NCBI GenBank assembly: GCA_002869535.1
Contig: PKUK01000001.1
Coordinates: 248,001 to 312,000, forward strand
Source of the DNA: Arcobacter sp.
GTDB lineage: Bacteria; Campylobacterota; Campylobacteria; Campylobacterales; Arcobacteraceae
DNA length: 64,000 nt
Direction: 5' to 3'
Below the pieces are notes generated by a model. It worked only from the letters and a program-made list of their open reading frames with translations. It ran no database searches and had not been told where the DNA came from. Both the position numbers and the translations under genes were made by a program. This document shows, piece by piece, positions 1-64,000 of this stretch (positions are counted from its first letter, which is position 1; each line of letters begins with the position of its first letter).

Positions 1-351
1 TACAACAGGAAGAGTGGCAACTAAAGTTTTACCTTCACCCGTTTTCATCTCGGCTATTCTTCCATCATGTAAAACCATACCACCCACAAGTTGAACATCA
101 TAGTGTCTCATGTTTAGAGTTCTTTTACTAACTTCTCTTGTTATTGCAAAAATATCATTTAAAATATCATTTAGTTTTACTGATTCGTTTTGAACATCAT
201 TTTTAAAAGCTTCAAATGCTGCTTTTAATTCATCATCACTCATTGCTTCATATTTTTCCTCAAGCAAAGTTATCTCATCAGCTCTTTTTTTATATCTTTT
301 TACTTCTTTATCATTTTTAGTACCAAAAATTTTTGAAAAAATATTTAACAT
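1..351 (-). CDS. secA: Preprotein translocase SecA, N-terminal part (runs off the window edge)
   Basis: Minus-strand translation [27 protein letters not shown]...[41 protein letters not shown]; SecA Walker [10 protein letters not shown]. Confidence 0.95.
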
Positions 352-408
352 GAAATATAGTCCTTTTCCGTTATAATCCGATGATTATATAAAAAAGAAG
401 GTTAAATT

Positions 409-936
409 ATGTTTTATAAATTGGTTTTTATTGGAATGTTTGTTTTATCTGCATTTTCTCAAGCTTCAATGTTGAATAATATTAAGTCATTTGATGCAAA
501 TTTTGAACAAAAAATCATAAACCCATCACAAAAAGAGATTTTATATAAAGGTCACTTAGTGTTAAAAGAGCCACATTACATTTTATGGCAGTATAAAGAA
601 CCAATTTTAAAAAATGTTTATATAATAAATAACTTTGCAATAATTGATGAACCTGAGTTAGAACAAGCAATATTGACTCAACTACAAAATGAAATAGATA
701 TATTAAGTCTAATAAAAAATGCTAAAAAAATATCAAAAAATGAATATCTTACAAATATATATGATGTAGAATATAATCTTTTTACAAAAGATAATAAAAT
801 TCAAAGAATTGAGTATAAAGATGCCTTGGAAAATAGGGTTATAATAACTTTTTTTGATACAAAACAAAATATAGAAGTGGATGAGGAAATATTTAAATTT
901 TTGCCACCAGATTATTACGACATAATAAGAAAGTAA
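409..936 (+). CDS. lolA: Outer-membrane lipoprotein carrier protein LolA family
   Basis: Signal peptide; FDANFEQKI...YKGHLVLKEPHYILWQYKEP LolA-like pattern. Confidence 0.85.
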   Translation: MFYKLVFIGMFVLSAFSQASMLNNIKSFDANFEQKIINPSQKEILYKGHLVLKEPHYILWQYKEPILKNVYIINNFAIIDEPELEQAILTQLQNEIDILSLIKNAKKISKNEYLTNIYDVEYNLFTKDNKIQRIEYKDALENRVIITFFDTKQNIEVDEEIFKFLPPDYYDIIRK

Positions 937-960
937 TTATTTTTTAGTTAGAATTCGACT

Positions 961-1286
961 CTTAAAGGTACAACAGACAATAGCTTGAAGTAATTCAAGA
1001 GGAAAGTCCGGGCTGCAGTGAAGTAGGGTTCCATCTAAAGGATGGCTAGGGAAACCTAAGGGATAGTGCAACAGAAAGTAAACCGCCATTTATGGTAAGG
1101 GTGAAACGGTAAGGTAAGAGCTTACCAGTGTTTTGAGTAATCTTAACAGCTATGTAAACCCAACCCGCAGCAAGAAGAGACGGTATTTACTTCACAGTTT
1201 TTCTCTTCGCAGGATTGTTTAAGTAATTTAACAACTAGATAAATTATTGTCAAATACAAAACGCGGCTTATAGTTGTGCCTTTAAG
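961..1286 (+). ncRNA. rnpB: RNase P RNA (bacterial type A)
   Basis: Conserved GAGGAAAGTCCGGGCT and ACAGAAAGTAAACCGCC segments; P1 helix pairs CTTAAAGGTACAAC (961-974) with GTTGTGCCTTTAAG (1273-1286). Confidence 0.93.
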
Positions 1287-1325
1287 TATAAAACCCTTAA
1301 CAAAGGGATTTATACTTACTTATAT
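1285..1325 (+). terminator. Terminator-like hairpin after rnpB
   Basis: AGTATAAAACCCTT-AACA-AAGGGATTTATACTT imperfect inverted repeat. Confidence 0.55.
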
Positions 1326-1360
1326 TTTAAGTTGTGTCTTTAACGTGACCAAAATTTATA

Positions 1361-1651
1361 TTATTTTTTCATCTCTTCACAGATATCTAATTTCATACCT
1401 TCATGGTAACTGCAGTTTTTACCACATTTATAAGTACCATTTTTTTCTAAGTCTTTTTCTTTTAAAACACCCAATGAAACTTCTCTACATATCTCCAATG
1501 TAGGAAATTTAGCTGGAGAAATAAGACTTCTTTTTGTGTTTGCTTTATCTGGGTAAATATATGAAGTCCACTCTGCTTTATCAGCATCACCGAAAATACA
1601 ACCTGTAAAGAGAGTAAGTGTAAGTGTTGCTAGGAAAATATTTTTAATCAT
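1361..1651 (-). CDS. Small putative lipoprotein
   Basis: ORF with lipobox-like signal MIKNIFLATLTLTLFTGCIFG. Confidence 0.7.
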   Translation of the reverse strand: MIKNIFLATLTLTLFTGCIFGDADKAEWTSYIYPDKANTKRSLISPAKFPTLEICREVSLGVLKEKDLEKNGTYKCGKNCSYHEGMKLDICEEMKK

Positions 1652-1688
1652 TAATTATCTTTCTTTTTTTCTTTGGATTTTATTATAA

Positions 1689-2462
1689 TCAATCTAAAAT
1701 CTTCTTTAGTGTAGATTTCATAACATCAAAATCTTTTAAAAACTCTTTTAAACGTAGATTTTCGAGGTACATATTTATAGCTTTTAGAAGTTGTTCTGAA
1801 ACTTTTCCCAATGAGGCTGCTTTATTTATGGTATCAGGTTTGTAGCCAATCTCTTTTGCTAGAGCTTTATATGTGATATTTAAATCCTTACATACATGTT
1901 TTATAATATTTGGATTTAATTGTTCATATAAGTGTTTATATGTAATATCAAATAAGTTACATACATCAATAATTACATCTTTTTTAGTAATTAAATTAGC
2001 TCTATGATCAAAATTCGCTGAACTTGGATTATACATATCAAACTTCTCTTCTTTTAAGGATATAAATAGTTCTTCTCCATCACAACCAATTATTTCATCA
2101 AAGGTTTTTGCTAAATCAACTTCATTTCTATTTTGAAACTCTTCAATAAACATCAAAGAGTTAACTTTATTAGCTTTAGTTTTTGAGTCTTTTAATTCTT
2201 CATATGTAATATCAAAAATTGGATGTTTAAAATCGGGATGGATTGAATTTTTTGGCATTGAACCATCATTGAATAATACATGTAAATTTGTAGACGAATC
2301 TCTGTTATTTGAAAAGACACTATATAAATCTGCTGTGGTCATCATATAGTTTGAAAGAAACTCATCAACAACCTCTTCAATCTCATGAATTGATTTGTAT
2401 TCACACTCTAAATCTCTAACATAGTATTGGACTTTTTGAAAAAGTTTTCCTACTTGAATCAT
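1689..2462 (-). CDS. Hypothetical protein with C-terminal HTH-like region
   Basis: ORF; ITYKALAKEIGYKPDTINKAASLGKVSEQLLKAI resembles an HTH. Confidence 0.6.
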   Translation of the reverse strand: MIQVGKLFQKVQYYVRDLECEYKSIHEIEEVVDEFLSNYMMTTADLYSVFSNNRDSSTNLHVLFNDGSMPKNSIHPDFKHPIFDITYEELKDSKTKANKVNSLMFIEEFQNRNEVDLAKTFDEIIGCDGEELFISLKEEKFDMYNPSSANFDHRANLITKKDVIIDVCNLFDITYKHLYEQLNPNIIKHVCKDLNITYKALAKEIGYKPDTINKAASLGKVSEQLLKAINMYLENLRLKEFLKDFDVMKSTLKKILD

Positions 2463-2659
2463 ATTTGGGCCTTTTTTGAAACATTATCTAAAAGTTGTAT
2501 TATATACAATATAAACTTTAATTTTTATATATTAAATAATGACAAATTATGAAAATATATAAATTTAATCTTATGTTAAGAAAGCTAAAATGCTATTGTT
2601 TTACTATTATTCCACAATATTTATTGTATGATAAATTAAAAATATCAAGAGAATAAATT

Positions 2660-2887
2660 ATGAAAAAATTGTTAAGTATATGTATCCTTTTAGTTTTTAT
2701 GGTACCTCTTTTTGCTGTTGATTTTTCTGAAATGTCAACTCAAGAATTGATAGAAATTATTGGTTTTGTTAAAAAAGAAAACAGAGCTAAATTTGAAAAA
2801 GAGCTAAAATCTAGAGTCTCTACCATGAGTCAAAAAGAGAGAAATCAATACCATAAAAATATGCAAAAATCAAAAGAAAAAAGATAA
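2660..2887 (+). CDS. Small secreted protein, DUF1104-like
   Basis: Signal peptide; FSEMSTQELIEIIGFVKKENRAKFEKELKSRVSTMSQKER pattern, directly upstream of a two-component system. Confidence 0.6.
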   Translation: MKKLLSICILLVFMVPLFAVDFSEMSTQELIEIIGFVKKENRAKFEKELKSRVSTMSQKERNQYHKNMQKSKEKR

Positions 2888-2889
2888 AT

Positions 2890-3561
2890 ATGAAGAGAAA
2901 AATTTTACTTTTAGAAGATGATATTACATTAAATGAAACAGTAGTTGAATATTTACAAGAGAGTGATTTTGAAGTTGTATCTTTATATGATGGAGAAGAT
3001 GCATATGCAAAAATCTATGAAGAAAAATTTGATTTATTGTTATTGGATGTAAATGTTCCTTCTCTAAATGGTTTTGAACTTTTAGAAAATCTAAGAATTG
3101 ATAATATAAATACTCCTGTGATATTTATCACTTCTCTAAACTCTATGGACTCTTTTGAAAAAGGTTTTAATTTAGGTTGTGATGATTATATAAGAAAACC
3201 TTTTGAACTAAAAGAGTTGCTTATTAGAATAGAATCTATACTAAAAAGAGGGTATTTTCATAGTGTTGATACAAAAGTAAATATAGTAGATGATATTTAT
3301 TTTGATGCAAGTACTAATTTACTTTTTAAAAATGATGAACAAATAAAAATAAACAACAAAGAGACAAAACTATTAAAACTCTTTTTACAAAACCAAGACC
3401 AAATCTTATCCCATGAGCAAATTTATGAGTATGTTTGGGATTATGATGAAGAGAGTAGTGATTTTTCACTAAGAACTTATATAAAGAATATGAGAAAAAT
3501 ATTTGGGAAAGAGAGAATCATAAGTGTTAAAAAGCTTGGATATAGATTTACCACAGAGTGA
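2890..3561 (+). CDS. OmpR-family response regulator
   Basis: Receiver domain (LLLEDD, LLLLDVNVP, K at IRKPFE) plus C-terminal winged helix. Confidence 0.92.
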   Translation: MKRKILLLEDDITLNETVVEYLQESDFEVVSLYDGEDAYAKIYEEKFDLLLLDVNVPSLNGFELLENLRIDNINTPVIFITSLNSMDSFEKGFNLGCDDYIRKPFELKELLIRIESILKRGYFHSVDTKVNIVDDIYFDASTNLLFKNDEQIKINNKETKLLKLFLQNQDQILSHEQIYEYVWDYDEESSDFSLRTYIKNMRKIFGKERIISVKKLGYRFTTE

Positions 3562-4708
3562 AAAAAAGACTCTTTGGGGCTTTTTAACGCTATATAGTGT
3601 ACTTTGTATTGTAATTTTATTATTTATTTCATTTTTATATTATAACTTCAAAAAAGATTTAATGCTTCAAAATAAAAGATTAATACTACAAGAGTATTCA
3701 AATGATTTAATAATAAGATTAAAAGATTTGCATATTAACTTTGATAAATATAAATATTATCCACGGGATGAAAGATTTAATTCGGCAATTTATGATAGCA
3801 ATAGAAATCTTATATTTTCAACACTAGCACCTGCTAAAGTAAAACTTGATGAGATAACTTATACTACAAATAGCTACATACACTATATAAAAGAGCCTGA
3901 ATCATACTATTTGGGTGCAAAATATGTACTTCTTGAGATACCAGAAGATAAAGCTTGGATAAATGAAGTTGTAAATAAAATTACTATCTTTTTAGTTTTT
4001 GGTTTTTCTTTTATGTTTATTTTGGGATATTTTTTATTGAAACTGTTTTTAAAGCCAATGCGTGATTCTCTTCATCTATTAGATAGATTTATAAAAGATA
4101 CAACCCATGAACTAAATACGCCAATTAGCGCAATTATTACAAATATTGAGATGATTGATATAGAGAAATTAGAAGATGAAAAATTGCAAAAAAAGTTAAA
4201 ACGAATTGATACAGGAGCTAAAACAGTATCAAATATTTATCAAGATTTGACATATTTGGCACTAAATAATAAAATCATTTCACAAAATGAAGATTTAGAT
4301 TTATCAAAAATTGTTTTAAATAGAATTGAGTACTTTAAAACTTTAGCCGATGTAAAAAAGATAACTTTTATAAAAAGTATAAATTCTGGCGTAAGAATTT
4401 TTAGTGATGAAAAAAAGATAAGCAAAGTAATAGATAATCTTTTATCAAATGCAATAAAATATAATAAAATAGCTGGAACCATTGAAATCACCCTTGAAAA
4501 TAAAAAATTAATCATAAAAGATAGTGGAAAAGGTATACCTAAAGATAAAATACCATCTATGTTTGAAAGATATGCACGATTTGATAAGAGTGTTGGTGGT
4601 TTTGGAATAGGGCTAAATATAGTTTATATTATAAGTAAAGAGTACAATATAGACATAAAAATAAAATCAGAAATAGGAGTTGGAACTCAAATGGAGCTTA
4701 CATGGTAA
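3524..4708 (+). CDS. Sensor histidine kinase
   Basis: Two TM segments, DTTHELNTPISAI H-box, HATPase motifs DNLLSNAIKYN and GFGIGLNIV; start codon uncertain (overlaps the RR). Confidence 0.9.
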   Translation: MLKSLDIDLPQSEKKTLWGFLTLYSVLCIVILLFISFLYYNFKKDLMLQNKRLILQEYSNDLIIRLKDLHINFDKYKYYPRDERFNSAIYDSNRNLIFSTLAPAKVKLDEITYTTNSYIHYIKEPESYYLGAKYVLLEIPEDKAWINEVVNKITIFLVFGFSFMFILGYFLLKLFLKPMRDSLHLLDRFIKDTTHELNTPISAIITNIEMIDIEKLEDEKLQKKLKRIDTGAKTVSNIYQDLTYLALNNKIISQNEDLDLSKIVLNRIEYFKTLADVKKITFIKSINSGVRIFSDEKKISKVIDNLLSNAIKYNKIAGTIEITLENKKLIIKDSGKGIPKDKIPSMFERYARFDKSVGGFGIGLNIVYIISKEYNIDIKIKSEIGVGTQMELTW

Positions 4709-5034
4709 AAAAACTACTTTTTTTTGTTTTAATTTTTGTTTCATTTTCTTGGGCAAGTGTTTATAAAAGCAATTGTGTTTCTTGTCATAATAGACTACCC
4801 GTTTCCATTGACAAATACTTTTATAGATACTTATTAAAATATAGCTCGCAAAAAGCTGTAAATGAAGCTATGACAAACTATCTTAAAAATCCTAACAAAG
4901 ATACAACAATCATGCCAGATGCTTTTATAAGCAGATTTGGAGTAAAAAAAGCAACTACATTAAGTGACAAAGATTTACAAAAAGCTTTAGATGAATATTG
5001 GGAAATATATAAAGTATTTGGTAAATTAAAATAA
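4702..5034 (+). CDS. Small c-type cytochrome-like protein
   Basis: Signal peptide and CVSCH heme-binding motif. Confidence 0.75.
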   Translation: MVKKLLFFVLIFVSFSWASVYKSNCVSCHNRLPVSIDKYFYRYLLKYSSQKAVNEAMTNYLKNPNKDTTIMPDAFISRFGVKKATTLSDKDLQKALDEYWEIYKVFGKLK

Positions 5035-5106
5035 TCTTCTAAAATTCACAATCCTTCCACTTTTATTTTTTATACTTCTTTTATCAAAACATTAAAATGA
5101 GTTAAA

Positions 5107-5412
5107 ATGCAAACTTTAACAAAAATCTTAGTAGTAAGTTCAATCTTAGGTTTAACAACACTTATGGCAAGTGAAGGAGAAACTCTTTATAAAGCTTGTG
5201 CTTCATGTCATGGACAAAATGGGGAAAAAGCAGCTCTTGGGAAATCACAGATAATTAAAGGCTGGGATAAAGAGAAGATAGTAACATCTTTAAAAGGTTA
5301 TAAAGATGGATCATATGGTGGTGCTATGAAAGGTGTTATGAAAGGTCAAGTTTCAAGATTAGATGATCAAAAAATAGATGCTTTGGCAACTTATATAGCA
5401 ACATTTAAATAG
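5107..5412 (+). CDS. Class I cytochrome c
   Basis: Signal peptide, CASCHGQNGEKAALGKS, Met-ligand region GGAMKGVMKGQ. Confidence 0.9.
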   Translation: MQTLTKILVVSSILGLTTLMASEGETLYKACASCHGQNGEKAALGKSQIIKGWDKEKIVTSLKGYKDGSYGGAMKGVMKGQVSRLDDQKIDALATYIATFK

Positions 5413-5452
5413 TAGTAGCTTAAAAAAGCTATTACTTAATAAGGAGGCAGTT

Positions 5453-6016
5453 ATGAAAAAGCCAATTAAACTATTATTTTTAGGATTAATAATATTATCA
5501 ACCTCTCTTTTAGCTCAAGGTGATAGATTTTCTGAACTTGTAAAAGTAGACTATTCAAAACCAATTTATGAAACAGTAGAAGAGATTATTCCACATAGAC
5601 ATACAAACAATTGTTATGAAGAGTATACTGTTAGAACACCCAAAAACAGAACATCTTCATATAGAAATGAAAATATAGTTGGAGTAGATACTATTATTGG
5701 TGCAACAACTGGTGTGATTATTGGAAATCAAATAGGACGAGGCAATGGGAAAGTAGCTGCTAAAGTTATAGGTGGACTTTTAGGTGCAACAGTTGCAAAT
5801 AGCATGAGAAATTATGAAAGAGTTCAAGATAATACAAATGAATATTATTATGAAACAAAAAGAAAGAATGTATGTGACAATTATAATAAAAAAGTAGTAA
5901 GAAAAAATATTTTAAAAGGATATGATAACTATTTTACTTACAACGGAAAAGAGTATAGGAAGTTTACAAATTATAAAGAGAACTACGTAAGAGTCGAAAC
6001 AAAAATAAATTTCTAA
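5453..6016 (+). CDS. Glycine-zipper 2TM domain protein
   Basis: VDTIIGATTGVIIGNQIGRGNGKVAAKVIGGLLGATVANS. Confidence 0.8.
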   Translation: MKKPIKLLFLGLIILSTSLLAQGDRFSELVKVDYSKPIYETVEEIIPHRHTNNCYEEYTVRTPKNRTSSYRNENIVGVDTIIGATTGVIIGNQIGRGNGKVAAKVIGGLLGATVANSMRNYERVQDNTNEYYYETKRKNVCDNYNKKVVRKNILKGYDNYFTYNGKEYRKFTNYKENYVRVETKINF

Positions 6017-6053
6017 AAAAAAAGGTAGGCTAATTTAGCCTACCTTTTTTTTA
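6015..6053. terminator. Bidirectional intrinsic terminator
   Basis: AAAAAAAAAGGTAGGCTAATTTAGCCTACCTTTTTTTT between convergent genes. Confidence 0.9.
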
Positions 6054-6076
6054 GTTAAAAGTAATAATTTATAAAA

Positions 6077-6355
6077 TTATTTTGCAGCAACAGCTTCTTT
6101 TAAAGCTTTACCAACTTTAAATTTAGCTACAGTAGTAGCTGGAACGTTAACAGTTTTATCTGTACCTGGAACTTTTGCAGTTCTTGCAGCTCTAGCTGCT
6201 GTAGAAAATGTACCAAACCCGATGAAACTAACAGTTTCTTTTTTTACTAAAGTCTCAGTAATAGTTTCTAATACAGAATCAACTGCACATTTTGCGTCTT
6301 TTTTAGATAATCCTGCTTTTGCAGCTACTGCGTCGATAAATTCAGCTTTGTTCAT
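6077..6355 (-). CDS. hup: DNA-binding protein HU
   Basis: MNKAEFIDAVAAKAGLSKKDAK...GFGTFSTAARAARTAKVPGTDKTVNVPATTVAKFKVGKALKEAV. Confidence 0.95.
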   Translation of the reverse strand: MNKAEFIDAVAAKAGLSKKDAKCAVDSVLETITETLVKKETVSFIGFGTFSTAARAARTAKVPGTDKTVNVPATTVAKFKVGKALKEAVAAK

Positions 6356-6476
6356 TGAAGAACTCCTTGTTTAAGATTTAAAGTTACCAAAACTTTATAC
6401 TATTTAAACTTTAAAATAGCTAAAAGTATTAGCTTTTTTCCCACAAATAGAGGTTTATTTGCAAAAAAATGATTTT

Positions 6477-7058
6477 TTAGTCTCTAAAACTTGATTTTAT
6501 GCTTAATAATCTACAGCTATTCTCAATAATTGCTACTTTTTTTACAAGCTCATTTATGTCTCTATCGTATACATATACTCCAATTCCTTTTATTACCATG
6601 ACATGAGTATTAGTCTCTTTTAGATATTTTGTAATCTCTAGTGCATTTCTATCATACCAAGTAGAAAAATTTCCTGGGTCAATTACTTTTATCTTACCAA
6701 AGGTTGTTTTACCAAAATAATCATCAAAAACAATTTCATCATGGTCAAAGGTATATGCTGTTGTATATATAGGAACTCCAAAGGCAATATATTTGGCTTC
6801 ATGGATATTATTATATATGGTTGCATGGATATGTGCTTCTATACTTGCTATTTTCCATCTATAATCTCTATTTGTCATACTCAATTCACAAAAAGACTTT
6901 TCACTCATTTCATCAAAAATTGCATCTGAGGTATTGATCATAAAACTATTATGGTCAAGTTTTGAAGATATTGCTCCATGGTAGATACCAAAAAAGTTTT
7001 TTCTAAATAGTGTCAAAGATAGCTTACCTAGTTGCTCTATGTGATTTTGATCAATCAT
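6477..7058 (-). CDS. Class II aldolase/adducin family protein
   Basis: FGIYHGAISSKL, IEAHIHATIY, THVMVIKGIGVYVYDRD family pattern. Confidence 0.75.
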   Translation of the reverse strand: MIDQNHIEQLGKLSLTLFRKNFFGIYHGAISSKLDHNSFMINTSDAIFDEMSEKSFCELSMTNRDYRWKIASIEAHIHATIYNNIHEAKYIAFGVPIYTTAYTFDHDEIVFDDYFGKTTFGKIKVIDPGNFSTWYDRNALEITKYLKETNTHVMVIKGIGVYVYDRDINELVKKVAIIENSCRLLSIKSSFRD

Positions 7059-7118
7059 TTTAAATACCTTAAATATTGTTTTGGATATTATATATAAAAA
7101 ATTATAAGGACCCTTTTA

Positions 7119-8021
7119 ATGAATATCCCACATATACCTGTATTATACAAAGAGACACTAGAAGTCTTCGAAAATATCAACAATGGGTATATACTAGATT
7201 GTACTTTAGGTTATGCAGGTCACTCAGAAGGGCTATTAAAACAAAATTCAAATGTAAAGTTAATATGTAATGACCAAGATAGTGAAGCTTTAGAGTTTTC
7301 TAAAAAGAGATTAGAACCTTTTTTAAATAGGGTTACTTTCAATAAAGGAAACTTTGAAACAGTTTTAAAGAGTTTCAAAGAGTTTGATATTCAAGGGATA
7401 TTAGCAGATATTGGAGTCTCTTCTTTGCAACTAGACAAACAAGAGAGAGGTTTTGGTTTTGATAGTGATTCTTTAGATATGAGAATGAATCAAGAACAAA
7501 CATTGGATGCAGCATTTGTAGTAAATAACTATTCTCAAAGTGAATTAGAGCGAGTCTTTAAGGAGTGTGGAGAGGTAAAAGAGTATAAAAAAGTTGCTTC
7601 ATTAGTAGTGAATAATAGACCATTTTCTAGTGCAAAAGAGTTATCTACTTTTATATCTAAAAATATGCATAAAGGAAAACTTCATCCTGCTACGCTACCT
7701 TTTCAAGGTATTAGAATAGAAGTTAATGATGAGTTAGGTGTATTAGAAAGACTTTTTGATTCAATTGAACAAAACAGACCTACAAATTGTTTGGTAGCAA
7801 TTATCTCTTTTCACTCCCTAGAAGATAGAATTGTGAAAAACTATTTTAAAAAATGGAGTAAAAACTGTATTTGTCCAAGTGATGTTATGAGATGTACTTG
7901 TGGTAATGACAATGCTTTAGGGAAAATTATTACGAAAAAGCCTATAATTCCAACAAATGAAGAGATAAAAACTAATCCACGAAGTAGAAGTTCAAAATTG
8001 AGGGTTTTTAAATTTGATTAG
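7119..8021 (+). CDS. rsmH: 16S rRNA (cytosine(1402)-N(4))-methyltransferase RsmH
   Basis: HIPVLYKETLE, DCTLGYAGHSEGLL, GFDSDSLDMRMNQEQ, FHSLEDRIVK. Confidence 0.96.
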   Translation: MNIPHIPVLYKETLEVFENINNGYILDCTLGYAGHSEGLLKQNSNVKLICNDQDSEALEFSKKRLEPFLNRVTFNKGNFETVLKSFKEFDIQGILADIGVSSLQLDKQERGFGFDSDSLDMRMNQEQTLDAAFVVNNYSQSELERVFKECGEVKEYKKVASLVVNNRPFSSAKELSTFISKNMHKGKLHPATLPFQGIRIEVNDELGVLERLFDSIEQNRPTNCLVAIISFHSLEDRIVKNYFKKWSKNCICPSDVMRCTCGNDNALGKIITKKPIIPTNEEIKTNPRSRSSKLRVFKFD

Positions 8022-8265
8022 ATTAAATGCAAAAAATTCAATTGTAATTGTTTTATCAACACTTACTATATCATTAGTACTGTTTTTCCCAAAAATATAT
8101 TTAGCTAATAATATCTATTATATTAGTAAAGATATCAATAAATTGTATGCCAACTATATCTCACTAAAAGAAGAGAATAGGTTCTTACAGCAACAACTTG
8201 AAGATATGAAGTTTAAAAACCAAATTATAGATTCTCTTTTGATAAATAGCTTGGAAAATAAATGA
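8014..8265 (+). CDS. Small single-TM coiled-coil protein, position of an FtsL-like gene
   Basis: Short TM protein immediately after rsmH, overlapping it by 8 nt. Confidence 0.5.
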   Translation: MIRLNAKNSIVIVLSTLTISLVLFFPKIYLANNIYYISKDINKLYANYISLKEENRFLQQQLEDMKFKNQIIDSLLINSLENK

Positions 8266-11200
8266 TTAAGTATATAATAGAGTTTGGACTTAGAAAACCA
8301 ATTTTAAATCATCTTCTTTTACTTTTTTTATTAATTCTAGCAGTATTTGCATATAACAAAATTCCAAAAGAGATATTTCCTCCTGCTGTTTTGGATTCTG
8401 TTGTAATAAATGGCTCTTATGTTGGAGCTAGTTCGGATTTACTTGATAAAATGGCAGTTGAAGATTTAGAAGATGAATTAACATCTTTAGATGAAGCTTC
8501 TGATATTACTTCTGTAATAAAAAATGGATATTTTACTATAAATATAAAGCTAAAAAGAGGTTTTAAAGCAGAAGATATTATTGATGATGTAAAAGATATA
8601 ATTACAAAAACAAAAACAAATTTTCCCTCAGATATGGATGAACCAACAGTAAAAGAGCTTGTTCATGCAATACCACTTATTACAGTTGTAGTTTATGGGG
8701 AAGATAAACCAAAAACTCAACTACTTGACGTGGCAAATGAATTAAAAGCATCACTTTCTAAAATGGGAGACTTAAGCAATATCTCTATTTGGGGAGATAG
8801 TGACAAAGAGTTACTTATAAAATTTGATGAAAGAAAAATCTTAGCCTATGGACTTAATTTACAAGAAGTAATTACCACTGTAGAAGGCTTAAGTTCGATT
8901 TTTCCTGCAGGTATTATAAAAGATAGTACAAGGCACTATTATCTAAGTACTTTTAATGGTGAAAAAGAGATTAAAAATATCCAAAATACAATTTTAAAGC
9001 TCTCAAACCAGAAAATTTATCTAAAAGATATTGCAAATATTACTTATAAATTAGCTGATGTAAATAGTATCTCACATTTTAATGGAAATAAAGATGTTTC
9101 TGTTGGAGTAAATAAAAGTGAAACGGGCGATGCTATTGAATTAGTTAAAAATATAAAAACCATGCTAAAAGAGTATGAAAAAAAATATCCTGATTTAAAT
9201 TTTGCAACCCATACAGACACTTCTGTTTGGATAAAGAATAGATTAAATACTGTTGTATCAAATATACTTTTTGGACTTTGTTTACTTTTTATAGCACTAT
9301 TTTTCTTTATTAATGTAAGAATTGCTGCTGTAATTGCAATAGGAATTCCTACTTCCTTTATGATAGGACTTATTAGTGCGCAGGCTATGGGATATAGTTT
9401 AAATATGCTTTCCTTACTAGGTGCACTGATTGCTTTAGGAATGCTTGTTGATGAAGCTATTGTTGTAGGTGAAAATATATATAGACATATGGAGATGGGT
9501 AAAGATAGATTAACTGCAGCTATTGATGGGGCAGTTGAAGTCTATCCAGCTGTTTTAACAGCAACTGCTACAACAATATTTGCTTTTTTACCTATTTTAC
9601 TTATGACAGGAGAAGTAGGGAAGTTTATGAAAGTGCTTCCTATTATGATTACTATTTTACTTATTTCATCTTTGGTTGAAGCTTTTTTCTTTTTACCCTT
9701 ACATTCAAAACAGCTTTTTAATGTTCATGATAAAAAAAAGAAAGCAGATAAAATTTGGGATTGGAATAAAAAGTTTTATAAAAAGATTTTATCTTTTCTA
9801 TTAGAAAAGAGATACATCTCATTATTTGCAATGGTTATTTCAATCATTATGTTAACAGTTTTTATTGCCATGGGCTCAAGATTTCAATTCTTGCCTGAGT
9901 TTGATACTACACAGGTATATATAAATGGTTCTGTTGGTGTTGGTAAAAAAATAGAACAAACCGAAGAGTTAGTTTCAAAAATAGAACAAAAGATTTTAAA
10001 AGAGTATGACTTTGAAAAAGATGTTGACTCTATATCTTCTGTTATTGGATTAAAACTAGATGGTAAAAATCAGCCTCAAAATGAGGAGTTCTATTTTCAA
10101 ATCTTTGTTAATCTTCATGAAAAAGCACCACAAAATCTCTTTGATAAATATATAAACCCATATTTATCACCAAAATATGATGATACAAATATGATAAGAA
10201 CAAAACCTGCCCAAAAAGTTGAGAATGAACTTAGAGAACTTATAAAACCATTTATAAGTTCTGGTGAGTTTGAAGAGTTAAAAGTTTTTGTTCCAAAAGC
10301 TGGGATTGTTAAAAACGATTTAGAGTTATCAATTAGTGGAAGTAACGTTAGTGTAAAAGATGCTGTTGATAATATAAAAGTAGCACTTAAAGATATAAAA
10401 GGGGTATCTAATGTAGCTGATGATTATATTATGGGGAATATTGAACTTAAATTTAAAGTAAATTCTTATGGAGAAAATTTAGGATTTACAGAAAACTACA
10501 TACTCTCTTCTATTAGACCTTTTTATTTTAAAGGGTCATATTCAAAGATGTTTGATAATACTGGAATTGTTGATATAGTTTTCCAAAGTAAAAATAAAGA
10601 TTTATTAAGTAGTTTGGATAACTTTGAACTAATAGTTCCAAATACAAATGAAAAGGTTTTACTAAAAGAAGTAGTTGATATTGTAAGAAAAAATGCTTAT
10701 TCTCAGATATTTAAAGAAAATGGTGAAAGAATAGTATCTATCACAGGTTCAATTGGTGGAGGAGCTACATCAGCTGAAGTTTTTGAGATGTTAAATCCTA
10801 CTATTGAAAAATATAGACAAAAAGTTACAATTGATATAAAAGGTGAGCAACAAGAGAATGAAAAAGTTCAAAAAGAGATGGGAGAAGCAGCATTAATAGC
10901 TGTTGTTCTAATCTTTATTGCTTTAGTGTGGATGTTTGATTCTTTGGTAAAATCTTTAATTATTTTATCAACAATACCTTTATCAGTTTTAGGTGTTTTT
11001 GTAGGTCACTTTGTTTTAGGACTTAATATTACAATGCCAAGTTTAATAGGAATAGTTGGTCTTGCAGGGGTTATTGTAAATGATGGAATTATTATGATGG
11101 ACTTTATTAAAAAAGCAAAATCTTTAGATGAACTTGTAAGTTTTGCACTTTTGAGACTAAGACCTATATTACTAACTTCAGTTACGACTATTCTAGGTTT

Positions 11201-11348
11201 ATTTACTTTAATGTTTTTCGCTTCTGGTCAAGCTCTTATTTTACAGCCAATGGCTGTTTCTTTGGGGTTTGGGATATTATGGGCAACTGTTTTAAATCTA
11301 TATTATGTACCTATGTTATATAGGCTTATTTATTTAAGAAAAGTATAA
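8262..11348 (+). CDS. RND (AcrB/AcrD/AcrF) family efflux permease
   Basis: 1028 aa, 12-TM RND pattern; GALIALGMLVDEAIVVGENI and GIVGLAGVIVNDGIIMMDF motifs. Confidence 0.95.
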   Translation: MIKYIIEFGLRKPILNHLLLLFLLILAVFAYNKIPKEIFPPAVLDSVVINGSYVGASSDLLDKMAVEDLEDELTSLDEASDITSVIKNGYFTINIKLKRGFKAEDIIDDVKDIITKTKTNFPSDMDEPTVKELVHAIPLITVVVYGEDKPKTQLLDVANELKASLSKMGDLSNISIWGDSDKELLIKFDERKILAYGLNLQEVITTVEGLSSIFPAGIIKDSTRHYYLSTFNGEKEIKNIQNTILKLSNQKIYLKDIANITYKLADVNSISHFNGNKDVSVGVNKSETGDAIELVKNIKTMLKEYEKKYPDLNFATHTDTSVWIKNRLNTVVSNILFGLCLLFIALFFFINVRIAAVIAIGIPTSFMIGLISAQAMGYSLNMLSLLGALIALGMLVDEAIVVGENIYRHMEMGKDRLTAAIDGAVEVYPAVLTATATTIFAFLPILLMTGEVGKFMKVLPIMITILLISSLVEAFFFLPLHSKQLFNVHDKKKKADKIWDWNKKFYKKILSFLLEKRYISLFAMVISIIMLTVFIAMGSRFQFLPEFDTTQVYINGSVGVGKKIEQTEELVSKIEQKILKEYDFEKDVDSISSVIGLKLDGKNQPQNEEFYFQIFVNLHEKAPQNLFDKYINPYLSPKYDDTNMIRTKPAQKVENELRELIKPFISSGEFEELKVFVPKAGIVKNDLELSISGSNVSVKDAVDNIKVALKDIKGVSNVADDYIMGNIELKFKVNSYGENLGFTENYILSSIRPFYFKGSYSKMFDNTGIVDIVFQSKNKDLLSSLDNFELIVPNTNEKVLLKEVVDIVRKNAYSQIFKENGERIVSITGSIGGGATSAEVFEMLNPTIEKYRQKVTIDIKGEQQENEKVQKEMGEAALIAVVLIFIALVWMFDSLVKSLIILSTIPLSVLGVFVGHFVLGLNITMPSLIGIVGLAGVIVNDGIIMMDFIKKAKSLDELVSFALLRLRPILLTSVTTILGLFTLMFFASGQALILQPMAVSLGFGILWATVLNLYYVPMLYRLIYLRKV

Positions 11349-11378
11349 AATGTTACTCTTTTTTTTGAGTAACATTTA
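11349..11378. terminator. Bidirectional terminator hairpin between convergent genes
   Basis: AATGTTACTC-TTTTTTTT-GAGTAACATT. Confidence 0.7.
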
Positions 11379-12699
11379 TAATTCCAAGCAATCTTGAGGC
11401 TAAACTTCTTTTATCATCAAAGCCCTCTACCTCTTCACCCATATTTAGGGTTGTAATTACAGCTTTCCCTACGATTTTTCTACCATCATTTCCAAAAAAG
11501 TCTTTTGTTTTTACTCCCCAAACATTATGAAAAAATAGTGGTTCATTGTTTTTTTGACCAATATAAATCATAATATGTCCCTTCATATAGGCTAGGGTTA
11601 AAAAAGGAATGGCATTTTCTAAAATAAACTCTTTTTTCTTTTTATTTGTTAAACTACTTATATCAAGATATCTATAATCTAAAGTTTGACCATAAGAGTT
11701 TCTTTTTAGATTTATGCCAAATGGTGCAAAGTAATCTTTTGTCAATGCAGAACAATCCCTATGACTTAAAGCTTCTCCCCACCCATAAGGCTCTTTTAGT
11801 AACTCATTTATTATATTTGATACATTATTCTCACTAAGCTCTATAGGTTTTTTTGATATATAAAGGCTTGGAATTTCTACAACTCTTATATATCCATGGT
11901 TGTTTGCATATCTTCCCACTGTAATTGCTTTATTGTTTTTAACAGGAAATATGGTTCCTAGTTTTATATATTCTAAAAATATACCTTTTTTATATATTGG
12001 GAAATTGTCTTTTATGGCAACATAATAGTTTTGATTTTCAAAAAAGTTTATAATTTTATTATCAACATAAGCTAAGTCATTTACCTCTATCCAGCCTTTT
12101 GCAAAAGATGAAAGCACATATGCCCAAGCTCTATCTTTAGAGAAGTGTGAGATCAAAATAGGGGAGTTTATTTTTATACCAGTGTTTTGATTATAATCAA
12201 AAGGGAAACCTTCTCCTGCAACACTTGGATTATAAAAAATCTTACTATTTGTTGGAAAAACCCGTAAATTTGAGTTTTTAACTGTTATTGCTTTTCTTAA
12301 GAAGGTATTATACTTTTCAAAATTTGAGTTATTTATTTGTTCTTCAAACCACTTTTTTGAAATAACTCTATTATTATCTCCGTAAACTTTGTCATTTTTA
12401 TATTTAAATTGCCAAGTTACATCTTTTATACTAGCTTTAAATTTTTCTTTATGCCAAGGTTTGAAATATCTCTCATCAAACTCTTTATTTAGTTTCTCTT
12501 GTATGTTTTTATTGAAAGTTGGCATTGTAGAGGTGTACTCTTTTGCATCTTGTTTATAGATTTTTAAATCATTTACTTCTGTATCTAATTGCTTTGATGC
12601 ACAGCCAAAAAATAAAAAAGTGCTAAAAAGAATAGTAAATATAAAATATACTTTTTTCATAAAAATCCTATAAAATCTTAAATTTATTGATTCTAACAT
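11353..12699 (-). CDS. SH3/NlpC-P60-type C40 family lipoprotein peptidase
   Basis: Signal/lipobox FLFFGCAS; YGWGEALSHRDCSALTKDYFAPFGI catalytic Cys; GHIMIYIG His region. Confidence 0.82.
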   Translation of the reverse strand: MLESINLRFYRIFMKKVYFIFTILFSTFLFFGCASKQLDTEVNDLKIYKQDAKEYTSTMPTFNKNIQEKLNKEFDERYFKPWHKEKFKASIKDVTWQFKYKNDKVYGDNNRVISKKWFEEQINNSNFEKYNTFLRKAITVKNSNLRVFPTNSKIFYNPSVAGEGFPFDYNQNTGIKINSPILISHFSKDRAWAYVLSSFAKGWIEVNDLAYVDNKIINFFENQNYYVAIKDNFPIYKKGIFLEYIKLGTIFPVKNNKAITVGRYANNHGYIRVVEIPSLYISKKPIELSENNVSNIINELLKEPYGWGEALSHRDCSALTKDYFAPFGINLKRNSYGQTLDYRYLDISSLTNKKKKEFILENAIPFLTLAYMKGHIMIYIGQKNNEPLFFHNVWGVKTKDFFGNDGRKIVGKAVITTLNMGEEVEGFDDKRSLASRLLGIINVTQKKE

Positions 12700-12781
12700 A
12701 ATGCATTTTAAATAGATGTTTATGTCTTTGTAAATTGTTATACTATATTATGTTAAAAACTGTTTTAAAGGTTAAACTTAA

Positions 12782-13624
12782 GTGACAATTACAATTTCTA
12801 TTGGAAAAGAGATTTTTGAAGATATCTTAAACATGAAACAAAGAGTTTTATCAAAGGATATTAATAAATACTGGAGAAGTGAACTTTTAGATATAAAAAT
12901 TGTAGAGGATAAAATAAGATATGATATAAAAAAAGTTGACAGTCTTATTTTAACTAATGGCTTAGGAGAAGAAAAACCCTCTATAAAAATAGAGTGCAAA
13001 GATATAGATTACAATGCAAAGCTAAATAAGTTCGAATTTAAGTTAGGAAAAATCTTAGAGCAAAAAAATATTAACAGTATAGAAAACTTTAAAGACAATC
13101 TAATTGAAGAGCTTTTAAAAGAGAAAGAGCTTTTAAAAGATATGATGAATAAAGATCCCTTAACATCTTTATACAATAGAAGAAAAATGGAAGAGGATTT
13201 AGAGATTTTTACAAAGCAAAAACATTCAAGTATGCTTTGTGCAGTCTTTATTGATGCGGATAGATTTAAAGGAATCAACGATAATTTTGGACATGATGTG
13301 GGAGATAAGGTTTTAAAATTTTTGGCAAGTAAGATACAATCACATGTTTATAATCTAAATGGCGAAGCTTATCGATATGGAGGAGAAGAGTTTATAATTC
13401 TTTGTTTTGAGAAAAAAGATGAGTTAATTAAAAAACTTAATATTTTAAGAGAAGAGATAAAATCACAAAAGATTTTTCATCCTTTAAAAGAGATATCTAT
13501 TACTGTATCTATGGGAGTCTCTTTTTATGATAAAACACAGTCAGTAGAACATTTTATAAAAATGGCAGATGATAAAGTTTATGAAGCAAAAATAAAAGGA
13601 AGAGATAGACTAGAAGTAGTTTAA
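12782..13624 (+). CDS. Diguanylate cyclase (GGDEF)
   Basis: DPLTSLYNRRKMEED...FIDADRFKGINDNFGHDVGD...YRYGGEEFIIL; GTG start. Confidence 0.9.
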   Translation: MTITISIGKEIFEDILNMKQRVLSKDINKYWRSELLDIKIVEDKIRYDIKKVDSLILTNGLGEEKPSIKIECKDIDYNAKLNKFEFKLGKILEQKNINSIENFKDNLIEELLKEKELLKDMMNKDPLTSLYNRRKMEEDLEIFTKQKHSSMLCAVFIDADRFKGINDNFGHDVGDKVLKFLASKIQSHVYNLNGEAYRYGGEEFIILCFEKKDELIKKLNILREEIKSQKIFHPLKEISITVSMGVSFYDKTQSVEHFIKMADDKVYEAKIKGRDRLEVV

Positions 13625-15904
13625 ATCTTTTTTCCCTTCTTCTATATTTTCATTTACTGTTAATTCAAACTCAGGTTTTCCTATATAGTACCCTTGTGAA
13701 TAACTTATATTCATAGCTTTAATAAATTCAAATATCTCTTTATTTTCTACATACTCTGCAATTGTTCTTATTTTTAAACTATCACATAAGAATTTTAAAG
13801 TACCTACAAGAAGCTGTGTTTTTTTATTTGTATCAATATCAGTAATTAATGTTCCATCAATTTTAAGGTAGTCTATGTAATCAGAAAGCTTAATAATATA
13901 ATCATAATTTGAATAACCACTTCCAAAATCATCAATTGCAATTTTACAATTAAGTCTTTTAATCTCTTTTATAAAGTTTGTAAAAGCATCATAGTTATTT
14001 ATAGCTTCTGTTTCAACAAGCTCAATTACGAGTTTATTTTGAACATTATGATTAACAATCTCATCAAAAAGATATTTTCTAATCTCATCATCAAGAATAT
14101 CTTCCATGCTTAAGTTTATTGAAAATTCAAAATCCTTATCAGCAAAAAATTCAAAAGATTTTTTGATAATAACTTTTGTTAAAGCTTTATATTTTTTTAT
14201 TTTTTTAGCAATTTGTAAAAACTCATCTGGATAGAATATTTTATCTCCATACTTTAACCTTACAAGAACCTCATACTTTTCAACTTTTCCTTGAAAGTTA
14301 TTATATATAGGTTGAAATGCAATAAGTACATTATCATTATTTAAAATAGAATCTTTTATTACTTTTATTTTATCTAGGTTTGATTTGTGTTTTTCAAGAT
14401 TTTCAATATGAGAACTATTGTAAATAGAAATATCATGATTTAAGTCTAATGCTTCATCTAGGGCTATTTCTGCTTCTTTTAACTCATTTATATCATTATT
14501 TAGCCTATCTATTCCACTAACTCCAATTGCTGTATCAATATTTATCTCATATTTATCAAGAATAAGAAACTCTTTTTTTTCTAATAAGTTTTGAAGTTTG
14601 TTTAATGATTTATTTAATACATTTTTATCTTTATATAGATATTTAAAGGCAAAGACATTATGTTTTATTTTATAGACTTTTAAAAATCTAGTATCTTTTT
14701 TTATAAATTCAGTAAAAAAGTGTGCACACTCTTTTAGTAGTTCTTTTGAGACATTAAATCCATATATATTTTGGATATTTTTATCATTTGTTATATTTAA
14801 TAGAACAATTAGAGAGTCTTTAAACTCTTTTTCTTTTAAATCATTTAAAAGATGTTCCAAGTTAGGCAGCTTTGTTAAACCATCTGTAATAAATTGTTTA
14901 ATTATTTTTTCTTCAAGTTTTTCAGGAGTACTTGCAAAGTGTACAACAAGAGGTAAAGCTAAAACTGAAATAAATATAAGAATATACATCAATTGCAATT
15001 TTTTATTTTCTGCATTTTCTTCGATTTTAGTAAATTTTGATTGAAATAGTAAAGTTAAATTTTCTTGCGAGTTGAAAGTGTCGAGTTTTTTTGCATATTT
15101 TGTCTCACTAGTATACTCTTCTTTAGATAAAATAAGTTTTGCAGTTATTTTTCCAACTCTATCTTCTAATAAATGAGTATTAAACTTATCTGAGTAAATA
15201 GCCAGTTCTTTAGAATCATCAATAATAAATTGCCCTTTGTTATTGACTAAAAAGATGTTGAATAGTTCACTCTCTCTTAACTTATTTAGGAAGTTGTCTA
15301 AAAAGATATTTATAACAATAAAGCCTTTTTTATTGTTGTTTTTATCAAAAATGGCTTTAGCAACCCTAATTGTTGCCATTTTAGGTTCTGTGATTTTTCC
15401 ATTTTCTATATTTAAATCTATGTTAGAGACTCCATATTCTCCATTTTTCAACTCTATAAATGTTTTAAAATAGTCACGATATGCTTTATTTTCTAATTTA
15501 TTTTCTGGGGTTATTATTGAAGGTGTATCTTTTGAAAAAAGATTTTTATTAATCTTTATTTTTTCATTACCATTTAAATCAAGATATCTTATTTGAAAAG
15601 TTGATGGCAAAGTGTTTAGTACAGCGAGGAATAGTTGAGTACTATTCTCCTCATCATGTTTGTTGTTTATATAGTCTGTAAATAGTCTATTTCTTGAAAG
15701 TACATCTAATGAGTTTTTGTAATTATTTATATAGTCAAGTATATATTTATTTTTATTTTGAAAAATTATTTCATGGGTTTCATTTGTGATATTATGGATA
15801 TTTGATTCATTTGTATAGTTGTTAAAAATATAGATAAAACTTACTAGAATAGTGATAGATAATAAATGGAAAAATAAAAATTTAGATTTGTAGCTTAATT
15901 TCAA
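13610..15904 (-). CDS. Cache-like sensor / degenerate GGDEF / EAL domain protein
   Basis: N-terminal TM-flanked sensor; DGLTKLPNLEHLL; EAL motif YEVLVRLK, IAIDDFGSGYSN, KIDGTLI, IAEYVEN. Confidence 0.88.
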   Translation of the reverse strand: MKLSYKSKFLFFHLLSITILVSFIYIFNNYTNESNIHNITNETHEIIFQNKNKYILDYINNYKNSLDVLSRNRLFTDYINNKHDEENSTQLFLAVLNTLPSTFQIRYLDLNGNEKIKINKNLFSKDTPSIITPENKLENKAYRDYFKTFIELKNGEYGVSNIDLNIENGKITEPKMATIRVAKAIFDKNNNKKGFIVINIFLDNFLNKLRESELFNIFLVNNKGQFIIDDSKELAIYSDKFNTHLLEDRVGKITAKLILSKEEYTSETKYAKKLDTFNSQENLTLLFQSKFTKIEENAENKKLQLMYILIFISVLALPLVVHFASTPEKLEEKIIKQFITDGLTKLPNLEHLLNDLKEKEFKDSLIVLLNITNDKNIQNIYGFNVSKELLKECAHFFTEFIKKDTRFLKVYKIKHNVFAFKYLYKDKNVLNKSLNKLQNLLEKKEFLILDKYEINIDTAIGVSGIDRLNNDINELKEAEIALDEALDLNHDISIYNSSHIENLEKHKSNLDKIKVIKDSILNNDNVLIAFQPIYNNFQGKVEKYEVLVRLKYGDKIFYPDEFLQIAKKIKKYKALTKVIIKKSFEFFADKDFEFSINLSMEDILDDEIRKYLFDEIVNHNVQNKLVIELVETEAINNYDAFTNFIKEIKRLNCKIAIDDFGSGYSNYDYIIKLSDYIDYLKIDGTLITDIDTNKKTQLLVGTLKFLCDSLKIRTIAEYVENKEIFEFIKAMNISYSQGYYIGKPEFELTVNENIEEGKKDLNYF

Positions 15905-15990
15905 AATAGATACCCTTTTAGGAATATTTTCTTGTTAATATATTACAAGAAAAACCTTTAAAAAGGTATCAACTTTATTTAAAAGAGAGA

Positions 15991-16266
15991 CTATTTCCCT
16001 ACTTTTTCTGCGATAGCATTAATGTCAGCGTCACTTAATCCTGTAACTTGACCTTTCATAAGACCTTTCATTGGTCCACCATAAGTTCCATCTTGATAAC
16101 CTTTTAAAGAAGATACGATATCCGCTTTACTCATATCACTAAGTACTTTAGATTTACCCATAGCAGCTTTTTCCCCATTTGCCCCATGACATGCAACACA
16201 TTTATCATATGGAGCTGCAAATGCAGCACATGCTAGAATTGAAGTTAAAAGTATAATTTTTTTCAT
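15991..16266 (-). CDS. Class I cytochrome c (tandem paralog)
   Basis: CVACHGANGEKAAMGKS; GGPMKGLMKGQ. Confidence 0.9.
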   Translation of the reverse strand: MKKIILLTSILACAAFAAPYDKCVACHGANGEKAAMGKSKVLSDMSKADIVSSLKGYQDGTYGGPMKGLMKGQVTGLSDADINAIAEKVGK

Positions 16267-16379
16267 TGTTTGCCTTTAATGTTAATTGAACATTAAAATA
16301 TTATAATACTTTAACTTTTAAGTTTATTATTTAATTTAAGAATTTATTCAATAGAGCTAAAATGAGGAGAAGGGTAACA

Positions 16380-16412
16380 TTATTAAAATAAGAAGATATT
16401 CTTCTTATTTTA
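16380..16412 (-). terminator. Terminator hairpin
   Basis: ATTAAAATAAGAAGATATTCTTCTTATTTTAAT inverted repeat downstream of the minus-strand cytochrome c gene. Confidence 0.65.
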
Positions 16413-16413
16413 A

Positions 16414-16689
16414 TTATTTACCTATTTGTTCTGCAATAGCATTAATGTCAGCATCACTTAAAGTAATCACTTGACCTTTCATAAGACCTTTCATTGGACC
16501 ACCATAAGTTCCATCTTTATAACCTTTTAGTGAAGCAACAATATCAGCTTTTGACATATCTTTTATTATTTTTGATTTACCTAACGCCGCTTTTTCACCA
16601 TTTGCACCATGGCAACCAGCACATTTTGTATATGGACTAGCAAATGATACACATGCTAAGATTGTTGTAAGAAGTAAGATTTTTTTCAT
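16414..16689 (-). CDS. Class I cytochrome c (tandem paralog)
   Basis: CAGCHGANGEKAALGKS; GGPMKGLMKGQ. Confidence 0.9.
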   Translation of the reverse strand: MKKILLLTTILACVSFASPYTKCAGCHGANGEKAALGKSKIIKDMSKADIVASLKGYKDGTYGGPMKGLMKGQVITLSDADINAIAEQIGK

Positions 16690-16768
16690 AAAATTCCTTT
16701 TTTTAAAATTGTATAAGAATTTTAATCTAAAAATATAATTTATGCTTTGATTTATGTAAAAAGTGAGA

Positions 16769-16798
16769 TATCTAATATAGCAATTGCTATATTAGATA
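16769..16798. repeat. Perfect 30-bp palindrome overlapping the stop of the AMP-ligase gene
   Basis: TATCTAATATAGCAATTGCTATATTAGATA. Confidence 0.95.
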
Positions 16799-18366
16799 GT
16801 TTCTAAAATCTCTTTTTTTAGTTCTTGTTTGTTGAATTTATTTTTATCACTAGGAATTAGTGGTAAAGATTTCTTATATACAATTTTAGATGGAATCATA
16901 TATGAAGCTAGATGTTTTTTTAGTTCAAAAGTTATCTCTTTTGCAGATAATTCACTTCTTGCACTATATACTAAAACAATCTCTTCTTCAATATCTGGAT
17001 TATCTATTGAAAATACTGCACACTGTTCTATTTGAGGTATATTATTTATAACAACTGATTCAACTTCAAAAGGACTTACTCTAAATCCTCTTGTTTTAAT
17101 CATATCATCGTGTCTTGATACAAAATAGATATATCCCTCTTCATCTTTATAAACATAATCTCCAGTTTTTACAACAACTTCATCCCTTAGCTGTCCTTCA
17201 AGATTGATTACATTTTTTAATATATCAATTGATTTGAATCTTTGTTCTGTTTCTAAAGGAGCATTCCAAAAGCCTTTATAAATATATCCACCTCTGTGAA
17301 TTAGTTCACCTACAACTCTTGGTTCACACTCTTTTCCTTCTTCATCTATAACATATAGTTCAACATCAGGAATTGATTTTCCAATTGAAGTTGGTCTTAT
17401 GTTTATTTGGCTTGGGTCTAAGTAAGTTGATCTAAATGCTTCTGTTAAGCCATGCATTGAGAAAAACTTAGCACTTGTAAAATATTTTTGTACGTCAGTT
17501 AACATTTTAGGAGTCACATTACCACCTGATGAAGTGATAATTCTAACATTAGCTAGTAATTCAGCACTTGGAAGTCTGTGTGAGTCTTCATCAAACATTT
17601 GAGTGATATTTATAGGCATAAGAGGAATAACAGTAACATTATCATTAATTAAGTGATTGAAAAAGTCACTTGCAAGTATAAATCTATGTAGTGCTAAAGT
17701 TGCTCTTTTATATAAAGAACAAAAAATTTGATTTAAACCATAATCTAAGTTAAATAATAAAATTCCAGATATTACATCATCCTCTTCTAAACTTAAATAG
17801 TGAGATACAACTCTTGCACTGTCTATTAAGTTTCTATGTGAGATAACTATACCTTTTGGGGTTCCTGTTATTCCAAATGAGTAAGTAATAACTGCATTAT
17901 CATGACCATTTATTTGACATGTATATGGTTTATTATAGTATTTGAAAATCTCTTCAAATGATGGTATATCTTTATGCGTTGTTTCATAAGAGATAATATG
18001 ACCATCAAATTTAATCTCTTCTATTGATTCAAGTTTTAATTTATCTGTAATAATACACTTAATATCACAATCTTTAATTATATATTCCACTTGTTCTGGT
18101 TTAAGTAACTTTGTAAGAGTAACAAGTACATAATCTGTAGATAAAATAGAAAGTATGGCAATTACTTGCTCAATACCTTTATTTGAATAGATACCAATTC
18201 TACTTCCTTTTGGTAAATCTAACTCATTTAGATAAAAAGCTACTTGATTTACTTTTGTAAGTAAATCACTATATGTAAGGCTTTTTTCATTTAGGACTAA
18301 AGCATTTTTATTTGGATGTGAGATTGCAGCATCTTCAATTAATCTTCTAATACAATTTATAGACAT
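16792..18366 (-). CDS. AMP-dependent (acyl/aminoacyl) synthetase/ligase
   Basis: YSFGITGTPKGIVISH (P-loop-like), SMHGLTEAFRS, VVKTGDYVYKDEEGYIYFVSRHDDMIKTRGFRVSPFEVE, NKFNKQELKK. Confidence 0.9.
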   Translation of the reverse strand: MSINCIRRLIEDAAISHPNKNALVLNEKSLTYSDLLTKVNQVAFYLNELDLPKGSRIGIYSNKGIEQVIAILSILSTDYVLVTLTKLLKPEQVEYIIKDCDIKCIITDKLKLESIEEIKFDGHIISYETTHKDIPSFEEIFKYYNKPYTCQINGHDNAVITYSFGITGTPKGIVISHRNLIDSARVVSHYLSLEEDDVISGILLFNLDYGLNQIFCSLYKRATLALHRFILASDFFNHLINDNVTVIPLMPINITQMFDEDSHRLPSAELLANVRIITSSGGNVTPKMLTDVQKYFTSAKFFSMHGLTEAFRSTYLDPSQINIRPTSIGKSIPDVELYVIDEEGKECEPRVVGELIHRGGYIYKGFWNAPLETEQRFKSIDILKNVINLEGQLRDEVVVKTGDYVYKDEEGYIYFVSRHDDMIKTRGFRVSPFEVESVVINNIPQIEQCAVFSIDNPDIEEEIVLVYSARSELSAKEITFELKKHLASYMIPSKIVYKKSLPLIPSDKNKFNKQELKKEILETI

Positions 18367-18376
18367 CTTTTATCCT

Positions 18377-19567
18377 TTAATATTGAGTTAAACCAAGAGT
18401 CCAAATGTCGTAATTTGTATCCATTACAACACTTGGATTATGGTTTGAGTTTAGAATTTTTTTATAAAAAAATGAGATGATATCTTCAATCTCTTCTTGT
18501 GATAAAACTTTTGTTATACCACCTGTTAAAACTAAACTATTAAGTGATAATAGCTTTAAGTTTACATAGGCTTTTCTATAGTGTGATACTTTACATAAAA
18601 CTAAGAATATCGCAAGTTGCATTAATATTCTCAAAGCTTTTTCACTTTGTTCATCAAAGATATTTTCTGTAACTTTTAAGTGTGATAGTAGTTCATAAAC
18701 AAACTCATTGTTTTTGGCACTAAATATTAATGATTCTTTTGATTTAAAAACACCAAGTTTTTTAAATACAAGTCTATCATATTCATTTGTTGTAACTAAA
18801 TTATCATCAACTAAATCTTTAGAGTAGTGAATATCAGTTGTAGCTCCTCCAATATCTATAAGAATATAAGGGTCCACAACTGAAAATTTTGTATCAATAT
18901 ATGGTAAAGTTTTATTAACTATATATGGAGTAGAGTATATTTGATTTGATGTTATCTCATAAAGGTGTTTGATATCTTCTTTACCCATAATATCAGCTTG
19001 ATAAAGGTTTGTTAAATACTCTTTTAAATGCTCTTCTACAATATGAAGTTTATCATCAATTACATTTGGTAAAACAACTAGATTTTCTATATGTTTTTGA
19101 AGATTATCACTATCTTTTGAACTTCCCACATATACAATATTTGAATACTTGATTTTTTCTAAATAATCAAATAACTCTTTTCCAAAGATGTTTGAAACAG
19201 AATCTATTCCACCAACTACAATAACAACATCTATTAAATCACTTGGAATTGAAGAGGTCTCTATATCTTGGTATAAAACAGTATCAATAATATTAATTCC
19301 AGAGTTAAAGGCAATATTTGTAGCATATTTAAGTGAAAAAGAGTTTGTAACACCAATAATAAGAGTACTTAAACCTCCATTTGCAGATGAACAAATATAA
19401 ACATTATCTTTTTCATAAGTTTTAATTGTATCACCACATTTGTAAGTTAAATCATCATAAATATCTTTATTAAAATCTCTAAAGTGCTGTTCAACACCTT
19501 GGGCAGAACTAACTTTAAAATAAGTACTTCCTACATCAATTAGTAGTTTGTTATTTAATTGGCTCAT
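18377..19567 (-). CDS. glmL: Glutamate mutase MutL/GlmL-type accessory (ASKHA) protein
   Basis: LLIDVGSTYFKVS...ILIDIGGATTDIHY; overlaps the mutase E gene by ATGA. Confidence 0.85.
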   Translation of the reverse strand: MSQLNNKLLIDVGSTYFKVSSAQGVEQHFRDFNKDIYDDLTYKCGDTIKTYEKDNVYICSSANGGLSTLIIGVTNSFSLKYATNIAFNSGINIIDTVLYQDIETSSIPSDLIDVVIVVGGIDSVSNIFGKELFDYLEKIKYSNIVYVGSSKDSDNLQKHIENLVVLPNVIDDKLHIVEEHLKEYLTNLYQADIMGKEDIKHLYEITSNQIYSTPYIVNKTLPYIDTKFSVVDPYILIDIGGATTDIHYSKDLVDDNLVTTNEYDRLVFKKLGVFKSKESLIFSAKNNEFVYELLSHLKVTENIFDEQSEKALRILMQLAIFLVLCKVSHYRKAYVNLKLLSLNSLVLTGGITKVLSQEEIEDIISFFYKKILNSNHNPSVVMDTNYDIWTLGLTQY

Positions 19568-20928
19568 TGCATAATTCCTATATCGTGGATAATATCATTT
19601 ACTATAGATGTAGTGTCTTTTTTAAGGTCACATTTTGATTTTTCATATTCAAAACATTTGTCAGGAATTGGAACACTTCCTCTTTTTATGATTCTGATAT
19701 TTTTATTTGCATCTCTTATTGTAATCATTTCATTATGGTTTATAATGTGAGGAGAAAAAGGTACATCTATTATTCCATTTTTGATACTATTAAATACTTT
19801 TCTCCATAAAGTGTCAGCACTATCATTAAACACAGCTTCCATGATAGCTTTAACTTCTGCTGTTAAATTCTCTTCTTCTTCTGTATCAACCACATTTGGA
19901 AGACCATTTAGAATTCTAAGAAGATATTGTGTGTTTGCAACTGTTTCAGCATTTGCTTCTTTTGTAGTAATTCCTGAAGCCTCTTGTTTTGTTTTAGTGA
20001 TAATCTTATCAGCTCCAACCATAGCTGCAATGGCAGTTGACATAGAGATAAGTTGTGATGCAAAGTTTTGATCCATAGGAAAAGCACCCATCCATTGGTG
20101 ATATACTAAATGAACCTCAGCATCTCCACAATTAATTTCTTTTGCATAATATTTAGCAAGTTTTCTTATAACTGCACCAGTTACGATATCTTGATTCATA
20201 CTTCCACTTTGTGAAAAAGACACAGAGAATGATTTAACCCCTTCTTCAAGTGATAAAAGCATCTCAAGAAGTTGAATTACAATAGTAATACATGGAGGAA
20301 CTAGTGTTGCAGTTAGTGGTCCAAATGATTCTCTATTTATTGGTTCATTTAATGTTGAGTATTTAGCACAAACTCTTTCAACATATTTCCAATATAAAAA
20401 AGCTTTATCTAATGGAAAGTTTTTAGAGTAGGGTAAAAGATAAGTAATAGGACCACCTTCTATCTCAAAAATACCTGAAGCAATTGCTGTTTCAATTAAT
20501 AGTCTAGCATCAGGAGTTCCATGTCTAAGTGATACTGGTTTGTTAAAATGAGTAATCATCTTTCTAGTAGTTCTATATCCATGGTTAACTAGTGGATAAC
20601 CATTTAGCATATCAACTTCACTCTCTTCAGAGAGTCTTAGCATCTTCTTAGCTGTTGCATAGTCATTTAATCTTGTATTTGAATCAATAGTACAAGGTAA
20701 TACATCAACATTTGCATCTACAAAAAACTCATACAGTGCATACATTTTGTTATATGTTGGAAAACCACCACGTGGTTGTACTAGCATTTTGTTTTTTGTT
20801 CTAAAGTTATGTGAAATAAATAGGTCTTTTGAGGCATTTTTAACAAACTCTTCAACCTCAGCAAAGTCAAAATGCTCTACATATTCATTACTTAAAATTA
20901 TCTCTCGTTCTTCTTGTAATAAACTCAT
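19564..20928 (-). CDS. glmE: Methylaspartate (glutamate) mutase catalytic subunit E-like
   Basis: QPRGGFPTYNKMYALYEF, NGYPLVNHGYRTTRK, SLRHGTPDARLL, KTKQEASGITTKEANAET. Confidence 0.9.
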   Translation of the reverse strand: MSLLQEEREIILSNEYVEHFDFAEVEEFVKNASKDLFISHNFRTKNKMLVQPRGGFPTYNKMYALYEFFVDANVDVLPCTIDSNTRLNDYATAKKMLRLSEESEVDMLNGYPLVNHGYRTTRKMITHFNKPVSLRHGTPDARLLIETAIASGIFEIEGGPITYLLPYSKNFPLDKAFLYWKYVERVCAKYSTLNEPINRESFGPLTATLVPPCITIVIQLLEMLLSLEEGVKSFSVSFSQSGSMNQDIVTGAVIRKLAKYYAKEINCGDAEVHLVYHQWMGAFPMDQNFASQLISMSTAIAAMVGADKIITKTKQEASGITTKEANAETVANTQYLLRILNGLPNVVDTEEEENLTAEVKAIMEAVFNDSADTLWRKVFNSIKNGIIDVPFSPHIINHNEMITIRDANKNIRIIKRGSVPIPDKCFEYEKSKCDLKKDTTSIVNDIIHDIGIMQ

Positions 20929-21335
20929 GATTCTCTCGTTTTTAAATATTTTTCTAATTCATCTAAACCAGTATTTAAATCCACTTGATGAAATACCAAA
21001 TCAAAACCATAGTTTTTAAATTTTGGCACAATAGTTGAAGCATCACCAGTTCCAACTACTAAGTTTCCACCAATCATAAAAACTACATTATCTAAGTTTT
21101 TATATTTTGATTTAAGTATCTTTACTTCTCTACACCAGCCTTCTGCTTCGCCATTTAGAGAAGAGATTAATAGTACATCTGCATTGGTTTCTACTACAGC
21201 ATCAAAGAACTCTTCAAGATAAGTATTAACCCCAAGGTTAAACACTTCAAATCCTCTTGCTTGTAATGAAAGATCAATTAGTCTATTTGCTACAACGTGT
21301 ATATCGTTTCCTACAACGCCTGTTACTACTTTCAT
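20925..21335 (-). CDS. glmS: Methylaspartate (glutamate) mutase B12-binding subunit S-like
   Basis: VTGVVGNDIHVVANRL (variant DxHxxG), LLISSLNGEAEG, MIGGNLVVG; 4-bp overlap with the E subunit. Confidence 0.85.
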   Translation of the reverse strand: MKVVTGVVGNDIHVVANRLIDLSLQARGFEVFNLGVNTYLEEFFDAVVETNADVLLISSLNGEAEGWCREVKILKSKYKNLDNVVFMIGGNLVVGTGDASTIVPKFKNYGFDLVFHQVDLNTGLDELEKYLKTRES

Positions 21336-21434
21336 TTAATTGCCTATTTGTTCATTTTATAAAGGGCATAAGGATATCTAAAAGTATGTAAAACTTTTAT
21401 TAGATAGAATAGGGTAAAAAGATGAAGTGATTTA

Positions 21435-22127
21435 ATGAAAACAAAAATATATTTAATACCAGGTTTTATGAATAATGAAAAATTGTGGAGTAGGTTAATA
21501 CCTCTTTTTGATGATAGTTATGAGTTTATTCATCTTGAAATTCCTTTAGAAGATAGTTTTGATAAGATTGTTGAAGTTATAGATAAAAGAATCGATGACC
21601 AAGTGATTAATCTATTGGGTTTTTCCTTAGGTGGTTATATTGCTTGTTATTTTGGATTGAAGTATCCAAATAGAGTCAATAAAATACTTGCTGTTGCTTG
21701 TACTCCAGCAAACTTAAGTGCAAAAGAGTCCCAAAAAAGAAGAGAAGCTATTGAGTTTACAAAAAAATTTGGCTTCAAGGGACTTAGTAGAAAAAAAGCC
21801 ATAAGTTTAGTTGAACCACATAATCAAAATGATGATGAGTTGATTGATTTACTCTTACAGATGTATGTTGATATAGGTGAAGAGGCTTTTTATTCTCAAT
21901 TTATGGCAACAATAATAAGAGAAGACTTATGTGATAAACTAATAAATAGTAATTTAAAACTATCATTTTTTTATGCTTGGGAAGATAGGATGGTAAGTAG
22001 AGAGTTTATGGAAGAGTTTTCTAAAAAAGCAAAGAATATTGACTTTACGCAAATTGAGGCAAAAACACATATGCTACCACTTGAAAGACAAAAAGAGTTA
22101 TCAATTAAGATTAAAGATTGGTTTTAA
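21435..22127 (+). CDS. Alpha/beta hydrolase
   Basis: LIPGFMNNEKLW, LLGFSLGGYIACYFGLKYP nucleophile elbow, terminal His KTHMLPLER. Confidence 0.85.
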   Translation: MKTKIYLIPGFMNNEKLWSRLIPLFDDSYEFIHLEIPLEDSFDKIVEVIDKRIDDQVINLLGFSLGGYIACYFGLKYPNRVNKILAVACTPANLSAKESQKRREAIEFTKKFGFKGLSRKKAISLVEPHNQNDDELIDLLLQMYVDIGEEAFYSQFMATIIREDLCDKLINSNLKLSFFYAWEDRMVSREFMEEFSKKAKNIDFTQIEAKTHMLPLERQKELSIKIKDWF

Positions 22128-22198
22128 TTGTATATGGATAAGTATAATTTAATACTGTTTTGAGATAATATTAAACTTAATAAAAAAAGGAAAACTAA

Positions 22199-22678
22199 AT
22201 GGATTTTTTTACAGCAGACTTATGTGACCAACACCCTGACAAAACTTATTTACTAGATAATGAATTTAAAAACTATGGTGGAAAAGAAAAAGTTTATGGT
22301 GAAGTTGTTACTGTTAAGCTTGATAGAAATAATAGTGAACTTATTAAACTACTCAGGGATGAGTCTGGAAAAGGTAAAATTGTTGTAGTTGATGTATCAG
22401 ATGAATATTTTGCAGTTGTCGGTGAAAATCTTATGAAGTTTGCTGCTAATAACAATTATGAGGGAATTATAGTTAATGGGTATGTAAGAGATACCTTTCA
22501 GATAAAAGATATACCAGTTGCCCTATATGCAAGAGGAACTTGCAGTAGAAAGTATATTCCTGAAACTCAAGGAGAAAGAGGTATCGATATATCTTTTGGT
22601 GGAGTAAATTTTTGTGAGGGTGATATTGTATATGCAGATAGGGATGGAATAATATTATCAAAAGAGAGTTTATTTTAG
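22199..22678 (+). CDS. rraA: RraA-like family protein
   Basis: TADLCDQHPDK, GIIVNGYVRDTFQIKDIPVALYARGTCSRK. Confidence 0.85.
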   Translation: MDFFTADLCDQHPDKTYLLDNEFKNYGGKEKVYGEVVTVKLDRNNSELIKLLRDESGKGKIVVVDVSDEYFAVVGENLMKFAANNNYEGIIVNGYVRDTFQIKDIPVALYARGTCSRKYIPETQGERGIDISFGGVNFCEGDIVYADRDGIILSKESLF

Positions 22679-22679
22679 G

Positions 22680-22708
22680 TTGACATCAATATTAGTTAGT
22701 AGTATAAT
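22680..22708 (+). promoter_or_regulatory. Consensus-like -35/-10 promoter
   Basis: TTGACA (22680-22685), 17-bp spacer, TATAAT (22703-22708). Confidence 0.75.
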
Positions 22709-22749
22709 CAGTTAATAAGCTACTAGTTAGTATTAAAAAGGTGGAAATT

Positions 22750-23820
22750 ATGAATATTCAAGATAGAGCACAAGGTGCAATAGTAGGGGCATTTATAGGT
22801 GACGCAATTGCGTTAGGCCCACATTGGTATTATGATTTAGATGAACAACATAAAGATTATGGTGAGTGGATTACAACATATACAGACCCTAAAAAGGGAA
22901 GATACCACGAACATGAAAAAAAAGGGAATCAATCTCAAGCTGGATATATATTAAAGCTTATGATTAAATCTCTTGTTGAAAATGGGGAATACAATCAAGA
23001 AGATTTTTGTAAAAAACTTGATGAAGATTTATTTACAAAAATGGATGGAACAGCACACAATGGACCAGGGGGTTATACTTCTCAATCTATTAGGAAAGTA
23101 TATACCCAAAGAGTAGAGGAAAAACTTCCATGGGATAAAGTTGGAAGTCATGCAGATACAACTGAAGCAATAGAGAGAACACTTGCCCTTGCAGTTAGAT
23201 ATGCCCTCAATCAAAAAAAACTATCAAAAAGTATTTCCCATAATACATTTATTACTCAAGTTGATGATATAGTTGGGTCTATGAGTGTTGCCTATGGTGC
23301 CGTTTTATCACAGTTGATTCAAGGGGAAAAGTTAGATGAGAATATATCTACTAAATTAATGAAATTAGTTAAAAAAGGTGAATTACCTTTTTATGCAGTT
23401 ACTACAGATGATTTTAAACCACCAAAAAATGGAGTAAAAGACCCTTCAACTATAGGATTATTTGCTTCCCCTGATGCTCTTTTATCTCCTTCATTTATGG
23501 CAAAAGCAGCAAATGATAAAGATATAAAAATAGAACCTGCCTGGAAAGTATCATTAGTATATGGAATGCCATGTGCTATATATCATATATTGCCAGCAAG
23601 TTATTATTTAGCAGCAAGATTTAATGATGATTTTGAGAGTGCAATATTACACTCTTTAAATGGTGGTGGACAAAATCAAGCTAGATCAATATTGACAGGT
23701 GCACTAGTTGGAGCACAGGTTGGATTAAAAAATATTCCACAAAGATTTATAGATGGATTGAATGAAAAAGATGAGATTTTAGAATTAGCTAAAAAACTTT
23801 CAGATATTATAGAAGCGTAA
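22750..23820 (+). CDS. ADP-ribosylglycohydrolase family protein
   Basis: RAQGAIVGAFIGDAIALGPHWYYD...; C-terminal LNGGGQNQARSILTGALVGAQVG; ATG at 22750 preferred over the GTG at 22741. Confidence 0.85.
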   Translation: MNIQDRAQGAIVGAFIGDAIALGPHWYYDLDEQHKDYGEWITTYTDPKKGRYHEHEKKGNQSQAGYILKLMIKSLVENGEYNQEDFCKKLDEDLFTKMDGTAHNGPGGYTSQSIRKVYTQRVEEKLPWDKVGSHADTTEAIERTLALAVRYALNQKKLSKSISHNTFITQVDDIVGSMSVAYGAVLSQLIQGEKLDENISTKLMKLVKKGELPFYAVTTDDFKPPKNGVKDPSTIGLFASPDALLSPSFMAKAANDKDIKIEPAWKVSLVYGMPCAIYHILPASYYLAARFNDDFESAILHSLNGGGQNQARSILTGALVGAQVGLKNIPQRFIDGLNEKDEILELAKKLSDIIEA

Positions 23821-23906
23821 TTTTTTAAAAGATGAAATGACTTTTAATATATACAAACATATATTAAATACAAATAGAATAACAAGATATAAATATAGAG
23901 GTAATT

Positions 23907-26000
23907 ATGAATTATAACTGGAAGACTATAGATTTAAATAACGGAACAGTAGAAGAAAAAAGAGAAGAGATAAAACAATATTTTTTACAAACATATGAAT
24001 TAGATGAAAAGCTCTTTGATTTATTAGAAGATAAAAAGCATATATTAGAGCAACCAAATAGGTTAAGACATCCCCTAATATTTTATTTTGGACATACAGC
24101 TACTTTTTTTATGAATAAACTAAATGTATCAAATATTACAAGTAAAAGAGTTAATAAAACTTATGAAGCCTTATTTGCAATAGGTGTTGATGAGATGAGT
24201 TGGGATGATTTAAATGATGAGAATTATCAATGGCCAACATATGAAGAGACAAAAGCATATAGGGATGAGGTGAAAGCACTAGTATTAGAGCTTATTGATA
24301 CTATTGAGTTTGCTATTCCTATTAATTGGAATTCTCCTATGTGGGTTATACTTATGGGAATAGAACATGAGAATATACATATAGAGACTTCATCTGTACT
24401 ACTTAGAGAACTAGATATAAAATACTTTAAAGATGATGAACTATTTACTTATAATAATGAAGGAAGTCAAACATATCCTCAAAATGAATTAGTAGCAGTA
24501 GAGAGTGGAGAAGTATTACTTGAAAAAGAACACAATAAACCAGAGTATTATGGATGGGATAATGAGTTTGCTTTCCATAAGGCAGATATTAAAGAGTTTA
24601 AAGCTAGTAAGTATTTAGTATCAAATGGTGAGTTCTTAGAGTTTGTAAAAGAGGGTGGTTATAACAAACTACATTACTTTAGTAAAGATGGATTGAAGTG
24701 GTTAGACTTTACACAAAGTAAGATGCCAGTATTTTGGATAAAAAAAGAAGATAAATACTATTTAAGAGAGATAAATAGAGTAGTAGAGTTACCTTTAAAT
24801 TATCCTGTTGATATAAACGTATATGAAGCAGAAGCTTTTTGTAAGTATAAGAGTGAAGAATTAGGTTATGAAGTTAGACTTCCAAGTGAAGATGAGTTTT
24901 ATAGATTAAATGATTATGTAAAAGCACAAGAGTGTGAGGCAAACATAGGATTAAAGTATTTTAATCAAACACCAGTGGATAAATATCCTATGGGTGAGTT
25001 TTATGATGTTATTGGAAATGTATGGCAGTGGAGTATAACTCCTATGTATCCGCTTGATGGATTTGAAACACATCCTGTATATGATGACTTTACAACTCCT
25101 ACTTTTGATGATAGACATGCTTTAATGAAAGGTGGATCATTTATTAGTTTAGGAAATGAGACATTAAGAAGTGCAAGATATGCCTTTAGAAAGCATTTTT
25201 TCCAACATGCTGGATTTAGATATGTTAAAAGTGAAAATGAGTACAGAACTAGGTTAAACGATAATGTATATGAAACAGATGAACAGATTTCTCAGTATTG
25301 TGAGTTTCATTATGGAGAAGAGAGTTTTTGTGTTAAGAACTTCACAAAAACTTCTGTTGAAGTGTTAAAACCTTATTTAGAAAATATCAAAAAAGATAAA
25401 GCACTTGATTTAGGTTGTAGTGTGGGAAGAAGTTCTTTTGAGCTTGGAAAAATATTTGATGAGGTATTAGGAATAGACTTTAGTGCTAACTTTATTAGTG
25501 TAGGAATAAAACTTAAAAAATATGATAGTCTAACTTTCAAAGTAGCAACAGAAGGTGAGTTATATGAAGAGAAAACAGTAGCCCTAAAAGATTTTGATTT
25601 GGAAGAAATCAAAGAGAGAGTTACCTTTATGCAAGGTGATGCTTGTAATTTAAAAGATATCTATACAGCATATGATTTGATTTTTTGTTCAAACTTGATT
25701 GATAGGTTATATTATCCTCAAAAATTCTTAGATGATATACCAAATAGAGTAAATAAAGATGGTCTTTTAGTACTATTAAGTCCATATACTTGGCTTGAAG
25801 CCTATACTCCAAAACAAAACTGGTTAGGTGGATATGTTAGAGATAATAAAGAGGTAAAAACTTTAGATACATTAAAAGAAAACCTTAGTGATAGATTCGA
25901 ACTTCTTGATACTATTGATGTTCCTTTTGTGATAAAAGAGACAGCAAGAAAACATCAACATACAATATCTCAAATGAGTATTTGGAAAAAAATTAAATAG
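23907..26000 (+). CDS. ovoA: 5-histidylcysteine sulfoxide synthase / mercaptohistidine methyltransferase (ovothiol biosynthesis)
   Basis: DinB-like N-terminus (IFYFGHTATFF, GIEHENIHIETSS), FGE-sulfatase-like core (GNVWQWSITPMYPLDGF...GGSFISLGNETLRSARYAFRKHFFQHAGFRYV), C-terminal SAM methyltransferase (ALDLGCSVGRSSFELG). Confidence 0.92.
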   Translation: MNYNWKTIDLNNGTVEEKREEIKQYFLQTYELDEKLFDLLEDKKHILEQPNRLRHPLIFYFGHTATFFMNKLNVSNITSKRVNKTYEALFAIGVDEMSWDDLNDENYQWPTYEETKAYRDEVKALVLELIDTIEFAIPINWNSPMWVILMGIEHENIHIETSSVLLRELDIKYFKDDELFTYNNEGSQTYPQNELVAVESGEVLLEKEHNKPEYYGWDNEFAFHKADIKEFKASKYLVSNGEFLEFVKEGGYNKLHYFSKDGLKWLDFTQSKMPVFWIKKEDKYYLREINRVVELPLNYPVDINVYEAEAFCKYKSEELGYEVRLPSEDEFYRLNDYVKAQECEANIGLKYFNQTPVDKYPMGEFYDVIGNVWQWSITPMYPLDGFETHPVYDDFTTPTFDDRHALMKGGSFISLGNETLRSARYAFRKHFFQHAGFRYVKSENEYRTRLNDNVYETDEQISQYCEFHYGEESFCVKNFTKTSVEVLKPYLENIKKDKALDLGCSVGRSSFELGKIFDEVLGIDFSANFISVGIKLKKYDSLTFKVATEGELYEEKTVALKDFDLEEIKERVTFMQGDACNLKDIYTAYDLIFCSNLIDRLYYPQKFLDDIPNRVNKDGLLVLLSPYTWLEAYTPKQNWLGGYVRDNKEVKTLDTLKENLSDRFELLDTIDVPFVIKETARKHQHTISQMSIWKKIK

Positions 26001-26006
26001 AAACAT

Positions 26007-26043
26007 ATTCTACTAAATAATTTAAAACATTATTTAGTAGAAT
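26007..26043. terminator. Hairpin (perfect 15-bp stem) between ovoA and the comEC-like gene
   Basis: ATTCTACTAAATAAT-TTAAAAC-ATTATTTAGTAGAAT. Confidence 0.6.
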
Positions 26044-26048
26044 AAATA

Positions 26049-27284
26049 ATGCAAAAATTAAATTTTATAAATGACAAAAAAGAGTTACTTTTCTTTAGTA
26101 TTATTTTAATACTCATTCTTTTTATTTCACTACTTTTTCAATATAACAACTATAAAATTTTTACTGCAAATTCCATATATAAACTTCAAGCCCAAGTTTT
26201 TAATAAATACGAAAAAGAAGATTTTGATATCTATAAATTCCAAGGTGAGAATTTTACTTTCTTTTCATCCACTTCTAAAGCCTTAAATTTAGAGAAACTA
26301 GATTTTGTAGATATCTCAATACTTACATCAAAAGTCTCTTTTATAGAGTATCTAAAAGGTTTTTACACTAAAAGTTTTAATATTTTTAAAGTATATAAAA
26401 GTAGTATCAAAAAAGATTTAAGTTATAAAATTAAGTCTCAACATATAGATAAAGATATTAGTGAAATATATGAAGCGATATTTTTAGCAATCCCTACAAA
26501 TGATAGATTAAGAGATGTTTTTGCTACTTATTCCATATCTCACTTAATAGCTATTTCAGGCTTCCATCTTGGTGTTTTGTCCTTTATAATTTATTCAATA
26601 CTATATTTCCCATATAACTATTTTCATAATAGATATTTTCCCTATAGAAACAAAAAATTTGATATTTTGATTATTACTTTAAGTATCTTGTTTTTATATT
26701 TAATCTTTACAAACTTAGTTCCCTCTCTTTTAAGAGCCTTTGTTATGATGTTTTTAGGAGTATTTATACTTAGAGCTAATATAAAGCTTGTCTCTTTTGA
26801 GACTCTATTATTTACTTTTGTATTTATAATTGTACTTTTTCCATCGTATATATTTTCTATCTCTTTTGGGTTCTCAATAATTGGAGTATTTTATATATTC
26901 TTATTTATAAAATACTTTCAAAATCTTAATAAGATATTTTTATTTCTATTTTTCAATATCTGGATTTTTGCTAGCTTTAACCCAATAGTGCATTATTTTT
27001 TTGGAACAACATCTTTTGTACAATTGTTTTCTCCACTTATCACAATATTTTTTACTATCTTTTATCCTATTGAACTGTTTTTACATCTAATTGGATATGG
27101 AGGTATGTTAGATAGTTTTTTAAATTATGCTATTGGTCTAAAATTTGAAATTTTTGAAGTTATAACACCACTTTGGTTTTTTGTAAGTTATATTGTAGTT
27201 TCTTTACTTGCAATTGTACGAAAAGAGGCATTTATAGTTTTAAATGTTCTACTTCTTAGTTTTAATTACTATCTTTTTGTATAA
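26049..27284 (+). CDS. ComEC/Rec2-related membrane protein
   Basis: YSISHLIAISGFHLGVLSFIIY, NLVPSLLRAFVMMFLG competence-domain motifs. Confidence 0.88.
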   Translation: MQKLNFINDKKELLFFSIILILILFISLLFQYNNYKIFTANSIYKLQAQVFNKYEKEDFDIYKFQGENFTFFSSTSKALNLEKLDFVDISILTSKVSFIEYLKGFYTKSFNIFKVYKSSIKKDLSYKIKSQHIDKDISEIYEAIFLAIPTNDRLRDVFATYSISHLIAISGFHLGVLSFIIYSILYFPYNYFHNRYFPYRNKKFDILIITLSILFLYLIFTNLVPSLLRAFVMMFLGVFILRANIKLVSFETLLFTFVFIIVLFPSYIFSISFGFSIIGVFYIFLFIKYFQNLNKIFLFLFFNIWIFASFNPIVHYFFGTTSFVQLFSPLITIFFTIFYPIELFLHLIGYGGMLDSFLNYAIGLKFEIFEVITPLWFFVSYIVVSLLAIVRKEAFIVLNVLLLSFNYYLFV

Positions 27285-27399
27285 CAATTCTTTAAAATAG
27301 ATAAAAACACAATAATATGCATTAAACTTCCATAAAATTATTATTAAATAACATAAAAATTATTATAAAATATTAAATATATAATAAAAAGGAGAGATT

Positions 27400-28365
27400 A
27401 TGCAAGTAGAAGCAAGTAATAATGTTAACTCTACAAATAAAACTCAAACTAGTAATAGTAATGTTGAAAATAGTAGTGAGTCTTTATTTAGTAGTCTATT
27501 AGCAAAAGATGTATCACCTAAAGATATAAGTTATGATGAATATAAAAACTTAACAGCTGAAGATATTAATAGACTCTATCCTAAAGAAGATATGCCAAAT
27601 GAAAATGCTAAAGCATTGTCCTTATTTACTAAAGCAAATACTTCTGAAGATGAAATACTAAATCAAGTTTTATTTGATTTTGAGTTAAAACATAATGATG
27701 AACAGATAGATTATAATTCAAAATCTATTGATGAAAAAGCAGAATGGCATGTGAGTAGTTTTTTTGATTTTACTGTAAAGTCGTGGGATAATATAAAAGA
27801 TATTCGGCTGGTTGATCCTGAAACAGGAGAACTTTTAGGTGAATCTGAACCTAAACCTTGGGCTTATGAAAAAAAAATAACAGCTGAATATCTTTTTTCT
27901 ACTTATAATACAGGAAGGGAATATTTTAATGATAAAAGAGAATATTTTGAAGAGTCTTTAGATAAAGAAAGATTTCTTGTTATGGAAAAAAGATTTGTTA
28001 TACAAGATAGTATCCAAAGAGAATATGAAAAAAGAGTATCAGAAAGAGATGGCATTTTAAATAGCTATACTTCAAACAATAAAGCTAATCCCTTAAATAA
28101 TATAAAAAGTGACGAAAATACAGACTATAAATCAAAATCTGTTGATGAAAAAGTTGAAAAAACAGAGTACAAATCAAAAACAGTTGATGAAAAAGTGGAA
28201 AGAGATGTGAGTGTTTCTAATGATTCTGCTTCAAAAATAAGGGATTTGTTAAGAGAATATTATGGTAATAAGTTAGATAAAGAAACATTTTTTATAAGTG
28301 AGCAAAAATATAATATACAGGATATTATTCAAAGAGAATATGAAAAAAGTAGCAGAAAAGAATAA
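27400..28365 (+). CDS. Hypothetical protein with internal repeats
   Basis: Repeated units DYNSKSIDEKAE / DYKSKSVDEKVE / EYKSKTVDEKVE, and two copies of LDKE-F-(x)n-IQD-IQREYEK. Confidence 0.75.
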   Translation: MQVEASNNVNSTNKTQTSNSNVENSSESLFSSLLAKDVSPKDISYDEYKNLTAEDINRLYPKEDMPNENAKALSLFTKANTSEDEILNQVLFDFELKHNDEQIDYNSKSIDEKAEWHVSSFFDFTVKSWDNIKDIRLVDPETGELLGESEPKPWAYEKKITAEYLFSTYNTGREYFNDKREYFEESLDKERFLVMEKRFVIQDSIQREYEKRVSERDGILNSYTSNNKANPLNNIKSDENTDYKSKSVDEKVEKTEYKSKTVDEKVERDVSVSNDSASKIRDLLREYYGNKLDKETFFISEQKYNIQDIIQREYEKSSRKE

Positions 28366-28480
28366 ATTTTTAGATAGTGATACTTTAAATAATAAATCTA
28401 ATTCATTGAAAAAGGATATAAAAAGTGCATAGTATAGTAGCTAAATAGTTCTATAAATTTATATAAAACCTATTTTATTA

Positions 28481-28655
28481 AATACTACCAAATTGCCACT
28501 TTTAAATTTTTATACTTTTAAAAATTAAAAGGGAAACTTATGAACTATTCTAAAAAAGATATCTTACTTATCTTCTTCTTACCATTTTTATAATGGTAAC
28601 ACCATTTGTAAAGATAGATGGAAATCATCTTTTACTACTATCTTTTTTTTAAATT
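28481..28655 (+). pseudogene. Truncated, frameshifted duplicate of the ccoG promoter and 5' coding region
   Basis: ACCAAATTGCCACTTTTAAATTTTTATACTTTTAAAAATTAAAAGG...ATGAACTATTCTAAAAAAGATATCTTACTTATCTTC... closely matches 29851-30010; one A missing in the A-run after the start. Confidence 0.9.
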
Positions 28656-28760
28656 TACTATTAATAATCTTTAATATTTATCTATATATAGTTTAAGTTT
28701 TATTTTAAGTATAAAAAATGCTATAATAAAATTATTATTTTTAAAATAAAGGATTTAGTT

Positions 28761-29819
28761 ATGTCTCAGCCTTTAGAATGTACATTTGATAAAAATTATT
28801 TATCAAAAGCAACTATTTTATATATAGAAGCAGATGACAATATTAGAGAAAACGCTTCTTCAATATTTGCAGGTTTTTTTAAAAAAGTGTTGGTTTGTCA
28901 AAATATTGATGAAGCTCAAAAAGTATTTGCAAATAATAAAGTAGAAATTGATATTGTTTTATTAGATGTAGATATGCCAGATTTAGGTGGTATTAAAATC
29001 TTATCTAAAATAAGAGAATTAGATTGGAACCTTCCCATTTTAATTACTACAAGCTTTAGTGAGATAAATCTTTTATTAAAAGCGATAAAATTTAATCTTA
29101 CAAATTATATTGCAAAGCCTATGCAATTGAATACTACATTAAAAATAATGTCAGATACAATCAAAAAAATTGAAGATGAAAAAGAGCTTGCAATCAAAAA
29201 CAATGAGCTAAGACAGTTTATGTCTATATTGGATTCAAATAATATTATTTGTGAGTTAGATTTAAACTTTAAAATAGAATCAGCAAATGATCTGTTTTTG
29301 ATAAATTCTGGTTTTGGATTAGATGAAATAATTGGAAAAGATTTCAATGATAAAGTAATCTTTCATCATAGCGATATTTCCGATTTTGAAATAAAAGAAC
29401 TACTTACTAAAGGTAAAACTTGGGTTGGTCTTTGTAAAAAGATGACAAAAGATGGAGAGTTTTACAACACCTATTCTACAATACTTCCTATTTTCCACAA
29501 TAACGGTAAAGTTAAAAAATATATTGAGTTTTCTACTTTAACAACAAGATATGAAAAAGAGATACTATCACTTAAAAAACATATTATGTCATTAAAAAGT
29601 GAAAACTTTAAGACAAACTCTGAGTTAAGAAAAGAGAAAGAACATTATGCTTCACTTTCAGCCAAGCTACAAAAACAAGTTGATGATAGTGTAAATAGTG
29701 CACAAGGGATTGTTTTTGAGTTATATGAAGCTAAAAAGAGAAATAATAAATTACTTGAAAAACTAAAAATTCAAGAACAAAGATTTGATGAGTTCCAAGC
29801 ATCGGTTTTATGCGGGTAA
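28761..29819 (+). CDS. Response regulator receiver + PAS domain protein
   Basis: TILYIEADDNIRENASSIF, IVLLDVDMPDLGGIKILSKIRE, YIAKPMQ; PAS-like middle and C-terminal coiled coil. Confidence 0.85.
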   Translation: MSQPLECTFDKNYLSKATILYIEADDNIRENASSIFAGFFKKVLVCQNIDEAQKVFANNKVEIDIVLLDVDMPDLGGIKILSKIRELDWNLPILITTSFSEINLLLKAIKFNLTNYIAKPMQLNTTLKIMSDTIKKIEDEKELAIKNNELRQFMSILDSNNIICELDLNFKIESANDLFLINSGFGLDEIIGKDFNDKVIFHHSDISDFEIKELLTKGKTWVGLCKKMTKDGEFYNTYSTILPIFHNNGKVKKYIEFSTLTTRYEKEILSLKKHIMSLKSENFKTNSELRKEKEHYASLSAKLQKQVDDSVNSAQGIVFELYEAKKRNNKLLEKLKIQEQRFDEFQASVLCG

Positions 29820-29902
29820 ATATTTTTAATCGATGATTATTTAATTTACCACCAAATTGACACTTTTAATTTTTATACTTTTAAAAATTAAAAGGAACAA
29901 TT

Positions 29903-31210
29903 ATGAGTTATTCTAAAAAAAGATATCTTACCTATCTTATACTTACTATTTTTATAATGGTAACGCCTTTCATTAAAATAGATGGTAATCATATGCTACT
30001 GTTATCATTTGTAAGTTATGACTTTCATTTTCTTGGAAATGTATACAATATGAACGAACTATTTATCATGCCATTTTTATTGATGTTTTTATTTATTGGT
30101 ATATTTGCAATGACTTCAATGTTTGGAAGAGTTTGGTGTGGTTGGGCATGTCCTCAGACTATATTTAGAGTAGTTTACAGAGACTTAATAGAAACTTTTT
30201 TATTAAAATTGCGAAGAATCAAAAATAAGCAAAAAGATATTGATTATAGTAAAACATCTAATAAAATTAAAAAATATATTGGCTTGATTTTATGGATAAT
30301 TTTATCTTTTATAATAGCTATTAATTTTATGTTTTATTTTGTACCTCCTGAAGACTTTTTTGAATACATGAAAAGACCACAAGAACACCTTATATTAGTA
30401 ATGTTTATATTTAGTATTGTGACCTTTTTAGTATATGACATTGTGTTTATGAAAGAGCATTTTTGTACATATGTATGTCCATACTCAAGAATCCAATCAG
30501 TTCTATATGATAACAATACAAAACAAGTTGTTTATAATCACAATAGAGGTGGAATGATTTACCCAAACAATGAAAAAAGTATTTTTAATGTAAAACAGTG
30601 GTCTGGAAATGAAGAGTGTACTACTTGTGAAGCTTGTGTGAAAGTTTGTCCTACGCATATAGATATAAGAAAAGGTTTACAAGTTGAATGTATAAACTGC
30701 CTAGAGTGTTCAGATGCTTGTAGTTCTGTTATGGGAAAACTTGGCAAAAAGTCTTTGATTTATTGGGGAAGTACAAACAGTGTTTTATTATAAAAAATAG
30801 AAAAGTTTTTAAATCCTAAAAATCTTGTATATATAGTTTCACTTGTTATTTGTGTACTTTTTACAGCTTATTTCATGTCAGAAAAAGAGCCCTTTTTAGT
30901 AAATATAAATAAAAATACAGAATTATATAAAATAGATGATGAAGGAAGGGTTGTAAATAACTATTTATTGACTATTCATAATAGTGCTGATAAAAAATAT
31001 ACCTTTGATATGGAAGTTTTAAATAAAGATATAACAATTAAAAGATTTAAACCATTTAGTTTAAATCCAAAAGAAAAAAGAAAAACTGTAATGATTTTGG
31101 CAACAAAGAACAAACTAGTAAATCCAAAAGTTACTCTTTTATTTTATGCTAAAGAGAATAAAAACATACAAGTAAAAAGAGAAATACGTTTCTTTTATCC
31201 CAAAAAATAG
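29903..31210 (+). pseudogene. ccoG: Cytochrome oxidase accessory protein CcoG/FixG-like, interrupted by in-frame TAA at 30791-30793
   Basis: GRVWCGWACPQTIFR, CTYVCPYSRIQSVL, CTTCEACVKVCPTHIDIRKGLQVECINCLECSDAC; the 30875-31210 ORF is in the same frame and is the C-terminal Ig-like FixG domain. Confidence 0.88.
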
Positions 31211-31211
31211 T

Positions 31212-32528
31212 TTAGATTGTTTTTTCAATTTTGATGTAAAAAGTAGTTCCTTCTTGGCTACTTTCTACGTCAATACTCCCTTGGAAACTCTTCTCAATAA
31301 TCATTTTAGATAGATATAACCCAAGTCCTGTTCCATCAGCTTTTGTTGAAAAGTATGGTTCAAAAATTTTATTTAAGATTTTAGGTTTTATTCCATTTGC
31401 ATTATCTTTTATTGATAAGGTTACATCTGCATTATTGGAGTCAATTTCAATAATTATTTTAGGATTTTCAATATCTTTTATTGCATCAAGTGCATTTGAA
31501 ATAATTGCTACTATGACTTGAGCTAATTCATTTTTTATGCCATGAACTCTAACTTGTTCATTTGTGTTAAAAGTTGATTTTAAATCTACTTCTGTTTTTT
31601 TTATATCTGCATGCAAGATAGTAAGTGAATTTTCAATTACTTCTTTTATCTCAAAATCCTCTTTATCTTTGTTATTTTTGTAAAAATTCCTAAAGTTTTC
31701 AATAGTATTTGATAAAAACTCTATTTGCTCATTTGCTTGGGAAGTCTTTTTATCAAAGTATTCTTTTTCTAAAAGATTATTTTCATATTTCTTTTTTATA
31801 TTGATTAATATATAAGATAGATTATTTAAAGGTTGTCTAAACTGGTGGGTTATATTTGCAATCATCTCTCCACTTTGGGCAAGTTTTGATTGCTGTAGAA
31901 GCATTGATTCTATCTCTACATTCTCTTTTTTTAAAAGATTATATTTATATGCTACAGAAATAGTAAACAAAATAGCTTCTATTGCAAAAGCAATTAAAAC
32001 TAAGTCTAGATTTGTATGTGTTTTAAAATAAGTTTTAAAGTCTAGAATATATAAAATAAGACAAATCAAAGACCACCCAATAACATAGATAGAAGAGGCT
32101 TTAAACCCTTGTTTTAAATTAAATATGATTGATATAAAAAGTATTGCATATATGATGGTATAAGGTAGATATTCAAATAAAATATAGTGATAAAAGGCTG
32201 TTAGTATTATAAAAATAAGTAGTAAGGTATTTATAATTAGTTCTGTATTATTTGTAATTTCAGGAAGAAATTTGCCCTCATAAAATCTTATAGCAAAAAC
32301 AATAGCAAATATTGTGGCAAGAAAGAGTGATAAATCTTGTAAAAAAACTGTTTTATAAAAAAGTTCACTATATAAAACTATATATAGCAATGAAAAAAAT
32401 TGCATAAAAAAATAGCTTAGATAAAAAAGCTCTTTTGAATAAATATATCGTATAAAAGTATATACTACTGTCATAATTAAAATTCCAAATGTTATTCCAT
32501 ATGATAATGCAGCAGTTAAATCATACAT
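31212..32528 (-). CDS. 7TM sensor histidine kinase
   Basis: Multi-TM N-terminus; NITHQFRQPLNNLSYI H-box; DNANGIKPKILNKIFEPYFSTKADGTGLGLYLSK. Confidence 0.9.
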   Translation of the reverse strand: MYDLTAALSYGITFGILIMTVVYTFIRYIYSKELFYLSYFFMQFFSLLYIVLYSELFYKTVFLQDLSLFLATIFAIVFAIRFYEGKFLPEITNNTELIINTLLLIFIILTAFYHYILFEYLPYTIIYAILFISIIFNLKQGFKASSIYVIGWSLICLILYILDFKTYFKTHTNLDLVLIAFAIEAILFTISVAYKYNLLKKENVEIESMLLQQSKLAQSGEMIANITHQFRQPLNNLSYILINIKKKYENNLLEKEYFDKKTSQANEQIEFLSNTIENFRNFYKNNKDKEDFEIKEVIENSLTILHADIKKTEVDLKSTFNTNEQVRVHGIKNELAQVIVAIISNALDAIKDIENPKIIIEIDSNNADVTLSIKDNANGIKPKILNKIFEPYFSTKADGTGLGLYLSKMIIEKSFQGSIDVESSQEGTTFYIKIEKTI

Positions 32529-33195
32529 TTATTTTATATCCAACACCATTTTGATTTGAGATAATATCTTTTGAGATTTTTTGTTTTAAATATTTAATTA
32601 AAGTTTTTAAAGCATCTTTTGTCATAGGGAAATCTTTCCAAACATAGTTTTCTATCTCTTCATATGTCACAAATCTATCTTTGTTGTTCAAAAGTAGAGT
32701 CAATAAGTCAGTCTCTTTTGTTCTTAATTTTATAAGTTCATTATTTACAAAAAGAGTGTGATTGTATTTATCAAAAAAAGAGTTCTCATTTAGCTGTATT
32801 ACATTTGTTTTATTATATTCTAAATTATTTATGCAAAGTTCAAGGGCAGCTTTTAGTTCATACTCTTTGATTGGTTTCATTAGATATTTTATTAGTTGAA
32901 GTTCGATAGCTTTTAATAAATACTCTTTATGGGAGTATGCTGTTAAAACAATAATTTGCACTTCTTTATTTTTTTGACGAACTCTTTTTATAAACTCTAG
33001 GCCATCAATTTTTGGCATTTGTATATCTGTAATAATAATATCAGGATTGATTTGTTCAAACTTCTTTAGAGCATCTAGACCATCTTTTGATTCATAAATA
33101 TGTTCAAAATAGTTTTCTAGATACTCAATTCCATTTTCCCTAGTTATCTCATCATCCTCTACATAGAGGATTTTGATATGTTTGTTAGTAGTCAT
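32521..33195 (-). CDS. OmpR-family response regulator
   Basis: ILYVEDDEITRENG, IIITDIQMPKIDGLEF, LMKPIKEYEL, C-terminal winged helix. Confidence 0.9.
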   Translation of the reverse strand: MTTNKHIKILYVEDDEITRENGIEYLENYFEHIYESKDGLDALKKFEQINPDIIITDIQMPKIDGLEFIKRVRQKNKEVQIIVLTAYSHKEYLLKAIELQLIKYLMKPIKEYELKAALELCINNLEYNKTNVIQLNENSFFDKYNHTLFVNNELIKLRTKETDLLTLLLNNKDRFVTYEEIENYVWKDFPMTKDALKTLIKYLKQKISKDIISNQNGVGYKINV

Positions 33196-33937
33196 TTACT
33201 TTTGATGTTAATTTTTCTAGTGTATATTTTAGATTTTCATCCATGTCCATGTTTTTCATCATCCACATAATATAACTAGGATCTTCTTTTACAACATCAG
33301 TCGTATCTCTTCCTTTATATTTCCCAAATTTAAATGTTTGTATGAAAACAGGAGTTTTTGTAAGCTCAACTAACTTTTCCATAGGATTATAATCAGGATA
33401 AACAGTTCTACATTTTGCAACTAGTTGTGATAAAAATAGTTTCATAACCAAAACATCTCCAATGGCATCATGGGCTTTGATAGTTATATTGTGTTTTGCT
33501 GCTTCTTCCTCTTCATCCATATAGATATCAAGTGCATATCTTAGGTATTGTAGTCTATGGTATGGAAGTTCAGGAAATAAGTGTTGTGAACATCTTAAGG
33601 TATCTAATAACTGATATTGTGATTCAAAACCCTCTTTTTTTATCATACTTAAATCAAAGTTTATATTATGTGCTATTAAATAGTTTGATGAATTATTATA
33701 CTCTTGTAATTTTTGGTAAAACTTTGTTTGTGTTGCTTCTGGCTTACCTATAATCATATCAGGTGTTATATTATGAACTTCCATTGCTTCAAGTTTTATC
33801 TCAACATCAGAAAAACATAACTCATCATAAACTTCAATTGGAGCTTTAGCATCTACAATCATAGCTCCTACTTGTATGATTCTATCTTCTTCTTGGTTTC
33901 CTGTTGTTTCTGTGTCAAATAGTACGTATTTTGGCAT
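33185..33937 (-). CDS. 3'-5' exonuclease (DnaQ-like)
   Basis: YVLFDTETTGNQEEDRIIQVGA, LIAHNINFDLSMI, AHDAIGDVLVMKLF; C-terminal FKFGKYKGRDTTDVVKEDPSYIMWM. Confidence 0.9.
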   Translation of the reverse strand: MPKYVLFDTETTGNQEEDRIIQVGAMIVDAKAPIEVYDELCFSDVEIKLEAMEVHNITPDMIIGKPEATQTKFYQKLQEYNNSSNYLIAHNINFDLSMIKKEGFESQYQLLDTLRCSQHLFPELPYHRLQYLRYALDIYMDEEEEAAKHNITIKAHDAIGDVLVMKLFLSQLVAKCRTVYPDYNPMEKLVELTKTPVFIQTFKFGKYKGRDTTDVVKEDPSYIMWMMKNMDMDENLKYTLEKLTSKVNDY

Positions 33938-33983
33938 TTTTATCTCCTTTAAATTTGTCCCAATTTTAAGGGACCTTTTTCTT

Positions 33984-35018
33984 TTATATTATTAGCATTC
34001 CATCACCATAAGAGAAAAATCTATATTTCTCTTTTACAGCAGTTTCATATATCTCTAAAGTCTTCTCTAAACCAACAAAAGATGCTATAAGCATGATAAG
34101 AGTTGATTTTGGTAAGTGAAAGTTTGTAAGTAGATGGTCTACTTTTATTGGCTTATTTGCTGGATTTAAAAACAAATCACATTCACCTTGAATCTTATTT
34201 GTTCTAGCAAAGTACTCTATTGTTCTAGTAACTGTTGTTCCAACTGCTAGTATTTTTTTATCTTGTTTTAAATCTTCTAAGCTTTCCCTTGAAATTTCAA
34301 AGTATTCACTATGCATTGGATGTTCTAAAATATCTTCTGCATCTACTGGTTTAAAAGTACCAGCTCCCACATGAAGTGTTAAGTAGTTAATATTGTAACT
34401 ATTATCTAGCTCTTCTAAAAGTTCATCTGTAAAGTGCAGTGATGCTGTTGGTGCTGCAACCGCACCATAATTTTTAGCAAAGAGAGTTTGATAATCTTTT
34501 TCATCCTCTTTTTCATCTTCTCTGTTCATATAGTGAGGAAGTGGTAAATGCCCAATTTTATTTAATATCTCAATTAATGCTTCAAACTCTAGTTGTTTTT
34601 CATCTTGAAAGAATTTTACAACTCTCGTACCATCTTCATTTAACTCTAAAACTTCAGCTATTAAATTATCATCAAAGAAGAGTTTACTCCCCTTTTGAAC
34701 TTTGCCTTTTATCATGACTTGATATCTATTCATAAAGAGTGGTTTATTAAATAGTAGTTCTGTTTTCCCACCACTATCTTTTTGTCCGTAGATTCTTGCT
34801 TTAATTACTTTTGTATCATTTAAAAATATATTTAAATCTTCTGGCAAAAAATCAAGAAGATGTTTATATGTAGTATGAGTTATGGTATTGCTATTTCTAT
34901 CATAGACTAAAAGACGGGCACTATCAGCAGGGTACAAAGGTTTACTAGCTATGAGTTCTTTAGGTAAAAAGTAATCATAGCTAGATGTTTTGAGGGGGTC
35001 CAAATTATTCTTCATCAT
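33984..35018 (-). CDS. queA: tRNA preQ1(34) S-adenosylmethionine ribosyltransferase-isomerase QueA
   Basis: SSYDYFLPKELIASKPLYPADSARLLV, LTLHVGAGTFKPVDAEDILEHPMHSEYFEI, DHLLTNFHLPKSTLIMLI. Confidence 0.96.
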   Translation of the reverse strand: MMKNNLDPLKTSSYDYFLPKELIASKPLYPADSARLLVYDRNSNTITHTTYKHLLDFLPEDLNIFLNDTKVIKARIYGQKDSGGKTELLFNKPLFMNRYQVMIKGKVQKGSKLFFDDNLIAEVLELNEDGTRVVKFFQDEKQLEFEALIEILNKIGHLPLPHYMNREDEKEDEKDYQTLFAKNYGAVAAPTASLHFTDELLEELDNSYNINYLTLHVGAGTFKPVDAEDILEHPMHSEYFEISRESLEDLKQDKKILAVGTTVTRTIEYFARTNKIQGECDLFLNPANKPIKVDHLLTNFHLPKSTLIMLIASFVGLEKTLEIYETAVKEKYRFFSYGDGMLII

Positions 35019-35736
35019 CTAATGATGTATCCGCAGGGTTAAATACTTTTGCAATATAAATAGAAACAATATAAAGAAATATAAGTGGACCAGCCATTAA
35101 AAATTGTGTTAAAACATCAGGTGGCGTTAAAAGTGATGCAAGTATAAAAATTAATACAATTGCATATTTAAAAAAGTCTTTTAACATTCTATCATCAACT
35201 AATCCAATTTTTGCTAGGAAAAAAGTGATAACAGGTAACTCAAATGCCACACCAAAACCAAATAATAGTTTTGTAAAAAATCCAACATATTTACCAATAC
35301 TTGGAAATACAGTAACTACAGTCGAACCAAAATTAATCAAAAAATCAAATCCGTAAGGAACAACTATATAGTAAGCAAAACTTGAACCAATAAGGAACAT
35401 TAATGTAGCAAAAAATACAAATGGAAAAACAAGTTTTTTCTCATGTTCATATAGTCCAGGAGCTAAGAATAACCATAGTTGCCAAAATATAACAGGTAAG
35501 GAGACTATAAATCCAGAAAAAAATGCAACTTTTAAAGCTGTGAAAAATGTCTCTTGAATTTCAATTGCAACCATTGATGAACCAGCAGGAAGAATAGCTT
35601 TTGCTGGTAACATCATACATTCTAAAATAGGTTCATAAAAGAAAAAACAAGCAAAAAATGCTACTACTAAAGCAGCTATTGAAACCATAAGCCTTTTTCT
35701 AAGGTCTGCAATATGAGGTTTTAAATCTTCTAACAT
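35005..35736 (-). CDS. tatC: Sec-independent translocase TatC
   Basis: HIADLRKRLMVSI, FWQLWLFLAPGLYEHEKK, FGFGVAFELPVI, LTPPDVLTQ. Confidence 0.96.
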   Translation of the reverse strand: MLEDLKPHIADLRKRLMVSIAALVVAFFACFFFYEPILECMMLPAKAILPAGSSMVAIEIQETFFTALKVAFFSGFIVSLPVIFWQLWLFLAPGLYEHEKKLVFPFVFFATLMFLIGSSFAYYIVVPYGFDFLINFGSTVVTVFPSIGKYVGFFTKLLFGFGVAFELPVITFFLAKIGLVDDRMLKDFFKYAIVLIFILASLLTPPDVLTQFLMAGPLIFLYIVSIYIAKVFNPADTSLDDEE

Positions 35737-36185
35737 TAGGCATTATCCTCTTTAGACTCTTTTTTAACTTTAAACTTATCGCTAGCATTAGAAGTTGCCT
35801 GGGCTACTTCTTCTTTAACTTCTTTAACTTCTTCTGTTTTTTCTTTTGGTTCTTTTTTTGTTTTGAATGACACTTTTTCTGCTTTCTTTTTATCATCTTT
35901 TTTATCATCATTTAAAATATCATTAACACCTAGGTTAAATTCATCAAATCCAGTAACTGATGATTTTGCATCTTCTATTTGATTTTTAAATTTATTTGCT
36001 TCTGCTTTCATATCAGAGATATTTAGTTCATTGTCTAAAGTAGATTTTGCATCTTCAAGACCACTTTTAAATTTTTTAAAAAATCGTGCAACTGATACCA
36101 TTGCATCAGGTAACTTTTCAGGTCCTAGCGCAATAATTGCGATTATCGCAATAAGCATGATTTCCATAAATCCCATTCCAAACAT
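35736..36185 (-). CDS. tatB: Sec-independent translocase TatB
   Basis: MFGMGFMEIMLIAIIAIIALGPEKLPDAMVSVARFFKKFK. Confidence 0.93.
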   Translation of the reverse strand: MFGMGFMEIMLIAIIAIIALGPEKLPDAMVSVARFFKKFKSGLEDAKSTLDNELNISDMKAEANKFKNQIEDAKSSVTGFDEFNLGVNDILNDDKKDDKKKAEKVSFKTKKEPKEKTEEVKEVKEEVAQATSNASDKFKVKKESKEDNA

Positions 36186-36267
36186 ATAATGTCTCCATTT
36201 GTTTATTAAAGGAAAGATTTTACCTTATTTTTGATAAAATCTATCTAATTATTTAAAAAGGTGTTAA

Positions 36268-37023
36268 ATGAAATTATTAGTTTTACTTTTTATTGGTGTA
36301 GTTTTATATTTTATAGCAAGAGGTTATAAAACAGAAAAATTTGAAAATATTAAACTTAATATAAAAGAGAATTTCCAAGGCGATTTACTTCATCATGAAG
36401 CAGGGCTTTTGGTTGCACTTATGGCAAAAGTTGCAAAAGCTGATGGGGCAGTTTGTGAATTAGAAGCAGAGATGCTAAAACATACCTTTAATGATATATC
36501 AAGTCACTTTGAAAATAGTGAAGAGATAAGAGAGAAGTTAAAAAGTATATATACAAACGAGAAAAAAAGTTTTGATAATACCTTAGAGCTTTCACAAAAG
36601 CTTCTTAAACTTACAAAAAGAGAGTACCACAAAAGAGTAAAAATATTAGAATATCTTCTAAATTTAGCATTTATTGACAAAAGTTTTAGTGAAGCTGAGC
36701 AAATGATTTGTGAAGATATAGCAAATGCCTTAGAGATAAAGACTAATGACTTTAATCAAATGGTTAATGCTTTTAAAAACTTTTATGCTTCTCAAGCTCA
36801 AAATCATGAGACAACACTTGAACAAGCATATGAGATTTTAGAATCAAATAAAGATGATGATGATAAAACTATTAAAAATAATTATAGAAAACTAGTTAAA
36901 AAACATCATCCAGATATTATCTCAGGGCAGGGTGCTACACAAAATATCATTGATGAAGCAACAAAAAAACTACAAGAGATAAACGAAGCATATGAATTGA
37001 TAAAAAAGAGTAGGAAAATATAA
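36268..37023 (+). CDS. TerB-like/DnaJ-domain co-chaperone (DjlA-like)
   Basis: N-terminal TM; LVALMAKVAKADGAVCELE TerB-like; NNYRKLVKKHHPDII J-domain HPD. Confidence 0.85.
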   Translation: MKLLVLLFIGVVLYFIARGYKTEKFENIKLNIKENFQGDLLHHEAGLLVALMAKVAKADGAVCELEAEMLKHTFNDISSHFENSEEIREKLKSIYTNEKKSFDNTLELSQKLLKLTKREYHKRVKILEYLLNLAFIDKSFSEAEQMICEDIANALEIKTNDFNQMVNAFKNFYASQAQNHETTLEQAYEILESNKDDDDKTIKNNYRKLVKKHHPDIISGQGATQNIIDEATKKLQEINEAYELIKKSRKI

Positions 37024-37254
37024 TTGTTAGAAAGTTTTGATAAAGATTATGAAGTTTGTAATTGTTTAAAAATTACAGTAAATGATATAGAAAATGCTGT
37101 ATTAAATTATGGTGTAAAAAGTCTAGGAGATTTACAAGATAAAACTCATGCTGGAACTGAATGTAGACATTGCTTGATGGTGGAGGGTGATTTTGGGAAA
37201 GTTAAAAAAAAAATTTATTGTAAAGATGTTTTAGGAGAAATAGTTAATGGCTAA
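37024..37254 (+). CDS. BFD-like [2Fe-2S]-binding small protein
   Basis: VCNCLKITVNDIENAV...HAGTECRHC; TTG start. Confidence 0.75.
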   Translation: MLESFDKDYEVCNCLKITVNDIENAVLNYGVKSLGDLQDKTHAGTECRHCLMVEGDFGKVKKKIYCKDVLGEIVNG

Positions 37255-37480
37255 AAAGTTTCATCATTCCCATGAAGTTTGTTCGTGTAAGAAAGTTACT
37301 TTAGGGGAAATTTTGTATGCAATAAAAGAAAATGGCGCAAAAAATCTAAAAGATATTGGCGAGAAAACAGATGCAGGTACATGTTGTGGTTGTTGTGTAA
37401 GTAGTGAAAAAGATTTTGGGGAAGAGAAAACAGAGTTATATTTAACTACCATATTAGATAAATTAGTGAAAGAGAATTGA
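37247..37480 (+). CDS. BFD-like [2Fe-2S]-binding small protein
   Basis: VCSCKKVTLGEILYAI...DAGTCCGCC. Confidence 0.78.
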   Translation: MAKKFHHSHEVCSCKKVTLGEILYAIKENGAKNLKDIGEKTDAGTCCGCCVSSEKDFGEEKTELYLTTILDKLVKEN

Positions 37481-37695
37481 TGGAAGAAAAAGATTATATA
37501 ATTAATGAAATAAAAAGTTTAATCTCAAGCACGGGTGAACAAACTGAGATAAATCCAAAGTTCTTAGATTATTTTGATTTAGAAGAGTTATACGATATAA
37601 AAGAGAATTTACTTAGAAAAAAAGAGCTTGTACGAGAGAATAATAAAGAATTTCTTGAAGAAATTTATGAAAAAACAAAAATAAATGAGATATAA
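37477..37695 (+). CDS. Small hypothetical protein
   Basis: ORF overlapping the upstream gene, operonic context. Confidence 0.6.
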   Translation: MMEEKDYIINEIKSLISSTGEQTEINPKFLDYFDLEELYDIKENLLRKKELVRENNKEFLEEIYEKTKINEI

Positions 37696-37715
37696 TTTAT
37701 TAAAGGATAAAAATT

Positions 37716-38474
37716 ATGCAATGGAATAATATAAAAGAACAATTAATAACATTTTTAAAAACTGAAGTAAGCAACGCTGGTTTGCAAAGAGTAACTGTTG
37801 GTTTATCCGGTGGTTTAGACTCTGCAATTGTTGCAATACTTTGTAAAGAAGCTTTTGCAGATAAGATGAGTTGTGTTTTAATGCCATCTCATTATTCAAG
37901 CGAAGGAAGCGTTAAACATGCCCTAGAAGTGTGTGAAAAGTTTAATATCGCTTATGAAATAGTAGAGATTGCTCCTATGGTTGAAGCCCATGAAAAATTT
38001 ATGAATAATGATAAACTAAGGATTGGTAACTTTAGTGCTAGAATGAGAATGTCAGTTTTATATGATGTAAGTGCACGAGATAACTCTTTAGTTGTAGGTA
38101 CATCAAATAAAAGTGAGATACTTTTAGGATATGGAACTATTTTTGGAGATGTGGCTTGTGCTATTAATCCAATAGGTGAAATGTACAAAAGTGATGAATA
38201 TGAGTTTGGTAAATTCCTTGGAGTTCCTGATTCTATTTTAGAAAAACGACCAAGTGCAGATTTATGGGAAGGTCAAAGTGATGAAGATGAACTTGGATAC
38301 TCTTATAAACAGATGGATTCAGTACTTAAAAAGTTAGTTGATGAAGGGGTTCCAAAAGAAGAGTTAATAAGTAATGGTGTTGATGAAAAACTTATAGATA
38401 TGTTAGTTTATAGAATGAAAGCTAATGCTTTTAAAGGTAAACTTCCAACAATTGCAAAAATCAAATGGAGTTAA
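37716..38474 (+). CDS. nadE: NAD+ synthetase
   Basis: VGLSGGLDSAIVAILCKEAF, GTSNKSEILLGYGTIFGD, KRPSADLWEGQSDEDELGYSY. Confidence 0.95.
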   Translation: MQWNNIKEQLITFLKTEVSNAGLQRVTVGLSGGLDSAIVAILCKEAFADKMSCVLMPSHYSSEGSVKHALEVCEKFNIAYEIVEIAPMVEAHEKFMNNDKLRIGNFSARMRMSVLYDVSARDNSLVVGTSNKSEILLGYGTIFGDVACAINPIGEMYKSDEYEFGKFLGVPDSILEKRPSADLWEGQSDEDELGYSYKQMDSVLKKLVDEGVPKEELISNGVDEKLIDMLVYRMKANAFKGKLPTIAKIKWS

Positions 38475-38475
38475 T

Positions 38476-39612
38476 ATGAAAGAAATAGCTTTTTATAAGT
38501 CTTCGGTAGGTGAAGAAGAATTAAGTCAGTTAAAAACAGTTTTAGAATTAAAAAAAGATAATTCTAAAGTTATTGAATTTGAAGAGAATATGTCAAAATT
38601 CATAGGGGCAAAATATGCTATATCCACATGTAATGGTACAGCTGCTTTACATTTAGCTCTTAGTGCAATTAAACTAAAAAGAGGGGACAAAATATTAATG
38701 TCTGTAAACTCTTTTGTAAATGTACCAGAGGTTGTAAGACATTTTGATGCTGAGCCTATTTTTATTGATATAAATATTGATGATATGAATATTGATTTAA
38801 ATAAGTTTGAAAAAGCATTAGAAGCTAACAGTTCTAAAAAACTTAGAGGTGCTATTATCTCTTTTGTTGGTGGTCAGACACCTGATTTGGATAAGTTATA
38901 TGCTATTTGTAAAAAGTATGAAATTATTCTAATAGAAGATTGTACTTCTGCCCTTGGAGTTACATATAACGATGAAACAGTTGGTTCTTTAAATGCTGAT
39001 ATGACAGTATTTTCAACAAATCCATCAAATGGTAAAACAGATGTAAGTAACTGTGGTGTAATTGTTACAAATAATGAAGAACTAGCTTCTAGAGCAAAAC
39101 TATTAAGAACTCATGCTGTTACAACTACATTTGATGATTATGGAAACCTTGATTATATTTATGATGTTGTTGATATTGGTCATAAATATGATTTAAGTGA
39201 ACTTGATGCAGCTTTTTCTCTTGCACAACTTAAAAAAACAAATAGTTTTATAAAAAGAAGAAAAGAGATAGCAAAAACCTATAAAGAAAGATTAACTGGC
39301 GTAAAACATATTGAAATTCCTAAGCAAAAAGACGAGCATATTTTTACACACTATATTATTAAAATCTCTAGAAATAGAGATGCTTTTGCAAGAGAGTTAA
39401 AAGAAAGAGGTATTAGTACAGGGTTAAATTATATTCCTTTACATCTTTTACATTATTATAAAAGCAAATATAGTATAAAAATTACAGAGTTTGGTGGAGC
39501 TTTAACTTCATATCAACAAATTCTATCAATCCCTATTTATCCAGGACTTACAACTGAAGAGGTAAATTATATCTGTGATCAAATTATTGATATAGCCTCT
39601 GAGTGGGTATAA
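38476..39612 (+). CDS. DegT/DnrJ/EryC1/StrS aminotransferase family
   Basis: STCNGTAALHLALSAI, LIEDCTSALGVTY; ATG at 38476 preferred over the upstream start at 38425. Confidence 0.9.
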   Translation: MKEIAFYKSSVGEEELSQLKTVLELKKDNSKVIEFEENMSKFIGAKYAISTCNGTAALHLALSAIKLKRGDKILMSVNSFVNVPEVVRHFDAEPIFIDINIDDMNIDLNKFEKALEANSSKKLRGAIISFVGGQTPDLDKLYAICKKYEIILIEDCTSALGVTYNDETVGSLNADMTVFSTNPSNGKTDVSNCGVIVTNNEELASRAKLLRTHAVTTTFDDYGNLDYIYDVVDIGHKYDLSELDAAFSLAQLKKTNSFIKRRKEIAKTYKERLTGVKHIEIPKQKDEHIFTHYIIKISRNRDAFARELKERGISTGLNYIPLHLLHYYKSKYSIKITEFGGALTSYQQILSIPIYPGLTTEEVNYICDQIIDIASEWV

Positions 39613-40578
39613 TTGTTGCTAAAACAAAAACTTAATATTTGGATAGAAGAATATCTCTTCTTTCCAACTCCTTTTCAAAAATTTATCTCTTTTTTATTTA
39701 TTCCTTTTACTTTAATTTATATGATAATCATTTCTTTTAAAAGAATCTCTTCAAAAAAACAAGACTTTGGAATACCTATTATTTCTGTAGGAAATTTAAT
39801 CGTTGGAGGAAGTGGTAAAACTCCTATTACAATAGCTTTAGCAAAAGATAAAAAAGATGTAGCAGTTATATTAAGGGGGTATGGTAGAGAGTCCGAAGGA
39901 CTTTATGTCATAAGCCAAAATGGAAAGATTTTAGAAGATATTCAAACTAGTGGAGATGAAGCTATGCTTTTATCTAAATCTCTACCTAAAGCTACTGTAA
40001 TAGTTAGTGAAGATAGAGTAAAAGCTATCATAAAAGCAAAAGAGCTTGGCTGTAAATTAGTCTTTTTAGATGATGGATTTTCAAAATATCAAATAAATAA
40101 GTTTGATATACTACTACGACCTAAAAAAGAACCTGATAATATCTTTTGTCTACCAAGTGGTGGATATAGAGAGCCTAAAATGATGTATGCAACTGCAAAT
40201 ATGGTTTTAAAAGAAGGTGTTGATTTTAATAGAGTTGTAAAGTTTAAAAAAGATGGAAAGGTTATAGAAGAGTTACCTTCTAATATAGTAATATTAACCG
40301 CAATTTCAAAGGCAAAAAGACTTTTGGATTTTGTTCCAAAACCATGTGAACTTATCTCTTTTCCTGACCATTATAGTTTTACTAAATTAGATATAGAGGT
40401 AGTTGAAAAATCATATAAAGGGTTTACTATATTAACTACATCAAAAGATTTTGTAAAATTAGAAAAATTTAATATCAAGAATCTTGTTTTGATGGACTTA
40501 GATATAGAACTTAATAAAGATGTTGATTTTTCTAATTTAGAAAAGCATATTAAAATGTATGATATAACTCATGACTAA
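39613..40578 (+). CDS. lpxK: Tetraacyldisaccharide 4'-kinase
   Basis: PIISVGNLIVGGSGKTPITIALA, VAVILRGYGRES, LVFLDDGFSKYQI; TTG start. Confidence 0.92.
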   Translation: MLLKQKLNIWIEEYLFFPTPFQKFISFLFIPFTLIYMIIISFKRISSKKQDFGIPIISVGNLIVGGSGKTPITIALAKDKKDVAVILRGYGRESEGLYVISQNGKILEDIQTSGDEAMLLSKSLPKATVIVSEDRVKAIIKAKELGCKLVFLDDGFSKYQINKFDILLRPKKEPDNIFCLPSGGYREPKMMYATANMVLKEGVDFNRVVKFKKDGKVIEELPSNIVILTAISKAKRLLDFVPKPCELISFPDHYSFTKLDIEVVEKSYKGFTILTTSKDFVKLEKFNIKNLVLMDLDIELNKDVDFSNLEKHIKMYDITHD

Positions 40579-41056
40579 CATATATTATCCAAGTGAAGAG
40601 AGTTTAGGACACCTTGATGGTACGAGAACTATCAATTCACTTCTTTGGAAATTTTTATACAAAAGAGTACAAAAGAGATTAGATAATTCTATTATAAATA
40701 TAGAAAATATGAGAAAAATTGTTTTTAATAAAAAACTCTTACTTCAATGCAAAATAGATAGCAACTTGCCTTTTGTAATATTAAGACGAGAACCAAGTTG
40801 GTATTATGCTGATGATTCGCAGGAGTATTTCATTCCTTTTAGTATCTGTTTTATGGATGGAAAAAGAAAATATGATATTGTTTTAGTTGATGGTAAAATT
40901 GATTTAAGAGATGATAGTAAAAGAGGTGAAAATTTAGATAATAAACTTTCACATACACCTGTTTTATTGGTAAAAGTTTTTAAAAATATAGAAAAAAGTT
41001 TTGAAGTTTTATTGGATTATATGAAAAAAGAAGATGAAAGTTTTTTAGCCAAATAA
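40571..41056 (+). CDS. Hypothetical protein
   Basis: ORF overlapping lpxK by 8 nt. Confidence 0.6.
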   Translation: MTNIYYPSEESLGHLDGTRTINSLLWKFLYKRVQKRLDNSIINIENMRKIVFNKKLLLQCKIDSNLPFVILRREPSWYYADDSQEYFIPFSICFMDGKRKYDIVLVDGKIDLRDDSKRGENLDNKLSHTPVLLVKVFKNIEKSFEVLLDYMKKEDESFLAK

Positions 41057-41083
41057 ACAAGAGACTTTCTTGTTTATTTGATA
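41054..41083. terminator. Terminator hairpin between convergent genes
   Basis: AAATAAACAAGAGACTTTCTTGTTTATTT. Confidence 0.7.
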
Positions 41084-42252
41084 ATATGTCCTACAAATTT
41101 TGACATATTGTTTAATATCTTTCCACCTTTTCTAAATCCTAAAGCACAAGCTTCATAAGCATAAAATACTCCAGCTTGGTAAGAATCTCCTTTTTCATCA
41201 GTTGGAAGCTCTACATACTCTTGATAGATAGCTTTAAAGCCTTCATAATCACCATCAGTTTTCATATCTAATGAGTTATCACTATTTATAATAGCAACAT
41301 TTGCACCTTCTCTTCCAAAACATCTTTTTTCAACTTGTTTTTTACCAACAAGAGGTTCAAAAGAAGTTTCAAGTAAAAGTGGATGATTTGGGTATAAATC
41401 CCAAAGTACTTTCATAAAACCTTTTGATTGGAACATTAATGTATATGCAGGATTGAAAATAATAGCTTTTTTATTTAAGATTATATCTTCTAGTATCAAA
41501 GCTAATTCACTCTCATCTATAGCAATATTTTCCCAAGGAATAAGTTTAAACCAAAACTCAAAATTTATATCATCTTTATAGATACCTTCATCATTGAATT
41601 GAACCTTATCTATAAATTCAAAATCAGTATTAAAGCCAGCTTCACTTGCAATATGCTGTAAAAGTTTTGTTGTATTTATATCTTCGCCACTTGAGGCAAT
41701 AGATGAAAAAAGTATCTTCCATCCTAAATCTTTATAATACTCTTCAAACTTTTCTATGTCGTCTTCCATAGTGATGATTCTTTTAAAGTTATCTTTTAGA
41801 GCATCATATAAGTTGTTAAATTGACTAGCTTCATCTAGATTATTTGCTTTTAACATAGCCCATTGAATAATTGCTGTTTCAAAAACTGCAGTTGGGGTAT
41901 CTGCATTAAATTCAATTAGTTTAATAGGTTTACCATCAACACCACCTGCTAAATCAAATCTTGAATAAAGATGCCAATGTACATCATTTTCCCAAGATTC
42001 TTTTATAAGGTTTACTAAGTTAAATGGAATATTTATCTCATGAAATAGATTATTATCTATAACATAATCACCAGCCTCACAAAACATATCATACAATTCA
42101 TTTGTTGCTTCATAATAGGCATTTGCCTCATCTTCACTTACTTGAACTATCTCATCTGCTATGTATGAAGTTTCATCTTCATCTGTATGCCACACAAATC
42201 CTATAGATTCTAAGTACTCTTTTGTAAGAGGTTCTAATTTTTGTAATTTCAT
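41074..42252 (-). CDS. Glutathionylspermidine synthase-family protein
   Basis: YSRFDLAGGVDGKPIKLIEFNADTPTAVFETAIIQW; FNPAYTLMFQSKGFMKVLWDLYPNHPLLLETSFEP. Confidence 0.9.
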   Translation of the reverse strand: MKLQKLEPLTKEYLESIGFVWHTDEDETSYIADEIVQVSEDEANAYYEATNELYDMFCEAGDYVIDNNLFHEINIPFNLVNLIKESWENDVHWHLYSRFDLAGGVDGKPIKLIEFNADTPTAVFETAIIQWAMLKANNLDEASQFNNLYDALKDNFKRIITMEDDIEKFEEYYKDLGWKILFSSIASSGEDINTTKLLQHIASEAGFNTDFEFIDKVQFNDEGIYKDDINFEFWFKLIPWENIAIDESELALILEDIILNKKAIIFNPAYTLMFQSKGFMKVLWDLYPNHPLLLETSFEPLVGKKQVEKRCFGREGANVAIINSDNSLDMKTDGDYEGFKAIYQEYVELPTDEKGDSYQAGVFYAYEACALGFRKGGKILNNMSKFVGHIIK

Positions 42253-42255
42253 TAA

Positions 42256-42891
42256 TCAGCCACCAAAGAAACCAGATGATCTAGACCCAAAAGATGAACT
42301 AGATTTTGAAGAACTGCTTCCTCCAAAAAAGCCACTTTTTTTACTTGAAGTAGAAGTTTTACTTGAGCTAGCTGCTTTTGTAAATGAACTTTGACTTTTA
42401 GAGTATGTTTGAGGAGATTTATATTGTGTTCTTCTTTGTGATTGGAAATTCTGGTTGTTGAATAGTTTATTTCCTATCCATGAACCTATCATTGCACCAG
42501 CAATTGATGATAATAAAACTCCACCAAGTCCCATTCCACCACTTGACATTTCAGGGTTTGTTAATGGTGATGTTCCTGCTTCTATTTTTGCATTTTCTAC
42601 TTTTACAAGTTTATCTATCTCTTCTTGTGTTAATATTCGCTCACTTCCATCTGGTTTTCTTAAAACGACAGTAGTTTTAGTAGCAGGGAATTCATCTGCT
42701 ATGGCATATTGACCATTGGCACTCTCTTCAATGATTACAAAGGCACCTTGCTTTTGACTAGCATTCGTAAAAGCATCGTTTTGACCTTGTCTGTTATTTG
42801 AGCTATCTCCACAACCAACAAGTCCTGTAATTAAAATTGCACCTAATCCACCAACAATGGCATAGTCTGATATTTTTTTAATATGTTTCAT
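42256..42891 (-). CDS. UPF0323-type lipoprotein, Ser/Gly-rich C-terminus
   Basis: Lipobox GLVGCGDS; KTTVVLRKPDGSERILTQEEIDKLV; Ser/Lys-rich tail. Confidence 0.75.
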   Translation of the reverse strand: MKHIKKISDYAIVGGLGAILITGLVGCGDSSNNRQGQNDAFTNASQKQGAFVIIEESANGQYAIADEFPATKTTVVLRKPDGSERILTQEEIDKLVKVENAKIEAGTSPLTNPEMSSGGMGLGGVLLSSIAGAMIGSWIGNKLFNNQNFQSQRRTQYKSPQTYSKSQSSFTKAASSSKTSTSSKKSGFFGGSSSSKSSSSFGSRSSGFFGG

Positions 42892-42988
42892 CTATTTCCT
42901 TTGTATTTTTTAAAATAAATATAAGTGTATCTATCTTATCAAAGTTCTATTAATTAAAAATGAATAGAACTCTATAAATATAAGCCTC

Positions 42989-43189
42989 TTATATCTCTTC
43001 TTCTTTATTCATAAAATTTTTGATTTTTTTATCAGTATTATATTGACTCAATGAATATACTGACCATAAAGCAGCAGGAAGCCAACCTATGATTGTAATT
43101 TGTAAAATTAAACAAATTATTCCAGCAATTGGCTTACCTATAGTAAAAAAGTTGAGCCATGGGATTAGAATAGCTAAAATTAATCTCAT
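42989..43189 (-). CDS. Small YqaE/Pmp3-like membrane protein
   Basis: IPWLNFFTIGKPIAGIICLILQITIIGWLPAALWSVYSL. Confidence 0.7.
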   Translation of the reverse strand: MRLILAILIPWLNFFTIGKPIAGIICLILQITIIGWLPAALWSVYSLSQYNTDKKIKNFMNKEEEI

Positions 43190-43198
43190 AAAACTCTC

Positions 43199-44038
43199 TT
43201 ACTTTTGTTCTTCATCATCAATTATATCTTCAGATGGATCTTTTTTTAAAGCTTCTCTCATCACTCTAATTAAGCTTTCATCGGCTTTTGTGTCTGTAAA
43301 GAGTTCAAATGCAAGAACACCTTGGTATAAAAGCATATCTTCACCATCTTTTGCTTTTAAGCCTTCTGCTAGTGCTAGTTTTAAAAATGGAGTCTCTTTT
43401 CCATATATACAATCAAAAGCGTATTTTGCATTTAAAAAGATACTTTCAAGTGTAGTTTTTTTGATAGGGTAGTCATCATTATTTAGTCCTGCAGTTGTAG
43501 AGTTTACAATTAAATCATAATGATTCATTTGAAAATTACCCCAAGTATAAGTCTTAAAGCCTTGTTCTTTAAAAAAAACTAGCTTTTCAGCACTTCTATT
43601 TAGTATTATTACTTCAACATTTTCTTCTTTTAAAGCCATAGCTATAGCTTTTGCAGTACCACCAGCACCTAAAATAAGTACTGATTTGATTTTTCCAAAA
43701 TCACTTATAGCTTTCAAAAATCCTGGTGCATCTGTATTGTAAGCAAAAATCTTATCATCTTTTTTTACATAAGTGTTTACAGCTTCAATTTCATTTGCTA
43801 TTCCTACAACTTCATCAGCTAACTTAAAAGCATCCTCTTTATGAGGAACTGTTATATTAGCACCTTTAATATTTTCTGAATTAAAAATCTCTTTAATCTT
43901 CTTACCATCTGTTAATAAATACTTATCATAAAATGAGTTTAAATTTAGATGTTCAAAAGCACTGTTATGCATTTGAGGAGATTTTGAGTGTTCTATGGGA
44001 TTACCAAATATAAAAAATTTTTCTTTTTCTTGCGACAT
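43199..44038 (-). CDS. aroE: Shikimate dehydrogenase
   Basis: FGNPIEHSKSPQMHNSAF, GANITVPHKEDAF, VLILGAGGTAKAIAMAL, ANEIEAVNTY. Confidence 0.95.
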   Translation of the reverse strand: MSQEKEKFFIFGNPIEHSKSPQMHNSAFEHLNLNSFYDKYLLTDGKKIKEIFNSENIKGANITVPHKEDAFKLADEVVGIANEIEAVNTYVKKDDKIFAYNTDAPGFLKAISDFGKIKSVLILGAGGTAKAIAMALKEENVEVIILNRSAEKLVFFKEQGFKTYTWGNFQMNHYDLIVNSTTAGLNNDDYPIKKTTLESIFLNAKYAFDCIYGKETPFLKLALAEGLKAKDGEDMLLYQGVLAFELFTDTKADESLIRVMREALKKDPSEDIIDDEEQK

Positions 44039-44135
44039 TGATTTCCTTAAAATAAAATCTGATTCTACCCAAAGATTAATAAGAGGATATTAAAAAAATT
44101 ATGATAAATTAATATAAAAAGAATTTGGGAAAAAT

Positions 44136-44807
44136 ATGGACACTATTAAAAAGATAATAACAACTAAAGATGATGGCAATGTAGCCTATCATGTAGATGA
44201 TTTGAAAAATAGTGTAGATAAAAATAGATTGAAACTCTCTCAAAAATATAATTTTGATATATCAAAATTGAGATATATGAACCAAGTTCATGGGGAAAAT
44301 ATAAAAATTGTTGATTTTAATTCACCTTTATTGATAGATAACTGTGATGCTTTGATTACTAAAGAGAAGAATCTACCTATAATGGTAATGGTAGCTGATT
44401 GTATACCTATATTATTAAGTGATAATAAAAAAGGTGTAATTGCAGTAGTTCATGCAGGAAGAAACTCTACTTTTTTAAATATAGTTCAAAAATCAGCACT
44501 TATGATGATAAAAGAACTAGAATGTAAGGTAGAAGATATAAATGCTTATTTTGGTCCATCTATACAAAAATGTTGTTATGAAGTTTCCCCTGAACTGGAA
44601 AATATTGCTATAAAATCTTTTGGAAAAGAGTTTTGTAAAAATAGATATCTTGATTTACAAGGAATAAATGTAAAACAACTCAATGATATTGGGGTGATGA
44701 ATATAGAAGTATCAAATATTTGTACAAAATGTTCCAATGAGCCATATTTTTCATATAGAAATAATAAAGATTGTGGAAGATTTTCAATAATAGGAGTTAT
44801 TGAATAA
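44136..44807 (+). CDS. pgeF: Peptidoglycan editing factor PgeF / multicopper polyphenol oxidase (DUF152)
   Basis: NQVHGENI, VADCIPILLSDNKKGVIAVVHAGRNST, YFGPSIQKCCYEV, YFSYRNNKDCGRF. Confidence 0.9.
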   Translation: MDTIKKIITTKDDGNVAYHVDDLKNSVDKNRLKLSQKYNFDISKLRYMNQVHGENIKIVDFNSPLLIDNCDALITKEKNLPIMVMVADCIPILLSDNKKGVIAVVHAGRNSTFLNIVQKSALMMIKELECKVEDINAYFGPSIQKCCYEVSPELENIAIKSFGKEFCKNRYLDLQGINVKQLNDIGVMNIEVSNICTKCSNEPYFSYRNNKDCGRFSIIGVIE

Positions 44808-44813
44808 ATAAAA

Positions 44814-44857
44814 ATGTATAAAAAATGTCAAAGTTATGTAAAAATAATGTAAAAAAT
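44814..44857. promoter_or_regulatory. Four direct repeats with exact 11-bp period (ATGTNNAAANN)
   Basis: ATGTATAAAAA|ATGTCAAAGTT|ATGTAAAAATA|ATGTAAAAAAT; ATGT at 44814, 44825, 44836, 44847. Confidence 0.8.
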
Positions 44858-44954
44858 ACTTAAAAATAAATAAAACTAGCTAAAATTACTATAAAATATA
44901 ACTTTTAAGTTTCGATTGGTTACAATTTTACAAAAATAAATAAAGGGGTTATTT

Positions 44955-46214
44955 ATGAGTAAACCAGTAAGTAAAGAAGAAGCTTTAGATTATCACCAGT
45001 TTCCAAAACCGGGTAAATTGGAAATTGGAACTACAACAAAACTTGGAACACAAAGAGATTTAGCCTTGGCATATACACCAGGAGTTGCATTTCCTTGTTT
45101 AGAAATTGAAAAAGATCCAGATAATGCATTTAAATATACAGCTAAGAAAAATCTTGTTGCTGTTATATCAAATGGTACAGCTGTACTTGGTCTTGGTAAT
45201 ATTGGTGCAGTTGCATCAAAACCAGTTATGGAAGGTAAAGCTGTATTATTTAAAAAATTTGCTGCTGTTGATTCATTTGATATTGAAGTGGATGAAACAG
45301 ATGTTGATAAGTTTGTATCTATATGTAAGGCAATTTCACCAACATTTGGTGGTATTAACCTTGAAGATATTAAATCACCTGAGTGTTTTGAAATAGAGAG
45401 AAGATTAATAGAAGAGGTTGATATTCCAGTAATGCATGATGATCAACATGGAACAGCAATTATTACAACTGCTGGATTAATAAATGCTTGTGAAATCATA
45501 GGAAAAAAGCTTGAAGATTTAAAAGTTATTGTTGTAGGAGCAGGGGCTGCTGCTATTTCATGTGCTAGAATGTATAAAGCTGTTGGAGTAGAAAATATTA
45601 TTATGTGTGATTCTAAGGGTGTTATTCATGATGGTAGAGATGATTTAAATAAATATAAAAAAGAGTTTTCTATAAAAGATTCTTTGACAAAACTAGAAGC
45701 TTTTAGAGAGGCTGATGTAGTTTTAGGATTATCAAGACCTGGAACTTTTACTGAAGAACATATTGCTGTAATGGCTGATGAACCAATTGTATTTGCTTTA
45801 GCAAATCCAACTCCTGAACTTTTTCCAGATGATATATTTAAAATAAGAGATAAAGCAATAGTTGGAACTGGAAGAAGTGATTTTAATAATCAAGTAAATA
45901 ATGTACTTGGTTTTCCATTTATTTTTAGAGGAGCATTAGATGTTCAAGCTAAAAAAATAAATATGCAAATGAAAAAAGCAGCTGCTTATGCAATTGCAGA
46001 CTTAGCTAAAAAACCAGTTACTGCTGAAGTAAAAGCAATATTTGGAGATCATTTGACATTTTCAAAAGATTATATTATTCCTAAACCATTTGATAAAAGA
46101 CTTATTGTAGAAATCTCAAGTGCAGTTGCAAATGCAGCAGTAGAATCTGGTGTTTCAAGAGTAAAAGATTTTGATTTAGTAGCGTATAAAGAAGAGTTAG
46201 CACAAATGATTTAA
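44955..46214 (+). CDS. NAD(P)-dependent malic enzyme
   Basis: DLALAYTPGVAFPC, VAVISNGTAVLGLGNIGA, VMHDDQHGTAIITTAGLINA, VVVGAGAAAISCARM. Confidence 0.95.
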   Translation: MSKPVSKEEALDYHQFPKPGKLEIGTTTKLGTQRDLALAYTPGVAFPCLEIEKDPDNAFKYTAKKNLVAVISNGTAVLGLGNIGAVASKPVMEGKAVLFKKFAAVDSFDIEVDETDVDKFVSICKAISPTFGGINLEDIKSPECFEIERRLIEEVDIPVMHDDQHGTAIITTAGLINACEIIGKKLEDLKVIVVGAGAAAISCARMYKAVGVENIIMCDSKGVIHDGRDDLNKYKKEFSIKDSLTKLEAFREADVVLGLSRPGTFTEEHIAVMADEPIVFALANPTPELFPDDIFKIRDKAIVGTGRSDFNNQVNNVLGFPFIFRGALDVQAKKINMQMKKAAAYAIADLAKKPVTAEVKAIFGDHLTFSKDYIIPKPFDKRLIVEISSAVANAAVESGVSRVKDFDLVAYKEELAQMI

Positions 46215-46220
46215 TAAAAA

Positions 46221-46262
46221 TAATGGTATTATTCCAATCTTAAAACGGGAATAATACTATTA
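46221..46262. terminator. Hairpin between malic enzyme and purU
   Basis: GTATTATTCC (46226-46235) / GGAATAATAC (46248-46257), extended by TAAT/ATTA. Confidence 0.6.
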
Positions 46263-46274
46263 TATGGGAATAAA

Positions 46275-47108
46275 ATGAAAGAGTACATACTTCTAATAAA
46301 CACTTCTGATTCAAAAGGTTTAGTATACAACGTATCTAAAGTTCTTTTTGCAAATAATTTAAATATTGAACAAAATGCTGAATATGTTGATGCTGAAACA
46401 AAAAAATTCTTTATGAGAACAGTAATAACCGGTGATGTAAATTCAAAAATTCTTTTAAAAGAGTTAACAGAAGTTCTACCTAAAGAGTCACAAGTTAAAC
46501 TAAGAGAAAAAGCAAAAAAAGATATTGTAATCCTTGCTACAAAAGAGTCACATGTTCTAGGTGATTTACTTATTAGATATCTTGATGGAGAGTTAGAAGC
46601 AAATATCAAAGCAGTAATTGCAAATCATGACTATCTTAAAGACTTAGTAGAGAAGTTTGACATTCCATTTCATTGTATAAGTGCAGAAGGCCTAGAGCGA
46701 GAAGCACATGAAGATTTAGTAATAGAAAAAATAAAAGAGTATAACCCAGAACTTATAGTTTTAGCTAAATATATGAGAATCTTAACTCCAAAATTTGTAC
46801 AAGAGTTTCCTCAACAAGTTTTAAATATCCATCACTCATTTTTACCTGCATTTATTGGAGCAAACCCTTATAAACAGGCACATCATAGAGGTGTTAAAAT
46901 TATAGGTGCTACAGCTCATTATGTTACTGATGATTTGGATGAAGGTCCAATTATTGCCCAAGATGTTGTTAGAGTTGATCATACATTTTCTTGGCAAGAT
47001 ATGAGAATCGCAGGGAAAAATGTAGAAAAAGTTGTATTATCAAATGCTTTACAACTCTTACTTGAAGACAAAGTTTTTGTTTATGGCAACAAAACGGTAA
47101 TTTTATAG
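46275..47108 (+). CDS. purU: Formyltetrahydrofolate deformylase
   Basis: ACT-like N-terminus; VLAKYMRILTPKFVQEFPQQVLNIHHSFLPAFIGANPYKQAHHRGVKIIGATAHYVTDDLDEGPIIAQD. Confidence 0.96.
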   Translation: MKEYILLINTSDSKGLVYNVSKVLFANNLNIEQNAEYVDAETKKFFMRTVITGDVNSKILLKELTEVLPKESQVKLREKAKKDIVILATKESHVLGDLLIRYLDGELEANIKAVIANHDYLKDLVEKFDIPFHCISAEGLEREAHEDLVIEKIKEYNPELIVLAKYMRILTPKFVQEFPQQVLNIHHSFLPAFIGANPYKQAHHRGVKIIGATAHYVTDDLDEGPIIAQDVVRVDHTFSWQDMRIAGKNVEKVVLSNALQLLLEDKVFVYGNKTVIL

Positions 47109-47572
47109 TGTTTAATATTGTTTTATTAGAGCCTAGGATTCCAGGGAATGTGGGAACTATTGGGCGACTTGCTTTTGCTTTAAATTGTAGACTACACTTA
47201 ATAAAGCCATATGGCTTTGGTGAAATAACAGAAAAAGAAGTAAGACGAGCTGGACTTGATTATTGGTATGATTTAGATATTACTGAATATGAAAATATTG
47301 AAGAGTTTTGGTCTAAAAATCCACTTAATGATAGACATTTTTTTGCTACGACAAAAACACAGCAAGTATATTTTGAAGCTAATTATGAAGTAGGGGACTA
47401 CTTTTATTTTGGTAGAGAAGATGCAGGTTTACCTGAAGATTTATTAGCAAAAAATGAAAAAGGATGTATTACAATTCCTATGACAAATGATGCAAGAAGT
47501 CTAAATATGGCAAACTCCGTATCTATTATTGCATATGAAGCTCTAAGACAAAACTTTAAAGAGTTTAAATAA
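47108..47572 (+). CDS. trmL: tRNA (cytidine(34)-2'-O)-methyltransferase TrmL
   Basis: MFNIVLLEPRIPGNVGTIGRLAFALNCRLHLIKPYGF, YFGREDAGLPEDLL, IPMTNDARSLNMANSVSIIAYEALRQ. Confidence 0.95.
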   Translation: MFNIVLLEPRIPGNVGTIGRLAFALNCRLHLIKPYGFGEITEKEVRRAGLDYWYDLDITEYENIEEFWSKNPLNDRHFFATTKTQQVYFEANYEVGDYFYFGREDAGLPEDLLAKNEKGCITIPMTNDARSLNMANSVSIIAYEALRQNFKEFK

Positions 47573-47798
47573 ACTCTTTTTTTGCTTTTTTTATAAGTTT
47601 TTTTATAGCTTTTCTTTTCTCTTCTAGTTTTTTCTCATCATTTTTCTTTTCACACTCTTTTAGCTTATCTTCTATGCTTTGTTTTTTATTATAGAGTTCT
47701 TTAATCATTCTATTAATTTCTACTGTATTCTCTTTTACCTCTTTTTTATCCCACGAAAAGTATGTTTTAAAAATTTTTACAAGTTTAGACATTTTCAT
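47565..47798 (-). CDS. Small lysine-rich hypothetical protein
   Basis: ORF overlapping the Na/Pi transporter gene end. Confidence 0.6.
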   Translation of the reverse strand: MKMSKLVKIFKTYFSWDKKEVKENTVEINRMIKELYNKKQSIEDKLKECEKKNDEKKLEEKRKAIKKLIKKAKKEFI

Positions 47799-49548
47799 TA
47801 TTTTCTCCTAAAGTTCTTAATTTTGCATCATTTACAAATAGTATATTTGCTATTCTAAATAAATTTTTACTCATGTTTATTACACTTCCCGTATCATTTA
47901 TTAGTGAAGTTCCCATTTTAGGTGTAATCTTATCATTTCTTATTAATTCATCTATTTTTTTATTGAATTGTATCTCTAGTTCTTCTAAGTTATCTTTATA
48001 AACTTGAATTTGAGTTGATGTTTCTACATCATCTATATCTTTATTTCTTAATTGATTAGTCCGTAGAATATTTAGTGCTAACTCTTTTTTTAATGAGATG
48101 TATTCTGCTCTTATATATTCATTTTTACTATATAAATATATATTTATATTACGTTGAATATCTCTTGTATCTTTTAATATTTTTACAATTATATTTGAAG
48201 ATAGTCTTAACTGTCCAATATAAAAAAGCTGATGTTCATTCATATTACTTTGTGATCTTAATAGATAATCAATAATCTCACTATATAAAGATTTTAAATC
48301 ATTTTGATAAATTTCATCTAAATTAGTATCTATTTTAGCCGGATTTTTAATTGCATTGTCAATATCTTTTTCCTCATTTAAATTAGAAGTATGAATAGAT
48401 AGGGCATGAAGTATAGCTTTTTGTGCATTTTCATATAGGTGAAGAACTTCTTTTTGCACAGATACCATTGCATTGTAGGGTATCTTGATATTTGATTCAT
48501 CTAAATATATAGGTTTTGATGCTTTTTTGATTTTGTCTTTTATTAATTTTTTTGAAAGAGTAACAATAAAGGCAATAAATGGAAATAATATAACTATTCC
48601 TAAAAGATTAAATATAGTATGAAATAGTGCTAGTTTCATAGTGTAGTTTTCACTATCAATTCCAAAATATGGGGCTATTAAATCAACAAAATCTTTTAAT
48701 GTATAAATAAGAGCAACAGCAACAGCTGCAGTTATAATATTGAACACAAAATGTCCAAAAGCTAATCTTTTACCATTTTCATTTGAAGTTAAAGAGCCAA
48801 TTATTGCTGTAACTGTTGTACCAATATTTGCTCCAATAGCTAAGGCAATAGCATCGATATAAATTATATTTGCTCCGGAGAGAGCTGTAATAATAATAGC
48901 CATAGTTGCACTACTAGATTGTATAACTACAGTTGCAATTGCACCAATTATTATATATATAAAAATACCAGTAAATCCTCCAACAGAGTATGAAGCTAAA
49001 TTAATGGCATCTTTTAAGGTTTCAAATCCATCTTTCATATATGAAATACCTAAAAATATAAATCCAAGTCCAAGTAAAATATTTCCAAGTCCTATATATT
49101 TTTGACTTTTTGAAAATCTAAAAATAACACCAAAAATAATCAATGGCATTGCATATAAAGATATCTTTATCTTAAGTCCAAATGAAGAGACAATCCATGC
49201 TGTAGTAGTACTACCTAGGTTTGACCCAAAAACTATTGCCATACCTTGAGTTAGGGTAATTAGTTCTACTGTTAAAAATGAGATAACAATTACAGAGATT
49301 AAAGAAGAACTTTGAACTATCGAAGTAGTAACAAAACCTGTTAATACTGCTTTAATATTTGTAGAAGTAAACTTCTCTAAAACCTTTTCTAAAGTACCAC
49401 CTGAAAAGAGCTTAAAGCCATTTTCCATAAAGTGCATACCAATCATAAATATTGCAATACCAGTAGCTATTATTTTTATATTTTCACTTGAAATTATAAA
49501 ATAAGCTAAAAGAAGTAAAATTAGGGGTAGGGTTAATTTTTTAATCAT
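47785..49548 (-). CDS. Na+/phosphate cotransporter family protein with PhoU-like C-terminus
   Basis: GFVTTSIVQSSSLISVIVISF, VVIQSSSATMAIIITAL, AIGANIGTTVTAIIGSL QSSS repeats. Confidence 0.93.
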   Translation of the reverse strand: MIKKLTLPLILLLLAYFIISSENIKIIATGIAIFMIGMHFMENGFKLFSGGTLEKVLEKFTSTNIKAVLTGFVTTSIVQSSSLISVIVISFLTVELITLTQGMAIVFGSNLGSTTTAWIVSSFGLKIKISLYAMPLIIFGVIFRFSKSQKYIGLGNILLGLGFIFLGISYMKDGFETLKDAINLASYSVGGFTGIFIYIIIGAIATVVIQSSSATMAIIITALSGANIIYIDAIALAIGANIGTTVTAIIGSLTSNENGKRLAFGHFVFNIITAAVAVALIYTLKDFVDLIAPYFGIDSENYTMKLALFHTIFNLLGIVILFPFIAFIVTLSKKLIKDKIKKASKPIYLDESNIKIPYNAMVSVQKEVLHLYENAQKAILHALSIHTSNLNEEKDIDNAIKNPAKIDTNLDEIYQNDLKSLYSEIIDYLLRSQSNMNEHQLFYIGQLRLSSNIIVKILKDTRDIQRNINIYLYSKNEYIRAEYISLKKELALNILRTNQLRNKDIDDVETSTQIQVYKDNLEELEIQFNKKIDELIRNDKITPKMGTSLINDTGSVINMSKNLFRIANILFVNDAKLRTLGENNENV

Positions 49549-49599
49549 AAGTAATTATATATAAATATTTCAGAAATTCAACTATTTTATAAGTTTTAG

Positions 49600-49631
49600 T
49601 GTAGAATTTTGTAAAAATATTGTAAAAAGAT
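49600..49631. promoter_or_regulatory. Phased TGTA(A)AA repeats in the divergent promoter of the Na/Pi transporter and response regulator
   Basis: TGTAGAATTT|TGTAAAAATAT|TGTAAAAAGAT; TGT at 49600, 49610, 49621. Confidence 0.6.
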
Positions 49632-49636
49632 TAAAA

Positions 49637-50293
49637 ATGAGAATATTATTATTAGAAGATGATGAACTATTTGCTCAAACTATAGAAGATTTTTTAGATG
49701 ATGAGGGATTTATAGTTGATATTGCAAATGATGGAGAAAAAGCATTAGAATTAAATTATAAAAAAAACTATGATTTATATTTACTTGATATAAATGTACC
49801 AAAAATAAATGGATTAGAACTATTAAAAGACTTAAGAGAGTCTGGTGATAATACTCCAACTATATTTTTAACTTCTTACAAAGATAAAGAGACTTTAGAA
49901 CAGGGCTTTTTAAATGGAGCTGATGATTATTTAAAAAAGCCAATTGATTTGGATGAATTGATTTTAAGAATAAAATCTCTTTTAAAAAGAGCAGGGAAAC
50001 AGACTGAAACAATAGTATTGGGAGAAAATTTAGTTTTTAATCCAAGTGATAAGAGAGTTTATAAAGATGAAGTAGATATGAAACTACCTACAAAAGTTGT
50101 TGACTTATTAGAACTATTTTTAGAAAACAAAGATAAAATAGTCACAAAAGATATGATAGTAGACAAATTATGGTCTACGCAAGAGGATTATAGTGAAGGT
50201 TCAATAAGAGTATATATTAATCACGTAAAAAAAATATTTGTAAATGAAAAAATTATAAATATAAAAGGTATAGGATATAAACTTGAACAATAA
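49637..50293 (+). CDS. OmpR-family response regulator
   Basis: ILLLEDDELFAQTIEDFL, YLLDINVPKINGLELL, YLKKPIDLDEL. Confidence 0.93.
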   Translation: MRILLLEDDELFAQTIEDFLDDEGFIVDIANDGEKALELNYKKNYDLYLLDINVPKINGLELLKDLRESGDNTPTIFLTSYKDKETLEQGFLNGADDYLKKPIDLDELILRIKSLLKRAGKQTETIVLGENLVFNPSDKRVYKDEVDMKLPTKVVDLLELFLENKDKIVTKDMIVDKLWSTQEDYSEGSIRVYINHVKKIFVNEKIINIKGIGYKLEQ

Positions 50294-51131
50294 AAGAAAG
50301 AACTTTTTAATTTCAAACTCTATTTTAATTGCATTTATAGTGATTATGGTTTTAGTTGCAAATTACTATTTAGTTTCAACCTTTGGCTTTAATCACGAGA
50401 CTTTTATAGCTATAACCTTAGTATTGATTATTTTTGCAATAATATTAAACTTTTTTTTAAGTAAGCCACTATATGAGCCACTTTTTAGAAGTGATGAGAA
50501 CTTGCAAAGAACTATAAAAGAGACACTCCATGAGCTTAATATTCCAGCCTCTACGATACAAGCAAATGCACAAATGCTAGAAAAAAATATAAAAGATGAG
50601 AAAAATATAAAAAGATTAAATAGAATTAAGCTAGCTACAAATGAACTTTTAAAACTATATAATCAAATGGAATATGAAATAAAAAAAGAGATAGATAGAA
50701 TCGATAAACAAGAGTTTTCTCTTGATGAAATAATAAACAACTCAATAGATAAATTTCAAGATATTAAAGGAAGTATATCTATTGAAAATAGTGTAAAAAA
50801 TAGAATAATCAATAGCGATAAAAATGGATTTCAAAAAATTATTGATAATCTTTTATCAAATGCTATAAAATATAACCATGAAAATGGAGTGGTTAAAATA
50901 AGTTTTGAAGACAATACTTTATCTATATTTAACACAGGAAAAACAATAGATACAAAAAACCTTTTTATTGTATTTGAACAATATTTCCAAGAAGACTCTA
51001 AAAATAGTGGTTTTGGCTTAGGTTTAAATATTGTAAAAGATTTTTGTGATAAAAATCAAATAGAAATCAAAATCGAACCAACTAAGAAGGGAACTTTAAT
51101 TCGCTTAAATCTTTCAAAAGGTATATCTTAA
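50283..51131 (+). CDS. Sensor histidine kinase (minimal sensor region)
   Basis: KETLHELNIPASTI, IIDNLLSNAIKYNHENG, NSGFGLGLNIVKDF. Confidence 0.9.
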   Translation: MNNKRKNFLISNSILIAFIVIMVLVANYYLVSTFGFNHETFIAITLVLIIFAIILNFFLSKPLYEPLFRSDENLQRTIKETLHELNIPASTIQANAQMLEKNIKDEKNIKRLNRIKLATNELLKLYNQMEYEIKKEIDRIDKQEFSLDEIINNSIDKFQDIKGSISIENSVKNRIINSDKNGFQKIIDNLLSNAIKYNHENGVVKISFEDNTLSIFNTGKTIDTKNLFIVFEQYFQEDSKNSGFGLGLNIVKDFCDKNQIEIKIEPTKKGTLIRLNLSKGIS

Positions 51132-51151
51132 ATTTATCTTATAAATAAAAA

Positions 51152-51186
51152 TTAACACTAAATTAACACTTTTAATTTATTATTCT
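51152..51186 (+). promoter_or_regulatory. TTAACAC direct repeat (11-bp period) followed by a -10-like element
   Basis: TTAACA at 51152 and 51163; TATTCT at 51181. Confidence 0.6.
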
Positions 51187-51207
51187 TAAAAATTATTAAG
51201 GATAAGA

Positions 51208-53334
51208 ATGAAATTAGTATATTCTCTAATAGCACTTGGGACAATTTTTGCTACTTGTCATGCAGAGACAATTGTCTTAGACAAACTATCAGTTACTGCA
51301 ACTAAAATTGAAAGAGCAACAAAAGATGTTACACAAAGTATTGATGTTGTGGATGAAAAAGATATTGAAGATAAAAATATTATTTTTGCATCAGAGGCAA
51401 TTAATAGTATACCTGGTGTAATTGCAGAAAATACAAGTAACTCTTCAAGTCCAAGATTAATAATTAGAGGTGCTGGTCTTAAATCTAGGTATGGAGTTAG
51501 AGAAATAATGGTGATAAAAGATGGGGTACCTATGACTGACCCTGACTCATTTACACGATTTGATTATATAGATATGCAAGATGTTAAAGCAGTTGAAGTT
51601 CAAAAAGGTCCAGGTTCTATTGCTGCTGCAAATGCAACTGGTGGTGTTGTTCAGTTAATTACAAAATCTGTTTTTGAAGAAAATCAGAATCGAATTAAAT
51701 TAGGTTTTGGAACTGAACACTCTTCTCAATCTAATATAAAATTTGCTAAAGCTTTAGATGAGAATAATTTTATGTCATTTAATTTTAGTACTACAAAAAA
51801 TGATAATGATTGGCGTAAAAATAACAAAGTTGACTCTTTACAATTTGGTATAAAATATGGTCATATTTTTGATGATGAATCAATTTTAGAGAGTGAATTA
51901 GCATATACAGAATCAAATGTAGATTTGCCTGCATCGATGACTGAATCAGAATTTAATATTTTTAAATCAACTGGTAAACAAGGTGATACAAGTTCTGCTT
52001 GGCAACATAGTTCAAGGGATTCTAAAATACTTTTTTTTAATTCAAAGTTGGAAAAAGAGTTTGGAAATTTAATTATGAAACCACGTTTTTATATTAATAG
52101 TTGGGAACATTTTCATCCCGTAACTGCAATGATTAATGATAGTGATGATAATGTAGTTCTTGGTGCAGATTTAGAAAACAATTACAGTCATAAACTTTTC
52201 GAGGAAGATGCAACTTTAGTTTTTGGTGTGACTGCAAAACAAGACAGAACAAGAGAATCTAAAAAATATACCTATAAAGATTATAGTGTAACAGGACCTA
52301 CAGTTGGTGCATTTGCAACTAGAGACTACACAATATCTAGTACATTATCTAATGAAAAGGGTGATTTAGCAAATGTTGAAGATTCTACTTCAACTTTGTA
52401 TGGTGCTTATATTCAAGATAGTTTCAAACCTACAACAAATACTTTAGTTGATGTATCTTTACGAGTAGACAGGGTATCTTTTGATGTTGATGGAAATGAG
52501 ATATTAAAATACAACTGGGGAGGAAGTGCATTTACATCTGCTAATACATATTATACAGGGGGTGGTTTATACTCTATCAATGAATCTTATACTTTAGTAT
52601 CTCCTAAAATAGGAATTAGTTATGCATTAAGTGATACACACAGTATTTATTCATCTGTTGCCAGTGCAAATCAAGCACCCACAGACAATGAACTCAAAGC
52701 CAATAAAACAAACAACAAAGGTACATTAGATAAAACTACAAGTGTTAATTATGAAATTGGACTAAAAGCACGAGATGTAAAATACTCTTATGATATAGCT
52801 TTATATCAAAATGATATTAGTGATGAAGTAACTGCAACAAAAGATGGATTTCTCACTTATTATCAAAATGCAGGAAAAACTCAAAAGAGAGGTTTAGAAT
52901 TTACAGGAAGTTATAATTTAACAAGTTAATTATCTCTTGGTGCTTCATATGCATACTCTTATTATAAGTTTATATCTTTTATGGAAGAGGGTACAAATGA
53001 TAGAGCTAATAATTATTTGCCATATATCCCTCAACATAGGTATTCTTTATTTGCAACTCTAAATTTAAATAATGGTTTTAAAGCACGTATAGAGACAAAG
53101 AGTAGTGGGTCATACTACATGGATAATGCTAATACTGAAAAGTATAGTGGTTATGACTTTGTAACAGATATCATGATGGGATATAGTAAAAAGAACCATA
53201 CTATTCAACTAAATATAAATAATTTATTTGATAAACACTAAGCAGCAGAAGTGCAAAAAGATACATCAGGTGTTAAAACATACAAAGCTGCAGCTCCAAT
53301 ATCTGCAATGATTACTTATAATTATAAGTTTTAG
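51208..53334 (+). pseudogene. TonB-dependent receptor interrupted by in-frame TAA at 52927-52929 and 53239-53241
   Basis: KLSVTATKIERATKDVTQSIDVVDEKDIE plug; ...GSYNLTS*LSLGASYAYSYYKF...LNINNLFDKH*AAEV...ISAMITYNYKF ending at TAG 53332-53334, all one frame. Confidence 0.88.
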
Positions 53335-53343
53335 GAGAAAATT

Positions 53344-54771
53344 ATGGTAAATCATATTAAACGAGATAACAATGATATCTATGCTTTTCCTATTATTGGG
53401 TTTATGTTTAAAAATAAAAAGTTTATATTTTTATTAAAAATTCTAATTTCATCTATTGTTATTTATGCAATTACTTTTGGATTTATTAATCCACACAAAG
53501 ATAATATTTTTACAACTGGATTGTTTTGGGGGCTTTTTTGGCCATTTTTTATGGTTATAACATTAGCTTTTTTTGGACGATTTTTTTGTGGAATTTGCCC
53601 CCATGGATTTATGGGCAAATATTTAACAAAGATAGGTTTAAATAAAAAACTTCCAAAGGTATTTTCAAATTATTTTATAGGTCTATCTATTTTGTTTATT
53701 GGGTGGTGGCTTATTTATTATATGTACCCTTCTTTATTTAAAACACCTTATGCTACGGCTATGATGTTTGTAGGTTTAACTTTTATAGCTGCTATTTTCT
53801 TTTTTGTATATGAAAAGATGTCTTATTGCAAATATATTTGTCCCATAGGTTTGGTATCTAAAGCATTTAGTAAGGTATCTTTTACAAAACTTGCAACTTA
53901 TAGTGAGTCATGTAAATCATGTAAAACTTTCGAATGTGCTAAAGCTTGTACTTATGATTTAAAACCTTTTACTTTTAATAAACAAAATACAATGTCAGAT
54001 TGTACTTTATGTATGGATTGTAGTGATTCTTGTGAAGCTGTTAGTTTTAAAATAACAAAGCCATCTGAAAGTATGTTTAAAAAGTTTAAAGTCTCAAAAG
54101 CTGAAGTTTGGGCGTATCTGCTTATAACTGCTGCAATTTCTATTACTATGAGTTTTCATCATGCATTAGGAAGAAGTGCTATTGTAGAAGATTTTTTTTG
54201 GACAAAAACAGCACGATATTTTGAATCTATTTTTAATTTTGGAACAGTTGATGTGGTAGGTTTGTTTGCTTTTTTATATGCTGTTGCTATAGTAGTTATC
54301 TTAAATATTATAGGCATGGTTATTGCTTCAAAGATTTTAAAAGTAAGTTATGAAAAAACCTTTTATACTCTAGGATATGCTTTTGCTCCATTGTTTATTA
54401 TTGGTGGTTTGTCACATATGGGAGAGTTTTTTTTCTATTCATATGCATCAGATATTACAAATGCATTTATTCAAGCTTTTCATTTAGATATAGCATATAT
54501 AGAGCCTTTGGCAACAAGAAGAGACAAATGGGTACATATCTTTTCATTATTTAAATATATTGCAATTATTTGGGCCTTTATTATTATGATTGGTCGATTA
54601 AAACTTTTAGAGAGTACAAAGTTGAGAAAAATAATAGCAATGCCCTTTGCCTCATTTTTAATTATTTTATATTTAGGATTAAATTTTTACACAGGCTATG
54701 TATTTAAAACTTATGGAGCTCAAAAGGGTGGACACAATCATTCCACCATGATGAAAAAAGAGGTTAAATAA
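53344..54771 (+). CDS. Polytopic 4Fe-4S (NapH/CcoG-like) membrane protein
   Basis: FFCGICPHGFMGKY, YCKYICPIGLVSKA, CKSCKTFECAKAC, CTLCMDCSDSC plus multiple TM segments. Confidence 0.88.
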   Translation: MVNHIKRDNNDIYAFPIIGFMFKNKKFIFLLKILISSIVIYAITFGFINPHKDNIFTTGLFWGLFWPFFMVITLAFFGRFFCGICPHGFMGKYLTKIGLNKKLPKVFSNYFIGLSILFIGWWLIYYMYPSLFKTPYATAMMFVGLTFIAAIFFFVYEKMSYCKYICPIGLVSKAFSKVSFTKLATYSESCKSCKTFECAKACTYDLKPFTFNKQNTMSDCTLCMDCSDSCEAVSFKITKPSESMFKKFKVSKAEVWAYLLITAAISITMSFHHALGRSAIVEDFFWTKTARYFESIFNFGTVDVVGLFAFLYAVAIVVILNIIGMVIASKILKVSYEKTFYTLGYAFAPLFIIGGLSHMGEFFFYSYASDITNAFIQAFHLDIAYIEPLATRRDKWVHIFSLFKYIAIIWAFIIMIGRLKLLESTKLRKIIAMPFASFLIILYLGLNFYTGYVFKTYGAQKGGHNHSTMMKKEVK

Positions 54772-54772
54772 A

Positions 54773-55201
54773 ATGAATATTGAATTACTTAAGCATCTTG
54801 TTGATTATGGTGTAATAGCTCTTTTAGTTTTTATGAGTTTTTTATCTGTTTGGTTTTTTATTGAGAGAATCTTTTTTTATAAAAAAATAGAAGTAACTTC
54901 ATACAAGTCTAAAAAGTCCTTAGAAATAGTTATTACAAAACATCTTTCTATTATAGGAACAATTGCATCAAATGCACCATATATAGGACTACTAGGAACA
55001 GTATTGGCTATTATGCTGACATTTATGACTATGAGTTCTGGAGATATAGAAGCCACAAAAATTATGGCTTCCTTAGCTTTAGCCCTAAAAGCTACGGCTG
55101 TTGGCTTAGTGGTTGCGATAATCTCACAAATGTTTTATAACATTTTAGCTCGATATGCAGAAGTGATTGAAAGTAAGTATGATGAAATTGCAGAAGTTTA
55201 A
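54773..55201 (+). CDS. exbB: ExbB/MotA/TolQ family proton channel
   Basis: SNAPYIGLLGTVLAIMLTFMTM...LALALKATAVGLVVAI. Confidence 0.92.
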   Translation: MNIELLKHLVDYGVIALLVFMSFLSVWFFIERIFFYKKIEVTSYKSKKSLEIVITKHLSIIGTIASNAPYIGLLGTVLAIMLTFMTMSSGDIEATKIMASLALALKATAVGLVVAIISQMFYNILARYAEVIESKYDEIAEV

Positions 55202-55559
55202 CTCCATAAATGTAATACCATTTATTGATGTTTTATTAGTATTACTTGCAATTGTATTATTAACAACAACATTTATTGCAAAAGGTGATATAAAAGTAGC
55301 TCTTGCTCAGGCAAATAGTGCAACTAGTTTGAGTGTTAAACAAGAAACTGTAGTTAGTATAAAAGAGAATAATTCCATATTTTTGAATAATTTACATATC
55401 TCTTTAGAAGCTTTAAAAGTTAAAATTAATGAACTAGATAAATCATCACATATTTATATTAGATGTGATAAAAAAGCAGATTTTGAGGCTTTTGTTTTGG
55501 TATTAGACCTTTTAAAATCAAATAAATTTGAGAATATTTCTATAGTAACAAAGAAATAA
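55182..55559 (+). CDS. exbD: ExbD/TolR biopolymer transport protein
   Basis: INVIPFIDVLLVLLAIVLLTTTFIAKG; start at 55182 preferred. Confidence 0.9.
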   Translation: MKLQKFNSINVIPFIDVLLVLLAIVLLTTTFIAKGDIKVALAQANSATSLSVKQETVVSIKENNSIFLNNLHISLEALKVKINELDKSSHIYIRCDKKADFEAFVLVLDLLKSNKFENISIVTKK

Positions 55560-55560
55560 A

Positions 55561-56220
55561 ATGGGAACAAAAAAACGATATACATACTCATTTTTTTTAA
55601 CTATATGTATTTATATCTTAATATTTTTTGTATTGTTTTTCAGTTTTAGAGAAATTAATCAGCCAAAAACTTTTAAAAAAGAGAAAGTTATCTCTATGAA
55701 TCATATCTCTTTAATTGAACAAGAAAAACGAGAGATAAAAAAAGAAGAAAAAAAAGAAGAAAAAGTTATACCAAAACCCATAAAGAAAAAAGAAAAAATT
55801 AAACCTCTAAAAAAACGATTAGAAAAAAAGGTAACAGAGAAAAAAGAAGTAGTAAAAAAGCCAAAAGAAGAGAAAAAAGAAAAAGAGCTTAAAGAAGACA
55901 ATAAAGAGCAAGAACTTATTAAAAAGAGTTCTAAAAGTTATGAAGAAGAGTTTTTAGATGAGCATTTACAAAAAATAGTACAACTTATCCAAAAAAATGT
56001 TATTTATCCCAAAAGAGCAAAAAGGCTTAATATTCAAGGTAAGGTATTTGTTTTATTTAAAATTTCAATAAATGGTGAAATTACTGAGTTAAAAGGAATC
56101 TCAGGACATCGATTATTAATCAAATCTGCCCTTAAAGCTATAGAAAAAGCATCAAGAACATTTCCAAAAGTTAAAAAAGAAATAACAATAAAGGTGCCGA
56201 TACAATACAAACTTACCTAA
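55561..56220 (+). CDS. tonB: TonB-family energy transducer
   Basis: N-terminal TM, Lys/Glu/Pro-rich linker, IYPKRAKRLNIQGKVFVLFKISINGEITELKGISG C-terminal domain. Confidence 0.92.
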   Translation: MGTKKRYTYSFFLTICIYILIFFVLFFSFREINQPKTFKKEKVISMNHISLIEQEKREIKKEEKKEEKVIPKPIKKKEKIKPLKKRLEKKVTEKKEVVKKPKEEKKEKELKEDNKEQELIKKSSKSYEEEFLDEHLQKIVQLIQKNVIYPKRAKRLNIQGKVFVLFKISINGEITELKGISGHRLLIKSALKAIEKASRTFPKVKKEITIKVPIQYKLT

Positions 56221-56253
56221 GTTTATTAATAAAAATGATGTTATTATTCCTTT

Positions 56254-56943
56254 ATGAAAAATAGTTATAAAAGAATTGATGCACATCTTTCTAGTTTGGG
56301 TTATTGTACAAGAAGTGATGCTAAAAAATTTTTAAAAATAAATGAACTTACAGTAAATAAAGAGAGGATATTTAATCCATCAATTAAAGCATACCATGAT
56401 GAGATTAGAATTGATGATAAAATTCTTGACCCAGAAAGTATTACAATTCTTTTAAATAAGCCTTCTGGTGTGATTTGTTCTCATAATGATGCAGGAGTTT
56501 TGATTTATTCACTACTTCCTCAAAGATGGAACCAAAGAAAACCAAAGATGGCAACGGTAGGAAGACTTGATGTGGATACTACAGGAGCTATACTTATAAC
56601 TGATGATGGCGTTTTAAATCATAGGTTAACAAACCCTAAAAAAGATATTGCAAAAGTTTATGAAGTAGATTTAAAAGTGCCTTTAAAAGGGGAAGAAGAA
56701 AAGATATTTGGAAGTGGAGAACTTATCTTAAATGGAGAAAAAAAACCTCTTTTACCAGCAAAAATGGAAATTTTATCACCCACAAAAGTAAGACTAGAAA
56801 TTATTGAAGGTAAATATCACCAAGTAAAAAGAATGTTTGCCGCTGTTGGAAATAGGGTAATAAAGCTTCACAGAGTTAGCTTTGATGGCTATACCGTTGA
56901 AGATTTAAAAGAGGGTTATTATAGAATCATAATGGTTAATTAA
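56254..56943 (+). CDS. rsuA: 16S rRNA pseudouridine synthase, RsuA family
   Basis: S4-like N-terminus; VGRLDVDTTGAILITDDGVLNHRLTNPKK, EGKYHQVKRMFAAVGNRV. Confidence 0.92.
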   Translation: MKNSYKRIDAHLSSLGYCTRSDAKKFLKINELTVNKERIFNPSIKAYHDEIRIDDKILDPESITILLNKPSGVICSHNDAGVLIYSLLPQRWNQRKPKMATVGRLDVDTTGAILITDDGVLNHRLTNPKKDIAKVYEVDLKVPLKGEEEKIFGSGELILNGEKKPLLPAKMEILSPTKVRLEIIEGKYHQVKRMFAAVGNRVIKLHRVSFDGYTVEDLKEGYYRIIMVN

Positions 56944-57559
56944 ATTTTTTATATATTTTATCTTCCAACTCTTTTATTGTCTCTATTGCATTTTCTTCAT
57001 GATTTGAAAACCCCCAGTTTACTAAAATAGAATCAATTCCTGCACTATTTGCTGCTTGAATATCTTTATGGCTATCTCCTACTAAAAGAGATTTTTCTTT
57101 TGTGGTATTTATCTCTTCAAGTATTTTATAAACCATTTCTGGATGTGGTTTTGGTTTTAGAACATCGTTATATCCAACTATTGTTTTAAAATAACTCCCA
57201 AGTTCTAGGTGGTTTAGCATTCTATTTGCAAATTCACTATTAGCATTTGTAGCAACTGTAAATATATAGTCACTTTTTAAATCTTCAAGTAACTCTTTTA
57301 TCCCATCATAAATTTCCAAGTCAGTTAAACAATGTTTATAATAATAGGTTTCAAAAAGTTTACCTTGTTCTTCAGTAAAATGTTTTGTTCCATAAAAAAA
57401 TTCAGATGAGCTGATATTTGGGTCATTTACTTTTTCTAGGATAAAACTCTTTTCTAAAAGTTCAAACCCTAGGTTTTCTCTAACATAGTTTATTGTATTT
57501 GCAATCATGCTTCCGCTGTTGATTAAGGTTCCATCCATATCAAACATTATAAGTTTCAT
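56936..57559 (-). CDS. HAD family hydrolase (phosphoglycolate phosphatase-like)
   Basis: MKLIMFDMDGTLINSG, KPHPEMVYKIL, LLVGDSHKDIQAANSAGI. Confidence 0.9.
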   Translation of the reverse strand: MKLIMFDMDGTLINSGSMIANTINYVRENLGFELLEKSFILEKVNDPNISSSEFFYGTKHFTEEQGKLFETYYYKHCLTDLEIYDGIKELLEDLKSDYIFTVATNANSEFANRMLNHLELGSYFKTIVGYNDVLKPKPHPEMVYKILEEINTTKEKSLLVGDSHKDIQAANSAGIDSILVNWGFSNHEENAIETIKELEDKIYKKFN

Positions 57560-57620
57560 AAATTCTCCAAATTAAATTTTTTAATTAACAATCGATTAAC
57601 ACACAATTGCTACAATCTCA

Positions 57621-57718
57621 TTACAGATTTTGTATTACTCCTACTTTTTTATACAAAAGAATAAAATAATAACACCGACAAAAGTCTTGCTTCAAACACC
57701 AGAAGTAGGACTTTTTTT
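57621..57718 (+). ncRNA. Candidate small regulatory RNA with intrinsic terminator
   Basis: -10-like TACAAT at 57611; stem TTTTGTAT (57628-57635)/ATACAAAA (57651-57658) with loop TACTCCTACTTTTTT; terminator AAAAGTCTTGCTTC (57680-57693)/GAAGTAGGACTTTT (57702-57715) then T-run. Confidence 0.5.
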
Positions 57719-58136
57719 ATGCCCTAACATCTTTCATAATCTCTCTCCAATTTCTTGAAAAGTGTTTTTTAATATAGGGCTCTTTATGTGGAACTAAACA
57801 TCCTGCACAATTTTGATGAATATAATCATCACCTTTATATTGTGCACCATCTTTACTATCTATATTGCAGTATGAGTACAAAGTTTTATCTTCAACTTTT
57901 TTAAATCCCTTATCATCAAATCTAAAATTAGGACAGGCACATAAGTAGCAGTTCAACTCTTCATAGTCATGACATTTTTTATTATCTTTATATAGTGGGC
58001 AAAAGTCAGGTTCATTTTTAACCATATTATCAAATCTAAAATATTTTATAACTTCTTCATCACTTAAGTCTTTTAGTTTTTCCATGATATTTTGATGTCT
58101 AGTGGCATGTTTTTCAAACCATTCATTATAAGTCAA
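57717..58136 (-). CDS. Cysteine-rich small domain protein (cobalamin-cluster associated type)
   Basis: FCPLYKDNKKCHDYEELNCYLCACPNFRFDD, CAGCLVPH. Confidence 0.7.
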   Translation of the reverse strand: MTYNEWFEKHATRHQNIMEKLKDLSDEEVIKYFRFDNMVKNEPDFCPLYKDNKKCHDYEELNCYLCACPNFRFDDKGFKKVEDKTLYSYCNIDSKDGAQYKGDDYIHQNCAGCLVPHKEPYIKKHFSRNWREIMKDVRA

Positions 58137-58214
58137 AGTATCTCCTTTAAAGTGCCGTATTGTATTTAAATAGCTTTAATCTACCTTGAAATAAAACATT
58201 TATATTTTTTTGAA

Positions 58215-58249
58215 TATAATACGCGAATTAAAATCTAAAGAAAGGAGAG
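58215..58249 (+). promoter_or_regulatory. -10 TATAAT and strong RBS of the cobalamin locus
   Basis: TATAAT 58215-58220; AAAGGAG at 58240; ATG at 58253. Confidence 0.6.
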
Positions 58250-58252
58250 TTA

Positions 58253-58447
58253 ATGATTAGTAAAAGTAAAAAATACTTTACACTTTTTGGAATGTTAGCT
58301 GCAACAGTTGATAGAAAAACATCATCTATTAATAGTTTAATTGAAACATTATTGTCTACACAAGTACCAAAAATAGTAAATATACTCATATCAAGACAGT
58401 TAAAACCTGCAAAACTAAATTCAACAAATAAAATAAAATTAGGATAA
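58253..58447 (+). CDS. 64-aa hypothetical protein at the head of the cobalamin locus
   Basis: Good RBS, immediately upstream of the btuB-like gene. Confidence 0.6.
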   Translation: MISKSKKYFTLFGMLAATVDRKTSSINSLIETLLSTQVPKIVNILISRQLKPAKLNSTNKIKLG

Positions 58448-58453
58448 ATAAAA

Positions 58454-60235
58454 ATGAACAAAAAAATAACTACAAGCTTTGTTGCAAGCTTTCTATTAGC
58501 AACATCAAACCTTTATTCACAACCCTTATCAGAAATCACAGTCGTAAGTGCTACAAAGTCAGAACAATCAATTAAAGATGTTACTTCTAATGTTGAAGTT
58601 ATTACAAAAGAAGAGATTGAAGAGAGACATTATGTAAATGTAAGTGATGCATTAAAAACAATATCTGGTCTTAGTATTGTAAGTAATGGAGGAGTAGGAC
58701 AAAGTGACTCTTTATTTATAAGAGGTGTAAGTGCAAAAAGGGTTTTAATTTTAATTGATGGGATAAGATATAACGAACCAGCTGGTTTAAGTGGTGCGCC
58801 ATTAGCACAATTAAACATTGAGAATGTAGAGCAAATTGAAGTAGTAAAAGGTGCTCAGTCAGGTATTTGGGGTGCAGATGCGAGTGGTGGTGTTATAAAT
58901 ATTATTACAAGTAAACCTAAGTCTGGAATACATGGAAATGCTGGTGTAGAGTATGGAAGTTATAACAGTAAAAAACTTTTTGGTTCTATATCTAATAGAA
59001 ATGAAAAGGGTTATATAAAATTTGACGCAAATAGAATTAATAGTGATGGAATCAGTGCTTATGAACCAAATGGCTCTAATTGGAATGATTTAGGATTAGA
59101 GAGTGATTTTTATACAAATAACACTTATACCATTGGTACAGGATTATATTTAAACAATGAAGATGAACTAGGAATATCTTTTAAAAAGATTGATGCAAGA
59201 TATGCTTATGATAGTGGTTCTTCTGACAATATAACAAATAAAGGTAAACTTCAACACTATTTTAAATCTGTATATTTTACACATAAACTAGATTCCTTTC
59301 AATTAAAATTAAATGCACAACAATCAAAATTTGATAGAACACAAGGTACATTTAATGCAAAAAGTTTAGTAAATGAATTTTCTGCACAAGCTGATTATAA
59401 TTATATAAAAGATGCTACTTTAATATTTGGTTTAGATAAACAAAATTTTGAAGATATTAGTAACAAAAATAAATATGACACTAAAGCTGTTTATATCTCT
59501 AATACCAATAAATTTGGTAAATTTAGTATAAATGAAACCTTGAGATATGATGATAATAGTAAGTTTGATGAAAAGGCTACTGGTAAACTTGGAATCAAAT
59601 ATAATATTAATAATGACATAGTAGTATCTTCAAATTACGGAACAGCATATAATGCACCTTCACTTTCTAATCTAAGTTATACTCCAAGTTTAGTACCTGA
59701 GACAACTAAGTCATTTGACTTAAATTTTGGATATAAAGATTTAAAACTTACTTATTTTGAAAGTAAAATAAAGAATATGATTCAATATATTTCAGGTTCA
59801 TTCCCAAATTCACAATATGAAAATCTTTCTGGAGAATCAAAATTTAAAGGTTATGAGCTTAGTTATAAAAAAGATATTTTAGAAGATATGTTGTTATCTC
59901 TAAACTATACACACTTAAATGCAAAAGATAATAATGGAGCTTATTTACCAAGAAGAGCAAATGATGAGCTAAATGTTTCGATGGATTATTATGGAATCGA
60001 AAAAGCACACATAAATATTAATAGTTCATATACAGGTACAAGATATAATGATACTGCAAAAACAGAAAAAACAGGAAACTATACTATTTGGAATGCTGTA
60101 ATTAATTATAAAATTAAAAGAAATATTTAAACTTATGTAAAATTTGATAATATCTTTAATAAATATTATCAAACGATTTATAATTATGCAACACCAGGTA
60201 GAAGTGCATACGTTGGTTTAAAGGTAAGTTTCTAA
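58454..60235 (+). pseudogene. btuB: BtuB-like TonB-dependent receptor interrupted by in-frame TAA at 60128-60130
   Basis: SEITVVSATKSEQSIKDVTSNVEVITKEEIEE; after the stop the same frame gives TYVKFDNIFNKYYQTIYNYATPGRSAYVGLKVSF, the expected last beta strands. Confidence 0.88.
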
Positions 60236-60236
60236 T

Positions 60237-61061
60237 ATGAAAAAGTTTTTAATAATACTTTTTTTAATAGTGAATTTAGAAGCGAGTGAGAGAATAGTAA
60301 CTCTTACTCCTTCTATAAATGAAATAGTTTATGCTTTAGGTGTTGGTAAAAATGTAGTTGCTAATACTAGATATTGTGATTTTCCTGAAGATTCTAAAAA
60401 AGTAGAAAAAGTAGGTGGATATGCTTCGATTTCTTTAGAAAAAATTCTACTAGCAAATCCTAGTGTTGTAATTGCCCAAAATTATGATGAGAAACTACTT
60501 TCAAATCTAAAAAATCTCAATATAAAAACTTTGACTTTTAAGACAAATAGAATAGAAGATATAAACTATACTATAGATACTTTGGGAAGTTATTTTAGTA
60601 AAGAAGAAAAAGCCAAAGAACTCATTTCAAATATAAATAACTCTTTATCTTCTCTAAATGGTATAGAAAAAGACAAAAAGATTTTAGTGGTAATAAGCCC
60701 TAAAAAGACTCTTTCAAATCAAATCTATGTATCAGGTAACTATTTATATTTTGAAGATATTATAAAAGCTAGTGGAAATATAAATGCTTTTCAATCATCA
60801 AGTAAAGCACAACCCGTAGTAAACACAGAAAAGATAATTAAAATGAATCCTGATATTATAGTTTTACTTGCACCATTTTTTGATGGTAAACCAAAAGAGA
60901 TAGAAGAGATAAAAAAACTTTGGCTAGATTTACCAATAACAGCAGCACAAAATAAAAATATATATGCAGTAGATAAACTATACGCAGGAATTCCTAGCCA
61001 AAGGGTTGTTTATTTTATCAATGATTTTAAAAAGATATTAGAAAATGTTAGAGATAAATAA
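60237..61061 (+). CDS. btuF: Cobalamin ABC transporter substrate-binding protein
   Basis: RIVTLTPSINEIVYALGVGKNVVANTRYCDFPEDSKKVEKVGGYASISLEKIL; genomic context. Confidence 0.88.
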   Translation: MKKFLIILFLIVNLEASERIVTLTPSINEIVYALGVGKNVVANTRYCDFPEDSKKVEKVGGYASISLEKILLANPSVVIAQNYDEKLLSNLKNLNIKTLTFKTNRIEDINYTIDTLGSYFSKEEKAKELISNINNSLSSLNGIEKDKKILVVISPKKTLSNQIYVSGNYLYFEDIIKASGNINAFQSSSKAQPVVNTEKIIKMNPDIIVLLAPFFDGKPKEIEEIKKLWLDLPITAAQNKNIYAVDKLYAGIPSQRVVYFINDFKKILENVRDK

Positions 61062-61743
61062 TTATACAAGTTCTATTTTAAAAGATATTAGTTTTCATCT
61101 AAAAGAGGATGAAAACCTAATAATTCTTGGACATAATGGAGCAGGAAAATCAACCCTTGCAAAAGTTTTATCAAATCTAATAGAAAATGATAGTGTAAAA
61201 ATATACAATCAAAATATTGTAGATATAACTGACAATAATAGAGCTACATTTATAAACTATATTCCTCCTAAATTTGAGATGTTTGATGAGTATATCACCT
61301 TAAGAGAGTTTTTAGAACTCTCTTGTATAAATAATATTGATAATGAAAAAATTGATAATGTAATAAAGCTATTAAATTTAAAAAAGTTAGAAAACAAATA
61401 CTGCATAACTTTTAGTTCAGGAGAAAAACAACTCTTATTATTAGGTTCTAGTATTATGCATAACGCAAAGATTACAATCTTTGATGAACTAACGGCAAAC
61501 TTGGATATTAGTAGGATAAAAGAGGTATTTGATATCTTTAAATCAGACTTTTTAAAACAAAAAATTATCATAACCCACAATCTTGATTTAGCTTATGCCT
61601 TAAAATATAAAATTTTGTATATGGACTCTGGCAAGATTGAATTTTTTGGAGAAAATGAAAAGTTTTTCTCAAGTGAAAATCTAAAAAGATTTTATAATGA
61701 TTCTATTATAAAAGTAAATGAACATTTGGTAGTAAACCTATGA
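61045..61743 (+). CDS. btuD: Cobalamin ABC transporter ATPase
   Basis: LGHNGAGKSTLAKVLSNL Walker A, FSSGEKQLLLLGSSIM signature, ITIFDELTANLD Walker B. Confidence 0.9.
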   Translation: MLEINNYTSSILKDISFHLKEDENLIILGHNGAGKSTLAKVLSNLIENDSVKIYNQNIVDITDNNRATFINYIPPKFEMFDEYITLREFLELSCINNIDNEKIDNVIKLLNLKKLENKYCITFSSGEKQLLLLGSSIMHNAKITIFDELTANLDISRIKEVFDIFKSDFLKQKIIITHNLDLAYALKYKILYMDSGKIEFFGENEKFFSSENLKRFYNDSIIKVNEHLVVNL

Positions 61744-62696
61744 AAAAACTACTCTATATAATAGCAACAACTATACTAATTATATCCCCATTTTTAGGTG
61801 AAATAACTCTAAATATAAATGATATTTTTAATGCTAACACAATGACTTATCAAGTTTTTTGGGATCTTAGAGTTTCAAGGGTATTATTGGCATTTTTTGT
61901 TGGTGGAATTTTGGCTTTAGGTGGACTTATTTTTCAAATAATATTTAAAAACTCACTTATCACACCATATACTCTAGGAATAGCAAGTGGAACGACACTT
62001 TTTACAGCTATTTCGATAGTATTTTTCCCAGCAGTTATTATGTCTATATCTTCTGCTTTGGGTTCACTTTTAACCATAACGATTCTCTATTTTATCTCTA
62101 AAAAGATAAATAAAGATAGCATTGCCGTTTCTACAAACTCTATTTTACTTATAGGTATTGCTTTATCTTATTTTTATTCATCGGCTTTGATGTTGGTTTT
62201 TTATATGAGTAATTTAGAACAAAACTATTCAATAGTAAGGTTTACTCTAGGAAGCCTAGATACGGTTGGTTTTTCAAGTGTTACAACTTTGTTACTTGTT
62301 AGTGTAGTTTTATATGGTATTATTTATTGGAAAAAATCGGATATTAAACTTTTACTTATTTCAAATGATACTGCATTTTTAAAAGGTTTAAATGTAAATA
62401 AGTTAAATCTTCTTTTACTAATAGTCATATCTTTAGCTGTAGGTATAAGTATAAGTTTTGTTGGACCAATTGGTTTTGTGGGTTTAGTTATTCCTCATAT
62501 AATAAAACTTATTTATAAAAAAAGTGCAGATAAACTTATTTTTCCAGTATTTTTTTATGGAGGAATTTTTTTAGTAGCGTCTGATTTGATTGCAAGAAAT
62601 TTAAATACTGCTTCAACTCTACCAATAGGGGTAGTTACTGCTTTCATTGGAGCTCCATTTTTTGTATATCTATTGATTAAAAGAAATAAAAGGTGA
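61740..62696 (+). CDS. btuC: FecCD-type cobalamin ABC transporter permease
   Basis: DLRVSRVLLAFFVGGILALGGLIFQIIFKNSLITPYTLGIASG, GPIGFVGLVIPHIIKL. Confidence 0.92.
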   Translation: MKKLLYIIATTILIISPFLGEITLNINDIFNANTMTYQVFWDLRVSRVLLAFFVGGILALGGLIFQIIFKNSLITPYTLGIASGTTLFTAISIVFFPAVIMSISSALGSLLTITILYFISKKINKDSIAVSTNSILLIGIALSYFYSSALMLVFYMSNLEQNYSIVRFTLGSLDTVGFSSVTTLLLVSVVLYGIIYWKKSDIKLLLISNDTAFLKGLNVNKLNLLLLIVISLAVGISISFVGPIGFVGLVIPHIIKLIYKKSADKLIFPVFFYGGIFLVASDLIARNLNTASTLPIGVVTAFIGAPFFVYLLIKRNKR

Positions 62697-62700
62697 TAAT

Positions 62701-63960
62701 ATGAAAGCCTTATGTATAAGTGCAAGTGCCTCAAATCAAGGTAAGACAGTTTTAACAACTGCCTTATTATATCACTTCAAAGACTCTGTCCGACCTTTTA
62801 AAATGGGACCTGATTTTATAGATCCTCAATTTCATAAAATAGTTTGTCAAACTCCTAGTATAAACCTTGATAGATATATGATGAATAAAAAAGAGTTACA
62901 ATGGCTTTTTTATAACTATAGTAATAAAAAAATCTCCATTTGTGAAGGTGTTATGGGCTTTTATGATGGACATGATAAAAAAAGTAGTGCTTATGATATC
63001 TCAAAACTATTAGATATACCTACAATTATTTTACTTGATGGAAGTGGCAGTTATATAACCGTAAGTGCAGTTTTACAGGGTCTAAAAAACTATAAGAAAA
63101 ACAACACTATAAAAGCAGTTGTTTTAAATAAGATTGCAACTGCAGCCCATTATGAATTGATAAAAAATATTATAGAAAAAGATTTTAAAGATATTGTAGT
63201 TTTAGGTTGGATAAAAAGTGGTCTTGAATCACTTGGTGAAACACACTTAGGACTTGATTTAAAAGACTTAGAAAAAATTGAAAAGATAAGCCAAGATGTT
63301 TTAGAACATATTGATATGAAAAAACTTGAGGAAATATCAAAAATTCATAAAAAAGTTAAAATCAATTATCCCTTTGAAAAAATACCAAAACAGAATAAGA
63401 AATTAGCAATTGTACATGATATAAATTTCTCATTTTTATATCATGATAATTTAGTTTTTCTAAAAGAGATTTTTAATGAAGTAATAATCGTTGATTCTAC
63501 AAAAGATGAACCAATCCCAGATGATGCAGATATTGTATATATTTGTGGTGGTTATATTGAAACAAATGAAGCGTACAAAAGAGTAGAAAACTCACATAAC
63601 TTTAAATCATCACTTATAAAACATGCCCAAGAAAAACCAATATACGCAGAGTGTGCTGGACTGTTATATTTAGGTCTTAGTGTCGATGATAAGCCTATGA
63701 GCTCTATTTTGGATATTAGCTTTTCAAAAGAGAAAAGATTTCAAAGAATGGGTTACTATTTCAATGAAGATGGCATAAAAGGTCATGCTTTTCACTATAC
63801 AAAACCAAGTGAAGAAAATAGTGGTTTTGATAGATTATCTAAGTCAAAAGAGTTGCTTGGAAAATATGGTTCATGGGAAAAAGGAAAAGTCTTTGGAACA
63901 TATTTACACACTATGTTTAGAGGAAATATTAAGCTAATAAAAAAAAGATTATTGCCATAA
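62701..63960 (+). CDS. cbiA: Cobyrinate a,c-diamide synthase (CbiA/CobB)
   Basis: ISASASNQGKTVLTTALLYHF, RPFKMGPDFIDPQFH, CEGVMGFYDGHD, YAECAGLLYLG, GHAFHYTKP. Confidence 0.93.
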   Translation: MKALCISASASNQGKTVLTTALLYHFKDSVRPFKMGPDFIDPQFHKIVCQTPSINLDRYMMNKKELQWLFYNYSNKKISICEGVMGFYDGHDKKSSAYDISKLLDIPTIILLDGSGSYITVSAVLQGLKNYKKNNTIKAVVLNKIATAAHYELIKNIIEKDFKDIVVLGWIKSGLESLGETHLGLDLKDLEKIEKISQDVLEHIDMKKLEEISKIHKKVKINYPFEKIPKQNKKLAIVHDINFSFLYHDNLVFLKEIFNEVIIVDSTKDEPIPDDADIVYICGGYIETNEAYKRVENSHNFKSSLIKHAQEKPIYAECAGLLYLGLSVDDKPMSSILDISFSKEKRFQRMGYYFNEDGIKGHAFHYTKPSEENSGFDRLSKSKELLGKYGSWEKGKVFGTYLHTMFRGNIKLIKKRLLP

Positions 63961-64000
63961 GTAAAAGTAGTGAATCAAGTTTTGATTTAAAGTTAAGTGC

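Follow-up and report, generated by a model that had tools for sequence, protein, structure and literature searches.

A B12-dependent glutamate mutase-type gene set with VinN-like ligase and RraA-like partners in Campylobacterota and gammaproteobacteria: a predicted 3-methylaspartate module

Genes for a glutamate mutase-type enzyme that run directly into a gene for an AMP-forming ligase raise the question of what the mutase makes and what the ligase does with it. Such a gene set lies in a 64,000 nt stretch of Arcobacter sp. (GCA_002869535.1, PKUK01000001.1, positions 248,001-312,000, forward strand), here called the window. An earlier note on this DNA had described four ORFs (S, E, L and a ligase) and proposed an uncharacterised pathway in which the mutase product is adenylated and transferred. 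The four ORFs are where the note had placed them, on the minus strand, and the S/E and E/L overlaps of 4 bp each (ATGA) were confirmed. The ligase does follow shortly after L; the gap, given as 11 bp, is about 10 bp (9-10), a trivial difference. A divergent RraA-like gene had been overlooked. The features are:

20925-21335, minus strand: S, glmS/mutS-like B12-binding sigma subunit (136 aa; PF02310, NF002612)
19564-20928, minus strand: E, glmE/mutE-like catalytic epsilon subunit (454 aa; PF06368)
18377-19567, minus strand: L, glmL/mutL-like putative mutase reactivase, ASKHA-type, divergent and short (396 aa; PF13941)
16792-18366, minus strand: ANL (AMP-forming) ligase with a VinN-like 3-methylaspartate pocket (524 aa; PF00501)
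16769-16798, minus strand: possible intrinsic terminator right after the ligase stop (13-pair hairpin, then a T-rich tail)
22199-22678, plus strand: RraA-like enzyme of the class II pyruvate aldolase/oxaloacetate decarboxylase family, divergent partner (159 aa; PF03737)

The terminator call is weak, since the region has 2 sites combining a hairpin and a T-rich tail and chance alone would give 1.5. Searches near the operon showed no riboswitch or other RNA family. An alpha/beta hydrolase gene (21435-22127, plus strand) stands between S and the RraA-like gene; it occupies that site only in this genome and in a genus mate and is outside the conserved module. Directly downstream of the ligase are two tandem small c-type cytochromes (15991-16266 and 16414-16689, minus strand), an arrangement confined among related loci to Arcobacteraceae. 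An OvoA-like protein (23907-26000, plus strand; DinB_2, FGE-sulfatase and methyltransferase domains), probably involved in ovothiol biosynthesis, is encoded here as well, and several Arcobacteraceae have one close to the RraA-like gene.

Mutase subunits and their predicted product

Profile searches for the mutase subunits and the ligase all returned matches to the expected families. E matched PF06368 with 390 bits and aligned over its length with the C. cochlearium enzyme (6h9e/1cb7, E-value 5e-81). Nine E positions, equivalent to Arg66, Arg100, Arg149, His150, Glu171, Tyr177, Tyr181, Lys326 and Glu330, are identical in all 127 homologues; these correspond to the glutamate-contact residues of the C. 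cochlearium glutamate mutase structures. Since all nine are kept, the mutase probably makes (2S,3S)-3-methylaspartate, as predicted from sequence.

The S subunit belongs to the B12-binding family PF02310, scored 167 bits against NF002612 (cut-off 110) and aligned with the C. cochlearium sigma subunit (1i9c, E-value 3.6e-21). Asp11 and His13 of its base-off motif (DxHxx) are invariant in 109 homologues. The full DxHxxG motif is not matched, the glycine being alanine in 109/109, and the NF002612 cut-off is still passed. SSLNGEAEG likewise replaces SSLYGxGE in all 109. The variants DIHVVA and SSLNGEAEG pointed out in the earlier note are thus real and, bar two I-to-V changes, fixed, which makes them a family signature and not a sign of decay. 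L matched PF13941 (MutL) with 97 bits (cut-off 27) and reached only 74 bits against NF040745 (cut-off 475). The label "divergent" given to the operon suits S, L and the ligase; it is weaker for E, which scored 377.6 bits against TIGR01503, below the cut-off of 390.1.

With subunits this canonical, conventional fermentation of glutamate through the methylaspartate pathway has to be weighed, with the gene for a generic acyl-CoA synthetase lying downstream by chance. A PF07476 search of the whole genome gave no match to methylaspartate ammonia-lyase, which extends the claimed absence of that gene from the neighbourhood to the genome. Among 38 module genomes, 17 had partial, weak enolase-type matches, and none was full-length in the 37 others. 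The lack of a detectable ammonia-lyase makes fermentation unlikely, and the ligase is strictly conserved and not of a generic kind. This explanation is considered very improbable.

The supply of the cofactor is a puzzle. Among tested Campylobacterota, searches with PF02572 and PF01923 found a corrinoid adenosyltransferase of the PduO/EutT type in 0 of 69 genomes and of the CobA type in 1 of 32, and many of the tested genomes carry an AdoCbl-dependent mutase. With the known enzymes not found, these cells would take up adenosylcobalamin or form it with an enzyme that has escaped recognition.

Conservation of the module and its RraA-like partner

Scanning a single genome for each species identified 80 loci in which E is 78-91% identical. 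Campylobacterota, gamma- and betaproteobacteria supply these loci, the hosts being Arcobacteraceae, Sulfurimonas, Colwellia, Vibrio, Oceanospirillaceae, Halieaceae, Granulosicoccaceae and Rhodoferax, besides one Rhodothermales MAG. The E-L-ligase order is intact in 73 of the 80, the other seven being at a contig edge or having a split ligase, so the neighbourhood of the four genes is conserved across genomes. The order is also kept in the majority of the distant Campylobacterota loci extracted. The genes flanking the module differ from group to group, which argues that the shared order is not simple synteny; outside Arcobacteraceae no conserved downstream gene was found. E is often 83-89% identical between Campylobacterota and gammaproteobacteria, and in an E tree (quick method, midpoint root) the gammaproteobacterial sequences are interspersed among Campylobacterota. 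This pattern is consistent with transfer of the module between phyla.

Gene content tells a similar story at the genome level. The ligase is present in 26 of 27 mutase-positive and 0 of 34 mutase-negative Campylobacterota genomes (uncorrected for ancestry). A ligase exception, genome G356, keeps RraA-S-E-L and lacks the ligase. The RraA-like gene accompanies the module in 67 of the 80 loci, usually divergently and directly beside S. Among 80 Campylobacterota genomes a close homologue occurs in all 34 with the mutase and in 3 of the 46 without it (Fisher p 1.8e-19, again uncorrected for ancestry), and it is retained also in mutase-positive genomes where it is unlinked to the module. No convincing extra pathway gene was seen beside the unlinked copies. 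One of the three RraA-positive, mutase-negative exceptions, G207, bears a deletion scar of the module (L148:8266-9476): RraA and S are intact and the first codons of E are fused to the ligase C-terminus.

The RraA-like protein matched PF03737 and scored 138.8 bits against NF006875, just above the cut-off of 136. The E/D-X20-R-D motif (E/D76, R97, D98) is found in 80/80 sequences; Mazurkewich in 2014 is said to have defined D/E-X20-R-D as the metal/catalytic motif of the metal-dependent HMG/CHA aldolases. In the RraA of E. coli the R-D site reads RQ. With the metal motif intact here, the protein is predicted more likely to be an enzyme than an RNase E regulator. A second RraA-like paralogue in the same genome, 57% identical, is unlinked to the module (G000:C5:88666-89139).

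The overlooked enzyme makes room for another pathway, as does an aspartate/aromatic aminotransferase gene found in 31 of the 80 loci, mostly beside RraA; in gammaproteobacteria it neighbours the module. In this main rival explanation, an aspartate-type aminotransferase would turn 3-methylaspartate into 3-methyloxaloacetate, which the RraA-like enzyme would decarboxylate. The resulting 2-oxobutyrate could feed isoleucine synthesis or serve other ends, with the ligase as a side branch. The HMG/CHA aldolase family also decarboxylates oxaloacetate (PMC5065237), and decarboxylation of 3-methyloxaloacetate by the RraA-like protein is a chemically simple possibility. The presence of RraA in every mutase-positive genome tested, linked or not, and the content of G356 would also fit. 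However, the ligase, conserved to almost the same degree, is left without a role, and no dedicated aminotransferase was seen in the Campylobacterota loci. Replacement of the usual isoleucine route by the module was considered and rejected: IlvA matches (E-value about 1e-150) occur in mutase-positive Campylobacterota and mutase-negative relatives alike, with no anticorrelation. Given these threonine dehydratase-like genes, there is no obvious need of the module for isoleucine supply. The 2-oxobutyrate route is judged unlikely; if true, it would provide candidate genes for conversion of glutamate to 2-oxobutyrate via methylaspartate.

The ligase and the favoured reading

The ligase matched PF00501 with 204 bits. 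Its nearest NCBIfam model is TIGR03098, against which it scored 426 bits and the module ligases as a whole 415-448 bits, below the cut-off of 592. For the pocket segment the top match among all PDB sequences was VinN (3WV4/3WV5/3WVN), the alignment being gapless across the beta13-beta14 loop, with the short loop kept. VinN activates 3-methylaspartate, and the roles of its pocket residues have been described (PMC11253843). VinN D230, S299 and R331 correspond to D208, S280 and R312 of the ligase, and F231 to Y209, a bulky aromatic residue though not Phe. All four ligase residues are invariant in 90/90 homologues. The equivalent of VinN K330 is Phe in 89 of the 90. The alignment around the A10 catalytic lysine is ambiguous, and neither of the possible registers shows a conserved lysine: position 508 is K in 64/90 and position 510 in 39/90, the residues being K, Q, R or E. 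An AlphaFold model (pLDDT 74.6, poor around the pocket) shows the general ANL fold only.

The pocket alone also fits a different substrate. VinN binds L-Asp as well (PMC11253843), and two true exosortase-associated ligases (TIGR03098) carry identical pocket motifs with no mutase adjacent. In Thalassotalea sp. ND16A (L173:230-3071) a TIGR03098 ligase with a VinN-like pocket is followed by a PLP decarboxylase (TIGR03099), a VinN/VinO-like pair which suggests that an acidic amino acid is activated by TIGR03098 ligases too. The module ligase might then load Asp, Glu or another acidic amino acid. The mutase and RraA would serve a separate step, and the operon would mix different biosynthetic genes on the way to a peptide-like compound or a signal molecule. 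Against this stand the genome-wide co-occurrence of ligase and mutase and their invariant adjacency, which point to the mutase product as the substrate of the ligase. This explanation is placed somewhat lower still than the 2-oxobutyrate route.

The favoured reading, rated slightly better than even, is that the five genes form a module for production and activation of 3-methylaspartate; it takes its reactions from the observed gene identity, order, co-occurrence and residues. S and E with adenosylcobalamin would convert L-glutamate to (2S,3S)-3-methylaspartate, and L would reactivate the mutase. The VinN-like ligase would take 3-methylaspartate as a beta-amino acid and convert its C4 carboxylate to an acyl-AMP, for passage to an acceptor encoded outside the operon (CoA, a carrier or an amine). 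The RraA-like metal enzyme would catalyse C-C lyase or aldol chemistry on a 2-oxo acid from this pathway. The principle of a glutamate mutase supplying 3-methylaspartate for a ligase of this kind to load has been described for biosynthesis (PMC10662134).

This genome yielded neither a VinO-type decarboxylase nor a carrier dedicated to the module, and the claim that no carrier lies nearby was upheld. Two candidates were rejected. The genome's second PLP decarboxylase adjoins a carboxynorspermidine synthase-like gene. Its second carrier protein belongs to an aryl-polyene-like cluster (L154, C1:84000-95870), which has an acyl carrier protein of its own alongside genes for a histidine ammonia-lyase-like and a ketosynthase-like protein. 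These absences count against the module reading, as do the Phe at K330, the unconserved A10 lysine, the ligase-free G356, an RraA-like protein without a defined substrate and the near-constant absence of a known corrinoid adenosyltransferase.

For the earlier proposal, which gains partial support, the link between ligase and mutase, with 3-methylaspartate as the likely compound to be activated, is backed by the conservation of the four genes, by a pocket search with VinN as best match and by the missing methylaspartate ammonia-lyase; both an ammonia-lyase elsewhere in the genome and a generic ligase unconnected to the mutase were looked for, and neither was found. Adenylation and transfer to an acceptor stay putative steps. 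The broader claim is put a little short of even: a widespread, horizontally moving marine pathway would lead from glutamate to a new 3-methylaspartate-derived small molecule with no more than five or six proteins. These would be the B12 mutase, the VinN-like ligase, the RraA-like lyase and, depending on the host, an aminotransferase, with no NRPS or PKS. Literature searches returned no description of this module. If the reading is true, a gene set of many marine Campylobacterota and gammaproteobacteria gains a function, vitamin B12 supply is linked to an undescribed metabolite, the RraA-like protein gains a testable metabolic partner, and VinN-type ligases extend beyond macrolactam antibiotics.

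Comparison with known systems

The module shares with clostridial GlmS/GlmE/GlmL the subunit set, the B12-binding Asp and His and the nine contact residues in E. It differs in having no methylaspartate ammonia-lyase, DxHxxA for DxHxxG, a short and divergent L, and fixed ligase and RraA partners.

The vicenistatin-type starter system consists of the VinH/VinI mutase, the VinN ligase, the VinL carrier and the VinO decarboxylase. Both systems pair a mutase with a ligase whose pocket has the VinN residues (D, an aromatic, S and R) and a short loop. However, the module lacks the carrier, decarboxylase, second ligase and PKS, has Phe for K330 and an RraA-like partner, and its hosts are in different phyla.

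The exosortase A-associated TIGR03098 (ligase_PEP_1) is the nearest named ligase family, with the pocket motifs DYG, SGG and GLTEAFRST in common. Unlike the TIGR03098/TIGR03099 pair, the module scores below cut-off, comes without exosortase or decarboxylase, and has an A10 motif that is not NGK. With the RraA/HMG-CHA aldolases (PF03737) the fold family and the E/D-X20-R-D metal/catalytic motif are shared, but here the protein is tied to a B12 mutase operon and not to the breakdown of aromatics or the control of RNase E.
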